Positions 1 to 41,960 of a stretch of DNA of 41,960 bases are shown piece by piece (within the stretch, counting starts at the first letter, position 1; the number at the start of each line of letters is the position of its first letter). The stretch is from a virus. The position numbers and the translations under genes were made by a program. The stretch is from IMG/VR virus record IMGVR_UViG_3300046471_000251, positions 1-41,960 of that record. The stretch is one strand, 5' to 3'. Below the pieces are notes generated by a model. It did no database searches and was not told the DNA's origin. It saw only the letters and a program-made list of their open reading frames with translations.

Positions 1-69
1 TTCGTTGGTTGTTACAGGTGCAGACACCTGCCGGGCTTCGGCCTGTTCGGCCAGCGCTAAATTGGTCAT
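1..69 (-). CDS. N-terminal 23 residues of a leftward early gene, cut by the window edge
   Basis: An ATG at 69 on the minus strand opens a frame that runs off the left edge; the visible peptide starts MTNLALAEQAEARQVSAP. A GAGG Shine-Dalgarno sequence lies 6-9 bases upstream and overlaps the end of the preceding coiled-coil gene, so it continues the PL operon. Position next to a coiled-coil protein in a lambdoid left arm suggests a recombination or nuclease gene, but 23 residues are too few to assign a family. Confidence 0.7.
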   Translation of the reverse strand, partial: MTNLALAEQAEARQVSAPVTTNE

Positions 70-76
70 GACTACC

Positions 77-1234
77 TCAGTAAGTAATCTGAATGGCTGG
101 GACTTTCTTCTGATGGATCAGGATGATCACGGCCTTGGCGCAGGCTTCGTCGATTCCGGCAGCGACCATTGCTTCCTGAGCCTTGAGGCATACCGACTTG
201 ATGTGCGCCTTGTCTGCTTCACGTGCCGCTGCCTGACGGTTCATTTCGTCCGCTGCGGCGTTGGCCCGGGCGATCTCGGCCAGTCGTGCACGCTCAACGG
301 CTTCTGCTTGGCGCTGCTCGGCGTCGACACGTTCCCGCTCGGCGCGCTGGGCGGCGGCAATACGGTCCGATTCAGCTTGGAGGCGTTGGCGTTCTGCCTG
401 CTCTTCGGCCAGGCGCAACTGCAGGGCCTGATTAGCGGCGGCCGCCTCGGCATCGCGGGCTTTCTGGTCGGCATCACGTTGAGCCTGGGCGGCTTGATCG
501 ATCAGCGCTTGCTCGCGTCGGGCTGCGGCGTCGCGCTCGGCCTGCTGCTCCTGAGCAACGCGCTGACGCTCCAGTTCTACAGCTGCGTCCTGTGCAGCGC
601 GGATGCGATCTTGCTCGGCACGTTCTTCTGCTTCACGGCGCAGGCTTGCTAGTTCCGCTTGCTCAGCCTCGTAACGCTGAAATTCCGCAAGGAGTGATCG
701 GAGCGCCTTTAGTGCGAGGTCCTTTGCGCCGCCAGCCTCAGCCTTGAATTCCTCCCACTGATCATCAATCGCAACTGCTTCAGCCTGATCAATCAGGCCT
801 TGGACATGTGAGGATGTGTCGCTGGCGAGATTCAGAGGAAGTCCGCGCAACCATTCGAGCCTGTCGTTGTGCGCATCAATCCGCGCATCCTCGGCTTTTT
901 CCCACTCAGTAAGTGGCTGGCGGGTGGTGTCACGCAGCGCATCCATCGAGTTCACGAATTCGCGCAGCTCGGCCTCGACAACCTTTGGCATTTCCTTGAG
1001 GCGCTTCAGATACTCGCGGCCCGGCTTCTCGACGGCGGCTTTGGACTTGCTGACCTTCGCGGCCAAGCTGGCGATGCGTTCACGACCCTTGCGACTGGTC
1101 AGGTCGGGCACTTCAACGGTGACCTCAGCCTTCACTGCTTCGAGGAACTGATTCAGGCCGCCAGCTACGTAAATGGCCGGCGCGTTATCCGCGCTGATGT
1201 CGTCGATGGTGATGATTTGCTGTGCTGCAGACAT
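77..1234 (-). CDS. Long coiled-coil phage protein of the left early operon
   Basis: A 385-residue protein. I take the ATG at 1234 rather than the GTG at 1246 because the GTGGAG covering that GTG is a good ribosome binding site 8 bases before the ATG. Residues about 20-180 are a mixed helical domain. About 190-340 is an uninterrupted Ala/Glu/Arg/Gln coiled coil. The last 45 residues form a small conserved-looking domain ending in KKVPAIQITY, which resembles the C-terminus of phage proteins encoded beside recombination genes. The function is unknown. It may act with the DNA recombination proteins expected to the left. Its long repetitive helix makes the opposite strand look open, but that frame is a shadow. 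Confidence 0.85.
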   Translation of the reverse strand: MSAAQQIITIDDISADNAPAIYVAGGLNQFLEAVKAEVTVEVPDLTSRKGRERIASLAAKVSKSKAAVEKPGREYLKRLKEMPKVVEAELREFVNSMDALRDTTRQPLTEWEKAEDARIDAHNDRLEWLRGLPLNLASDTSSHVQGLIDQAEAVAIDDQWEEFKAEAGGAKDLALKALRSLLAEFQRYEAEQAELASLRREAEERAEQDRIRAAQDAAVELERQRVAQEQQAERDAAARREQALIDQAAQAQRDADQKARDAEAAAANQALQLRLAEEQAERQRLQAESDRIAAAQRAERERVDAEQRQAEAVERARLAEIARANAAADEMNRQAAAREADKAHIKSVCLKAQEAMVAAGIDEACAKAVIILIHQKKVPAIQITY

Positions 1235-1290
1235 GACTATCTCCACGCGCCATGCCGTTGCCGGGGCGCTGCGATTGAATGGGGTGGGGG

Positions 1291-1410
1291 TTAAGAGGTG
1301 AGTTGCGAGGCGTACGAACTGGCAAGCAGCCAGAGGGTGAAGACGAGTAGGGCGGTCGCGCTGCCCCGCCAGTATGCGATTCGTCGCGCTTGCTGGCGTG
1401 TCACTGGCAT
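1291..1410 (-). CDS. 39-residue single-pass membrane protein
   Basis: The frame MPVTRQQARRIAYWRGS continues into a hydrophobic stretch (residues about 18-32, ALLVFTLWLLASSYA) and stops at a TAA at 1291-1293. Its ATG overlaps the last codons of the upstream 59-residue gene, and a GAGG lies upstream, so translation is probably coupled. The basic N-terminus before the single transmembrane segment predicts the N-terminus in the cytoplasm. The role is unknown; small membrane proteins of phage early operons often act on host physiology or superinfection, but nothing here shows that. Confidence 0.6.
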   Translation of the reverse strand: MPVTRQQARRIAYWRGSATALLVFTLWLLASSYASQLTS

Positions 1411-1580
1411 GGCGTCGGCCTCGGCATTGGTCGGCGCTTCAGCCAGTCGGCCTTGATCGGATGCTTCAGATCGGCGACGAGCATGGCTCGGGTCAACTGA
1501 ACGACGCCGCGAACCTGAACTCGTTGCTCGGCGTCTTCGACCTGTTCATCGATCAGCGATTTCACGATTGCGTTGCTCAT
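1401..1580 (-). CDS. Small phage hypothetical protein, 59 residues
   Basis: It starts at an ATG at 1580 with AAGGAG 8 bases upstream, inside the end of the preceding gene (ATGA overlap). The sequence is helical (MSNAIVKSLIDEQVEDAEQR...) and ends Pro/Arg-rich. A longer open frame reaching 1979 exists, but the Shine-Dalgarno sequence and the overlap with the neighbour support the short form. No family recognised. It belongs to the PL operon of tightly packed small genes. Confidence 0.7.
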   Translation of the reverse strand: MSNAIVKSLIDEQVEDAEQRVQVRGVVQLTRAMLVADLKHPIKADWLKRRPMPRPTPCQ

Positions 1581-1771
1581 GCCGCTCTCCTTGGCCGACG
1601 AGCAACCGCCCGGTTCAGCCTTTCGCAGTAATGGTTGAATTCTTGAAGATTGATTGCCTCGTTGGTGTAGAGGCTGGTGATCTGATGCTGGACAAGCGCT
1701 TCGAGCATCGGAGGGCAAAGTGCGTCGTCGATGCCTTCGAGCGCCATGTCGATGAGTACATGAGGGCTCAC
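1577..1771 (-). CDS. Small phage hypothetical protein, 64 residues
   Basis: A GTG start at 1771 overlaps the TGA of the upstream gene (GTGA), a typical coupled junction. An alternative ATG lies eight codons in. The predicted protein is helical and acidic at first (MALEGIDDALCPPMLEALVQHQ), with a basic tail RRPRRAA. No family recognised. Start choice is moderately uncertain; the frame itself is supported by ATGA overlaps at both ends. Confidence 0.65.
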   Translation of the reverse strand: MSPHVLIDMALEGIDDALCPPMLEALVQHQITSLYTNEAINLQEFNHYCERLNRAVARRPRRAA

Positions 1772-2187
1772 AGGTCCGCATCCTCTGCTTGCGCTTCAAG
1801 GCCGGCCTCGGCGTGAGGCTCGACCATTTCCGTCGCGATTTCGTAAAGCTTGCCGTCGGGATGCTCGCTGTGACCGAGCAGGCGGCGTGCCATACCTTGG
1901 GCAGGGGCGCCGCCGGCTGCCGCAATAACCACCTGGGCGAACATGTCTTCGTCGTCCTTGCCTGCGATCTGGCGATCATTCAGGTGGTCCTGAACCTTGG
2001 TCAGGAAGGCATCGTAGCTGACAACGATTGGAACCTGACCTCGGCGCCGGATGATCAGGTCGCAACCACGAACAAGGTTCTCGGCCTTGTCCTCGATCCA
2101 GCGTGCTGCCGCTTCCTCGAATCCGGAGTCATCATCCGGCTGCATGTTGTCCCAGCGGGCTTGCGATCTTGCTAATGCTGCATTCAT
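1768..2187 (-). CDS. Phage early hypothetical protein, 139 residues
   Basis: A strong GGAGGT lies 9 bases before the ATG at 2187. Residues 1-45 are helical, then comes a basic RRRGQVPIVVSYDAF segment, followed by a helical stretch and an acidic C-terminus (EAQAEDADL). There is no signal peptide or membrane segment, so it is probably cytoplasmic. I do not recognise the family. It sits in the PL operon between a zinc-ribbon protein and small hypotheticals. Confidence 0.75.
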   Translation of the reverse strand: MNAALARSQARWDNMQPDDDSGFEEAAARWIEDKAENLVRGCDLIIRRRGQVPIVVSYDAFLTKVQDHLNDRQIAGKDDEDMFAQVVIAAAGGAPAQGMARRLLGHSEHPDGKLYEIATEMVEPHAEAGLEAQAEDADL

Positions 2188-2210
2188 GGTGATGACCTCC
2201 AGATGAGGGG

Positions 2211-2465
2211 TTAGAATTCCGATTTACTGCAATCGTGATCTTCGTTACTGAACTGGTGAGCGTTGGTGAACTCGCCACCCTCATGCCCGTCAGCGTGTTT
2301 ATCGCGACGGTCCTGATACGCGGCGTGCTGACCTGTTCGCTGTTCCTGCCGGCTGGCCTTGCAAGACTTTGAGCAGAAGCGAGCCCATCCGCGCTTGCGG
2401 TCAGCTGTCCGCGCAATGAACGGTTGTTTGCAGCGAACGCATGCGTACTCGGCTGTGGCGGCCAT
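2211..2465 (-). CDS. Small zinc-ribbon protein
   Basis: This 84-residue protein starts at 2465 with GGAGAT 8 bases upstream. Residues about 9-36 hold CVRCKQPF and, after a basic spacer, FCSKSCKASRQ: two Cys pairs that can bind zinc, as in FCS-type zinc fingers. The rest is His/Asp-rich and polar. A zinc-bound nucleic-acid-binding or protein-docking role in early phage development is plausible from the fold alone. It belongs to the PL operon. Confidence 0.75.
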   Translation of the reverse strand: MAATAEYACVRCKQPFIARTADRKRGWARFCSKSCKASRQEQRTGQHAAYQDRRDKHADGHEGGEFTNAHQFSNEDHDCSKSEF

Positions 2466-2590
2466 GACTCAATCTCCATACTGATTAACCAAACACACGG
2501 AACTGCCCACTCACGAACGCGAACGGCCAGATAGGCAGCGGAGAATGGGCAGTGCGGTATGTTCGGTAGGGGTGTAGGCGGGGTGGGGTG

Positions 2591-3415
2591 TTACGCGGTG
2601 GCTTTGGTTGGAGCCTTTGACTCAAGATCGGCCAGCTCTTTTTTGAGGTTGTCGATGCGCTTCACTCGCTGAGCGTCCGCCTCTGCTTCGTATTTTTCGA
2701 TCACTGCCTGAGGAATTACGACTCCTTGGATCTTCTGCCAGCAGGCCAAAGAGAATGAGCCGCGCTTATCCGCCAGGTACAGCGCCGACTGTTCGTCGCA
2801 CGCGGATTGCGCAAGAGTCAGGGCCTCGGCATAACTGCAGGTCGGGAATACCTGCTGGCTTCCACCGCTACCATCGCGGTACGTGTGAAGTCGATATTCA
2901 AGGTCGCCATCGGAATAGCCGTACAGCGAAAGCAACTTGATTCCTTTGATCTCAACCCGGCCGTAATCCCGCTCTTCTTCGTAGATGCCCTTGCCGCCAT
3001 CCCACTCAAATATCTCTGGCGAATAGCCCGAGACGAATATGTGAGTGACCTGCCCAGACATGACCTTTTTCAACAGACTGAGCGAACCTTCGTCAGCCTT
3101 GTCTACGAACTTGAACAAAGCATCTGCATGATGCTTGGCCTTGTCCTTAATCATGCTCAGGCGCTGGTGCTGCTGGTTGATCTGTTGCTCCAGATCCTTC
3201 CGGCTCTTCTCGTACCGCAGTTCAAGCTCCCGCAGGTTCTTTTCCTTCCACGATTCCGCTGGCGCGTCATGCAGACTCTTGACCACGAAGTTCTCGCCGC
3301 TCGGGATTTCCTGCCCGGCGCTTACGAAAATCTCTTGGACGATTGTTTGCTGGGCGTTCAGTTTGCCGACGACGAGAACCTTTTTGCCGTCGCCCGTGTA
3401 CTTGATGTCACTCAT
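2591..3415 (-). CDS. First gene of the leftward early operon, hypothetical, 274 residues
   Basis: AGGAG lies 8 bases before the ATG at 3415. The N-terminal 60 residues look beta-rich (KVLVVGKLNAQQTIVQEIFVS). Residues about 55-105 form a Glu/Lys coiled coil, a mixed region with many aromatic and acidic residues follows, and a second short coiled coil ends the protein. No family recognised. It is the first clearly intact gene after PL, some 680 bases from the promoter, so the untranslated leader is long. Confidence 0.8.
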   Translation of the reverse strand: MSDIKYTGDGKKVLVVGKLNAQQTIVQEIFVSAGQEIPSGENFVVKSLHDAPAESWKEKNLRELELRYEKSRKDLEQQINQQHQRLSMIKDKAKHHADALFKFVDKADEGSLSLLKKVMSGQVTHIFVSGYSPEIFEWDGGKGIYEEERDYGRVEIKGIKLLSLYGYSDGDLEYRLHTYRDGSGGSQQVFPTCSYAEALTLAQSACDEQSALYLADKRGSFSLACWQKIQGVVIPQAVIEKYEAEADAQRVKRIDNLKKELADLESKAPTKATA

Positions 3416-3424
3416 CGCAATCTC

Positions 3425-3921
3425 CTATTGCTCGCTCACTGGGAAGGCAGTGGCTACCTATTGAATGGGGGTGCCGGTCTATTCCCGGCTGTCACGGCGC
3501 TTGTGCCAGATCAAGGTAGCTCGCCAATACCAGGTTGGCGCTGACCCTGCGCAATGCGGGTTGAGCTATTCGCCGAGTGATGCAGGTGGGCGGTTATAGG
3601 CCGCGTTTTCGTCCGCATCCCGCTGCACACTCTGTGAATGCGCAGGAGGATGGTTCAGGGGTTGGCTTTCTCAGCCGCTTCAAACTCGCTTCCTAGGATT
3701 TCCGTCATAACCTCGGAAGGCGTTGCAGAAGTGCTGACGTAAATGCATTCAGGCGCTACCACTTGGCGATAGCTGGAGAAAAACAACTTCCCACCGCCTG
3801 TCCTCGGTTGATTTCCCGTCTGGCCCTGTCGCCAAGGCCAGCCAGTGAAATCTTTCCCATTGCCGCCGGGATGGCGGGGCGCACTGCTTTCCGGGTCTTT
3901 CGTGCCTACTGGGCTAAACGG
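3425..3921 (-). pseudogene. Start-less, stop-interrupted reading frame in the PL leader, resembling Ash/Icd-type phage proteins
   Basis: On the minus strand, 3921-3655 is open for 88 codons without ATG and reads GNGKDFTGWPWRQGQTGNQP and later YRQVVAPECIYVSTSATPSE, ending KANP. Shifting the frame by -1 at a CCCC run continues protein-like text (SVQRDADENAAYNRPPASLG, APTWYWRATLIWHKRRDS) to 3425, broken by TAG codons. The wording resembles Ash/Icd-type small phage proteins as I remember them, which I could not check. It is either a decayed gene or sequence kept for another reason. Nothing else in 3416-4100 looks coding. Confidence 0.35.
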
Positions 3922-4101
3922 TTAGGGCATTTCGCCATTGATCAGCCGTACAGAGTTTTCCCTGTCGTTGGCAGCCTTTCGGGGCTGTCTGATCACCGGT
4001 CGCCGGTAGAGGCAATGCGGTCTGTTGTTTGTTGCGCAGACTGTTAAAGAGCGGTTCGATCCGCTGGTCCTGTTTAGGGGCTGTGGCGTCTCGATGGGTG
4101 A

Positions 4102-4130
4102 ACATTAGCACTGCTGTTATTAGCTGTAAA
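4102..4130 (-). promoter_or_regulatory. PL-like early leftward promoter
   Basis: Read on the minus strand there is TTTACA (4130-4125), a 17-base spacer and TAATGT (4107-4102). The first operator covers the -10 and the second flanks the -35, as in lambda PL/OL. It would drive the leftward operon beginning at 3415. The -10 is only a partial match, so the exact hexamers are tentative, but the operator pair makes a repressed promoter here very likely. Confidence 0.6.
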
Positions 4131-4143
4131 CAGCACTGCTAAT
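4105..4143. promoter_or_regulatory. OL-like operator pair for the CI/Cro regulators
   Basis: Two 15-base sites in opposite orientation: 4105-4119 (TTAGCACTGCTGTTA) and 4129-4143 (AACAGCACTGCTAAT). The core AGCA-S-TGCT is a dyad. The same site occurs three times between cI and cro at 6526-6598, so this is the left operator of the immunity system. Confidence 0.85.
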
Positions 4144-4160
4144 ATATTTTCGGATAGGCG

Positions 4161-4185
4161 TAAAAAAGCCCGCACGAAGGCGGGC
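4161..4185 (-). terminator. Intrinsic terminator after the DUF1654 gene
   Basis: On the minus strand a GCCCGC/GCGGGC stem (4168-4185, six-base loop) is followed by TTTTTTA. It ends the DUF1654 transcript before it enters the OL/PL region. Confidence 0.85.
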
Positions 4186-4202
4186 AAAGAGGGATCGGTA
4201 AA

Positions 4203-4454
4203 TCAGTCTTCTTTCGGGACGGTCCACAGGAGCTGGATAAGGCCATCGTCTCGATGGGCAATGGTCACGTTATCGTTCTCCGCGATCTCGTCCAGAATGC
4301 GGTCCCAGTCGGCGGGGTCATCATTTGCCGAGCGCTCCAGAAGGACTGATTTCGACGTCTGGGCTTTGGGAGTATTGATTGCCCGCTGAACGCGCATGCC
4401 GAGAAGCTCGTACGAAGACGGTTCTTTCGATGCCAGGGGTTTCTGCTTTGCCAT
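4203..4454 (-). CDS. DUF1654 family protein, SOS-regulated candidate
   Basis: An 83-residue protein with a near-perfect AAGGAGGT before the ATG at 4454. The body (SYELLGMRVQRAINTPKAQ, then SANDDPADWDRILDEIAEND and TIAHRDDGLIQLLW) matches the DUF1654 pattern known mainly from Pseudomonas chromosomes, plasmids and phages; its biochemical role is not established. A consensus LexA box lies 20 bases upstream of the start and a terminator follows, so it is a single-gene unit. It sits between cI and OL, where lambda keeps rexAB. Expression in response to DNA damage is inferred from the box, not shown. Confidence 0.85.
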   Translation of the reverse strand: MAKQKPLASKEPSSYELLGMRVQRAINTPKAQTSKSVLLERSANDDPADWDRILDEIAENDNVTIAHRDDGLIQLLWTVPKED

Positions 4455-4473
4455 GGGTTACCTCCTTGGATGA

Positions 4474-4489
4474 CTGTATGCATACACAG
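4474..4489. promoter_or_regulatory. LexA (SOS) box upstream of the DUF1654 gene
   Basis: The 16 bases CTGTATGCATACACAG fit the gammaproteobacterial LexA consensus CTGT-N8-ACAG exactly. The site is 20 bases upstream of the DUF1654 start codon, where a bound repressor would cover the promoter. Confidence 0.85.
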
Positions 4490-4552
4490 TAGTTCAAGAT
4501 GTTTTTCCATGCAATCAGAAAGAGTACAAATGTGCTCTATGGTCGAATGAGC

Positions 4553-4579
4553 ACAAAAAAGCCCGCTCGGTGGCGGGCC
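4553..4579 (-). terminator. Intrinsic terminator after the P63C gene
   Basis: On the minus strand a GCCCGCC...GAGCGGGC hairpin (4561-4579) is followed by TTTTTTGTGC. It terminates the P63C-domain transcript and isolates the DUF1654 unit. Confidence 0.85.
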
Positions 4580-4630
4580 TTGGCATGGAAGGGCAGGTAC
4601 GAGAAGCCCGGCGCTTAAGCAGACTGATTT

Positions 4631-5614
4631 TTACTCACCAGCGAGAGATAGGTCCATCTCCTGCTGAGTGCCGAAACGTTTTGCAAATTTGGCTTCATAT
4701 TCAGCGGCATTAGAAGATGACTCGGCCATCTCCAGAATTCTACCCATGTGAATTCGAAGTGCTCGCACTCCAATCTCATTCAGAAATTGGAAAAGCTTCT
4801 TTTTCTTCGGGTCTCCATCCCGAAGCGCCCTGAGAAGGTCCAAAACCTTACCGCTACTCTGTGCAAGGGGATAGTAGATATGCTTTCGCGTCAAGTGCAT
4901 TAGTTTCCACGGCTTGCCGCGTGTTGGAACCGGTATCTTGTATAGACGATGCCACACCAGGTAAAGCTCATTGGGGAATTCTTGCTCGTATTTTCTGGCT
5001 TCCTCCTGAACGAAGCTTTTGAAGGCGGCGACTATTTCTTCCCTGGTCCGATCATACCCAGCAAGAGCATAAACGAGTCCCTGAATACCAGCCTTCCCGG
5101 AAGCCCCAAGGATTATCCTGGCTTGCTTTGCAATATGCGCCTGGCTCCTCAGGAGCTTTCCATCAGATTCAGCGCTGACAATCGCATTACAAATATCAAT
5201 TAGTATCGTTACGTCGTAGCCATGAATGGTTGGAGAAGGCGCGCCCGCGCCCGGCGCTACGCCTTGAAAAATAACGGGTGTAGAGAGTTTCTCGCGCAGT
5301 TCGTGCCCGACGTAAGGAGATATTTTTTGACCCTTAATAAATACCGGAAATCTGCTCCCTCCTTCCCCGAGGCCGAGAGCCTCCCCCATGCCTCTCTGGC
5401 TAATAACTGCCGTCTTGTTCTCGTCATCCAGAACATAGCATTCGACATCGAATCCAAATTCGTCGCGGAAATTACCCTTGTGCGTGGCCTTCATAGGTCT
5501 TTCTCCCCAGCGAGCAGCCGCTGCTTTCTTGGCAATTGCTTTTCGAGCTTCCGGAGAGAGAGACTCAGCTCTTGCCTTGCCTCCAGCAGATTTCGATTCA
5601 TCTTTGTCTGACAT
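4631..5614 (-). CDS. P63C-domain protein in the rex-like position
   Basis: A 327-residue protein from the ATG at 5614 (MSDKDESKSAGGKARAES); an upstream in-frame start at 5671 would put the N-terminus inside the repeated regulatory sites, so I reject it. Residues 9-37 are Lys/Ala-rich with KKAAAARWG, a basic tail common in mobile-element proteins. The rest contains a mixed domain (LDDENKTAVISQRGMGEALG) and a C-terminal half that fits the P63C domain of phage and island proteins, whose function is unknown. It has its own terminator and promoter-proximal repeats, and lies between cI and OL, where lysogenic-conversion or exclusion genes are often kept. I infer, without proof, expression in the lysogen. 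Confidence 0.8.
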   Translation of the reverse strand: MSDKDESKSAGGKARAESLSPEARKAIAKKAAAARWGERPMKATHKGNFRDEFGFDVECYVLDDENKTAVISQRGMGEALGLGEGGSRFPVFIKGQKISPYVGHELREKLSTPVIFQGVAPGAGAPSPTIHGYDVTILIDICNAIVSAESDGKLLRSQAHIAKQARIILGASGKAGIQGLVYALAGYDRTREEIVAAFKSFVQEEARKYEQEFPNELYLVWHRLYKIPVPTRGKPWKLMHLTRKHIYYPLAQSSGKVLDLLRALRDGDPKKKKLFQFLNEIGVRALRIHMGRILEMAESSSNAAEYEAKFAKRFGTQQEMDLSLAGE

Positions 5615-5702
5615 GCAAGCACCCCACTTGGTTAGTGCTTGCATGCTACGCTCTGAATACTTTATCAGCAAGCATCATGTACGGCTTATGCTTGCATGAG
5701 GC
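5611..5702. repeat. Four RTGCTTGCATG-type sites upstream of the P63C gene
   Basis: Copies lie at 5611-5622 (minus), 5634-5647 (plus), 5665-5680 (minus, degenerate) and 5687-5702 (plus), all containing TGCTTGC. They alternate in orientation and fill the 92-base gap between cI and the P63C gene, and the first covers the start codon region. They look like binding sites for a regulator of the P63C gene, possibly its own product. Confidence 0.7.
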
Positions 5703-5706
5703 ATAC

Positions 5707-6513
5707 CTATAAATCCCCGCCACGCCAAATCACTCGACCAATAATCCGATGCTCATTCACCTCACTGCGCGCTAGCAGCAGATCGGGGTACTCATCTTTG
5801 TCCCCGTTGTCGCTGCGGATAATCCAGCTGCCTAAGGGGCTCTGAATCAGACGCTTTACGATGGATCCTTTGTCGTTGCTGGTAAGGACGAAGACGTAGC
5901 CGTCCGCCGGCTCAGCGCGAGACGTGTCCACCAGCAACACGTCATGGTCGTTGATCGTTGGCCACATGCTGTCGCCATCGGCGTACATCACAAACAAACT
6001 GTCTGCCTTGACGCCTTTGGTGCGCAGCCAATCAAGCTTGAATGCGAGCGTGGCAACTGTTTCGACGTGGGGGTTTTCGTAGCCGAAGCCGGCTGCAGCC
6101 CTGGCCGAGTACTGCGGGATGTGGGCGTATCGATCTTCGGTCGCCTCAGCATCACCGCCGACAGGGAATGGCGTGCTGGCGACACTGGCACCTTCAGTCG
6201 GAGAAGACGCCGTGCTTGTTACTCGCTTGATTCCGCCAGCCAGAGTAGGACTGATCTTCCACGGTTCTATGTCGAGTACCTCGGACAGCTTTATGAGGGC
6301 ATCCAGGTTTAGCGCCACCTTCCCATTTAGATACTGGCTGACAGTGCTCTGGGGAGAATTCCAGCCGCATTTGGCCCCGACCTCGCTCTGATTGAGTGTC
6401 GGCCGTTCGCCTTTGTCTTTGGATTCAGTGACCTTGCGCAGATACGCCTTCTTGAGGCGTTCGGCATCGTCGAGCTGATCTTGAGTGAGTGGGGTTCGGA
6501 TAGGTTTGCTCAT
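5707..6513 (-). CDS. cI: CI-type prophage repressor with S24 self-cleavage domain
   Basis: A 268-residue repressor. Residues about 38-90 are an HTH_3 domain (NQSEVGAKCGW...TVSQYLNGK) that should bind the operators at 6526-6598 and 4105-4143. The C-terminal part is an S24/LexA-like peptidase: cleavage site Ala141-Gly142 (RAAAGFG), nucleophile Ser182 (ADGDSMWP) and general base Lys220 (GSIVKRLI), a 38-residue spacing as in LexA/UmuD. RecA-stimulated autocleavage and SOS induction of the prophage follow from the family. There is no Shine-Dalgarno sequence before the ATG and the likely PRM start falls at or next to it, so the mRNA may be leaderless as for lambda cI. Divergent from cro. Confidence 0.95.
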   Translation of the reverse strand: MSKPIRTPLTQDQLDDAERLKKAYLRKVTESKDKGERPTLNQSEVGAKCGWNSPQSTVSQYLNGKVALNLDALIKLSEVLDIEPWKISPTLAGGIKRVTSTASSPTEGASVASTPFPVGGDAEATEDRYAHIPQYSARAAAGFGYENPHVETVATLAFKLDWLRTKGVKADSLFVMYADGDSMWPTINDHDVLLVDTSRAEPADGYVFVLTSNDKGSIVKRLIQSPLGSWIIRSDNGDKDEYPDLLLARSEVNEHRIIGRVIWRGGDL

Positions 6514-6520
6514 GCGCGTG

Positions 6521-6549
6521 ATTAAGTAGCACCGCTGTTATTTGTGCAA
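6521..6549 (-). promoter_or_regulatory. PRM-like promoter for cI
   Basis: On the minus strand: TTGCAC (6549-6544), 17-base spacer, CTTAAT (6526-6521). The degenerate operator 6526-6540 covers its spacer, and the middle operator (6549-6563) abuts the -35, the geometry that lets lambda CI activate its own promoter. The predicted start is within a few bases of the cI ATG. Confidence 0.55.
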
Positions 6550-6598
6550 ACAGCAGTGCTAATCCCCTCCTTGTTTTTTACAAAACAGCAGTGCTAAT
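6526..6598. promoter_or_regulatory. OR-like operator triplet between cI and cro
   Basis: Three sites: 6526-6540 (GTAGCACCGCTGTTA, one core mismatch), 6549-6563 and 6584-6598 (both AACAGCAGTGCTAAT). The two perfect copies are in the same orientation, the degenerate one inverted and nearest cI, like lambda OR3. The site nearest cro covers the PR -10. Confidence 0.88.
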
Positions 6599-6600
6599 AT
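6571..6600 (+). promoter_or_regulatory. PR-like early rightward promoter
   Basis: TTGTTT (6571-6576), an 18-base spacer and TAATAT (6595-6600). The operator 6584-6598 overlaps the -10, so repressor binding would shut it off. It leads into cro at 6627 and the replication genes. Confidence 0.65.
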
Positions 6601-6626
6601 CCGGGTTAATTAACCGGAGACCGCCA

Positions 6627-6824
6627 ATGAAGACCGTAACCCTTGGGGAGTACCTGGCATTGCACGGCACCCAGAGCGATCTCGCCAAGGCTCTGGGTGT
6701 TCAGCAAAGCGCCGTCTCCCAGATGCATCGTTCAAATCGGACCATCACCATCACATTGATGGACGACGGCTCCCTTGAAGCCAATGAAATTCGACCAATT
6801 CCGGCGCGCAAATCCGCCGCCTAA
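6627..6824 (+). CDS. cro: Lambda-Cro family repressor
   Basis: A 65-residue protein starting at the ATG at 6627, with GGAGA 6 bases upstream; an in-frame ATG at 6591 lies inside an operator and the PR -10, so it is rejected. The sequence aligns along its length with lambda Cro (66 residues): a short beta strand (KTVTLGEYLALHG), a helix-turn-helix (QSDLAKALGVQQSAVSQMHR), two beta strands (TITITLMDDGSLEANEIRPI) and a basic tail. It should bind the same operators as CI and turn down PRM during lytic growth. First gene of the PR operon. Confidence 0.95.
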   Translation: MKTVTLGEYLALHGTQSDLAKALGVQQSAVSQMHRSNRTITITLMDDGSLEANEIRPIPARKSAA

Positions 6825-6854
6825 CCCACTTCCCATAACGCAAGGAGCAACACC

Positions 6855-7067
6855 ATGACCGAAGAGCCACGCATTCCCGAAGAGCCACGACTAAACGAAA
6901 AACACGTCAACCAGATCAAGGTTTTGCTGGATGACAAATACGAAGGGCTTTTGGACTACGCCGCCCAGATTCACGGCACGAAGAAGTCAGTCCTGGCCCG
7001 CGAAGTTTTGAAGTCCTGGCTTCTTGATCTTGTTGGCAAGTCTATCCGCGACGACCGCGCAGCCTGA
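6855..7067 (+). CDS. Ribbon-helix-helix-like small DNA-binding protein in the cII position
   Basis: A 70-residue protein with AAGGAG before the ATG at 6855. After an acidic N-terminus, residues about 18-55 (HVNQIKVLLDDKYEGLL, then AAQIHGTKKSVLAREVLKSW) fit a strand-helix-helix layout typical of ribbon-helix-helix (Arc/CopG) proteins. It lies where lambda has cII, directly before three 11-base-spaced TAGGGAC repeats, which suggests a regulator acting on them. No sequence match to CII. The fold call is by eye. Confidence 0.65.
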   Translation: MTEEPRIPEEPRLNEKHVNQIKVLLDDKYEGLLDYAAQIHGTKKSVLAREVLKSWLLDLVGKSIRDDRAA

Positions 7068-7077
7068 AGTGAATCCG

Positions 7078-7106
7078 TAGGGACCCAGTAGGGACCTCAT
7101 AGGGAC
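7078..7106 (+). repeat. Three TAGGGAC heptamers at exact 11-base spacing
   Basis: TAGGGAC occurs at 7078-7084, 7089-7095 and 7100-7106, one helical turn apart, in the gap between two small genes and just before the ribosome binding site of the second. Such phasing is typical of a cooperative protein-binding site on one face of the DNA. Confidence 0.8.
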
Positions 7107-7116
7107 TGGAGGCGAT

Positions 7117-7311
7117 ATGCCAGAAGAAAAAGGCATGGAGCTTGGTGAGTTGCTTGATCCAGAGGAATTGAAATTGCTGGAAGCAGAGGCGGCGAAGCGG
7201 GGGATGACCCCGGTGGAACTGGCGAAGCTTGGAATCCAGCAAGAGCTGACCAGAAGGACAAGGCCAAGAGCCATGAGCGGGACGATTCAAGCGTTCCGTA
7301 AGAAAGACTGA
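7117..7311 (+). CDS. Small helical phage protein, 64 residues
   Basis: GGAGG lies 7 bases before the ATG at 7117. Residues 8-45 (LGELLDPEELKLLEAEAAKR, GMTPVELAKLGIQQEL) form two helices after a short strand, again compatible with a ribbon-helix-helix fold, followed by a basic tail (RRTRPRAM...FRKKD). It is located between the cII-position gene and the O-like gene; a bidirectional-looking terminator follows. Function unknown. Confidence 0.7.
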   Translation: MPEEKGMELGELLDPEELKLLEAEAAKRGMTPVELAKLGIQQELTRRTRPRAMSGTIQAFRKKD

Positions 7312-7335
7312 ACTGCCGAATTCCAGACACAAAAA

Positions 7336-7360
7336 AACCACCGGGCCTGGTGGTTCTTTT
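7336..7360 (+). terminator. Intrinsic terminator before the replication genes
   Basis: Stem AACCACC (7336-7342)/GGTGGTT (7349-7355) with a six-base loop, followed by CTTTT and preceded by an A run. It occupies the position of lambda tR1, so early rightward transcription may need antitermination or read-through to reach the replication genes. Confidence 0.8.
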
Positions 7361-7384
7361 AACAGCAATTCAACGAGACGAATC

Positions 7385-8224
7385 ATGACAAACATTACCC
7401 ACATACACAAGTCCCGAGGGTTCACCCGAATGGACAATCAGATTATGGATGGCCTGATGGCTATCGATCTGCCTGGGCGTGAGTTGAAGGTCGCGTTGTA
7501 CATCGCCAAAGCCACCATCAACTTCGAGGCCGGGGCAGTGCGCATCAAGGCTACCGACGTAGCCAAAGCGACGAACATTCACCCTGACGTTGCCTCCAAG
7601 GCTATCAGCCATCTTTTGAAGCGCCGCGTGATCCATCGTGAAGGTGGTTCGCGCGGTGATATCAGCATTTGCGACCCGAAAGAGTGGATGTATTTCGAAT
7701 GTCCGACTCGGACCATACGGTCTGACTCGGATGATATGAGCCGAGTCGTAAACTTCCCGAGTCAGACCAAAACTGACGACTCCCTTCTTTATACTAAGAA
7801 AGAACCCCTATTAACTCTTTCTTCGAAAGAGATTAATGAACCCCCTGTTGAAACTCCTCCGGTTGCCGCCGAGGCGAAGCCATCCCGCAAGACTCCGTTC
7901 GGCATGGTCCAGATGCGCGGCTCCAATCCGCACCAAGTCCCTGATCAACTGCTTGTCGACTGGCTGGCCCTGCGCAAGACCAAGCGCGCCACCGTCAGCG
8001 TGACCGTGTGGGACGCCCTGAACGCAGAACTGGCCAAGTGCGCTGCTCTTGGCATCACCGCCACAGACGCTATGACAGAGGCCTTATCGGCAGGCTGGCA
8101 GGGTTTCAAGGCCGACTGGATTGCTAATCGCCTCGCTCAAGCTGGCCGGTCCCAAGCAGCCGCGTCGTCCACCCCTGATTTCTACAGCACCACCTGGCGT
8201 ACCGACACGAGTAGTGACCTATGA
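7385..8224 (+). CDS. Phage replication initiator, lambda O type
   Basis: A 279-residue protein. Residues about 10-100 form a winged-helix domain of the phage replication protein O N-terminal family (GFTRMDNQIMDGLMAIDLPG, then IKATDVAKATNIHPDVASKA). A Pro/Ser-rich linker follows, and a C-terminal helical domain (residues about 165-265) probably contacts the P-like protein. The linker codes over a cluster of GACTCGG iterons (7705-7784), as lambda ori lies inside O. Its stop overlaps the next gene's ATG (ATGA). Role: bind the iterons and nucleate theta replication with host DnaB. Confidence 0.9.
   Translation: MTNITHIHKSRGFTRMDNQIMDGLMAIDLPGRELKVALYIAKATINFEAGAVRIKATDVAKATNIHPDVASKAISHLLKRRVIHREGGSRGDISICDPKEWMYFECPTRTIRSDSDDMSRVVNFPSQTKTDDSLLYTKKEPLLTLSSKEINEPPVETPPVAAEAKPSRKTPFGMVQMRGSNPHQVPDQLLVDWLALRKTKRATVSVTVWDALNAELAKCAALGITATDAMTEALSAGWQGFKADWIANRLAQAGRSQAAASSTPDFYSTTWRTDTSSDL
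7705..7784. repeat. Putative replication origin: GACTCGG iterons inside the O-like gene
   Basis: GACTCGG occurs at 7705-7711 and 7724-7730 on the plus strand and at 7741-7747 and 7757-7763 on the minus strand, with a fifth degenerate copy (GACTCCC) at 7778-7784. An AT-rich stretch follows at about 7785-7840, a likely unwinding element. The layout copies lambda ori. Confidence 0.8.
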
Positions 8225-8946
8225 AACGGGTCGTGCAGTTGACTCGTCAGGCTCAGGCTATGGTCGCAACCGGTGCGAACTCTGCGCCGGCTGTGCAGGC
8301 CCCGCTGGGCAATGTCGACGAATCCACTGGTGCCATCGTCGAGAAGATTTTCCGCCAGTTGCAGGCGATCTTCCCTGCATGGAGACAGGCATGGCCGGAT
8401 GAAGCCTCCAAGAACACTGCCATGCGCAGCTGGACGAAGGGTTTCATCGACGCCGGGCTCAACGACATCGATCAGGTCCGTTACGGCATCGAAGAATGCC
8501 GTCGCAGTGGATCGCCATTCGCCCCAAGCATCGGCCAGTTCATTGGCTGGTGCACACCTGGCCCTGAGCGCCTCGGCATGCCGTCCAGTGCGGCTGCGTG
8601 GATGGAAGCGCTCATGGCCGTGTACAGCCACGACGGGGTGAAGATCGCCGCAATCGCCACCGGTCTTTTCGATCTGCGCGCCGCCAAGCAGGAAGACAAA
8701 GGCCTTCGTCAGCGCTTCGATCACAACTACACGATCGTGATTCGCCGTGCCCAGGCAGGACAGCCACTCGACGGCAAGATCCTGACCGGTATCGGCCATG
8801 ACAGCCAGAAGACCGCACTCGAACTGGCCGATGAACTGGCCGAACAAGAAAACCAGAACCGTATCGCCAAGCAAGGCATTCCCGCTGACGGCAAGTCCGC
8901 GCGTGAGTTGCTGATGGCGAAATTCGGGAAGAGGGCAGCGCAATGA
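8221..8946 (+). CDS. Phage replication protein P type (helicase loader)
   Basis: A 241-residue protein that overlaps the O-like gene by four bases. Its middle part (VEKIFRQLQAIFPAWRQAWP, KGFIDAGLNDIDQVRYGIEE, SPFAPSIGQFIGWC) matches the phage replication protein P family, which delivers host DnaB helicase to the O-bound origin. The C-terminus is charged. Family length is about 230-250 residues, so it looks complete. The next gene's ATG overlaps its stop. Confidence 0.92.
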   Translation: MKRVVQLTRQAQAMVATGANSAPAVQAPLGNVDESTGAIVEKIFRQLQAIFPAWRQAWPDEASKNTAMRSWTKGFIDAGLNDIDQVRYGIEECRRSGSPFAPSIGQFIGWCTPGPERLGMPSSAAAWMEALMAVYSHDGVKIAAIATGLFDLRAAKQEDKGLRQRFDHNYTIVIRRAQAGQPLDGKILTGIGHDSQKTALELADELAEQENQNRIAKQGIPADGKSARELLMAKFGKRAAQ

Positions 8947-9128
8947 CCCCCGCCCAACAAACAACCGTCAACCAGCACAAGTCCGAAGGCTTCACCGTAA
9001 TCCTCGAAGCCCGGGAGATCGTTCGCCTGACCAAGGGAGCCGACAAGCGCCTGGTACTGCCTGACGGCAGCGTGAAGCGCGGCAATCACATGAATGGACG
9101 GAATTCGGTAACTCGGGGGTGTGTATGA
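8943..9128 (+). CDS. Small phage hypothetical protein, 61 residues
   Basis: Starts at 8943 within the stop of the P-like gene (ATGA). The visible text (KSEGFTVILEAREIVRLTKG, KRLVLPDGSVKRG) suggests a small beta-rich fold. It lacks membrane segments and known motifs. Its stop is overlapped by the next start. It belongs to the early operon between replication and nin-like genes. Confidence 0.75.
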   Translation: MTPAQQTTVNQHKSEGFTVILEAREIVRLTKGADKRLVLPDGSVKRGNHMNGRNSVTRGCV

Positions 9129-9376
9129 GTGACGGACTTGGCGTGACCACACAAACGACCGTCTTCCTTTCAGTCGACAAGCTGGTCAAGGAAATGGATG
9201 CCGAAGACATCGGCGGCTTCTGCAGTGCCGTGGCCGAGCGACTCGACAAAGAGTTCAGTCAGCGCGCCTCAGCAGCATTAGAGTTCGCCGGCGGCCTGTC
9301 TGAGACCGGCGCGCGCTTCCTCGCTGAGGTAGTCACCAGCTTCTTCCAGCGTCAACCACGGGAGCCTCGCCCATGA
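9125..9376 (+). CDS. Small phage hypothetical protein, 83 residues
   Basis: The ATG at 9125 overlaps the previous stop, with GGGGGT just upstream; an in-frame GTG two codons earlier is less well placed. The protein is helical and acidic (VDKLVKEMDAEDIGGFCSAV), with a short basic end. No family recognised. Confidence 0.7.
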   Translation: MSDGLGVTTQTTVFLSVDKLVKEMDAEDIGGFCSAVAERLDKEFSQRASAALEFAGGLSETGARFLAEVVTSFFQRQPREPRP

Positions 9377-9489
9377 AACTCCCCATCCTGATCATCACCG
9401 TTACCTTGCTATGCACTGCCGTCCAGATCACTCACCCGGGTGTAGCTGAGAAGCCTGTGCAGGTTTATTCGGGGGTTCTGTTCCGATGA
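9373..9489 (+). CDS. 38-residue membrane or exported peptide
   Basis: ATG at 9373 overlaps the upstream TGA, and GGAG lies 9 bases before it. MKLPILIITVTLLCTAVQ is a signal-like or transmembrane segment, followed by a polar tail ending GVLFR. Its TGA overlaps the next ATG (ATGA). The overlap at both ends supports it being translated. Function unknown. Confidence 0.6.
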   Translation: MKLPILIITVTLLCTAVQITHPGVAEKPVQVYSGVLFR

Positions 9490-9686
9490 ATGCTCATCCG
9501 AAATTACCGATGCTCAAGGCGTTCACCGAGTTCATGCGCCGGAAGCCGAAGTCGCTTGAAACCGCGTATGCGCGTGCGTTCGAAGCGGGCTGGCAGGCCT
9601 GCGATTCCCGTAGGAGCGAACAAGTGGAAAAAGCGGCCGAAAGCGCCGTGCCGCAAGGGGTTGACTGTAGGAGCGAACGATCATGA
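9486..9686 (+). CDS. Small phage hypothetical protein, 66 residues
   Basis: Starts in the stop of the previous gene and ends in the start of the next. Residues 10-40 are helical and basic (FTEFMRRKPKSLETAYARAF), followed by GWQACDSRRS. The string GTAGGAGCGAAC occurs twice (about 9609 and 9669); the second copy supplies the ribosome binding site of the next gene. No family recognised. Confidence 0.65.
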   Translation: MNAHPKLPMLKAFTEFMRRKPKSLETAYARAFEAGWQACDSRRSEQVEKAAESAVPQGVDCRSERS

Positions 9687-10174
9687 CCGACTACACAGAA
9701 TTGAAGCGGCTGGCTAAGGCTGCGACCCCGGGCGAATGGGAGTGCCGCGAAGCTGAAGGCATGGCCGCTATCTGTCACGAGCATGGATGGGTTGCGGATG
9801 ATTTTAGTGGGCAGGCGCTCATCGACACTCGCTACATGGCCGCCGCCAATCCTGCCGCAGTACTTGAACTGATCGCCGATCTTGAGGCAGAAAGGCAGCG
9901 TCGATGGGATGGCAATGAGATCAGCTCCCGCGAGCATGCCGAAGAAGTGCGAAAGCTCAAAGCCGAGAATGAACAGCTTCGCAGGTCGCTGGAGGATTGC
10001 TCCGATTCTCTGCACAGCGAAATGCTGCAGAAGTTCGGCGGCCAGTTGCCGGACGATATGCATCCCGTGACGCGCCGCGAATACGACCGCGACATGGCGG
10101 AGGTTGCTGGTTATCGCGCGGCCTTGAGGGGTGTCGACCCTGACCTCGACACCCCTGCGGAGGCGCAATCATGA
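9683..10174 (+). CDS. Ead/Ea22-like protein
   Basis: A 163-residue protein with AGGAG upstream. The N-terminal pattern LAKAATPGEW ... YMAAANPAAVLELIADLE is the signature of Ead/Ea22-like phage proteins. Residues about 70-120 form a coiled coil (EEVRKLKAENEQLRRSLED). Family members are early, non-essential accessory proteins of lambdoid phages with no agreed function. Overlaps both neighbours by four bases. Confidence 0.8.
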   Translation: MTDYTELKRLAKAATPGEWECREAEGMAAICHEHGWVADDFSGQALIDTRYMAAANPAAVLELIADLEAERQRRWDGNEISSREHAEEVRKLKAENEQLRRSLEDCSDSLHSEMLQKFGGQLPDDMHPVTRREYDRDMAEVAGYRAALRGVDPDLDTPAEAQS

Positions 10175-10260
10175 AAATGATCGTGATCCTTTATGCGCTT
10201 GACCTGCCGATAGAGCACGAACTGCGCACCTACCTTCGTCGTCGTTGGAGGATGCGCTAA
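10171..10260 (+). CDS. 29-residue peptide upstream of ninB
   Basis: ATG at 10171 sits in the previous stop with GGAGG 9 bases upstream; the frame MKMIVILYALDLPIEHEL ends in a basic tail and a TAA that shares a base with the ninB ATG. It is hydrophobic at the start. It may be a real small protein or a coupling leader for ninB. Confidence 0.45.
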   Translation: MKMIVILYALDLPIEHELRTYLRRRWRMR

Positions 10261-10727
10261 TGGGTGAAGTCATCCACAAGCCTCGCCACTTCTGGGCGGC
10301 TGGTTCTGCGCGAATCCGCGACGTCTTCAAGCTGGCCTACCTGTTCGCCTTTGAGCTGTCCGCCGCCACTGCCGTAGAAATCATTGTCCGCCCGGTCAAG
10401 AGCCGCCGCACCCTGGAACAGAACGCCAAGCTCTGGGCCATGTTGGGTGATATCTCCCGCCAGGTTGAATGGCCGGTGAACGGCGTCATGCAGCGCCTCG
10501 ATGCCGAGGACTGGAAATCGCTGATGACCGCTGCCGCCCGACAGGAAGTGCGCATGGCTGCCGGTATCGATGGCGGCGTCGTGATGCTCGGCGTCAGCAC
10601 CAAGCGCATGACCGTCCGCGAACTGGGCGACGTGATCGAGTGCATGTATGCGTTCGGCGTCGACAAAAACATCGTCTGGAGCGAGCCGAAAGGGCAGATG
10701 CCAGAGTCATGGGAGGCAGCAGCATGA
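10260..10727 (+). CDS. ninB: NinB recombination protein
   Basis: I place the start at the ATG at 10260 (TAATG junction, GGAGG upstream), giving 155 residues, close to lambda NinB (146). Typical text: VKSRRTLEQNAKLWAMLGDI, VEWPVNGVMQRLDAEDWK, and a C-terminal MYAFGVDKNIVWSEP. In lambda NinB (Orf) binds single-stranded DNA and SSB and can replace RecFOR in Red recombination. It lies in the nin-like region with ninG downstream. Confidence 0.92.
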   Translation: MGEVIHKPRHFWAAGSARIRDVFKLAYLFAFELSAATAVEIIVRPVKSRRTLEQNAKLWAMLGDISRQVEWPVNGVMQRLDAEDWKSLMTAAARQEVRMAAGIDGGVVMLGVSTKRMTVRELGDVIECMYAFGVDKNIVWSEPKGQMPESWEAAA

Positions 10728-11029
10728 GCCATCAGTTCAAAGCGGGCGATCTGGCGCTGATCATCAACTCCATTAAGCGCCCTGAGAATGTCGGAAGGTC
10801 ATGCGATCTGGTGGCATTCATGGTTCCCGGTGAGCGTCTGGAGTTCAATTTTGATGGCTTCAAAACTATCACCCATATAGGGGAGAGCCCGGCGTGGCTT
10901 GTAGCTGGGAATGACGTGGTGGGCAGTAACGGAAAATCAGGATTCGCGCTTGTGCGTCCCGCTAACTTGATGCCCCTGCGCGACAGCTTCGCTCCCGAGC
11001 AAGCCAAGTCCCGCGAGGTGACCGCATGA
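10724..11029 (+). CDS. Phage hypothetical protein, 101 residues
   Basis: ATG at 10724 overlaps the ninB stop. It begins MSHQFKAGDLALIINSIKRP and continues beta-rich, with a C-terminal FALVRPANLMPLRD. The start resembles small SH3-like barrels common in phage accessory genes (a GDLALI strand followed by a basic turn). No membrane part. A longer upstream in-frame extension within ninB is ignored because of the ATGA junction. Confidence 0.7.
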   Translation: MSHQFKAGDLALIINSIKRPENVGRSCDLVAFMVPGERLEFNFDGFKTITHIGESPAWLVAGNDVVGSNGKSGFALVRPANLMPLRDSFAPEQAKSREVTA

Positions 11030-11136
11030 AGACCCTCAAGGCCCTCATTCGGGTCGCCTCATGCTTCGCCGCAATGATGGAATACGCGGCGCTCGAACCA
11101 TCAACGGCCCAGTTCCAGATCGGAGGTGGACTGTGA
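11026..11136 (+). CDS. 36-residue peptide between the 101-residue gene and ninG
   Basis: ATG at 11026 lies in the preceding stop and the frame ends in a TGA that overlaps the ninG GTG. It begins MKTLKALIRVASCFAAMM, a weak amphipathic or membrane helix, and ends QFQIGGGL. Double overlap supports translation; no function known. Confidence 0.5.
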   Translation: MKTLKALIRVASCFAAMMEYAALEPSTAQFQIGGGL

Positions 11137-11744
11137 TCGGACAGGCAGCCAAGAAGTCGCCACCAGCACGCAAGAAGAAGACCTGCGCCAATCCCGTCTG
11201 CGATATCCAGTTCGTACCGGCGCAGCTCGGGCAAAAGGTCTGCGGCTGGGCATGCGGCCTGGCCATTGCCCCGGCGAATCAGGACAAGGCGCGCAAGGCC
11301 ATTGAGCAACGCGAGCGTAGCGAGATCCGGGTTCGCAAGGAGAAGCTGAAGTCGCGCGGTGACCACATGCGCGAAACCCAGCAGGCATTCAACGAGTTCA
11401 TTCGGTGGCGCGATCAGCTGGCCGGGCACCTATGCATTTCCAGCGGCAAGCCATTGGACTGGAGCGGCAACGCGGTCGATGCAGGGCATTACCGCAGCGT
11501 TGGCTCGGCTCCGCACCTCAGGTTCGACGAACGCAATTGTCACGCTCAGAGCAAGCAGGACAACCGGTTCCTGTCGGGCAATGCTGTGGATTACCGGATC
11601 GGCCTTATCGCGCGCATTGGTCTGGAAGCGGTCGACGCGCTGGAGTCGGATCAGTCAGTCCGCAAGTACACCATCGAGCAGCTGCAAGAGCTCAAAGCGC
11701 ATTACCGAGCATTGGTCAGAGAATTGAAGGGGAGAGCGGCATGA
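11133..11744 (+). CDS. ninG: NinG (Rap) recombination protein, with altered zinc ligands
   Basis: GTG start at 11133 with GGAGGT 7 bases upstream gives 203 residues; lambda NinG has 204. An N-terminal zinc ribbon has Cys18, Cys23, Cys37 and Cys41. The core holds DAGHYRSVGSAPHLRF and NRFLSGNAVDYR, the NinG hallmark. Family members usually have CxxC pairs before and after this core; here they read CISS (Cys101, Ser104) and SKQD (Ser140, Asp143). NinG/Rap is a Holliday-junction resolvase that helps Red recombination. Whether the substitutions affect metal binding cannot be told from sequence. Confidence 0.9.
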   Translation: MIGQAAKKSPPARKKKTCANPVCDIQFVPAQLGQKVCGWACGLAIAPANQDKARKAIEQRERSEIRVRKEKLKSRGDHMRETQQAFNEFIRWRDQLAGHLCISSGKPLDWSGNAVDAGHYRSVGSAPHLRFDERNCHAQSKQDNRFLSGNAVDYRIGLIARIGLEAVDALESDQSVRKYTIEQLQELKAHYRALVRELKGRAA

Positions 11745-12286
11745 CTTATCGAAATGTGGTTTCCGCAGTAGTCCGGGCTTTGGCCGCCGAGACGATCAAC
11801 AGCGCGGGCGGGTGTGACTTTGAGCCAAAGGTACAAGTCGCTAAGCAGAAGGGGGAGATAGTCGGCAAGGAGGCCGCCTTCCTCACTGATTGCTGGGTGT
11901 TCGGTCGGCTTCACAAATCTTTGTCACCGGCACACTGGCGCGCCTTGGTAGCGAAGTTCTCCACGCATACAGATCGCAAACATTCCGCGATCACCGAGCT
12001 GACCAAAGCTTTGCGCTCGCCCGCACCGGAGCGATTCCGTCATTGCGCAATCGTTACCTGGGCGTTGCCCAAACTACCAGGCGTGGAGGGCAAGCGGTCC
12101 ACAAATGTGCTCCCGGCTGGGTGGTACGAGATGGACAACTGGTCCAACGAGCCGCACCCGATCAAGACTCAAGAGCGGTGGCGCCGGGATATTCGTAAGG
12201 CGCTGGAGAAGGAGGTCGACAACGCATTGGTCGAGGCTCAGCACGTACTTGAAAATGAAGGCCTTCTGATGGCGGAATGTGCTTGA
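11741..12286 (+). CDS. Possible late-gene regulator after ninG
   Basis: ATG at 11741 overlaps the ninG stop; 181 residues. It contains FLTDCWVFGRLHKSLSPAHW, a helical segment resembling those in phage antiterminator or late-regulator proteins, then LPAGWYEMDNWSNEP and a charged helical C-terminus. The place (after ninG, before the terminator and the late operon) is where lambda has Q. I do not see a convincing Q-family match, so the regulatory role is inferred from position only. Confidence 0.55.
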   Translation: MTYRNVVSAVVRALAAETINSAGGCDFEPKVQVAKQKGEIVGKEAAFLTDCWVFGRLHKSLSPAHWRALVAKFSTHTDRKHSAITELTKALRSPAPERFRHCAIVTWALPKLPGVEGKRSTNVLPAGWYEMDNWSNEPHPIKTQERWRRDIRKALEKEVDNALVEAQHVLENEGLLMAECA

Positions 12287-12288
12287 CG

Positions 12289-12313
12289 GATACTGAGCCA
12301 TTGAGCCAGTATC
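12289..12313. repeat. GATACTG/CAGTATC inverted repeat
   Basis: Seven-base arms at 12289-12295 and 12307-12313 flank an 11-base spacer, just after the stop of the putative late regulator. It also contains the direct repeat TGAGCCA. It could be an operator or an RNA hairpin; there is no T tract. Confidence 0.4.
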
Positions 12314-12358
12314 TGCCCATCCTGTCATTCCTGCGCACTTAGGGGAATGACCCAAGAA

Positions 12359-12384
12359 GCCCGGCCTAACCGCCGGGCTTTTTT
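12359..12384 (+). terminator. Intrinsic terminator ending the early operon
   Basis: Stem GCCCGGC (12359-12365)/GCCGGGC (12372-12378), six-base loop, then TTTTTT. It separates early genes from the secreted moron. Confidence 0.9.
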
Positions 12385-12422
12385 GTGGGCGCAGGAAAAC
12401 TCAACCAACCGAGGAATGCCGT

Positions 12423-12722
12423 ATGCGGAAACTCACCATGTTCCTGGGCTTTGCGCTTGCCGCATGCCTGTCCTGCTTCTCCATGTCGGCACTGGCTCAG
12501 CCTGTCGCTTACGCCTACCGATCTGCTGTCGCTCTGGCCGAGTTGCCGGGTGTCGCGCTCCGGCGCATGGAACTGACCCTCGTCATGTGGCGAACGGGTA
12601 GCTCACCCTCTGAAGACTCCCTGAAAAGCAACCTGCGCGCATCCAGCAATCACTTCGTCATGGCATCGACCAAGCCCGAGCCCGACGGCATCGGCGTTGG
12701 CGCCGGATTGTCTTACTGCTGA
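12423..12722 (+). CDS. Secreted hypothetical protein, moron-like
   Basis: A 99-residue protein with GAGGA upstream. Residues 1-25 are a clear Sec signal peptide: MRKLTMFLGFALAAC, a hydrophobic core and an SALAQ cleavage site. The mature part (about 74 residues) has no recognised domain; it ends GVGAGLSYC with one Cys. It is flanked by intrinsic terminators on both sides, so it may be transcribed alone, as morons are. An envelope or secreted role in the lysogen is possible but not shown. Confidence 0.75.
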   Translation: MRKLTMFLGFALAACLSCFSMSALAQPVAYAYRSAVALAELPGVALRRMELTLVMWRTGSSPSEDSLKSNLRASSNHFVMASTKPEPDGIGVGAGLSYC

Positions 12723-12743
12723 ATACGCCTGGTAGCACTTGAA

Positions 12744-12771
12744 AAAGCCCGGACACGTTTCGGGCTTTTTT
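12744..12771 (+). terminator. Intrinsic terminator after the secreted moron
   Basis: Stem AAAGCCCG (12744-12751)/CGGGCTTT (12761-12768) with a nine-base loop, continuing into a T run. Confidence 0.88.
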
Positions 12772-12948
12772 GTATCTCAGAGGAAAGCCGCTACCCAGTG
12801 GATGCTTTCCCGGACGTACAGACGTTCCCCTTATTCAGCTCACCCACATCCATCGCCCCAAGCTGGAGGTGCTGGTGCAGCCGACTTGCTTTGAAGTGAC
12901 TGGGCCCAATTAGGGCCTCAACAGTTTCCTGCGTTGCTCCTGCGCTTT

Positions 12949-12972
12949 GCCCGTTTCCCTGCGGGCGTTTTT
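12949..12972 (+). terminator. Weak terminator or attenuator before the holin region
   Basis: A GCCCG/CGGGC stem (12949-12953, 12962-12966) is followed by GTTTTT, 17 bases before the next ATG. Bases 12772-12948 hold no gene I can support and may include the late promoter. Confidence 0.4.
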
Positions 12973-12988
12973 ATTCTTGGAATGCCCT

Positions 12989-13297
12989 ATGACCGACGTA
13001 TCCCGCATCGCAGACAGCACGGTGTTCAAAATCGTCGTGCCCGTCCTGCAGACCATCCTGTCTGCTGCTGCGATTGGTGCGTTCGTGTATGTCGTAGGCT
13101 CGCTCTCGACGCTCCAGACCACCCTGAACAGCTACCAGACCAGCCAGGCGCTTCTCTCTGCGCGAGTGGATTCGCTGGAGCGCTCCCGAGAGTCGAGTGA
13201 CAAGTTCATCGACACGCTGCGCACTTCCGACCAGAAACAGGATTACCGCATCGACTCGATCGCCGAAATCATCAAGTCGTTCGGGCGGCCTAAGTGA
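12989..13297 (+). CDS. Membrane-anchored coiled-coil protein of the first lysis cluster
   Basis: I use the ATG at 12989 (102 residues); a GTG/ATG further upstream lies within the attenuator hairpin. Residues about 14-36 (VVPVLQTILSAAAIGAFVYV) are a transmembrane segment. Residues about 45-95 are a coiled coil (ARVDSLERSRESSDKFIDTL). It overlaps a lipoprotein gene, and a holin follows. Topology suits an i-spanin-like or holin-accessory protein. A true Rz is present elsewhere, so the assignment stays open. Confidence 0.7.
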   Translation: MTDVSRIADSTVFKIVVPVLQTILSAAAIGAFVYVVGSLSTLQTTLNSYQTSQALLSARVDSLERSRESSDKFIDTLRTSDQKQDYRIDSIAEIIKSFGRPK

Positions 13298-13530
13298 GGT
13301 TCGCGCTGGTCCTGATGTTCATGCTGGCTGGTTGCGCCCCAAAGGATGTCGTCATCCCGCAGCCTCAGATCAAGAACACCACCGTCTACCGGTATACGTC
13401 CACATCCTGCGAATCCAGCAACAGCTCAGAACTGCGCCGCGTGACGAAGAGTCGTGACGAGTGGAGACGGTACGCTGAGCGAATAGAAAAACTCCTACCC
13501 CCGGACGCGACCCATGTCACTCATCCCTGA
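13294..13530 (+). CDS. Small lipoprotein of the first lysis cluster
   Basis: GTG start at 13294 overlapping the upstream stop. MRFALVLMFMLAGCAPK is a lipoprotein signal with lipobox LAGC (Cys14). The mature 65 residues start PKDVVIPQPQ and end with a charged helix and a Pro/His tail. Paired with a membrane-anchored coiled-coil protein and a holin, it could be an outer-membrane spanin-like partner. Its stop lies inside the holin gene. Confidence 0.65.
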   Translation: MRFALVLMFMLAGCAPKDVVIPQPQIKNTTVYRYTSTSCESSNSSELRRVTKSRDEWRRYAERIEKLLPPDATHVTHP

Positions 13531-13732
13531 ATGGCGTAAGGCCTGGAAGCTAACCAGCGTTCAACTGGCCGTAGCTGTAGCGGTGCTCAATGCGGCAGCG
13601 GCGGGGTGGTCCTTGTTCCAGGGCGCGGTAGATCCATTGGTGTTCGCCAGCGTGAACATGGTGCTCGGTATTGCTGTGGCCGTATCTCGGGTGGTGAAGC
13701 AGCCGGCGCTGAACGATCCGCCTCCAGAATAA
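13514..13732 (+). CDS. Holin, two transmembrane segments
   Basis: A 72-residue protein: MSLIPEWRKAWKLTSVQ, then two hydrophobic segments (about 17-37, LAVAVAVLNAAAAGWSLF; about 44-62, VFASVNMVLGIAVAVSRVV) and a short polar tail. Size and pattern are those of small phage holins in Pseudomonas prophages. It would permeabilise the inner membrane and release the R-type endolysin encoded 26 kb away. It overlaps the lipoprotein gene by 17 bases. Confidence 0.85.
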   Translation: MSLIPEWRKAWKLTSVQLAVAVAVLNAAAAGWSLFQGAVDPLVFASVNMVLGIAVAVSRVVKQPALNDPPPE

Positions 13733-13734
13733 TC

Positions 13735-13770
13735 CGCGCCACGTTTCATGAATCGCCATTTCGTGGCGCG
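13735..13770. repeat. Nine-base perfect inverted repeat before the portal gene
   Basis: CGCGCCACG (13735-13743) and CGTGGCGCG (13762-13770) with an 18-base loop, in the gap between the holin and portal genes and 15 bases before the portal ATG. No T tract follows, so a plain terminator is unlikely; it may form an RNA hairpin near the portal ribosome binding site. Confidence 0.6.
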
Positions 13771-13784
13771 AGACTGATCAAAAC

Positions 13785-15191
13785 ATGACCACATCAAAAC
13801 CACGAATTCAGGTTCAAGACGGAAAGGTCGTCTCAGCAGACAGTCTTTCGAACATGGTTGCCAACATCGGCACCAATCGCGACAAGCGCTCGCACAGTCA
13901 ATTTGGTTTCGAGTTCGTCAATCAATTCGAGCTTGAGGCAGCGTATCAGTCGAACTGGATCGCTCGCCGTATCGTGGATAAGCCGAACGAAGATGCGTTG
14001 CGAGAATGGCGCGCATTCAGCGGCAAGCAGGCCAAGGACATTGCGAACGAAGAGCGTCGCCTGGGCGTGCAGCAAGCCTACCTCGATACGTGCTGCTGGG
14101 CTGACCTGTACGGCGGCGCGGCAATTCTGATGGTCACCGGGCAGAACCTCAGCTCACCGCTTGACCTGGACAAGATCAAGAAAGGCGGGTTGAAGAACCT
14201 GATCGTGCTCGACCGCTGGGATATTCAGCCCATCGATTTCAACATGACCGACCCGCTCAAGCCCAACTGGATGATGCCCGAGCACTACATGATGGTGAAC
14301 GGTACCCAGAAAATTCACCACAGCCACATCATTCGTCGCACTGGCGCTCGTCTGCCGCGTCGTATGCGCCTGTTCGAGCAAGGCTGGGGTGACAGTCGCC
14401 TTCGTCGTTGCATGTCCGACCTGCGCGATGTGGTGGCGACCAAGGGAGGCATTGCCTCACTGGTACTGGAAGCCAACGTCGATACGATCACCGTGAAGGG
14501 CCTCAAAAGCGCGCTTGCCAGCCCGCAGTGCGACAACGTCACCGAACGATATCGAATGTTCGGCATGATGAAGTCCATTGTGAACCTGGGGCTTCTTGAT
14601 GCTGAGAGCGAAGAGTTCGACCGCAAAAGCATCACGTTCTCCGGCCTCAGCCAGATCATGGAGCAATTCATGGTGTGGACTGCCGGCGCTGCGGAAATGC
14701 CTGTCACCGAATTGTGGGGGCAGTCAGCCTCTGGACTTAGCTCTACCGGTGAAGGCGATCTGAAGACCTATCACGGAACGATCAAGGGCAAGCAGGACGG
14801 CCAGATGCGGCTGGACCTCGAAGCGCTTGACCAGGTGCTGATCCGGTCCGCTCTGGGCTCATATCCGGATGACATCGAGTTTGAGTGGAACCCACTTGCT
14901 CAGACGTCCGGCATCGAACAGGCGCAAGAGGACCTTGCTGACGCCCAGGCCGACGCGCTGCACATTGAGAACCGTGTGATTCGCCCAAGCCATGCCATGC
15001 GGCGCGCTCAGGCGAAAGGCACCTACGCCATCACTGATGAGCAGATCGCGGCCCAAGAGAAGATCGAAAAGGATCAGGACGATGGCATTGGCGACGACGG
15101 CGAAGGCCTCCCCGGTTTCTCCCTTGGCGAAGCTGATGGCGACAAACAAGACGCTGATGGAAAAGCGGCCAAAGAAACCCCGAGGGCCTAA
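13785..15191 (+). CDS. Portal protein, DUF1073 family
   Basis: A 468-residue protein. The middle (WADLYGGAAILMVTGQNLSS, VLDRWDIQPIDFNMTDPL, MPVTELWGQSASGLSSTGEG) matches the DUF1073/phage portal family of contractile-tailed phages. The C-terminal 60 residues are acidic and polar. It forms the dodecameric ring at the capsid vertex through which DNA is packaged. The 5-prime end has only a weak GAGA before the ATG. The head-morphogenesis gene begins inside its end. Confidence 0.93.
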   Translation: MTTSKPRIQVQDGKVVSADSLSNMVANIGTNRDKRSHSQFGFEFVNQFELEAAYQSNWIARRIVDKPNEDALREWRAFSGKQAKDIANEERRLGVQQAYLDTCCWADLYGGAAILMVTGQNLSSPLDLDKIKKGGLKNLIVLDRWDIQPIDFNMTDPLKPNWMMPEHYMMVNGTQKIHHSHIIRRTGARLPRRMRLFEQGWGDSRLRRCMSDLRDVVATKGGIASLVLEANVDTITVKGLKSALASPQCDNVTERYRMFGMMKSIVNLGLLDAESEEFDRKSITFSGLSQIMEQFMVWTAGAAEMPVTELWGQSASGLSSTGEGDLKTYHGTIKGKQDGQMRLDLEALDQVLIRSALGSYPDDIEFEWNPLAQTSGIEQAQEDLADAQADALHIENRVIRPSHAMRRAQAKGTYAITDEQIAAQEKIEKDQDDGIGDDGEGLPGFSLGEADGDKQDADGKAAKETPRA

Positions 15192-16053
15192 ACCGGTCCG
15201 GCCGAGCGAAGAAGCGGAGCGGTATTACCGTGGTCAGCTTCGCTCGCTGGTACGCCTGATGGCTGGTGAGCTCGTTGCAGCGCTTGAGCCTGAGCTGAAG
15301 CGGTTAAAGCCGCAGTACATCGCGGACAGCGCTGTGACACTTGATGGCAGCTGGACTGATGAAATCCTCAAGGCAATTCGTGGCGTATCGCAGCGCTTCA
15401 CCTCGTCGTTGTTTGATGCTCAGGTGCAACGCGTTGCAGCGAGCACCATCAGTCGCGCCGAGGCCGATAACGCCGAAGACTTCCGCAACTCGATCAACAA
15501 AGCCGTAGGTATCGATTTCCAGTTGATCACCAAGCCCAAGGGCATGACCGATTACCTGGAAGCCTCCGTCGCCGAAAACGTCAACCTGATCAAGTCCGTC
15601 AAGACCGAGTATTTCCAGAAAGTGGAAACGATCGTGTTGGGCGGTATGAAAGGTGGCGCCGCTCCATCGGTCATTGCCAAGCAGATTCAGGAGCAGACGG
15701 GCATCACCGCTCGCCGCGCCAAGTTGATTGCGCGCGACCAGATGTCTCAGATCAACGCCGACCTGACAGAGAAGCGACAGGCTGCCGCGGGGATTGAATT
15801 CTATAAGTCAGAAGATGCCGGCGACGTTCGCGTTTCTGGCAACCCCGCTGGCAAATACCCCAACGCCAAGATCAGCTGTTACGGAATTGCCCGTCAGGAC
15901 ATTGGCTATGGACCTGGCGTGTACAAGGTCGGTGTCGGTGCTACATGGGCGGGGCAGTCTGGACTCAAACCAGGCAAGCACCACGTCCTCTGCCGCTGCT
16001 CCGCAATCGCCATGATTGAAGGCGTGAACTACTTCCCCGAAAAAAGCGGGTAA
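15136..16053 (+). CDS. Head morphogenesis protein, SPP1 gp7/MuF type
   Basis: A domain of about 300 residues: EAERYYRGQLRSLVRLM, TGITARRAKLIARDQMSQIN and a C-terminal KHHVLCRCSAIAMIE. This is the MuF/SPP1 gp7 minor head protein signature. Start choice is uncertain: ATGs at 15082, 15136 and 15157 all overlap the portal gene; I take 15136, which begins MATNKTLMEKRPKKPRG, as the conserved part starts soon after. Minor head proteins of this class enter the capsid with the portal and help DNA delivery. Confidence 0.88.
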   Translation: MATNKTLMEKRPKKPRGPKPVRPSEEAERYYRGQLRSLVRLMAGELVAALEPELKRLKPQYIADSAVTLDGSWTDEILKAIRGVSQRFTSSLFDAQVQRVAASTISRAEADNAEDFRNSINKAVGIDFQLITKPKGMTDYLEASVAENVNLIKSVKTEYFQKVETIVLGGMKGGAAPSVIAKQIQEQTGITARRAKLIARDQMSQINADLTEKRQAAAGIEFYKSEDAGDVRVSGNPAGKYPNAKISCYGIARQDIGYGPGVYKVGVGATWAGQSGLKPGKHHVLCRCSAIAMIEGVNYFPEKSG

Positions 16054-16056
16054 CCC

Positions 16057-17157
16057 ATGCAAAGAATGACCCTCGACGAGACGTTCGCGCCTACGTCTCG
16101 CACGCTCACGCCTGAAGGTTTCCTGTGCGTGAAAGGGATTGCGGCCCGAACTGGCGTGTATCAGTACCTGTCGAGCGAGCTTGAGCTGGATGGCCCTGAG
16201 CGCATCGTCAACGTGTACCGCTCGCCTGAAGAGGTGTTCTCGCCTGAGTCCATGGCGACCTACCTGCACAAGGACGTCACCAACGGCCATCCGAAGGATC
16301 TGGTTGATTCGACCACCTTCCGCGAAGTCTCCGTGGGCCATGTGCGCGGCGTTGAGCGCGACGGCGACAACCTCGTCGTCGACATGATCATCAAGGACCA
16401 GTCGGCCATCGACGATATCCAGTCAGGCAAGGCTGAGCTTTCCCCCGGCTACCTGGCCGAGTACGTGTTTGCCCCAGGCATCGCCCCGGACAACACCCCC
16501 TACGAATACGAGCAGCGTGACATCCAGATCAACCACAACGCGGTTGTAGAAGCAGCACGGGCCGGAAAGGTCGCCCGTATTTTTGATCACAAACCGAAAG
16601 GTATACCTACTATGGCGACCCGGAAGCTCTTTCTGGACTCCAAAAAAACCCTCTCCGTCGTGCTTGATGAGGAACATGCAGTGATCGTCGAGGACGGCAT
16701 TGCGAGGCTCATGAAGGCTTTCGATGACGCAAATGACCGTGCCGACAAGGCCGAAGCCACCAAGGACGCTGCCGAAGAGGAGTTGGAAGAGGCCAAGAAG
16801 GCAACTTCCGACGCCGCTATCGGCCTGCGCGTCAAGTCCACCCTCGACACCATCGCGCTGGCCGCCAAGGTCGTGAAGTCATTCGATGCCAAGGGCATGG
16901 TCTCTCCGCTCGAAATCAAGCGTGCCGCCATGGCACAGCTGAAGCCGACCCGCGACTGGGCTACCAAGTCCGAAGCCTATGTGCTCGCCGCATTCGATGC
17001 CGCCGCTGATGAAGCGGACGAGAAGGATGACGACGAAGACGACAAGTCGAAAACCAACGACAGCCTGACCCAGTTTGCCAAGGACGCCGCCAAGGTGCCG
17101 AAAGCAACCACTGACGGCTCCGATGCCTACAACGCATTCCTGCGAGGTGAAAAGTAA
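16057..17157 (+). CDS. DUF2213 prohead protease with C-terminal scaffold
   Basis: A 366-residue protein. The first 180 residues (GFLCVKGIAARTGVYQYLSS, VGHVRGVERDGDNLVVDMII, KAELSPGYLAEYVF) match the DUF2213 family, considered head maturation proteases. Residues 186-366 are helical, acidic and alanine-rich (KATKDAAEEELEEAKKA-like stretch about residues 235-250), as scaffolds are. An internal ATG at 16612 (residue 186) with AAAGG upstream falls exactly at the boundary. The stop shares a base with the next ATG. Confidence 0.88.
   Translation: MQRMTLDETFAPTSRTLTPEGFLCVKGIAARTGVYQYLSSELELDGPERIVNVYRSPEEVFSPESMATYLHKDVTNGHPKDLVDSTTFREVSVGHVRGVERDGDNLVVDMIIKDQSAIDDIQSGKAELSPGYLAEYVFAPGIAPDNTPYEYEQRDIQINHNAVVEAARAGKVARIFDHKPKGIPTMATRKLFLDSKKTLSVVLDEEHAVIVEDGIARLMKAFDDANDRADKAEATKDAAEEELEEAKKATSDAAIGLRVKSTLDTIALAAKVVKSFDAKGMVSPLEIKRAAMAQLKPTRDWATKSEAYVLAAFDAAADEADEKDDDEDDKSKTNDSLTQFAKDAAKVPKATTDGSDAYNAFLRGEK
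16612..17157 (+). CDS. Possible nested scaffold protein from an internal start
   Basis: In frame with the DUF2213 gene, this ATG is preceded by AAAGG ten bases upstream and starts MATRKLFLDSKKTLSVVL at the junction of protease and scaffold parts. It would yield a 181-residue scaffold in excess over the fused form, like lambda Nu3 within C. The start is inferred. Confidence 0.45.
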   Translation: MATRKLFLDSKKTLSVVLDEEHAVIVEDGIARLMKAFDDANDRADKAEATKDAAEEELEEAKKATSDAAIGLRVKSTLDTIALAAKVVKSFDAKGMVSPLEIKRAAMAQLKPTRDWATKSEAYVLAAFDAAADEADEKDDDEDDKSKTNDSLTQFAKDAAKVPKATTDGSDAYNAFLRGEK

Positions 17158-17666
17158 TGGCCACCGCTTTTGATACGTTCGGCCAGTACGCTGGCAAAGC
17201 CTTCGAAGGTCAGATCAATGACCTGTCCATGGCTGATGTGACCTCGGGTGTAGCTGAAGTGGCTATCCCTTTCGCCCGCGCGGTGGTGTCCGGTACTGCA
17301 TCCAAGCGTGATGCGCTCCCGGGTGCCGGTGCTGGCTTCTTCCTCGGCATCTCCGTTCGCAAGACTGTCGGTGTCAGCTCCAGCTACATCAGCGGCCAAA
17401 CCGTGGACAACGGCAACGCTGTCGGCGGCTACCGCATCAACGAAGAAACCAGCCGTGTCAGCCACGGTCGCGTCTGGGTCAAGACTGTCGACGGCGCAAC
17501 CGTTGGTGCTCAGGTCTACGCCAAGCCAACAACTGGCGAGCTGACCAACGCGACCACTGCCGGTAACCACCTGCTCCCAGGCTGCACCTTCCTGACCGCT
17601 GCGGCGGCCGGTGAGTTGGCACTGATGCAAGTCAAGGCCATCAACCCAACCACCATCGCCGCGTAA
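17157..17666 (+). CDS. Capsid cement/decoration protein
   Basis: A 169-residue protein directly before the major capsid gene, starting in a TAATG junction. MATAFDTFGQYAGKAFEGQI, then a beta-rich body with many Val, Thr and Gly residues (ISGQTVDNGNAVGGYRINEE). It matches structural cement proteins that stabilise the expanded capsid in this gene order (protease-cement-capsid). No catalytic motif is seen. Confidence 0.82.
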   Translation: MATAFDTFGQYAGKAFEGQINDLSMADVTSGVAEVAIPFARAVVSGTASKRDALPGAGAGFFLGISVRKTVGVSSSYISGQTVDNGNAVGGYRINEETSRVSHGRVWVKTVDGATVGAQVYAKPTTGELTNATTAGNHLLPGCTFLTAAAAGELALMQVKAINPTTIAA

Positions 17667-17677
17667 GGAGCGAATAC

Positions 17678-18655
17678 ATGAGAACTATGGACGCAGCGGC
17701 CCAGGCGCAACTGGGCTTTCTGGTCGGTAACCTGACCTTTATCGAGCAAGAGGTACTGCGTCAGCCGTACCCAGAGATTCGCTATCCGACCCTGCTCAAC
17801 GTCGACACCTCGGCGCCTGACTACATCGAGTCAATCGGCTTCAAGGTCCTCGACTACAAGGGTGAACCCGCACCGATCGGTGATCTGTCCCACGACTTCC
17901 CGCTGGCTGAGATCGCATCGAAGGTCGGCGGCGTGGATGTTGTTCAGGCTGGCCTGGGCTACACCTACACCCAAATTGAAGTCGGCAAGGCCATGGAAAT
18001 GGCGAACGCTCAAGGCTTCGGTGGCGCGATCAACTACCTGGCCGAAAAGCCAATCGCCACCCGCACCCTGACCGAGCAATGGCTCGACCGCGTAGCCATG
18101 ATCGGTGATCCGCGCTGGCCTTCGCTGACCATCGGCGGCCTGATCCGCTACCCAGGGGTCCCAGTCCTCGCCACGGGCACTTTGCTGGGTGGCGCGAACA
18201 AGACCATTGCGCAGATCCTCGCTCAAGAGCCTGATGACGCTGCTCAGCAACTGCTGAACTTGCTGAACAACCTGATCCTTCAGGTTTACTCGGTACAGAC
18301 CAACAGCATCTTCCGTCCGACGCACATCCTGATGCCGCTGGTTCAATACGGCCTGCTGACCACGTTCCGTATCCCGAACACCTCGGAAACGTTGATCAGC
18401 TATCTGGAGCGTGTACTGCGCATCACCTTCGAGCCTGTTCTGCAACTCAAGGGTGCTGGTGTCGGCGGCACTGATCGGATGATGGCTTACACCAAAAATC
18501 CTCAGTTCGCCAAGTTCCACCTGCCAATGCCGTTCACCCTGAACGCGCCCATCCCGTCTCACGGTGGCTTGCGCTTCGAGGCTGCGGGCGTGGTTCGTAC
18601 CGCTGGTACCGAGCTGCGGGTTCCGATGTCCCACGCCTACGTTGATGGCATCTAA
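17678..18655 (+). CDS. Major capsid protein, DUF2184 family
   Basis: A 325-residue protein with a strong AAGGAG. The text DAAAQAQLGFLVGNLTFIEQ, WLDRVAMIGDPRWPSLTIGG and AGTELRVPMSHAYVDG is typical of DUF2184 coat proteins, which adopt the HK97 fold. No separate protease-processed N-terminal scaffold domain is visible; scaffold comes from the upstream gene. Confidence is high from family, size and place. Confidence 0.93.
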   Translation: MRTMDAAAQAQLGFLVGNLTFIEQEVLRQPYPEIRYPTLLNVDTSAPDYIESIGFKVLDYKGEPAPIGDLSHDFPLAEIASKVGGVDVVQAGLGYTYTQIEVGKAMEMANAQGFGGAINYLAEKPIATRTLTEQWLDRVAMIGDPRWPSLTIGGLIRYPGVPVLATGTLLGGANKTIAQILAQEPDDAAQQLLNLLNNLILQVYSVQTNSIFRPTHILMPLVQYGLLTTFRIPNTSETLISYLERVLRITFEPVLQLKGAGVGGTDRMMAYTKNPQFAKFHLPMPFTLNAPIPSHGGLRFEAAGVVRTAGTELRVPMSHAYVDGI

Positions 18656-18664
18656 GGGGGTCTC

Positions 18665-19045
18665 ATGACTTCGAAGAAGGTTTACACCAACATCAGCGCC
18701 AATCCGGTGTTCCTGTCGGACGGCAGCTCGGTGGGCGTCGGCGAGCAGACCACTGACGAGCAATTCGAGCTCGCCAAGGGTTCGTTCTGGGAAGAACACG
18801 GCGTGCTGGTCTCAGGTGCGCCTGAAACCGCTCCCGAGAACAAGGCGCAACTCGATGAGCTGCGTGTCGAGAACGCCAAGCTGAAGGAGGACCTGTTCAA
18901 TGAGCAGTCCAGCCGCCAGAAGCTGGAATCGGACCTGAAAGACCTACCCGGTCAGTTGCAGGATGCTCAAGCCAAGCTGATTGACGAACAGGCCCGCTCT
19001 CAGAAGCTGGAATCGGACCTGAAAGCGGCCCTGGCGAAAAAGTAA
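18665..19045 (+). CDS. Coiled-coil protein with an internal repeat, head region
   Basis: A 126-residue protein with GGGGGT upstream. Residues 1-50 are a small mixed domain (KVYTNISANPVFLSDGSSVG); residues 55-126 are a coiled coil in which QKLESDLK appears twice, encoded by an exact 25-base duplication (18917-18941, 19001-19025). The next small gene has the same N-terminal theme (a short domain about head or capsid surface). Function unknown; perhaps a head accessory. Confidence 0.75.
   Translation: MTSKKVYTNISANPVFLSDGSSVGVGEQTTDEQFELAKGSFWEEHGVLVSGAPETAPENKAQLDELRVENAKLKEDLFNEQSSRQKLESDLKDLPGQLQDAQAKLIDEQARSQKLESDLKAALAKK
18917..19025 (+). repeat. In-frame 25-base direct repeat inside the coiled-coil gene
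   Basis: The 25 bases beginning CAGAAGCTGGAATCGGACCT occur identically at 18917-18941 and 19001-19025, 84 bases (28 codons) apart. Being a multiple of three and of the heptad length, deletion or duplication keeps both the frame and the coiled coil. Confidence 0.9.
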
Positions 19046-19087
19046 CTGCTCGCCCTCATCGCTGGGGGCGTTTCAGGAGTTTGTTCA

Positions 19088-19258
19088 ATGGCAACGCTCA
19101 CCAACGTCTCCAGCCACATCATCCCGCTTGGCGGTTTAACGCTCCAGCCGGGAAAAGAGATTGAAGACTTCGACGAAGGCGACGCCGAGAAGCTGAAAAG
19201 CAGCCTGTTCTACAGAGCTGGCTGGCTGAGGATCGAACCAACGGCGAAAGCTGAGTAA
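19088..19258 (+). CDS. Small head-region protein, 56 residues
   Basis: ATG at 19088 with AGGAG nine bases upstream. MATLTNVSSHIIPLGGLTLQ, then PGKEIEDFDEGDAEKLKSSL and a C-terminal RAGWLRIEP. It resembles the N-terminal 50 residues of the preceding gene in theme (small beta domain with an acidic helix). Its location between capsid and neck genes suggests a head accessory. A terminator follows. Confidence 0.7.
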   Translation: MATLTNVSSHIIPLGGLTLQPGKEIEDFDEGDAEKLKSSLFYRAGWLRIEPTAKAE

Positions 19259-19268
19259 CACCAAATAG

Positions 19269-19289
19269 CCCCGCACTCGCGGGGTTTTT
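19269..19289 (+). terminator. Internal terminator/attenuator within the late operon
   Basis: CCCCGC (19269-19274)/GCGGGG (19279-19284) stem, four-base loop, TTTTT. It may lower expression of neck and tail genes relative to capsid. Confidence 0.85.
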
Positions 19290-19309
19290 CCTTCTGGAGA
19301 CTGCAAACC

Positions 19310-19753
19310 GTGGCCGAACTGACAATTGAAGTGACGCCGGCGATCATTGCTGATTTCCGGGCGTTCTACCCTGAATTCTCTGACAGTGCCGTCTGGTCTG
19401 ACGCTCAGATCACCAAGGCGCTGTACATCTCGCGTGGCGAATTTGGCGGCTGTGGCTGTGCCGGATGGGGGGATTACAAGCCCTATTCGTTCCTGCAGCG
19501 CGGCTGGTTCGCCCTCGCGGCGCATTACCTGACATGGCTCAAGGCAACAACCGATGCCACGACAGCAGATGGAAGCGCCTCAACACCCTACGCGCAGGCC
19601 AGCAAGAGCGTACGTGACGAATCTGTGTCCTATGCCATTCCAGAAGCGAACGCCTCTCTGACGACGTGGGAAGCGGCTCTTGCGCTGACCCCGTACGGGC
19701 TGGAATACCTTCACCTGCGCTCGCGGGCTGGCATGGGAGCGATCTGCGTATGA
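19310..19753 (+). CDS. DUF4054 head-tail connector protein
   Basis: GTG start at 19310 with GGAG upstream; 147 residues. Its text (FRAFYPEFSDSAVWSDAQIT, LQRGWFALAAHYLTWLKA) fits DUF4054 neck proteins that follow the capsid gene in this phage type. It contains a short Gly/Cys-rich stretch GGCGCAGWGD. It probably connects the portal to the tail. Confidence 0.85.
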   Translation: MAELTIEVTPAIIADFRAFYPEFSDSAVWSDAQITKALYISRGEFGGCGCAGWGDYKPYSFLQRGWFALAAHYLTWLKATTDATTADGSASTPYAQASKSVRDESVSYAIPEANASLTTWEAALALTPYGLEYLHLRSRAGMGAICV

Positions 19754-20253
19754 TCAAGCCCACCGTCAGCCTCATCAACAAGCAGCAAGTCGAGCAGGCC
19801 ATGAAGTCTCTCGCTACGAGACTGGAAGGCGCGACACGCGTACTGGTCGGTGTTCCCGTAGGTGCGGGCAGTTACGAGGACGGCAATACCATCGCCACCA
19901 TCGCCGCAGTCAACAACTTCGGATCGGAAGACGGCCACATCCCCGCGCGACCTTTCCTGGCGCCCGCTATCGACAAAGGCGCGCCGCAGTATCGCCGCCT
20001 CGCGCAGATCATGCTTCCCAAGGTGCTGAGTGGGGACATGACCATGCTCATGCTCATGAACAAGATGGGCAATTTGGCGCAGGATCATGTGAAGAAGGAA
20101 ATCATCGATCTGCGCGTTCCGGCCAACGCCGCATCCACCATCGCCAAAAAAGGCGCAGACAACCCGCTGATCGATACGGGCAATGCTGGGTTGCTTGGCT
20201 CGATCCGCTACGTCATTGACGACAGCGCGGAAACTCCAGAAGAGGGCTTGTAA
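19750..20253 (+). CDS. Neck/tail completion protein
   Basis: ATG at 19750 overlaps the previous stop; 167 residues. It contains RVLVGVPVGAGSYEDGNTIA, AAVNNFGSEDGHIPARPFLA and a helical part with many Met. The text ARPFLAPAIDK is common to HK97 gp10-like and minor tail proteins that complete the neck. The frame extends upstream but that would lie inside DUF4054. Confidence 0.75.
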   Translation: MIKPTVSLINKQQVEQAMKSLATRLEGATRVLVGVPVGAGSYEDGNTIATIAAVNNFGSEDGHIPARPFLAPAIDKGAPQYRRLAQIMLPKVLSGDMTMLMLMNKMGNLAQDHVKKEIIDLRVPANAASTIAKKGADNPLIDTGNAGLLGSIRYVIDDSAETPEEGL

Positions 20254-20672
20254 TGGGCCTGAACATGCGCGGCCACATCAGCGGCCCCTTCATCACACAC
20301 AAGGGGGTCGAGCTCAACCGCTACGCCAGTGCCGTGGTGGATTTCGAGCAGAAGCTAACGCTCATCTACTTCGGCACATTCGACGCCAACGTACAGCCGG
20401 TCAGCGACAAGGAAATCGAATTCTTCCAGATCGGCGCGGAGCGCATCAACGACGTTCGCGTAATTCACCGCAACGACGGCAAGGGCATCGAGGTTTCCAC
20501 CGCCGGAAAACTAGCTGACATCTTGGTTTTCGCCGAGACGCCCGATAAGCCGGCCACCTGGTGGAAGTCCATCGCGACCGATTACCGGCCCTGGCACAAC
20601 TTCTGCCGGTCGGTGATAGCCAAGCTCGACCCGGAAGAGATCGCGAAGCTGGAGGGCCAGGCCAATGCTTGA
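20253..20672 (+). CDS. Structural protein of the head-tail joint, unassigned
   Basis: A 139-residue protein starting in a TAATG junction. It has GLNMRGHISGPFITHKGVEL at the start and DYRPWHNFCRSVIAKLDPEE near the end. No family recognised; the place between two neck proteins implies a head-tail joining role. Its end overlaps the next gene by eight bases. Confidence 0.7.
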   Translation: MGLNMRGHISGPFITHKGVELNRYASAVVDFEQKLTLIYFGTFDANVQPVSDKEIEFFQIGAERINDVRVIHRNDGKGIEVSTAGKLADILVFAETPDKPATWWKSIATDYRPWHNFCRSVIAKLDPEEIAKLEGQANA

Positions 20673-21222
20673 CACCAAAGCGCTGTGCAAGGCGGTATGC
20701 CGAATCGTTGTCGCGGCCACAGGGTTGCCTGCTGATCATGTGATCGTCGGCGATCCCGGCGGGCCCTCGCCTACAGGGCCGTATTGCGCGGTGCGCTTAC
20801 AAAGCCCAGAACAGTTCGGCCAGGCCTTCACCAGTCAGCGCAATGTCCCAGCGCTTGATGATCCGCAGTACGAGGACGTCATCGCAAGGGTGTCCACTCA
20901 GTTCACGCTGGGCTTCAGCATCAATTTTTATCGCGCAGGTGCTGTTGCTTACGCGGCCGCCATGAGCGAGGCGAACAAGCGCGACCCGATCAAGGCCCTG
21001 CTGAGCGTTGCAAAGCTCGGATGGTCTCGCGTCTCCGCAGTGAACAACCTCACCGGCCTCTATCAGGCGGCGATGGAAGAACGAGCCCAGCTCACCCTCT
21101 ACCTCTACGGCGAATCCATCGCAGAAGACCGCGTGCAGCGGATCTACCGCGTCGGCCTGTCCGTGCAATCCGAACAATCTGGCGCGATAGCGCAAGGGGA
21201 AGTAAATGGCTTATCCGGCTGA
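20665..21222 (+). CDS. Neck terminator-like protein
   Basis: A 185-residue protein. LCKAVCRIVVAATGLPADHV, AVRLQSPEQFGQAFTSQRNV and a C-terminal ERAQLTLYLYGESIAEDRVQ fit phage neck terminator proteins (LIC_12616-like) that cap the tail tube before the sheath gene. It overlaps the sheath gene by 17 bases. Confidence 0.75.
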   Translation: MLDTKALCKAVCRIVVAATGLPADHVIVGDPGGPSPTGPYCAVRLQSPEQFGQAFTSQRNVPALDDPQYEDVIARVSTQFTLGFSINFYRAGAVAYAAAMSEANKRDPIKALLSVAKLGWSRVSAVNNLTGLYQAAMEERAQLTLYLYGESIAEDRVQRIYRVGLSVQSEQSGAIAQGEVNGLSG

Positions 21223-22336
21223 AAGCATCATTAACGTCAACACGCTGATCAGTTCAGCCGGGCTTGGAACTGCCAACTTCGGCGCGGGCATGGTGTTTGC
21301 TGATTTCGACTCATCCAGCGATGCCACCTTCGTGGAAGGCAGCTACCGCGACTACGGCACTGCTGCTGCTGTCGCTGTTGACTTCGACATCGCCTCCGAC
21401 CCCTACAAGGCAGCGCTGGCGTGGTTCTCGGCGATTCCAAAGCCGAAGACGCTGCGGATCTACCTGCGCATCGAGGAAGACACGCCCATCGAATCGCTGA
21501 ACGATGCGCTCAATAAGCGAATCTGGTTCTACTGGTTCGAATTCGAAACTGGTATCCGGGCCAACGATGCCGACGTGCTGGCCCTGGCATCGGCTGGCGA
21601 TGCTGCCGGCAAATTCTTCGCTTACACAGCAACTCAGTCCACGGTCCGCGACCCCGCCATCACCACAGACATTGCAAGCAAGGCAGTTACGCAGGGCTCG
21701 CGCCGCATGTTTGTGGCAAGCCATGCGACAGCGCTGTATGCGGGCTTCGAGATTGCTGCCGTGTTCAGCCGAGTTAATTTCGATGCCGCGAACTCCACCA
21801 TCACTGGTGAATTCAAAAAGCTGCCTGGGATTGACGCTGAGGATCTGACCGCAACCGCCTATGCCGCCATGAAACAGAAAGGGGCGGTGTTCTACACGCT
21901 CGTAGAGACCGGCGGCGAGAAAGACGTAGGCCGCATCATCAACTCGAAATCGACGTCGACCTACGGCGAATTCATCGACGACGTGTTCAACCTGGATGCA
22001 TTCGTCAACTACCTCACCATCGGCCTCTACAACGCGCTGACCAAGGTGCCTACCAAGCTTCGCCAGACGCCGGCGGGCCAGCAGGTTCTGATTGATGCGG
22101 CCTCGCAGATTGGCGAGAAGTTCATCGACAACGGTTACCTGGGGGCTCGCACCTACACCAGTGATGAAACCGGTGAAGACGTGCTCAGCCGCGGCTATGA
22201 GGTCATCACCAAAGCAAATGACATTCTTGATATCACCGATGCCGAACGCAAGGACCGCAAGGCAGCACCGATTGTTATGCGTCTGTTCCGCGCCGGCGCC
22301 ATCCACACCGTCGACGTTACGGCTCAAGTTGAATAA
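21206..22336 (+). CDS. DUF3383 contractile tail sheath-like protein
   Basis: A 376-residue protein. MAYPAESIINVNTLISSAGL, FDIASDPYKAALAWFSAIPK, GYEVITKANDILDITDAERK and a C-terminal IVMRLFRAGAIHTVDVTAQ are features of DUF3383, the sheath-like proteins of this class of myoviruses. It forms the contractile outer tube; the next gene codes the inner tube. Its presence shows the phage has a contractile tail. Confidence 0.92.
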   Translation: MAYPAESIINVNTLISSAGLGTANFGAGMVFADFDSSSDATFVEGSYRDYGTAAAVAVDFDIASDPYKAALAWFSAIPKPKTLRIYLRIEEDTPIESLNDALNKRIWFYWFEFETGIRANDADVLALASAGDAAGKFFAYTATQSTVRDPAITTDIASKAVTQGSRRMFVASHATALYAGFEIAAVFSRVNFDAANSTITGEFKKLPGIDAEDLTATAYAAMKQKGAVFYTLVETGGEKDVGRIINSKSTSTYGEFIDDVFNLDAFVNYLTIGLYNALTKVPTKLRQTPAGQQVLIDAASQIGEKFIDNGYLGARTYTSDETGEDVLSRGYEVITKANDILDITDAERKDRKAAPIVMRLFRAGAIHTVDVTAQVE

Positions 22337-22349
22337 GGGGCGATAGACC

Positions 22350-22754
22350 ATGGCACTTTCAGATCTCTCTGTAGAAAACACGATCGTCGTTATCACTGGC
22401 GTTGGCCTGATCGACGACTGGGGTCGCACTGACCCGCCTTTCACCGTAGAGCCAATCGACGACCAGGCTGTGCTGAGTCGCGGCTTGGGCGGTAACGCGG
22501 TCCGCTTCCACCGAAAAAACCCAGGCTTGAGATTGACCCTGAACCTGATGCCGGGCAGCCCGCAAGCGCTCGCGCTTCAGGCCCAAGTAACCGCCAAATC
22601 GGAAGTGTCTGGCTCTTACGCCTCGATCGCAGGCCTTGAAGGCGCCGTGTTCTCTGAAGGCGTTATCACGCGTGGCAAGTCCATGGCACGCGGCGGCCCA
22701 GGCTTGAACGACGCGACGTTCGTTATGGAATTCAACAAGGACGTAATCGTATGA
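22350..22754 (+). CDS. Tail tube protein (KPP10 ORF10-like)
   Basis: A 134-residue protein. MALSDLSVENTIVVITGVGL, then FTVEPIDDQAVLSRGLGGNA and HRKNPGLRLTLNLMPGSPQA. This matches the small structural proteins following DUF3383, presumed inner tail tube. Stop and next ATG overlap by four bases. Confidence 0.85.
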   Translation: MALSDLSVENTIVVITGVGLIDDWGRTDPPFTVEPIDDQAVLSRGLGGNAVRFHRKNPGLRLTLNLMPGSPQALALQAQVTAKSEVSGSYASIAGLEGAVFSEGVITRGKSMARGGPGLNDATFVMEFNKDVIV

Positions 22755-23382
22755 GTCAGGCCGAATCGCATGTCCGAACGATTGAGCATGACGGCGTGAA
22801 ATACCGCTTCGCCATGCCAAGCGCCGAGCGTCAGCGTGCCGTTCTGTTCCGCCTCGGCAAATACGGAGTCGAGCCCATGATTCGCGGGCTCGCGCTTGCA
22901 GAGGTCGGCGCAAGCTCGTCAGTAGCCGTAGCCGGTGGAATTGTGGGGAGCATGCTTTCCCGCATCCCTGAGGATGATTTCAACTTCATCTGCGACGCCA
23001 TGCTGGGCAAGCTTTTCATGGATGGCAATGCTACTCCGCTGACGCTCAATGATTTCTCCGGGCGTTTGAAAACGTACTTCACCCTGATGGTGCTGGCCCT
23101 GGGCTCGACCTTCGAGGATTTTACCGGACTCCTGACCCTCTTCCAGAGCTCTACCGCTTCAGCCGAGGCGGAGGTTCCGAGTCAGGAGAACGTTTAAACC
23201 CGGCAGTTGATTGGGAGCTATGGCGGCCCTGTACCGGAATTCCCGGACTTTGCCCGCCACTGTGCAGCTACAAGGATTTGCAGGACGGCACGCACTCTCT
23301 CGGGTGGGTAAAACGCGCCAATCTCGTCATGGATGAAATGATCTACGCCCGCCACCTGGCTGAAGCCAATCGACCGAAATAG
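22751..23382 (+). CDS. Tail assembly chaperone with -1 frameshift extension
   Basis: The zero frame 22751-23197 encodes 148 residues (HVRTIEHDGVKYRFAMPSAE...) ending ENV. In the -1 frame, open from 23053 to a TAG at 23380, a start-less extension reads NPAVDWELWRPCTGIPGL, YKDLQDGTHSLG and VMDEMIYARHLAEANRPK, text typical of the second half of such chaperones (DUF6889-like). The arrangement is that of lambda G/GT, so a programmed -1 slip is expected. I see no perfect X-XXY-YYZ heptamer; TTTTACC at about 23119-23125 is the best candidate. These proteins keep the tape measure soluble before tail assembly. Confidence 0.65.
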
Positions 23383-23421
23383 CCCCTTGTTTGGGGCTTT
23401 TTGCTTTCAAGGAGTAATGCC

Positions 23422-25428
23422 GTGAAGGTGCTTGAATCGTTCCTCATCGCCCTCGGCATCAAGGTTGACGAAAAATCATTTCAGAAAGCTGACTCTGCTT
23501 TCGGTGGGCTGACCAAGACGGCTTTGCAATTCGGCGCCGTGCTGGCCGGGAAGCTCGCGATTGATAAAGTGGTCGGCGATTTCAAGAATGCCGGCACCGA
23601 GCTCAACAACTTCAACAAGCTGACCGGGCTTAGCACTCAGAACGTTCAGTCGCTTGGACAGGCTCTCAAGGCCCAAGGTGGCAACGCTTCCGACGCCTTC
23701 GCCGCCATGTTGAAGATGCAGGACCTGATGGCTTCTCCTATCACGGGCGATACCGGGTGGTTTGGAGAGGTTGCAAAGCTGGGCTTGAATCCTGACGCCA
23801 TTGTCGGTGCGCAGGACACAGCGGAAGCGCTGGCCAACATCGCGGGCGAGTTCGAGCACATGACCTCGCTCAACCAACGCCTGGCGGGAAAGGCGCTCGG
23901 GCTGGATGACTCTACCGTCCGCCTCCTGATGCGGGGTCGCGCTGAGGTCGAGAAGCAGCTTGATTCGCGCGGCAAGTTGGCCGTGATGACCCAGAAGCAA
24001 ATTGAAGACGCAGCACGGCTCACTCAAGCAACAAGCGAACTGGATCAGGTGTTCACCGATATAGGGAACACGATCGCGGGCGAACTGGCGCCGGCCTTTG
24101 CCGAGATGGCTGAGGATTTTGTGGAGTTCTACCGCAACAACAAAGAGCTCATTGACTCCGGACTGAAAGAGTTCTTCGGCGGAGTCGCAGATAACGTCGA
24201 ACTGGTGTCTGTAGCTATCGCACTACTCGGTGGGTCGGCAGCGCTAAAAGGCCTTGCTACCCTGCGTGCGATTGTTGGACTAAGCGGCGCAGCGGCAACG
24301 GCTGCAACAGCGGCAGGTGCTGGAGCCGCAGCAGCTGGTGCGGGCGCGGGCGGGGCATCAATGCTGGCCGTTGCCGGCGGCTCGGCCGCTGCTGTCCTTT
24401 ACTCGAGCAAGCTCAACGAGGGCGAAGACACTGAGCTGCTGAACAACCGACTGAAGAAAGGCGGCGCAGAGGCAGCAGGCGCAACTATCGACTACTTCCG
24501 CCAGAAAGGATGGACGCAAGAGCAGGCCATGGGCATAGCAGCAAATGTCCAGCAAGAGAGCGGGTTCAAAGCGACTGCGGTTGGCGACGGCGGCGACGCC
24601 TATGGCCTTGCTCAGTGGCATAAGGATCGGCAAGCAGACTTCGCCAAGTTCTCAGGCAAGGATATCCGGAAGTCCACCGGCATCGAGCAACTGGACTTCA
24701 TCAACCACGAACTGACTCGCGGCAGGGAAAAGTCGGCGGGCGATCAGTTGCGCATGACCACGAATGCCTACGATGCCGGCAGCGTTGTGTCGTCGCAGTA
24801 CGAGCGCCCTGCGGACCGATTGGGCGAGGCTTCAAGGCGAGGCGAACTGGCGCAGTCATACGCTCCAGATCCAGCACAGAAGCTGACACCGGTTGATCCG
24901 CCTGTGCAGGTGGTGGTCAGCCAGATGGCTCATCCCGCCGAGCCACAGAAGGACCTGCAACAGCCTCCTGCGGCTGCCAAGGACGCAAAGCCACAAGAAA
25001 GCTTCTTGGAAAGAACCAAAACCTGGCTCGACTCCTACCGCAAGAACTCCCGTGAAGACACAAAAAGCGATGTCGTGGATACCGCAGCACCCGCAGTGCG
25101 ACCCGATATCGCTCCAACTGCTCAAGAAAAGCGTCCGGCAACAGCTCCATCGCTTGTACCTAAATATCAGGCGCCAGAGCGGGCCCCACCGGAGAGGTCG
25201 GCACCTCGCGAGTACGACGTTACCTCCGTCGTGCCCGCCTCAAAGGATGCTGCCCAGTCACCGACTTCGGCGACAGCCCAGGCGGCGCCAGTTCAGCCTT
25301 CGTACACAGATAGTCGTGTGTACCACATCAGCGGAGCCGACACGGAGAAGGTCAAGCAGGTGCTCAATGAGCAGATGAGCAAGATGACTGAGCAGACCAT
25401 GCAGGACTTCAGGAGCCCAGAGCAATGA
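23422..25428 (+). CDS. Tape measure protein with phage tail lysozyme domain
   Basis: I use the GTG at 23422 with AGGAG seven bases upstream (668 residues). Residues 1-250 are helical (FQKADSAFGGLTKTALQFGA). About 280-330 is an Ala/Gly-rich hydrophobic segment that may enter the host membrane. About 345-480 is a phage tail lysozyme domain (YFRQKGWTQEQAMGIAANVQ, QESGFKATAVGDGGDAYGLA), which probably cuts peptidoglycan during DNA entry. The rest is Pro/Ala-rich and disordered. It is short for a tape measure, so the tail should be short. Confidence 0.9.
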   Translation: MKVLESFLIALGIKVDEKSFQKADSAFGGLTKTALQFGAVLAGKLAIDKVVGDFKNAGTELNNFNKLTGLSTQNVQSLGQALKAQGGNASDAFAAMLKMQDLMASPITGDTGWFGEVAKLGLNPDAIVGAQDTAEALANIAGEFEHMTSLNQRLAGKALGLDDSTVRLLMRGRAEVEKQLDSRGKLAVMTQKQIEDAARLTQATSELDQVFTDIGNTIAGELAPAFAEMAEDFVEFYRNNKELIDSGLKEFFGGVADNVELVSVAIALLGGSAALKGLATLRAIVGLSGAAATAATAAGAGAAAAGAGAGGASMLAVAGGSAAAVLYSSKLNEGEDTELLNNRLKKGGAEAAGATIDYFRQKGWTQEQAMGIAANVQQESGFKATAVGDGGDAYGLAQWHKDRQADFAKFSGKDIRKSTGIEQLDFINHELTRGREKSAGDQLRMTTNAYDAGSVVSSQYERPADRLGEASRRGELAQSYAPDPAQKLTPVDPPVQVVVSQMAHPAEPQKDLQQPPAAAKDAKPQESFLERTKTWLDSYRKNSREDTKSDVVDTAAPAVRPDIAPTAQEKRPATAPSLVPKYQAPERAPPERSAPREYDVTSVVPASKDAAQSPTSATAQAAPVQPSYTDSRVYHISGADTEKVKQVLNEQMSKMTEQTMQDFRSPEQ

Positions 25429-26045
25429 CGCTAATGAGCATTTTCAGCAAGACGCTGCCGAGTATTGGTGGACTGGAGTTCGATGCAAAGCTTGAGGGCG
25501 TCACAAGCAAAGCAGTCCTGCTCACCCAGTATCCGCTGGAGTTTGGGGCCAACTCCAATGACCACGCGATTCTGCTACCTAACCGATATCTGTTGACCGG
25601 CGCAGTGTCCAACCGGCCGCTCGGCTTGGGTCTGGATGACATCGGGATGATGGGAGCTGGGGTGCTCTCTTCGGCGATTGGAGGTATTGCAGGCGCCGCC
25701 GTCAGCGCTGTTTCCGCATACCTACTCTCGGGTAGTGATGGGACTCGCGCGAGCACTGCGTGGGCGGCGCTCACCGCGATCATGGAGTCCCGAGCTAAGT
25801 TCGACCTCAGCACAGACAAGGAGATCATGAAGGACATGATGATCATCCGCCTGGATGAGAGGACCCGTCCCGAGAATGAAGATGGCCTCGTTTTCGTGGC
25901 TGAGCTGCAGCAAGTTCGAATTGGCCGTGCACAGGTTGGACAGGGTGTGACCTCGGCCGACCAACTTTTAAAAAATGACCCCGTCGCAAGTCAAGGTGCG
26001 CCGATGGTTTCCAGCGGGTCAGCATCAGTCGAGGTCATCAAATGA
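25425..26045 (+). CDS. Baseplate Dit-like protein
   Basis: A 206-residue protein overlapping the tape measure by four bases. FSKTLPSIGGLEFDAKLEGV, AILLPNRYLLTGAVSNRPLG and a Gly/Ala-rich hydrophobic middle (GMMGAGVLSSAIGGIAGAAV). The position after the tape measure and the N-terminal half fit the Dit-like baseplate family. Confidence 0.82.
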   Translation: MTLMSIFSKTLPSIGGLEFDAKLEGVTSKAVLLTQYPLEFGANSNDHAILLPNRYLLTGAVSNRPLGLGLDDIGMMGAGVLSSAIGGIAGAAVSAVSAYLLSGSDGTRASTAWAALTAIMESRAKFDLSTDKEIMKDMMIIRLDERTRPENEDGLVFVAELQQVRIGRAQVGQGVTSADQLLKNDPVASQGAPMVSSGSASVEVIK

Positions 26046-26344
26046 GCCGCTACAAGGTCGGGGTTCAGGCGCTTCCGGCGCAGACGTTCAGTGCACGCTT
26101 GGGCGCTAACACCCTGACAATTGAGCTGCAGTGGATGTCGCGGCTCGATGTTTTCAGGGTGAACATTCTGGACGCATTAGGCGTAACGCTGACTGCCGGT
26201 CGATTCTTGTTGCCTGGGGTGAATCTCCTGGCGGCCATGTACCCGCTCACCGAAACCGTATACGGCCAGTTGGCGCTCGAAGGCGATCCGCCAACGCCCG
26301 GAAACTTGGGAATTGCGAATCAACTGGTATGGACCGATGAGTGA
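26042..26344 (+). CDS. Small baseplate protein (DUF6983-like)
   Basis: A 100-residue beta-rich protein starting in the stop of the previous gene: MSRYKVGVQALPAQTFSARL, LEGDPPTPGNLGIANQLVW. It matches the small plug-like baseplate proteins found between Dit-like and hub genes in this phage type. Confidence 0.8.
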   Translation: MSRYKVGVQALPAQTFSARLGANTLTIELQWMSRLDVFRVNILDALGVTLTAGRFLLPGVNLLAAMYPLTETVYGQLALEGDPPTPGNLGIANQLVWTDE

Positions 26345-27272
26345 TGAAATCTTTCTTCGCCGCTACCGGCTCAAGGTTGGCCGCGATACCGGATCGAGAA
26401 TTTACGAGATGCGTGCCGACGGCGATGGCTTGAGGATTGGATTTCAAGTCACTCATTTTGCTGGCGGCGCTTTCAGCGTTGCGGAAATCACCATCTACAA
26501 CGTTTCCGGATTTGCTTCACGTCAGATGCTTGGCGACGGTGTGACTAAGAAATACGAGTTCATCACGCTCGAAGCAGGATACGAAAACCTCTTCGGCGCA
26601 GTGTTCGTCGGGCAGATCACCAACGTTCAGCGTGTGATGGAGGACGGCGGCGCTACCCGGGGCATTCGGTTTTTCTGCAAATCGGCTGCCAAGCAGCGCG
26701 ACGAGAACATGATCAATCTCACGCTGTCACCCGAAACCGATCCGGTCCAGATCATCGAGGAGTGCGGGCTTCCATTCGGCGCAGAAATTCAGTTCTTCGG
26801 CGACTTCTCCGAACTGAAACGACGCTCACGGGGCACGGTTCTCCAAGGCAGTCCGACCTCATGCATGAACGAGCTGGCCGAAACATTCGCTTTTGATTGG
26901 ATGGTCGAAGGCGAGGCGCTAAAAATCATCAAACGCGGCTTCGCAATGCCCAACCAGGTGTACGTCATCAGCTCCGGGACCGGCATGATCGGCTCTCCCG
27001 TCGTAAGCGATACAGAGGTCGGCGTCCGTTACCGCCTAAACCCAAAATTAAAGCTGGGCGACACCATAAAGCTGGAATCGATGGCGCCGCGCTTCGAGTT
27101 CTCTGGCGCGTTCTTCTATGACATCCCGCGCACGATCGGCGAGGGCTACTACAAGGTCAACTCGCTGGTTTTTGCCGGGGATTCCCATGGCGACCAGTGG
27201 GAGACGCAAATCAGCTGCCTGCGCCTCAGTGCGGCGGCTCAAGCCGGAATATCAGCGAGGGCTACCCGATGA
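26337..27272 (+). CDS. Baseplate hub protein
   Basis: I use the ATG at 26337 (311 residues); an upstream in-frame start lies in the previous gene. LRRYRLKVGRDTGSRIYEMR, FQVTHFAGGAFSVAEITIYN, YKVNSLVFAGDSHGDQWETQ. This is the hub family of tail proteins in phages with DUF3383 sheaths, analogous to T4 gp27. It overlaps the spike gene by four bases. Confidence 0.83.
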   Translation: MSDEIFLRRYRLKVGRDTGSRIYEMRADGDGLRIGFQVTHFAGGAFSVAEITIYNVSGFASRQMLGDGVTKKYEFITLEAGYENLFGAVFVGQITNVQRVMEDGGATRGIRFFCKSAAKQRDENMINLTLSPETDPVQIIEECGLPFGAEIQFFGDFSELKRRSRGTVLQGSPTSCMNELAETFAFDWMVEGEALKIIKRGFAMPNQVYVISSGTGMIGSPVVSDTEVGVRYRLNPKLKLGDTIKLESMAPRFEFSGAFFYDIPRTIGEGYYKVNSLVFAGDSHGDQWETQISCLRLSAAAQAGISARATR

Positions 27273-27943
27273 GTGATCCGCTTGCCTCTCGTACACAGGC
27301 TGAGTTCTCCAAGATGCTGCGCGGCGTATTCGGTGAGTATCTGAAGGACAACATGCGCACCAGCGTGCCGGGTCATGTCCTGAGCTTCGACCCTGTCACT
27401 CAGTCAGCCGAAGTACAGATCGGGCTGATGCTCGAAGATCGCCAGGGCGTGCAGCAGACCCGTCGCCCCATCATCCGGGTGCAGGTTCAGTTCTGGGGCG
27501 CCGCCGGCGGGACGCTTGAGTGTCGGGTTGCCAATGGCACCGAGGGCGTTCTGTTCTTCTCGCAGGAGTGCATTGACTCTTGGGTTGATCAGGGCGGCGT
27601 TGCGGTGAAGTCAGAGCCGCGGCGGTTCTCGATCAACGATGCCTACTTCATTCCGGGCATTCGGTCGATACCGGGCGCCATTTCAGCCTTTGCCAATGAC
27701 GGTATTCGCCTGCGCAGCCTGGACGGCTCGGCTTACTTCTGGATTCACGACGACAAGACGCTTGAGGTCGACGGCGTCTCTCTCAACGTGAAGTGCACCG
27801 CCAACTTTGAAAAACCGGTCAACTTTGAGCAGGCCGTCACCACCGAAGCCACCATCACCAACCACGACATCAGTATCGGTTTCGAGCACGGCCACGTAGG
27901 TGTCCAGACCGGTAACGGCGTGACTGGAGTAGTTAACCCATGA
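27269..27943 (+). CDS. Gp138-type membrane-puncturing spike
   Basis: ATG at 27269; 224 residues. An N-terminal OB-like domain (VPGHVLSFDPVTQSAEVQIG, VQFWGAAGGTLECRVANGTE, GVLFFSQECIDSWVDQGG) is the Gp138 N-terminal pattern. The C-terminal part is beta-rich, with repeats of Val/Thr and His residues (NHDISIGFEHGHVGVQTGNG) as in needle tips that bind metal. It forms the cell-puncturing tip of the tail. Confidence 0.88.
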   Translation: MSDPLASRTQAEFSKMLRGVFGEYLKDNMRTSVPGHVLSFDPVTQSAEVQIGLMLEDRQGVQQTRRPIIRVQVQFWGAAGGTLECRVANGTEGVLFFSQECIDSWVDQGGVAVKSEPRRFSINDAYFIPGIRSIPGAISAFANDGIRLRSLDGSAYFWIHDDKTLEVDGVSLNVKCTANFEKPVNFEQAVTTEATITNHDISIGFEHGHVGVQTGNGVTGVVNP

Positions 27944-28305
27944 CCGTCAGAAGACTGGACGCCGATGGCGACTTAGCCGTCGGCAAGAACAATTTCCTGT
28001 ACGGCTATGGCGCCGAAGAGGTAGCGCAGAATGTGCGCACCAGGCTGAAGTTCTTCCTCGGTGAATGGTTTCTCGATACCGCTGACGGGATGGACTGGTT
28101 TGGCAGTGTGCTCGGCAAAGGATCGGCGTTGGTCTCCCGTGAATCAGTGATCCGCCGCCGAATCTTGCTAACCCCTGGGTGCTCGGGAATGACTGCTTTC
28201 AGTGTGACTGCCGACATCGCAACCCGTGAACTTACCGTAAGCGCGACCATCGTCAGCCAGTCTGGCGAAAGCGCCGATATCAACTATGTGCAGGCGATTG
28301 TCTAA
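27940..28305 (+). CDS. Baseplate wedge protein, gp25/W-like
   Basis: A 121-residue protein. RRLDADGDLAVGKNNFLYGY, AQNVRTRLKFFLGEWFLDTA, RRRILLTPGCSGMTAFSVTA. It is the gp25-like wedge protein of contractile tails, which lies beside baseplate J. The family has a lysozyme-like fold without needing catalysis. Stop and next ATG overlap. Confidence 0.9.
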   Translation: MTVRRLDADGDLAVGKNNFLYGYGAEEVAQNVRTRLKFFLGEWFLDTADGMDWFGSVLGKGSALVSRESVIRRRILLTPGCSGMTAFSVTADIATRELTVSATIVSQSGESADINYVQAIV

Positions 28306-29564
28306 TGGCTGAAATCACCGACCAAGGCATCACCGGGCGCTCGCTGAATGAATACCTGGCCGACATCAAAGAAAGAACGCTTGCTATTGACCCTGACTGG
28401 AACATCGATCCGGATGCGCCGGACGGTCAGCGCATTGGCATCGAGGCTGAGCTTTTAACGAACCTCGATGAAGGTGTGGTAGCCGCATTCCGCAGCAAGG
28501 ATCCAGACAGCGCGACCGGCGAAGCATTGCGTAATATCGGGAAGATTTCCGGTGTACAGATGAGGGCGGCCACTTACTCGGTGGCTCCCATCACGATCAC
28601 TGGCTCAGTCGGTACTGCGCTCCCGGCCGGCTCTCAGGTTCGAAGCAAAGTCGATAACACCCTCTGGCTTACCAGCGCGGCAATCGTAATTGGCATTGGT
28701 CAAAGCGCTACCGGTTTTGCTATCTGCGCTACGGCGGGCCGAGTTCTTGCCTCAGCCGACGAGCTGACCATTATCGGCACGCCGTATCCGGGCTGGTCTT
28801 CCGTTACCAACAGCGAAGCCACACCTGGCGACGCTGCGGAGACGGACTCGGAATTCCGCGCTCGCCGAAATAACTCGGTGGCACTTGCTGGCAGCAACAT
28901 GAAAGACAATATGCTCGCCAGCATTGCTAATGTCGCCGGCGTGACTGATGTCAAGATCCTTGAAAACAGCACTGACTCGCCCGTCGACGTAGACGGCATC
29001 CCGTACACGGCGATCGCCGTGATTGTGAATGGCGGTGCTGATGCTGACATCGGTCTGGCCATGTACACCAAATACAACCCAGGCACTCCGATGTACCCAA
29101 GGTACAGCGCCAAGACTGATACCTGGGTTGATCCGCCAGGAGCGACAGGCGTCAAGGTTGAAGTCACCTCGGCGGTTACCGGCAACATTGAGACCATGAC
29201 CTTTCAGCGCGCGATCGGTCTGCCGATCCACGTGGCGCTTAACATCAAGCGTGTCGGCGTCCTGCCGAGCGATATCGAAGACCGCCTGCGTGACGCCATC
29301 ATTGAAGACTCGACGAAGACCCTTTTCGCTGGAGAGTCCGTTACTGGGTTCAACCAGGGTGGGTACGACATTGGAGAACTGGTCCCGGTAGGGCGCTTGT
29401 ACACCCCAGTGAACAAGACGCTCGGGCAGTATGGCGACAGCTATATCGTCAGCCTGACTATCGGGCGTACCGCAGGCAGCCAGGGAGCCACCCCAATCCA
29501 GCCGGGAATTGCCGAGATGGCAACTTTTGACCCTGAAAACATCGTTGTGACGGTGACTCTATGA
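28305..29564 (+). CDS. Baseplate J protein
   Basis: A 419-residue protein starting in a TAATG junction. IDPDWNIDPDAPDGQRIGIE, AAFRSKDPDSATGEALRNIG, AEMATFDPENIVVTVTL. This is the baseplate J/gp47 family that forms the wedge with gp25-like proteins. Its length is normal. It overlaps the next gene. Confidence 0.93.
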   Translation: MAEITDQGITGRSLNEYLADIKERTLAIDPDWNIDPDAPDGQRIGIEAELLTNLDEGVVAAFRSKDPDSATGEALRNIGKISGVQMRAATYSVAPITITGSVGTALPAGSQVRSKVDNTLWLTSAAIVIGIGQSATGFAICATAGRVLASADELTIIGTPYPGWSSVTNSEATPGDAAETDSEFRARRNNSVALAGSNMKDNMLASIANVAGVTDVKILENSTDSPVDVDGIPYTAIAVIVNGGADADIGLAMYTKYNPGTPMYPRYSAKTDTWVDPPGATGVKVEVTSAVTGNIETMTFQRAIGLPIHVALNIKRVGVLPSDIEDRLRDAIIEDSTKTLFAGESVTGFNQGGYDIGELVPVGRLYTPVNKTLGQYGDSYIVSLTIGRTAGSQGATPIQPGIAEMATFDPENIVVTVTL

Positions 29565-30220
29565 ATCTGGACCATGTCGGGCGCGCGAAGGCGCGCGTCA
29601 TCAATGAGTATCGCGGCAAGCCGAGGATGGTTAATTGGCTGACACTTCTCCCGGAGGTCGCGAATCAGTCCATAGAGCCCGCGATTGATCAGGTCTACGC
29701 GAGCTATGACGTCGATTTGGTAACCGGAGAGCTGCTCGATGTTATTGGCCGAATAGTCGGAATACCACGGCCGATCCTTCGCGGCGCTGCGTATGACGTG
29801 TTCGGCTACGCAGGTAACGACAGCTACACCAATTTTAACGTCGCGCCGTACATCGGTGACGGCGCCGAGGTTGACCTTCCGCTTAACAATGATCTCTACC
29901 GGAAACTGATCAAGGCAAAGATTGCGCGCAACGTCAGTGACGGAACCAGCGATAGCATCATCCAGTTGCTCGAAATTGTGATCGGCGTGAAGGTCACAGC
30001 GCTGAACAGCAATGGTGATAAATCTTTCGACATTGGCATCGCCTCGGAACTGGACAACACCACTCAATACCTCCTCGACAACTTCGACCTGATACCTCGG
30101 CCGCAAGGCACCCGGATTGCCCAAATCTTCATCCTGCCTACAAACATCGCTGCCATTGAGCAGGCGTCAGAGCGGATATATCAATTCGCTAATTTCACTC
30201 TTCCTGGAGATTTGTCCTGA
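29561..30220 (+). CDS. DUF2612 baseplate/tail protein I-like
   Basis: A 219-residue protein. RMVNWLTLLPEVANQSIEPA, YDVDLVTGELLDVIGRIVGI and TRIAQIFILPTNIAA are typical of DUF2612, which takes the place of tail protein I and docks the tail fibres onto the baseplate. Confidence 0.9.
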   Translation: MNLDHVGRAKARVINEYRGKPRMVNWLTLLPEVANQSIEPAIDQVYASYDVDLVTGELLDVIGRIVGIPRPILRGAAYDVFGYAGNDSYTNFNVAPYIGDGAEVDLPLNNDLYRKLIKAKIARNVSDGTSDSIIQLLEIVIGVKVTALNSNGDKSFDIGIASELDNTTQYLLDNFDLIPRPQGTRIAQIFILPTNIAAIEQASERIYQFANFTLPGDLS

Positions 30221-31089
30221 TGGCAAGACAGGCGTTCAATAATCGCTGGGCGCAGGCCGTTGAAACGGAGAACAATCCGACCACCTTCCAGGCCCCAGGG
30301 GATATTCGTCTCAACACCGGATGGGAGGGCGGCCAAGACAAGGACGCGCCGCCGGCCGGGCAAGAAAATTGGTGGCATAACCGCGTAGACAGCGCGCTGC
30401 AGGATATCGAGCGCCGCGGCGCTATGACCTGGCATGCAGGCGCCATCTATGCGCTCGGCGCACCTTGCTTCGCCGCCGACGGCAACTATTACGAGTCTCT
30501 CGCGGATAACAATTCGGGAAATTTGCCGCCGAGCAGTAGCGCCTACTGGCGGTTAATTGGCACGAGCCTGTATTCGAGCTTTAGCGTGGGGGAATACAAG
30601 GACGTGGCTCACAATGGGTCGCCCGCTTCTGGATGGCTGAAATGCACCGGCGCGATACTATTGCGCAGCGCTTATCCGCGATTGTTCGCAGTGATCGGCA
30701 CCAGCTACAACACCTCCGGCGAACTTAGCACCCAATTTCGACTACCTGACTGGCGTGGGCTGTTCCCTCGCTTTCTCGATGACGGCAGAGGGGTCGACAC
30801 CTCCCGATCGCTTAGCAACATTCCGCAGTCTAGCCAGAACCTCTCGCACGGCCATGGCGCGTCGACACTGACCGCGGGCGCGCACAGCCACACCACCACA
30901 GTTCTTCGAGATCGCGGGTCAGGCGAGCTTGGCAATGCCGTTTACGGCGATGAGAACTACTACGGCGAGGACGTTCTGGCTACCAACACTGCCGGCGCAC
31001 ACACCCACACCGTAAGTATCAGCTCAAGCGGTGGCACCGAGGCTCGCCCCATAAACCTGGCTCAAGTTCGCTGGATTCGATACCTATGA
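30220..31089 (+). CDS. Tail collar fibre protein
   Basis: A 289-residue protein. The N-terminus (RQAFNNRWAQAVETENNPTT) probably binds the baseplate. Residues about 130-180 are a tail collar domain (SGWLKCTGAILLRSAYPRLF, FRLPDWRGLFPRFLDDGRG). The C-terminus is His/Ser-rich (HGHGASTLTAGAHSHTTTV) and ends in ARPINLAQVRWIRYL, as in self-trimerising fibre tips. It should be receptor-binding, though the tail spike is a second candidate. Confidence 0.88.
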   Translation: MARQAFNNRWAQAVETENNPTTFQAPGDIRLNTGWEGGQDKDAPPAGQENWWHNRVDSALQDIERRGAMTWHAGAIYALGAPCFAADGNYYESLADNNSGNLPPSSSAYWRLIGTSLYSSFSVGEYKDVAHNGSPASGWLKCTGAILLRSAYPRLFAVIGTSYNTSGELSTQFRLPDWRGLFPRFLDDGRGVDTSRSLSNIPQSSQNLSHGHGASTLTAGAHSHTTTVLRDRGSGELGNAVYGDENYYGEDVLATNTAGAHTHTVSISSSGGTEARPINLAQVRWIRYL

Positions 31090-31277
31090 CCCAGAAGACG
31101 GTTTACCAGTACGACGAGCAGGGATGGTACAGAGGCGAGACCCTCGCCGATGCCGATCCCGTTATTCCCGGCAACTGGCTGATACCTGCGGGGGCGACCG
31201 AAACAAAGCCCCCCATTTTTACCGCTGGCAAGATCCCTAAATGGGTCGGCTACAAGTGGAAACTCATTAGTCCTTAG
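31086..31277 (+). CDS. Small tail-fibre-associated protein
   Basis: A 63-residue protein overlapping the fibre gene. MTQKTVYQYDEQGWYRGETL, then FTAGKIPKWVGYKWKLIS. It resembles the N-terminus of tail fibre assembly/companion proteins, cut to that part. It may be a fibre chaperone or a structural cap. Confidence 0.65.
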   Translation: MTQKTVYQYDEQGWYRGETLADADPVIPGNWLIPAGATETKPPIFTAGKIPKWVGYKWKLISP

Positions 31278-31284
31278 GTGAAGT

Positions 31285-31734
31285 ATGGAAACGAAGCGCA
31301 AGCGGAAATTCAGCGACAAGATGGAGAAGTTCTGTCTTGCCTATGTTGAAACAGCCAACGCCGCAGAGTCATACCGCATCGCCTACAGCACCTCCAACAT
31401 GGCGGCAGCCACGATCGGCCGCGAAGGTTACAAGTTACTGCAGCTCCCTCAGATCCAAGAACGTCTCGGCGAATTGCGCGAGCGGGTAATGGACCGCCAC
31501 CAGATCACCGTAGATTCACTTCTTCTTGAGCTCGAAGAAGCGCGAAAAGCTGCACTTGGCGCAGAGACTCCGCAGACCTCTGCGGCGGTGGCGGCCACCA
31601 TGGGCAAGGCGAAGCTCATGGGTCTGGACAAGAAGATTGTGGAAATCTCCGGCAAGAATGGAGGCGACATCAAGACTACCTCTACGGTCACAGTGTCCGA
31701 GAAGGTCATGAACTCGATCATTGATCGCTTATGA
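31285..31734 (+). CDS. Terminase small subunit
   Basis: A 149-residue protein. METKRKRKFSDKMEKFCLAY, then ETANAAESYRIAYSTSNMAA and a helical middle (QIQERLGELRERVMDRHQIT) fit the terminase small subunit family (Terminase_2/XtmA): an N-terminal HTH and a central oligomerisation helix. It recognises the packaging site and loads DNA on the large subunit. Stop and next ATG overlap. Confidence 0.9.
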   Translation: METKRKRKFSDKMEKFCLAYVETANAAESYRIAYSTSNMAAATIGREGYKLLQLPQIQERLGELRERVMDRHQITVDSLLLELEEARKAALGAETPQTSAAVAATMGKAKLMGLDKKIVEISGKNGGDIKTTSTVTVSEKVMNSIIDRL

Positions 31735-33341
31735 ATGAGCTGCTCGATTGGGATTTGATGAGCAGCGAAGAAAAGCAAGCGGCGAAACTGGTAAGCGAAC
31801 ACTCGCCGTTGGCCTTCATGCGCGTATGGTTTCAACTCAACCAAGGAATGAAGTTTCTTTGTAACTGGCACCATCGATACATGGATCTCACCGCAAGGCA
31901 GGTTCTTTCGGGCGAATTGAAGAACGTAGTCTTCAACATGCCGCCAGGCGGGACAAAGACCGAATACTGGTCAATCCACCTTCCAGCCTACGTGATGACA
32001 AAATTCGAGCGCACACGCAACCTCAGCGTGTCCTACTCGAAGTCCTTAGTCGAAGAGAACTCCAATCGAATCAAGTCCATCATCACCAGTTCTGAATATC
32101 AGGATTTGTGGCCGTGCAGCCTGGGCAAGGCGGATGTGGCGAACTGGATAATCACTGACGAAGACGGCCGCAACAAACATCAGATTTTTAGCCGCTCCAC
32201 CGGCGGGCAAATCACCGGCGTCCGGGGTGGCTACATTTCCGGCGGTTTCACCGGCTTCGTTAACCTAGATGACCCCGAGAAGGCTGATAGCGCCTTTAGT
32301 GCAACGATGCGCGCCAAAGCCCAGCGCATCGTCACCAACACATTGCGCAGCCGTCGGGCATCTCCTGACACGCCCGTCATTTGCACTCAGCAACGGCTCC
32401 ATACCGATGATGTGTCCGGCTTCCTTCTGAAGGGAGGCATGGGCCTGGACTTCGCACACATCAAGGTCCCGGCACTTGTAACGCGCGACTACATAGAGAG
32501 TTTGCCTGCCGAGATTCGAGAGCACGCCGAGCGCGATGTCTTCAGCGGTCCATCCATCGTGCGCGGCGGGATTGAATATTGGTCGTACTGGCCGGCGAAA
32601 GAATCAGTCGTCGATCTCATGGCGCTGTGGGATCGCGATTCCTACACGATGGTCAGTCAATACCAGCAGGAACCTGTCGCGCTAACTGGCGGAATGATCG
32701 ACGCAGACTGGTTCAAAACCTACGAGCAGCTGCCGTTCATGGTCTGGCGTGGCGTGTATGTCGATACGGCACAAAAGACCGGCGAGCAGCATGACTACTC
32801 GGTTTTCAGTCATTGCGGCCTGGGTATCGACGGCCATCTGTACATCATCGAAGTCGTCCGCGGGAAGTGGGACGCAGGAGATCTTGAGACGGAAGCCCTT
32901 CGGGTCTGGCAGCGCTGGCAGCCGTGGGATCAGTTCAGGCCCGCGGCACTCCGCTACATGCGGGTCGAGGACAAGTCCTCGGGCACCGGACTGATTCAGA
33001 CCATAAGCAAGAAGGGCTCCATCCCAATAGAGCCGCAACCACGCGGACCCGCTGCGAACAAGGTAACTCGCTGCATGGACGCAGTGCCGTGGCTGAAGTC
33101 TGGCCGCGTTTACGTGCCAGCCATCTATGACGCGCAGGGAAGCAAGATCGAGCACGTCAGAGACCATCGGGGCGAAGCAGTAGCAACAACCGATTGGGTT
33201 GTTCCATTCCTGACTGAGGCATCGGCCTTCACGGCCGACGACAGCCACGCGTTCGACGATCAGGTTGACACGATCTTCGACGCAGTCGCCGACATGCTCA
33301 TCAGCGCCGGCGGCGACTTTTTCTCCAGCAACTGGCTTTAA
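31731..33341 (+). CDS. Terminase large subunit
   Basis: A 536-residue protein. Walker A-like VVFNMPPGGTKTEYWSI (Lys76; the usual PPRxGKT is replaced by PPGGTKT), Walker B GFVNLDDPEKAD (about 176-182), and a C-terminal RNase H-like nuclease starting VYVDTAQKTGEQHDYSVF. It cuts concatemers and drives DNA into the capsid. Its position after the tail genes, not before the portal, is unusual. The gap to the tail spike holds a short bulged hairpin but no gene. Confidence 0.95.
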   Translation: MNELLDWDLMSSEEKQAAKLVSEHSPLAFMRVWFQLNQGMKFLCNWHHRYMDLTARQVLSGELKNVVFNMPPGGTKTEYWSIHLPAYVMTKFERTRNLSVSYSKSLVEENSNRIKSIITSSEYQDLWPCSLGKADVANWIITDEDGRNKHQIFSRSTGGQITGVRGGYISGGFTGFVNLDDPEKADSAFSATMRAKAQRIVTNTLRSRRASPDTPVICTQQRLHTDDVSGFLLKGGMGLDFAHIKVPALVTRDYIESLPAEIREHAERDVFSGPSIVRGGIEYWSYWPAKESVVDLMALWDRDSYTMVSQYQQEPVALTGGMIDADWFKTYEQLPFMVWRGVYVDTAQKTGEQHDYSVFSHCGLGIDGHLYIIEVVRGKWDAGDLETEALRVWQRWQPWDQFRPAALRYMRVEDKSSGTGLIQTISKKGSIPIEPQPRGPAANKVTRCMDAVPWLKSGRVYVPAIYDAQGSKIEHVRDHRGEAVATTDWVVPFLTEASAFTADDSHAFDDQVDTIFDAVADMLISAGGDFFSSNWL

Positions 33342-33407
33342 GCCCTATCGATATTCATCGCGGACCGGTTTTGGTCGCGCTCATACAATTCGCCTCAAGG
33401 AAATACC

Positions 33408-35435
33408 ATGGCTGACCAGACCCAGCGGCTCGAGATCGCCACCGTGAAAGCGGAAGTCGGTAGCAACATTCTGTTCCGGTTTGCCAATGACCCGACATCG
33501 AGCCCCACTATTCCTACAGACTCTGGGTCAATCCCTAACCTCAAGCAGGTTATTGCAGAAATCCAAGAAGACGGCGCAGAGAAGATCAGCATTGCCACCA
33601 CGATCTATCAAAGCGCTGCGGCTGGCCTGGCGGCGACTGCGGATGGCGGCATCTACCTAGTGCAGTCCGCTGACGCTGATGAAATCTATACCGTATGGAA
33701 AAACCAGGGTGGAGCAGCAGTAAACACTGGTAAAACAGCGATGTCCTCCCAAGCTGTGCAGGCGGCACTCGATGCCTCCAATGAGGCGGCGCAAGCTGCT
33801 GAAGATGCGGCTGATATCGCAACTGCACGCACTTTGGGGCTCCTCTCTCCTAATTCCGTCGCGCCCGTAGTACGAGACAACGGGCTTCCTCTGCAGGCTG
33901 GTGATCGCTACTTCAACACCACCGAGCAGGCGGAATACATCTACACCTCTGCCGGGTGGGCGGCGAACGAGAGCCAGCAGGCTATCGCTGATATCGAAGA
34001 CGCTACCGACCCCACGAAAGGAGCGGCGCTTATCGGGCGCGGCTTCCCGGTGGTTGAAAGCATCGCGGCACTCAGAACTTTGTCAAAAAGCTCTCCTGCG
34101 AAGAACGCGTTTGTCGCTAGCTACTACGGCGACGGTAAAACTGGCGGCGGCCCGTTCCGTCTTGACATCACAGACACCACGACCGCTGAAAACTGGGGCA
34201 CAGTGATTGTTGCGGACGATGGCGGACGCTGGAAGCGGCCGGCATCTTTTACCTTCAACGTCGCGGAATTTGGTGCGCGAGGCGATAACACAAGCGACGA
34301 TATCATCTCGATTAATAGAACAATTTCAGCGATGCCCGCTACCGGTAATCGGCTGCTGTACTTCCCAAACGCGTCTTACCGAACATCGGCAATGTTCAGC
34401 GTGCCAAATGGTTGCAACACCTTTTGCGAGCCTGGGGTCGTATTCCAGCGCTGGGGCGGCGCCACCGACTTTAACTGCGTCCAGGTGAATGGGAATGGCA
34501 AGCGCCATGTTTTTGGGATTATAGACTCCTATAAGGATGCCATCGTAATTCGCGGAAACACGAACTGGGTAGAGTTTCAGACAATTTCAAATTGCGGGCG
34601 AGGCGTTGTCATCAGCGCAGTCTCTGCAAACAATCTCGACAACAGAGTCAACGGTTTGCAAATCGGCAAATGCACGGATGCAGTAGTGTTCGAGCAGAAC
34701 GGCAAAAGGACCCAACAGGGCAATGAGATACGCGTCAATTTTGTTTCGGAATCGCTGAATCATTGCGTTTACGATGATCTAGGTACGCATACGGAAACGT
34801 CGAACTGGGATTCAAACCTCGTAGAGTTTATGGCGACAGACCCGCTCTTCAAGCCGGGTGCTACTCTACTTTTGAATCGTTCAGCTTTCGCTGTTAGCAA
34901 CATAAATTTCAGCGTGAAGAGCTGGTGCGGCGGCTTTAACGGAGGAGACGGGACGATGACCGTCATTAGCGGCTCTTTCTTGGCGTCCCAGTACGAGTTT
35001 AGTTTCGCAGCAAATCCAACACCAGCAGACATGGTCGGAGCTGGCGCGAGAGCCTCATTTGGATCGTGTCAATGCAAGCTCCTGCGAAATTCGAACCTTG
35101 GCGCAGGAACAAGCATCCCTGCCGTACCAGGAAGCACCGATGTATTCAACGGCGGCGTCGCCCTGGTTACGAAGAAGTTCAGGATATCCGTGGCTGTACC
35201 GGCCTTGGCGACTGGCGGCCAATCAGCTCGTTTTTTTGATCACATTCTTTCCCAGAATGGCTTTGGAGGAAAATTCAAAATCGCTTCAATAGAGCGCAAT
35301 GGAAACCCCTACATCATTTCCATCAATGAGCAAGGTAACGTTTTGTTGGGGCGTGTCGCGCTTTGGTTCTACAATCCATCCGCAGCAACGATTCAAGCAC
35401 AGACTATAAGCTTGGTGATTGAGGCTGGGGATTGA
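33408..35435 (+). CDS. Tail spike with pectate-lyase-like beta helix
   Basis: A 675-residue protein with AAGGA upstream. Residues 1-200 form the particle-binding part, with helical stretches. Residues about 225-265 hold YYGDGKTGGGPFRLD; at about 282 the pattern FNVAEFGARGDNTSDD marks the start of a pectate-lyase-3-like right-handed beta helix (about 285-560), typical of spikes that bind and often cut surface polysaccharide. The C-terminus is a beta-rich trimerisation domain. Substrate cannot be told; host O-antigen or exopolysaccharide is likely. The glycan genes lie just downstream. Confidence 0.88.
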   Translation: MADQTQRLEIATVKAEVGSNILFRFANDPTSSPTIPTDSGSIPNLKQVIAEIQEDGAEKISIATTIYQSAAAGLAATADGGIYLVQSADADEIYTVWKNQGGAAVNTGKTAMSSQAVQAALDASNEAAQAAEDAADIATARTLGLLSPNSVAPVVRDNGLPLQAGDRYFNTTEQAEYIYTSAGWAANESQQAIADIEDATDPTKGAALIGRGFPVVESIAALRTLSKSSPAKNAFVASYYGDGKTGGGPFRLDITDTTTAENWGTVIVADDGGRWKRPASFTFNVAEFGARGDNTSDDIISINRTISAMPATGNRLLYFPNASYRTSAMFSVPNGCNTFCEPGVVFQRWGGATDFNCVQVNGNGKRHVFGIIDSYKDAIVIRGNTNWVEFQTISNCGRGVVISAVSANNLDNRVNGLQIGKCTDAVVFEQNGKRTQQGNEIRVNFVSESLNHCVYDDLGTHTETSNWDSNLVEFMATDPLFKPGATLLLNRSAFAVSNINFSVKSWCGGFNGGDGTMTVISGSFLASQYEFSFAANPTPADMVGAGARASFGSCQCKLLRNSNLGAGTSIPAVPGSTDVFNGGVALVTKKFRISVAVPALATGGQSARFFDHILSQNGFGGKFKIASIERNGNPYIISINEQGNVLLGRVALWFYNPSAATIQAQTISLVIEAGD

Positions 35436-35478
35436 AAGCAGCTTGACAGCTTGGATTTGGTGAAGTGAAGGATGCAAG

Positions 35479-35504
35479 GAGAGGAGCCCAGGCGGGCTCC
35501 TCTC
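35479..35504. terminator. Long hairpin between convergent tail spike and glycosyltransferase genes
   Basis: An eleven-base perfect stem, GAGAGGAGCCC (35479-35489)/GGGCTCCTCTC (35494-35504), loop AGGC. No long T tract on either side. Its place between convergent genes suggests a bidirectional terminator. Confidence 0.7.
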
Positions 35505-35515
35505 ACGACTTAGGT

Positions 35516-36352
35516 TTAATGATTAAGCGGGCTACCTGGGATTGTTGAGAGTTCTGCAATCAGCTCGACTATGCGGGAGTCAGACTCTTTGTTTGCGTAG
35601 CTGTCGCGATGATTGAAGAAGTAGTCATTGTCGTACCGCTTCAGCCGCTCTTCCTTCGTTGCGTTCATCGCGCCGCCACGAAGTTTTTTCTTAGTCTCAA
35701 ATTCTTCTTTGGACTTCAAGATGTAGTGATTGATGTGGATTTTTTCAGAGGCATTGACCTTGGTCTGGCCGTCCGCCTCTTCATCAATGTTGTCCTCATC
35801 AAAATTACCGTCAGCATAAAGACCTTGAAGAAGGTCTCCCTTGTGACAACTGTTTATCTGTTGAATATCCCGATTGCGGTAGATGGTTTTGAACCACAGG
35901 TGCTCGGGGTGATTTTCTGGCGCGCAATTCTGAAATCGGGTGGTTACCGGAATATCTTCGTACTTATCCAGATAGGATGATCCGAAGATCTTTTGGTTTA
36001 CCGCAATCGCTGAAACGCTTACGGGAACAGTAGCAAGATAGTCGTTGATGTTATTGCCGTCGCGCAGCGTTATAAATTCATCAATATCGATGTATGCGAC
36101 AAATTCATATTCTTCGGGTATTTTGTTCGCAGGATTGTTGTACGCCGAAAGCTGCGGCGAAACGCCTTCAACAGTAGGCCACTTGATGATTTCAACGCTA
36201 CTTGATAGCGAGCTCAAGACATCCTGAGGACTGTCGGATGAATCATTGTCGTATAGAAAGATTCGGTCAAATCCTAAAGCGAGGTGATAAGACGCCCACT
36301 CCAACAGATAACTGGCCTCGTCCTTGGCTATTGCCACGATGCATGATTTCAT
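35516..36352 (-). CDS. Glycosyltransferase, GT2/GT92-like
   Basis: I take the ATG at 36352 (278 residues, starting MKSCIVAIAKDEASYLLEWA), as that is where the family starts, with GGAAG upstream; a TTG at 36412 overlaps the upstream stop and would add 20 residues. It shows the GT-A start and FDRIFLYDNDSSDSP, then EYEFVAYIDIDEF with a DxD metal-binding motif. Later it is charged and helical. It transfers a sugar to a glycan using a nucleotide sugar. No signal or membrane segments. AT-richer than the tail genes. It is the second gene of a leftward pair with the WbsX-RgpF protein. Confidence 0.82.
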   Translation of the reverse strand: MKSCIVAIAKDEASYLLEWASYHLALGFDRIFLYDNDSSDSPQDVLSSLSSSVEIIKWPTVEGVSPQLSAYNNPANKIPEEYEFVAYIDIDEFITLRDGNNINDYLATVPVSVSAIAVNQKIFGSSYLDKYEDIPVTTRFQNCAPENHPEHLWFKTIYRNRDIQQINSCHKGDLLQGLYADGNFDEDNIDEEADGQTKVNASEKIHINHYILKSKEEFETKKKLRGGAMNATKEERLKRYDNDYFFNHRDSYANKESDSRIVELIAELSTIPGSPLNH

Positions 36353-36408
36353 TTTCTTATCTTCCGCTATCAAGTTGCTATTTCCTTCTTCAGCTTTTCT
36401 TGCAAACT

Positions 36409-38547
36409 TCAACCCTGAGCGCCTACAGAATCAAGATTCGTATTCGCAGAAGAAGTGTTAGTTGGTATTAGTGAAGCGTTCGGAGCAGCTTTGGGCGCCT
36501 CTGTAGGAATGATTCCCGTTTTGTAGCCGATACCTTCGACCACGCTGCAGAACAGACGTTCAATCCCATGAGCGTTTGTGCCATCGGCCAAGCCTTTCTC
36601 TACGTCAAAATCCTGAGGCCCGAGATGAAGGATTCGATTCATAGCGGCTTGCCGGAACCAGAACATCGACCCTGCAGGGAAGTGGCCATACTGGAAGTTG
36701 ATAGCCATCTGAGAGGACAGTTGATCGACGATTTCAGTATCAAATGTCATGTTGTGGTCGGTGTGCTTCACCAGGTACTTCTCGGGTACGAGAATGCCTT
36801 TAAGGTGATCATTTCGGAATCGAGAGATTATATCTTTCACAAGGGTTACAGATCCCAGAAGGGATTCGTATATCTCGTTCCGAATGTTATCTCCGTCATT
36901 TCTGTAAGCACTTTTCTTAGAGTGAATCTTACAAATTGCCATGTAATTAAGAGAGTGGATTGCTCTAAGAGTTTCGATGAACGGAAGAACGTCTCGACCC
37001 CTGTTTTCCACTAAGGTTACTCGGGACTGCGGGAAATCGCCTTTGATTTTAGAAATAATCGCAGAATCGGTTGTGGTGACATAGAGGTCAAATCCGATCT
37101 TTGTCAGTTTCTTGATATAGCTCTTTATTTCTTCCCACAGTTCGGAATAATGAATGTGCAAAATAACTGCAATTTCATTGTTCTTAACAATTTTCTGGTT
37201 GAGGCTAGGCTTCACCGCTTTCTTGTCGAACTGGCTTAGAACGGTCCTGGTCGTTTCAAGGTAGGCGTATCCATACTTACGGTCTGGCTCAAGGTGCGTC
37301 CCTTCGGCCCATTCGTTCCAGGCGTTTACGAAAACTAGCTTTTCGTCGGCACTGTACTTGGGGTTATTCAGGGAATTAGTACAGATCGACGAGAGCCATT
37401 GCTTGTACTTCAGCAGCGAAAATCCATGAAAAATGTGGCTCGCGTTTTGTTTGCGAGCGGTATTGTCCCAGGAAAGCATCGCAGCCCGGAAAAGCTTGTA
37501 TTCAGGCTCAGGGCTTTTTACTGCGTTGTCTACGACTTGGTCGTAGCTGAAAACATGCCCTGTAAATTCAGGATTGGTGATGCTGACCTCGCTTTGTATA
37601 TCCCCGCTGACGACAGTATGCGGCGGAAATTCGACCGAGGCATCAAAACCAAAGGGTTCGGGCGACTTGATGCCAAATGTCTGAGCGCAAACAAGATAAA
37701 TTCCAGGGAAGCCGTTTTTGACCATTTCCGCTCGCCACAGATCTCCTGTTTCTTTCATTTCAGGGATAATGTTCGGACGGTAGATAATCAGAACTGGGCA
37801 ACCGTTTACCTTGATGTACCGAGGATCCTTGAAGTACGGCATGAGGTGGTTCAGAAAGGCAGCAGAATCTTCCATGCTGTGGTTCTGCGCAATCAATACA
37901 TCGTTTTCCAAGCCATCCCATCGGCGCGACCAGTTTTCATTGGCCCAAGTGAGACAGAACGGCATGTCGACTTTTTTATTCGCAAGCATCGCCTTGAGGG
38001 GGGTCTCCATCAAGGTTTTACCATCGAACCAATAGAAGTAGTAGCTGAAGCCGTGCACGCCATATTCTTTGGCAAGACGAGCCTGCTCTTCTTGAACCTC
38101 AGCTACGCGGAGATCGTAATAACCGGAGTGGATAGGGCAGTGTGGGTGGTTATGACCGACATAGTTAGGAACGGCTTTGCCAACGTTCGTCCACTCGGTG
38201 AATCCTTTGCCCCACCATTCATCGTTCTCTGGGAATGGGTGGAATTGCGGAAGATAAAAGGCAATGAGTTTAACGGCTGGGTCGGGAGCGCGCTTCTTGA
38301 CGTACTTACCGAATTCCTCTTTCGTGTCATCAAATGTGATGGTGGGGATTTCTGACGGAATAATCATGGGGGCATGCAAGCCAATCGGGCCCCGTTTCAG
38401 CCGGTCCTGAGCGAGTGCGATGTTGAAACCGATCGTGTTGGCCATCGCTGGATTTTCCAGCTGAGCCTTTTTATAAAGATCGATTGCCACTGCGTACTTT
38501 TTGTCTCTGAAGGAAGCATTTGCCTCCGATAGTAATGTCTTCGTCAT
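36409..38547 (-). CDS. TPR-WbsX-RgpF multidomain glycan protein
   Basis: A 712-residue protein. Residues 1-60 are TPR-like (SEANASFRDKKYAVAIDLYK). About 90-440 is a WbsX domain (GH99-like fold): LIAFYLPQFHPFPENDEWWG, ANENWSRRWDG and NAWNEWAEGTHLEPDRKYG. About 465-690 is a RgpF-like rhamnan synthesis domain (VILHIHYSELWEEIKSYIKK, ENRGRDVLPF, KIHSKKSAYRND, FPAGSMFWFR). Such proteins are encoded in bacterial O-antigen and capsule loci. The start ATG at 38547 has only a weak GGAC. With the glycosyltransferase it should alter a surface glycan. Its base use is clearly AT-richer than the phage genes around, a sign of separate origin. Confidence 0.85.
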   Translation of the reverse strand: MTKTLLSEANASFRDKKYAVAIDLYKKAQLENPAMANTIGFNIALAQDRLKRGPIGLHAPMIIPSEIPTITFDDTKEEFGKYVKKRAPDPAVKLIAFYLPQFHPFPENDEWWGKGFTEWTNVGKAVPNYVGHNHPHCPIHSGYYDLRVAEVQEEQARLAKEYGVHGFSYYFYWFDGKTLMETPLKAMLANKKVDMPFCLTWANENWSRRWDGLENDVLIAQNHSMEDSAAFLNHLMPYFKDPRYIKVNGCPVLIIYRPNIIPEMKETGDLWRAEMVKNGFPGIYLVCAQTFGIKSPEPFGFDASVEFPPHTVVSGDIQSEVSITNPEFTGHVFSYDQVVDNAVKSPEPEYKLFRAAMLSWDNTARKQNASHIFHGFSLLKYKQWLSSICTNSLNNPKYSADEKLVFVNAWNEWAEGTHLEPDRKYGYAYLETTRTVLSQFDKKAVKPSLNQKIVKNNEIAVILHIHYSELWEEIKSYIKKLTKIGFDLYVTTTDSAIISKIKGDFPQSRVTLVENRGRDVLPFIETLRAIHSLNYMAICKIHSKKSAYRNDGDNIRNEIYESLLGSVTLVKDIISRFRNDHLKGILVPEKYLVKHTDHNMTFDTEIVDQLSSQMAINFQYGHFPAGSMFWFRQAAMNRILHLGPQDFDVEKGLADGTNAHGIERLFCSVVEGIGYKTGIIPTEAPKAAPNASLIPTNTSSANTNLDSVGAQG

Positions 38548-38570
38548 GTCCGTGCTCTGCTAAGTGTCGT

Positions 38571-38599
38571 TTGGCGGTGGCAGATCTAATTTTTATAAT
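38571..38599 (+). promoter_or_regulatory. Strong sigma-70-like promoter upstream of the methyltransferase-like gene
   Basis: TTGGCG (38571-38576), a 17-base spacer and a perfect TATAAT (38594-38599) on the plus strand. On the other strand TATAAA (38597-38592) could be a -10 for the leftward glycan genes. The remaining 38606-38902 holds no supported gene and would be a long 5-prime leader. Confidence 0.65.
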
Positions 38600-38902
38600 G
38601 TCAGCGGCCCATCTAAATCTGAGCCGTTACGCTTGCATAAAATTGCGCATTGTGGGGTCGTTTTGCCATTAGGTCAATTGCGTAATCCGGCGAATCGCCT
38701 TGAGTGGGGCTATCCCGACGGAATGCCCGAAGCCTTGATCTGCAAGGGTTTCAAGGAATGTGCAAGTCACTGAACGAGATGTCGCGCAGCTTTTGTCGCG
38801 CCCAACGGCGTTCCACCATTAGCGCATCCTTCTGCCGGCGATTCTTAAGCAGCAATCTGTCAATCGGAGCGTAAAATTTTGTGATCGAAGCGGCCCCATG
38901 GT

Positions 38903-39622
38903 ATGACTTATGCTTTATGGTCGATATCACGAAAAGGATCACAGGCGGTGGAAGCATCTTACGCTGTGGAAGTACCTGAGGAAATTCAAGTGGGCAAGCG
39001 GAAAGCGTGGAGCGTCTCTAGCATTCCCACGATTCCCCATATAGATCCTAGCGGTCTCGAGCTGCTGCAGAAAAAGATGCTCAGATGCAAAGTGTTCCTG
39101 GAGTACGGCGGAGGCGGGAGCACTGTATTTGCTGCAACGCATGGCCCTGCTTCGATATTCACGGTCGCCACTGACGCAGATTTTCTAAAGGCGGTTTCCG
39201 ACCGACTGGCACAGGTGTCTTACCCGCTCAAAAAGAAACGCCCAAAATTCGCCCCCATATACGTCAACGTAGGCCCTACAGGGAACTGGGGGTTTCCTGC
39301 TGATCCGTCTACGGCAGCGAGCTGGCCCAAGTACAGCGTCCACGCGTGGGATAGCCTGCAACTGGCCAAAGTTACGCCGGATCTGATTTTGATCGATGGT
39401 CGGTTCAGGGTTGCATGTTTTCTGGCGTCTCTTATTTTCGCTAGGCCAGGATGCACTATTCTGTTCGATGACTACGCTGACAGGCCTCAATATCATAGCG
39501 TTGAGAAATTTTTGAAGCCGGTATCAATCGCCGGTCGTATGGCCGAGTTTGTAATCCCGCCAAATATCATGAGCCACAAATTGATACTGGAACTGGTCAA
39601 GGCATCAACATCCGTTGAGTAA
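38903..39622 (+). CDS. Class I methyltransferase-like protein of the glycan cargo
   Basis: Up to 239 residues; the first 15 lack a good ribosome binding site, and GTG at 38948 (with AAGGA upstream) is an alternative start. The fold pattern includes KVFLEYGGGGSTVFAATHG (motif I-like), then YVNVGPTGNWGFPADPSTAA, PKYSVHAWDS and LILIDGRFRVACFLASLIFA before ILFDDYADRPQYH. It looks like proteins near polysaccharide loci that are classed as SAM-dependent methyltransferases; the cofactor loop GGGGS is consistent with this. It may modify a sugar chain. It has its own promoter and terminator. Confidence 0.7.
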   Translation: MTYALWSISRKGSQAVEASYAVEVPEEIQVGKRKAWSVSSIPTIPHIDPSGLELLQKKMLRCKVFLEYGGGGSTVFAATHGPASIFTVATDADFLKAVSDRLAQVSYPLKKKRPKFAPIYVNVGPTGNWGFPADPSTAASWPKYSVHAWDSLQLAKVTPDLILIDGRFRVACFLASLIFARPGCTILFDDYADRPQYHSVEKFLKPVSIAGRMAEFVIPPNIMSHKLILELVKASTSVE

Positions 39623-39652
39623 CCAGTTCTAACCCCCCCCCACATATTATCG

Positions 39653-39677
39653 AGCCCGCAAACGCGGGCTTTTTTTC
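39653..39677 (+). terminator. Intrinsic terminator between the methyltransferase-like gene and the endolysin
   Basis: Stem AGCCCGC (39653-39659)/GCGGGCT (39664-39670), loop AAAC, followed by a long T run. It ends the cargo transcript; late transcription must read through to reach the lysis genes. Confidence 0.92.
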
Positions 39678-39693
39678 GTCTGGAGAAAAGCGA

Positions 39694-40203
39694 ATGGCAC
39701 GAATTTCTGAAGCGCAGGCGGGCGGGCGAAATGTCCTCGCCTTTCTTGATCTACTCGCATGGTCGGAACTGGGGTCCAGCAACCTGAGGCTGTCAGACGA
39801 CGGCTACAACGTCATCGTGACCGGCACTGACGGCAAGCTCGAGTTGTTCACCGACTACAGCGTTCACCCGTTCGCCGGTGGCCGCAAGTCCAAGGTCTTC
39901 AGCAAGAGCGGGCAGACATCGAACGCATCGGGACGCTACCAGTTCATGCTCAAGGACTACGTGCATTACCGCGATCAGCTGAAACTGCCGGACTTTGGCC
40001 CTGTTAGTCAGGACCGATGGGCGATTCAGCTAATCAAGGAGCGCAAGGCTCTGGACGATATCAAGGCTGGCCGCATCGAATCGGCGATCCAGAAGTGCCG
40101 GAACATCTGGGCCAGTCTGCCGGGCGCGGGCTACGGGCAGCGCGAACACAAGTTTGAAGATCTGCTTGCCCAATACAGCGCGGCGGGCGGGGTGCTCGCA
40201 TGA
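39694..40203 (+). CDS. R: Endolysin, lambda R-type lytic transglycosylase
   Basis: A 169-residue protein with GGAGA upstream. It aligns along its length with lambda R: AFLDLLAWSELGSSN (catalytic Glu25), GYNVIVTGTDGKLELFTDYS, ASGRYQFMLKDYVHYRDQLK, KCRNIWASLPGAGYGQREHK. No signal peptide, so it depends on the holin at 13514-13732. It cuts the glycan strands of peptidoglycan between MurNAc and GlcNAc to give anhydro ends. Its stop overlaps the Rz start. Confidence 0.95.
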   Translation: MARISEAQAGGRNVLAFLDLLAWSELGSSNLRLSDDGYNVIVTGTDGKLELFTDYSVHPFAGGRKSKVFSKSGQTSNASGRYQFMLKDYVHYRDQLKLPDFGPVSQDRWAIQLIKERKALDDIKAGRIESAIQKCRNIWASLPGAGYGQREHKFEDLLAQYSAAGGVLA

Positions 40204-40700
40204 TCGCCGCGCTCAAACTGGTACCGATCTGGGCGTGGGGCATTGTCGCCCTGATCGTCGCTCTATCCGCCGGGCTGCTCTATCAGACCTTGGCCCTCGG
40301 CGACGTGCGCACCGAGTACGCCAAATGCCAATCCGACATCGCCACGGCCGCTCAAGTCGCCAGCGAGAAGGCCCGCGAGACAGAACAGCAACGACAACGC
40401 GACATTGACCAGGTACGAGACGATGCACAGAAGCAAATCAAAGTGGCTGCCGCCGATGCTGTTAACGCTCAGTCTGCTGCTGACAGCCTGCAGCTCGAAG
40501 TCAGTAAGCTGCTTGCCGGTCGCGCCGCCCTCAATACCCAAATTGCCGTCGGAGGCAAGACAATCCGCGATCTCACCGCTGTGCTCGCCGACCTGCGCCA
40601 GCGCGCTGACCAAAGAGCGGGAGAGCTGGCGGCAAGCGCTGATTCAAGCCGAATAGCGGGGCTGGCTTGCGAGCGGGCGTATGACGAGCTGACTCACTGA
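40200..40700 (+). CDS. Rz: Rz-like inner-membrane spanin
   Basis: A 166-residue protein starting in the stop of R. Residues 8-30 (VPIWAWGIVALIVALSAGLL) are an N-terminal membrane anchor; residues about 50-150 are a long periplasmic coiled coil (ATAAQVASEKARETEQQRQR, LRQRADQRAGELAASADSS). It acts with Rz1 to fuse inner and outer membrane at lysis. It ends convergently with a leftward gene, overlapping by seven bases. Confidence 0.92.
   Translation: MIAALKLVPIWAWGIVALIVALSAGLLYQTLALGDVRTEYAKCQSDIATAAQVASEKARETEQQRQRDIDQVRDDAQKQIKVAAADAVNAQSAADSLQLEVSKLLAGRAALNTQIAVGGKTIRDLTAVLADLRQRADQRAGELAASADSSRIAGLACERAYDELTH
40423..40656 (+). CDS. Rz1: Rz1 outer-membrane spanin, nested in Rz in the +1 frame
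   Basis: A 77-residue frame entirely inside Rz. MHRSKSKWLPPMLLTLSLLL leads to a lipobox LTAC, then a Pro-rich mature part (CLPVAPPSIPKLPSEAR). This is the lambda Rz1 layout: lipoprotein, short, proline-rich, +1 frame within Rz. It would be lipidated and anchored in the outer membrane. ATG at 40423; AGGT lies about ten bases upstream. Confidence 0.88.
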   Translation: MHRSKSKWLPPMLLTLSLLLTACSSKSVSCLPVAPPSIPKLPSEARQSAISPLCSPTCASALTKERESWRQALIQAE

Positions 40701-40930
40701 GACGCCAATATCTCCAGCCGCGAGTGCATTGCGGCTTCCATCAGCACATACAGTTCCTCGATGTCGCTGTCGCGCAGCGCTCCGGCAACCTCGATCCCTC
40801 GCACGAATCCCTCCGCGTAACTTCCAGCCTTACGCACGCCGGCGTCATCGGTCGCCACCTCGATCATCGACATCAGCCGCATGACTTCCTCGCGATACTT
40901 GGGCGGCAACGCCCCCTCATCCAAAATCAT
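40694..40930 (-). CDS. Small phage hypothetical protein coupled to SRAP
   Basis: A 78-residue protein, acidic and helical (MILDEGALPPKYREEVMRLM, EGFVRGIEVAGALRDSDIEE). Its start overlaps the SRAP stop by four bases, so the two form an operon. No family recognised. It may share SOS control with SRAP. Confidence 0.75.
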   Translation of the reverse strand: MILDEGALPPKYREEVMRLMSMIEVATDDAGVRKAGSYAEGFVRGIEVAGALRDSDIEELYVLMEAAMHSRLEILASQ

Positions 40931-41571
40931 ACTTCCTCCCTTGGCTGCACCGACATCCGATCGGCCGGATACTGCCGCATGAATTCCATGCTGTCGCTGG
41001 CGGGCGCGTCGAGCCAGTCGTTGTACAGGCCGGCCGGCAGAATCACGACCATGCGCTTTTCATCGTCAGGCTTGTGGTAATCCCGCATGAAGATGTGGTC
41101 ATCGGCGTTGATCGTCAGCATCGAATAGCTGTGCACGATCTCGCCTTCGGGATTCTTCCACCACTCCCACAGTCCGGCGATGCCCAGTGCCTTACCATCA
41201 GTGCGGGCGATGCGCGTGGCGATGGCCTTGCCAGTGCGCCAGTCAGGCTCGTAGATCGCCGCGGCCGGGATGATGCAGTGTTGAGCATTCTTCCAGGCGC
41301 TCCGAAACGATGGCTTCTTGGCTGCCGTCTCTGAGCGGGCGTTGTAGGTGCGCCGGGCAATCTTCGTGTCCTTGCTCCAGCCTGGAATCAGCCCGAACGA
41401 GCCTTCTACCAATTCCAGAGCCGGGCCGGGCTCATCCTGCTCACCGGCGGGGCGCCGAATGAACGGCCCCATGTACGTCGGCCACAAATCCAATCGTCCC
41501 TGCTCAAATGGCTCAACGCCGAACGCCTTCACCAACTGCGCGCGTGATGGTGCTTCGTAATGGCTGCACAT
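40927..41571 (-). CDS. SOS response-associated peptidase (SRAP, YedK-like)
   Basis: A 214-residue protein. The catalytic Cys2 (MCSHYEAPS) is next to the start, as needed after Met removal; Asn77 (TYNARSET), Glu108 (AAIYEPDW) and His166 (YHKPDDEKRMVVILP) complete the SRAP active-site set. The family forms a crosslink with abasic sites in single-stranded DNA through Cys2 and protects replication forks. A LexA box lies about 60 bases upstream of the ATG. Phage copies may protect replicating phage DNA, by inference. Confidence 0.93.
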   Translation of the reverse strand: MCSHYEAPSRAQLVKAFGVEPFEQGRLDLWPTYMGPFIRRPAGEQDEPGPALELVEGSFGLIPGWSKDTKIARRTYNARSETAAKKPSFRSAWKNAQHCIIPAAAIYEPDWRTGKAIATRIARTDGKALGIAGLWEWWKNPEGEIVHSYSMLTINADDHIFMRDYHKPDDEKRMVVILPAGLYNDWLDAPASDSMEFMRQYPADRMSVQPREEV

Positions 41572-41629
41572 AGTTCGTCCGTCGAAATGTGGATATCCAG
41601 TATTGACCGCGAAAGCTCAGGTTAGTTAA

Positions 41630-41645
41630 CTGTACGGATATACAG
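41630..41645. promoter_or_regulatory. LexA (SOS) box between SRAP and the divergent gene
   Basis: CTGTACGGATATACAG fits CTGT-N8-ACAG exactly. It lies 58 bases upstream of the SRAP start and 18 bases before the ATG of the rightward gene, so it can control either or both. Confidence 0.85.
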
Positions 41646-41663
41646 CACTACCGAGAATCGATC

Positions 41664-41960
41664 ATGCATTGCCTCATCACGCGGCGCCGGCACCTTGGCG
41701 TGGCGCTCAGTCGCAAAGAACTCAACGACGCGAAGCCCTTTAAGGGTGACGTGAAGATCAGCGAATTGCCCAACGAAGCCTTGGGACGAACAACCGTAGA
41801 GGCGCATATCATGAGCTGCGTGTCTCATGCCCCAGACCTCTTGCCGCGGCTGATCGATGCCCGGGTTACTGGAATGGGTACGCTCGGCTGGACAATCTCC
41901 GGGCTCGAACAAGTCGGCGATACCTTCTACTTTCAATCCTGGTGGTGCCGTCTTGAGTGA
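41664..41960 (+). CDS. Hypothetical protein at the right end, SOS-linked by position
   Basis: A 98-residue protein, stop at the last three bases of the window, so the gene is complete. MHCLITRRRHLGVALSRKEL, then HIMSCVSHAPDLLPRLIDAR and LEQVGDTFYFQSWWCRL. No family recognised. Only a weak GAG precedes the ATG. It diverges from SRAP with a LexA box 18 bases upstream. Confidence 0.7.
   Translation: MHCLITRRRHLGVALSRKELNDAKPFKGDVKISELPNEALGRTTVEAHIMSCVSHAPDLLPRLIDARVTGMGTLGWTISGLEQVGDTFYFQSWWCRLE

Follow-up and report, generated by a model that had tools for sequence, protein, structure and literature searches.

What does a temperate phage gain from a short, AT-rich block of three genes for putative glycan-acting enzymes, kept between the gene for its tail spike and the gene for its endolysin? 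The window analysed here is the complete 41,960-base record of a temperate contractile-tail phage, whose kin are Pseudomonas prophages. The block spans positions 35516-39622, between the tail-spike gene (33408-35435, plus strand) and the endolysin gene (39694-40203, plus strand), and our gene calls agree with the initial annotation both on this position and on the gene set (35516-36412, minus strand, 298 aa; 36409-38547, minus strand, 712 aa; 38903-39622, plus strand, 239 aa). The description of the block as AT-richer is also correct: GC content is 0.450 in the first gene, 0.478 in the second and 0.512 in the third (0.45-0.51 in the block vs 0.57-0.60 around it), compared with 0.566 in terL, 0.596 in the endolysin gene and 0.619 in Rz. 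The features of the region are as follows.

31731-33341, plus strand: terminase large subunit (phrog_38, E 8e-100), conserved left neighbour, used as bait for relatives
33408-34034, plus strand: N-terminal part of the spike, putatively virion-anchoring (tblastn, 39-76% identity in about 50 relatives)
34035-35435, plus strand: C-terminal remainder of the spike, divergent; probably a beta-helix receptor-binding or depolymerase region (Pect-lyase_RHGA_epim; beta-helix PDB chains)
35479-35504, no strand: perfect inverted repeat of 11 bp where the spike and GT92 genes converge, read from the sequence
35516-36412, minus strand: GT92 / Glyco_tranf_2_4 glycosyltransferase, 298 aa (Pfam domains)
36409-38547, minus strand: 712-aa protein with TPR-like N-terminus, WbsX domain (GH99-like, residues 94-432) and RgpF-type glycosyltransferase domain (residues 443-671) (domain searches, model)
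38548-38902, no strand: intergenic region separating two divergent transcription units (from the sequence)
38903-39622, plus strand: class I SAM-methyltransferase-like protein, 239 aa (profile and fold match to 3cvo)
39652-39671, plus strand: terminator hairpin plus T-tract; it forms the slot's conserved right border (terminator scan; aligned in 10 phages)
39694-40203, plus strand: endolysin (phrog_90, E 1e-57), conserved right neighbour, up to 93% identity in relatives

The N-terminal half of the spike protein matches PHROG families of tail fibres, spikes and EPS depolymerases. Residues 283-330 match Pect-lyase_RHGA_epim (E 1e-5, slightly below the Pfam cut-off), beta-helix PDB chains match at E 1e-6 to 1e-5, and residues past about 350 have no significant match; searches for close relatives of the tip returned only distant, partial matches. 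The earlier designation of a beta-helix tail spike is likely to be right, if short of proof.

Fifty-odd relatives, with TerL 83-93% identical to that of the window phage, were collected from IMG/VR and Pseudomonas genomes, and 49 of them have a readable slot between spike and endolysin. Nucleotide homology (blastn) ends within the spike gene, at 33469-34034 (codons 20-209), and picks up again at the conserved terminator ahead of the endolysin gene; similarity upstream of this hairpin is absent among the 10 aligned phages. The block is thus exchangeable, as its designation as inserted cargo implied. It consists of non-structural genes inserted into a conserved gene order and absent or different in relatives, as is typical of morons (lysogenic-conversion cargo), and clean swaps are seen in the pairs L008/L014 and L017/L023. 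Another glycan or cell-surface enzyme is encoded in the slot of 24 of the 49 relatives (L019, L049, L055 and L057 were placed in this count by BLAST); the occupants include GT61, GT92, GT2, AT3, MBOAT, hexapeptide acyltransferase, LicD, Wzy-like protein, C5-epimerase and heparinase, among others. About half of the relatives have a gene of unknown type, a non-glycan gene, or no cargo: the slot is empty in some, and nearly so in L038. Among the 55 proteins encoded past the lysis cassette (integrases, SRAP, ABC, IMS etc.), one glycosyltransferase was identified. Slots of known prophages include that of P. proteolytica DSM 15321, with AT3, and that of P. rhodesiae DSM 14020, with a Wzy-like protein. 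Since another surface-sugar enzyme fills the slot in about half of the relatives, phages of this family probably alter the coat of the cells in which they reside.

The block might also be a recently acquired piece of a host polysaccharide locus, with no function for the phage. Its AT-rich composition is like that of some host O-polysaccharide genes, its largest protein is truncated relative to a host fusion protein (see below), and one copy of the exact three-gene set was found. Against this, the frames of all three genes are open, without internal stops, the domain cores are intact, and the slot has been refilled repeatedly with the same functional class, so that mere passengers appear improbable.

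The largest gene connects the block to O-polysaccharide assembly. Its product matches WbsX at E 1e-132 and RgpF at E 7e-35 (Pfam), and is 57-62% identical over about 620 aa to chromosomal Pseudomonas proteins that reside in rmlBDAC-wzm-wzt O-polysaccharide clusters; the neighbours of the homologue in L194 are dTDP-glucose dehydratase, RmlD, RmlC and a Wzm/Wzt-like ABC exporter. By this kinship the phage protein belongs with ABC-transporter-type O-polysaccharide assembly. The assignment of the block to surface-glycan modification stands on the same kinship and on the presence of such enzymes in the slot throughout the phage family. The host proteins are laid out as Methyltransf_11, a coiled-coil-like stretch, WbsX and RgpF, and the phage protein has a short TPR-like N-terminus in place of the methyltransferase and coiled-coil-like part. 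Since the WbsX-RgpF fusion is the C-terminal part of this host protein type, it is not phage-specific; the suggestion that it marks a distinctive phage set holds for the difference from gtrABC and oac, but the fusion is not peculiar to the phage. Exact-peptide-pattern scans of viral_contigs, which detect close relatives only, gave one relative of WbsX, on a T7-like phage contig (L002) in which the WbsX-like gene is convergent with a gene of virion structural type, and none of the GT92 or methyltransferase-like proteins. Two phage-record matches, MT836985 and MT835848, were discounted, as they resemble bacterial polysaccharide loci filed as phage.

The 298-aa protein matches Glyco_tranf_2_4 (E 3e-16) and GT92 (E 1e-15) in Pfam; its true start may be residue 21 (MKSCIVAIAKDEASY) instead of the listed TTG. 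A partner flippase gene for it is absent from the block, and neither it nor the WbsX-RgpF protein has a solved homologue by sequence at E<=1. Relative L051 has in the same slot a GT92 gene whose product is 31% identical to that of the window phage. In P. juntendi, a GT2_4 gene comes immediately after one for a TPR-WbsX-RgpF protein, as it does in the phage, and this pair adjoins genes that cluster with rmlBDAC.

We propose, with a probability of about 0.6, that the three genes are lysogenic-conversion cargo that acts on ABC-transporter-type O-polysaccharide and lowers the binding of the phage itself and of its relatives. Beside the slot data and the WbsX-RgpF kinship, the P. juntendi gene order, the WbsX-like gene of L002 and the Burkholderia mutants described below speak for this reading; the many slots that lack a glycan enzyme, and the pair L008/L014 (below), speak against it. 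All three genes would be expressed from the prophage, and their products would act in the cytoplasm on the lipid-linked O-polysaccharide of P. fluorescens-group hosts, presumably the one exported by the Wzm/Wzt route. The WbsX-RgpF protein, as a version of the host assembly protein, may compete with or replace the latter and add or transfer sugars; the GT92 protein might attach one more sugar, with modification or capping of the chain left to the methyltransferase-like protein. The altered O-polysaccharide of the lysogen would then be bound more poorly by the phage's own spike and by related phages.

The chemistry may be of another kind. In Foldseek, the WbsX-RgpF model matches GH99 endo-alpha-mannosidases best (E 2e-7 to 1e-5), and a GH99 profile match, which at E 0.03-0.06 is not significant alone, aligns E412 and E415 of the phage protein (WNEWAEG) with E333 and E336 of 4ad1 (FNEWHEG). 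The phage residue pair is invariant, and the titles of GH99 entries (E333Q, E336Q) name the counterpart positions as mutated; plasmid records label relatives 'glycoside hydrolase family 99-like'. Judging from the model, the WbsX domain looks like GH99 with its catalytic glutamates kept, rather than like a classical glycosyltransferase. One could then imagine a set that mainly cuts or transglycosylates, with WbsX as a GH99-type retaining endo-glycosidase or transglycosidase that would shorten or re-join nascent cytoplasmic O-polysaccharide, and glycosyltransferase parts that would rebuild its end. The model, however, has a pLDDT of 72 only and a TM of about 0.55 to the GH99 target, and fusion to a glycosyltransferase domain within assembly clusters would be odd for a plain hydrolase; we think this version of events unlikely, if worth keeping in mind. 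Part of the same model resembles GtrB (Foldseek E 1e-4), which we read as no more than a common GT-A fold.

The 239-aa third protein has no match in Pfam. A profile built from it hits 3cvo, a methyltransferase-like protein of solved structure, at E 6e-53, its model matches the same structure in Foldseek at E 7e-16, and it combines the class I SAM fold with a glycine-rich motif I (LEYGGGGST). We predict a class I SAM-methyltransferase-like protein. Within the aligned domain it is also 34-37% identical to the C-terminal domain of TPR-GT41 proteins; the gene for one of these immediately adjoins a flagellin gene (L215), and those for the others lie among flagellar genes. This kinship makes its target uncertain. 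That its cellular kin are GT41-type protein domains among flagellar, not O-polysaccharide, genes is an observation that goes against conversion. The substrate of the cargo might accordingly be flagellin or some other glycoprotein of the cell surface, and the effect perhaps an exclusion of flagellum-dependent phages or a change in host interactions. We find this quite unlikely: the kin of the two larger genes are in rml/ABC-exporter polysaccharide clusters and not at flagellin; a homologue of the methyltransferase-like gene (50% identical) is the sole slot gene of L009/L158, so that joint action with the other two is not required; and AT3, MBOAT, Wzy-like protein, LicD, C5-epimerase and heparinase as slot occupants indicate polysaccharides.

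The GT92 and WbsX-RgpF genes are oriented opposite to the late operon. The inverted repeat between the spike and GT92 genes is a possible two-way terminator, though it has no T-tract and was not called by the terminator scan. In the intergenic region 38548-38902, each strand has a single weak match to a sigma70-like promoter (+38571-38599, -38677-38649); the number of matches across the region covered by the promoter scan is no higher than chance. The gene orientation argues against decoration of the phage's own spike or virion, an idea suggested by the adjacency to the spike gene and by possible exchange together with its tip. Kinship to O-polysaccharide assembly, and the AT3, MBOAT and polytopic membrane proteins of relatives, which act on membrane-linked glycans, likewise make the cell the far better target, and virion decoration is hardly credible. 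PADLOC models gave zero matches for the three block proteins, and a role as an anti-phage defence system was rejected on this basis.

How does the proposed conversion cargo compare with known systems? In P22-like phages (epsilon34, P22), the tailspike is gene 19 and the gtr operon is genes 20-22, so that adjacency of spike and conversion genes is known (PMC2629481). The present phage is similar in that genes proposed to modify O-antigen in the prophage state adjoin the tailspike gene, and the spike has a conserved N-terminus and a variable tip. Unlike gtrABC, the block has no gene for a GtrA flippase, for the bactoprenol glucosyltransferase GtrB or for a polytopic protein of the GtrC type: searches of Pfam, PHROGs and NCBIfam identify GT92/GT2_4 and WbsX-RgpF and leave the third protein unmatched. 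Its products look cytoplasmic, with kin of the ABC-transporter O-polysaccharide type, and the slot, which precedes the lysis genes, is occupied by enzymes of many unrelated kinds. Domain searches of the three proteins show neither gtrABC nor oac, as had been noted for this set. The O-acetylase conversion genes (oac of Sf6 and Sf101, and that of D3) are likewise carried by phages and modify the O-antigen used as receptor. AT3, MBOAT or O-acetyltransferase genes fill the slot in several relatives, which resemble these phages in that respect; the slot of the window phage has no acyltransferase.

The host kin of the WbsX-RgpF protein share with E. coli WbdD, Klebsiella O7 ORF6 and Raoultella WbbB the methyltransferase-coiled-coil-glycosyltransferase layout beside rml and wzm/wzt; ORF6 has the same format as the host Methyltransf_11/coiled-coil-like/WbsX/RgpF protein (PMC11231755). 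In contrast to WbdD/WbbB-like chain terminators, in which a coiled coil parts the terminator module from the polymerase, the phage copy has neither methyltransferase nor coiled coil, and a separate, unrelated methyltransferase-like gene adjoins it. In Burkholderia gladioli, mutations that confer resistance to the LPS phage KS12 lie in wbsX and wzt, two genes of an O-antigen cluster (PMC13391952); this WbsX-type gene, there clustered with wzt, differs in that it is chromosomal, that it encodes a much longer protein, and that it acts through loss by mutation and not through delivery by a phage.

Are spike tip and cargo coupled? Tips are shared by 12 pairs of phages, cargo by 12 pairs, and both by 4 (Fisher p 1e-5); in L017/L023, tip and cargo have been exchanged together. 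Strict coupling was rejected: three of the four pairs that share both are phages alike throughout, and in L008/L014 the spikes are almost alike and the cargo differs, which shows that the two need not correspond. A broader suggestion, which we put forward tentatively, is that the slot is a dedicated receptor-rewriting locus, where tips and receptor-modifying enzymes are exchanged jointly or separately, and that the enzymes of the window phage would subvert ABC-transporter-dependent O-polysaccharide from inside, by a polymerase/transglycosidase module without a terminator. As far as we could find, the literature has no description of such conversion in a phage.

The testable general rule for this Pseudomonas phage family is that surface-glycan enzymes are kept and exchanged beside the spike. 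The content of the slot would be a catalogue of receptor changes useful to phages, and the natural pairs (same spike with different cargo, empty vs filled slot) offer the means to test protection of lysogens. Apart from this, the genes pose a biochemical question, namely the GH99-like identity of the 'glycosyltransferase WbsX'. Prophage conversion would be extended from Wzy-type O-antigens (gtr, oac) towards ABC-exported ones.

Judging by its gene set (a CI-like repressor, O- and P-like replication proteins, portal, head protease, sheath and tape measure were annotated, along with terminase subunits, tail spike, endolysin and Rz), the window, a complete virus record of 41,960 bases, is a temperate phage with a contractile tail. 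A TerL search returned about 55 phages at 83-93% identity, and an endolysin search recovered additional relatives; the close ones are prophages of Pseudomonas proteolytica, rhodesiae, fontis, lactis, juntendi and sp. NFACC02. The terminase genes (31285-33341) lie 3' of the tail genes, immediately before the spike and distant from the portal gene (13785-15191). An SRAP (SOS-response-associated peptidase) gene is found behind the lysis genes (40927-41571), and such genes are also present in relatives L147, L148 and L151 and account for two proteins of the control set described below. The initial annotation placed three genes between spike and endolysin in an AT-richer block; the positions are exact, and the composition is as described.

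33408-35435, plus strand: tail spike
35516-36412, minus strand: GT92/GT2_4 protein
36409-38547, minus strand: WbsX-RgpF protein, 712 aa
38903-39622, plus strand: methyltransferase-like protein (MT), 239 aa
39694-40203, plus strand: endolysin

The borders of this slot are sharp. Wherever a TerL relative could be read far enough, terL is followed directly by a spike gene whose N-terminal part is conserved and whose tip diverges. At the nucleotide level, the relatives match the window across terL and up to a point between spike codons 20 and 209; the match is then lost and, in the best-conserved relatives, resumes at 39652-39670, at a terminator hairpin that shortly precedes the endolysin gene. 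In an alignment of ten phages, the hairpin and everything downstream are conserved, and nothing upstream of it is. The slot of L038 is nearly empty, with spike stop, hairpin and endolysin inside about 60 bases. Relatives L008 and L014 share 90% identity as far as the spike end and 97% past the slot, with unrelated slot genes; L017 and L023 differ in spike tip and slot and are 98% identical past it.

A glycan or cell-surface enzyme match was found in 24 of the 49 relatives with a readable gene after the spike.

Slot enzymes in phage and prophage relatives (L019, L042, L049, L055 and L057 assigned via BLAST to scanned members)
GT61: L003, L049
Caps_synth with TPR: L007
MT resembling that of the window: L009
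AlgX-like SGNH: L010
GT2_4: L012, L045
AT3: L014, L016, L019, L021 (in L021, just past the first lysis gene)
MBOAT with partner: L015
Wzy_C, below Pfam cut-off: L020
C5-epimerase: L026
LicD with nucleotidyltransferase-like neighbour: L033
Heparinase II/III: L034
Hexapeptide acyltransferase: L041, L042, L057
DUF6492: L046, L055
GT92: L051
DXD glycosyltransferase: L058
O-acetyltransferase: L155

Cargo genes mostly have a GC content of 0.42-0.50, versus a mean of 0.60 for terL. In four further relatives (L017, L023, L025, L052) the slot protein is unnamed and has 8-10 hydrophobic segments; these are candidate new membrane enzymes resembling polymerases or GtrC. Those of L017, L023 and L025 had no match among PHROGs, and Pfam scans of the L017 and L025 proteins were likewise negative. 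These four slot genes are AT-rich. L008 carries a 2OG-Fe(II) oxygenase, and about a dozen relatives lack clear cargo. The slot may be open also to defence genes, since in L041 a TIR-domain protein (L041:14862-15731; weak ThsB-like match in PADLOC) adjoins the acyltransferase. For comparison, 55 control proteins encoded past the lysis cassette in the same relatives comprised integrases, SRAP, polymerase, ABC and others; one glycosyltransferase was identified among the best 25 of 43 matched families, and the remaining families have at most one protein each. The block is real, well-delimited cargo, and probably functional.

WbsX or RgpF relatives occur in 25 of 399 Pseudomonas genomes. The five closest show 57-62% identity across some 620 residues, within proteins of 930-1010 aa, and their loci share a gene cluster. 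At L194 this was identified as an ABC-transporter-type O-polysaccharide cluster, with dTDP-glucose dehydratase, RmlD, RmlC and a Wzm/Wzt-like exporter. The domain order of the host protein is methyltransferase, coiled-coil-like stretch, WbsX and RgpF, as described for Klebsiella O7 ORF6 (PMC11231755). Of these, the phage protein retains the WbsX and RgpF parts (62% identity), and its TPR-like N-terminus resembles that of a P. juntendi protein, whose gene is followed by a GT2_4 gene, in the same order as in the phage.

In the structural model (pLDDT 72), the WbsX domain matches GH99 endo-alpha-mannosidases; weak matches to GT-A enzymes probably fall on the RgpF part. Glu412 and Glu415 are invariant in all aligned proteins (WbsX domain, 37228-38280, and Pseudomonas loci L194-L204) and align with GH99 positions 333 and 336 of 4ad1. 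The Pfam family "Glycosyltransferase WbsX" looks like a TIM barrel of the GH99 type in which both catalytic glutamates are retained; because of these matches its name needs caution, and its real activity seems unsettled.

The MT model (pLDDT 67) matched 3cvo first, then many SAM methyltransferases. A 50% relative occupies the slot of L009/L158, and farther relatives are found as a C-terminal domain in TPR-GT41 proteins encoded amid flagellar genes. Such proteins (L215:9572-13138 and L216-L220) have about 1,100-1,200 aa, and the L215 gene immediately adjoins a flagellin gene; they are possible combined glycosyltransferase-methyltransferases for flagellin.

Two of the three cargo genes oppose the late operon, as genes used by the prophage would. 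No transporter or flippase domain was recognised in any of the three products. Read most simply, the cargo enzymes would act on the host's lipid-linked O-polysaccharide before its export, either interfering with it or adding to it. In Burkholderia gladioli, where mutants that resist an LPS phage are altered in wbsX or wzt (PMC13391952), a WbsX gene is shown to matter for phage receptors. With D3, and with O-acetylation in other bacteria, related phages are reported to be excluded (cited in PMC13123978); that the window cargo would likewise exclude related phages is a reasonable inference.

Conversion genes adjoining the tailspike are classical in P22-like phages (PMC2629481), so that idea is not new. 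The spike-side WbsX arrangement has an independent echo in L002, an unrelated T7-like phage contig, where a WbsX-like gene is convergent with a virion structural-type gene (L002:7902-11241). This WbsX/GH99-like gene stands alone, and the contig also has a gene resembling integrases. MT836985 and MT835848, filed as human-gut bacteriophage, resemble bacterial polysaccharide gene clusters. In the open-access literature, to which the search was confined, we found no account of the gene set or the slot, and priority is uncertain. What appears new is the gene set, its tie to ABC-exported O-polysaccharide, and a bounded slot holding many unrelated surface enzymes.
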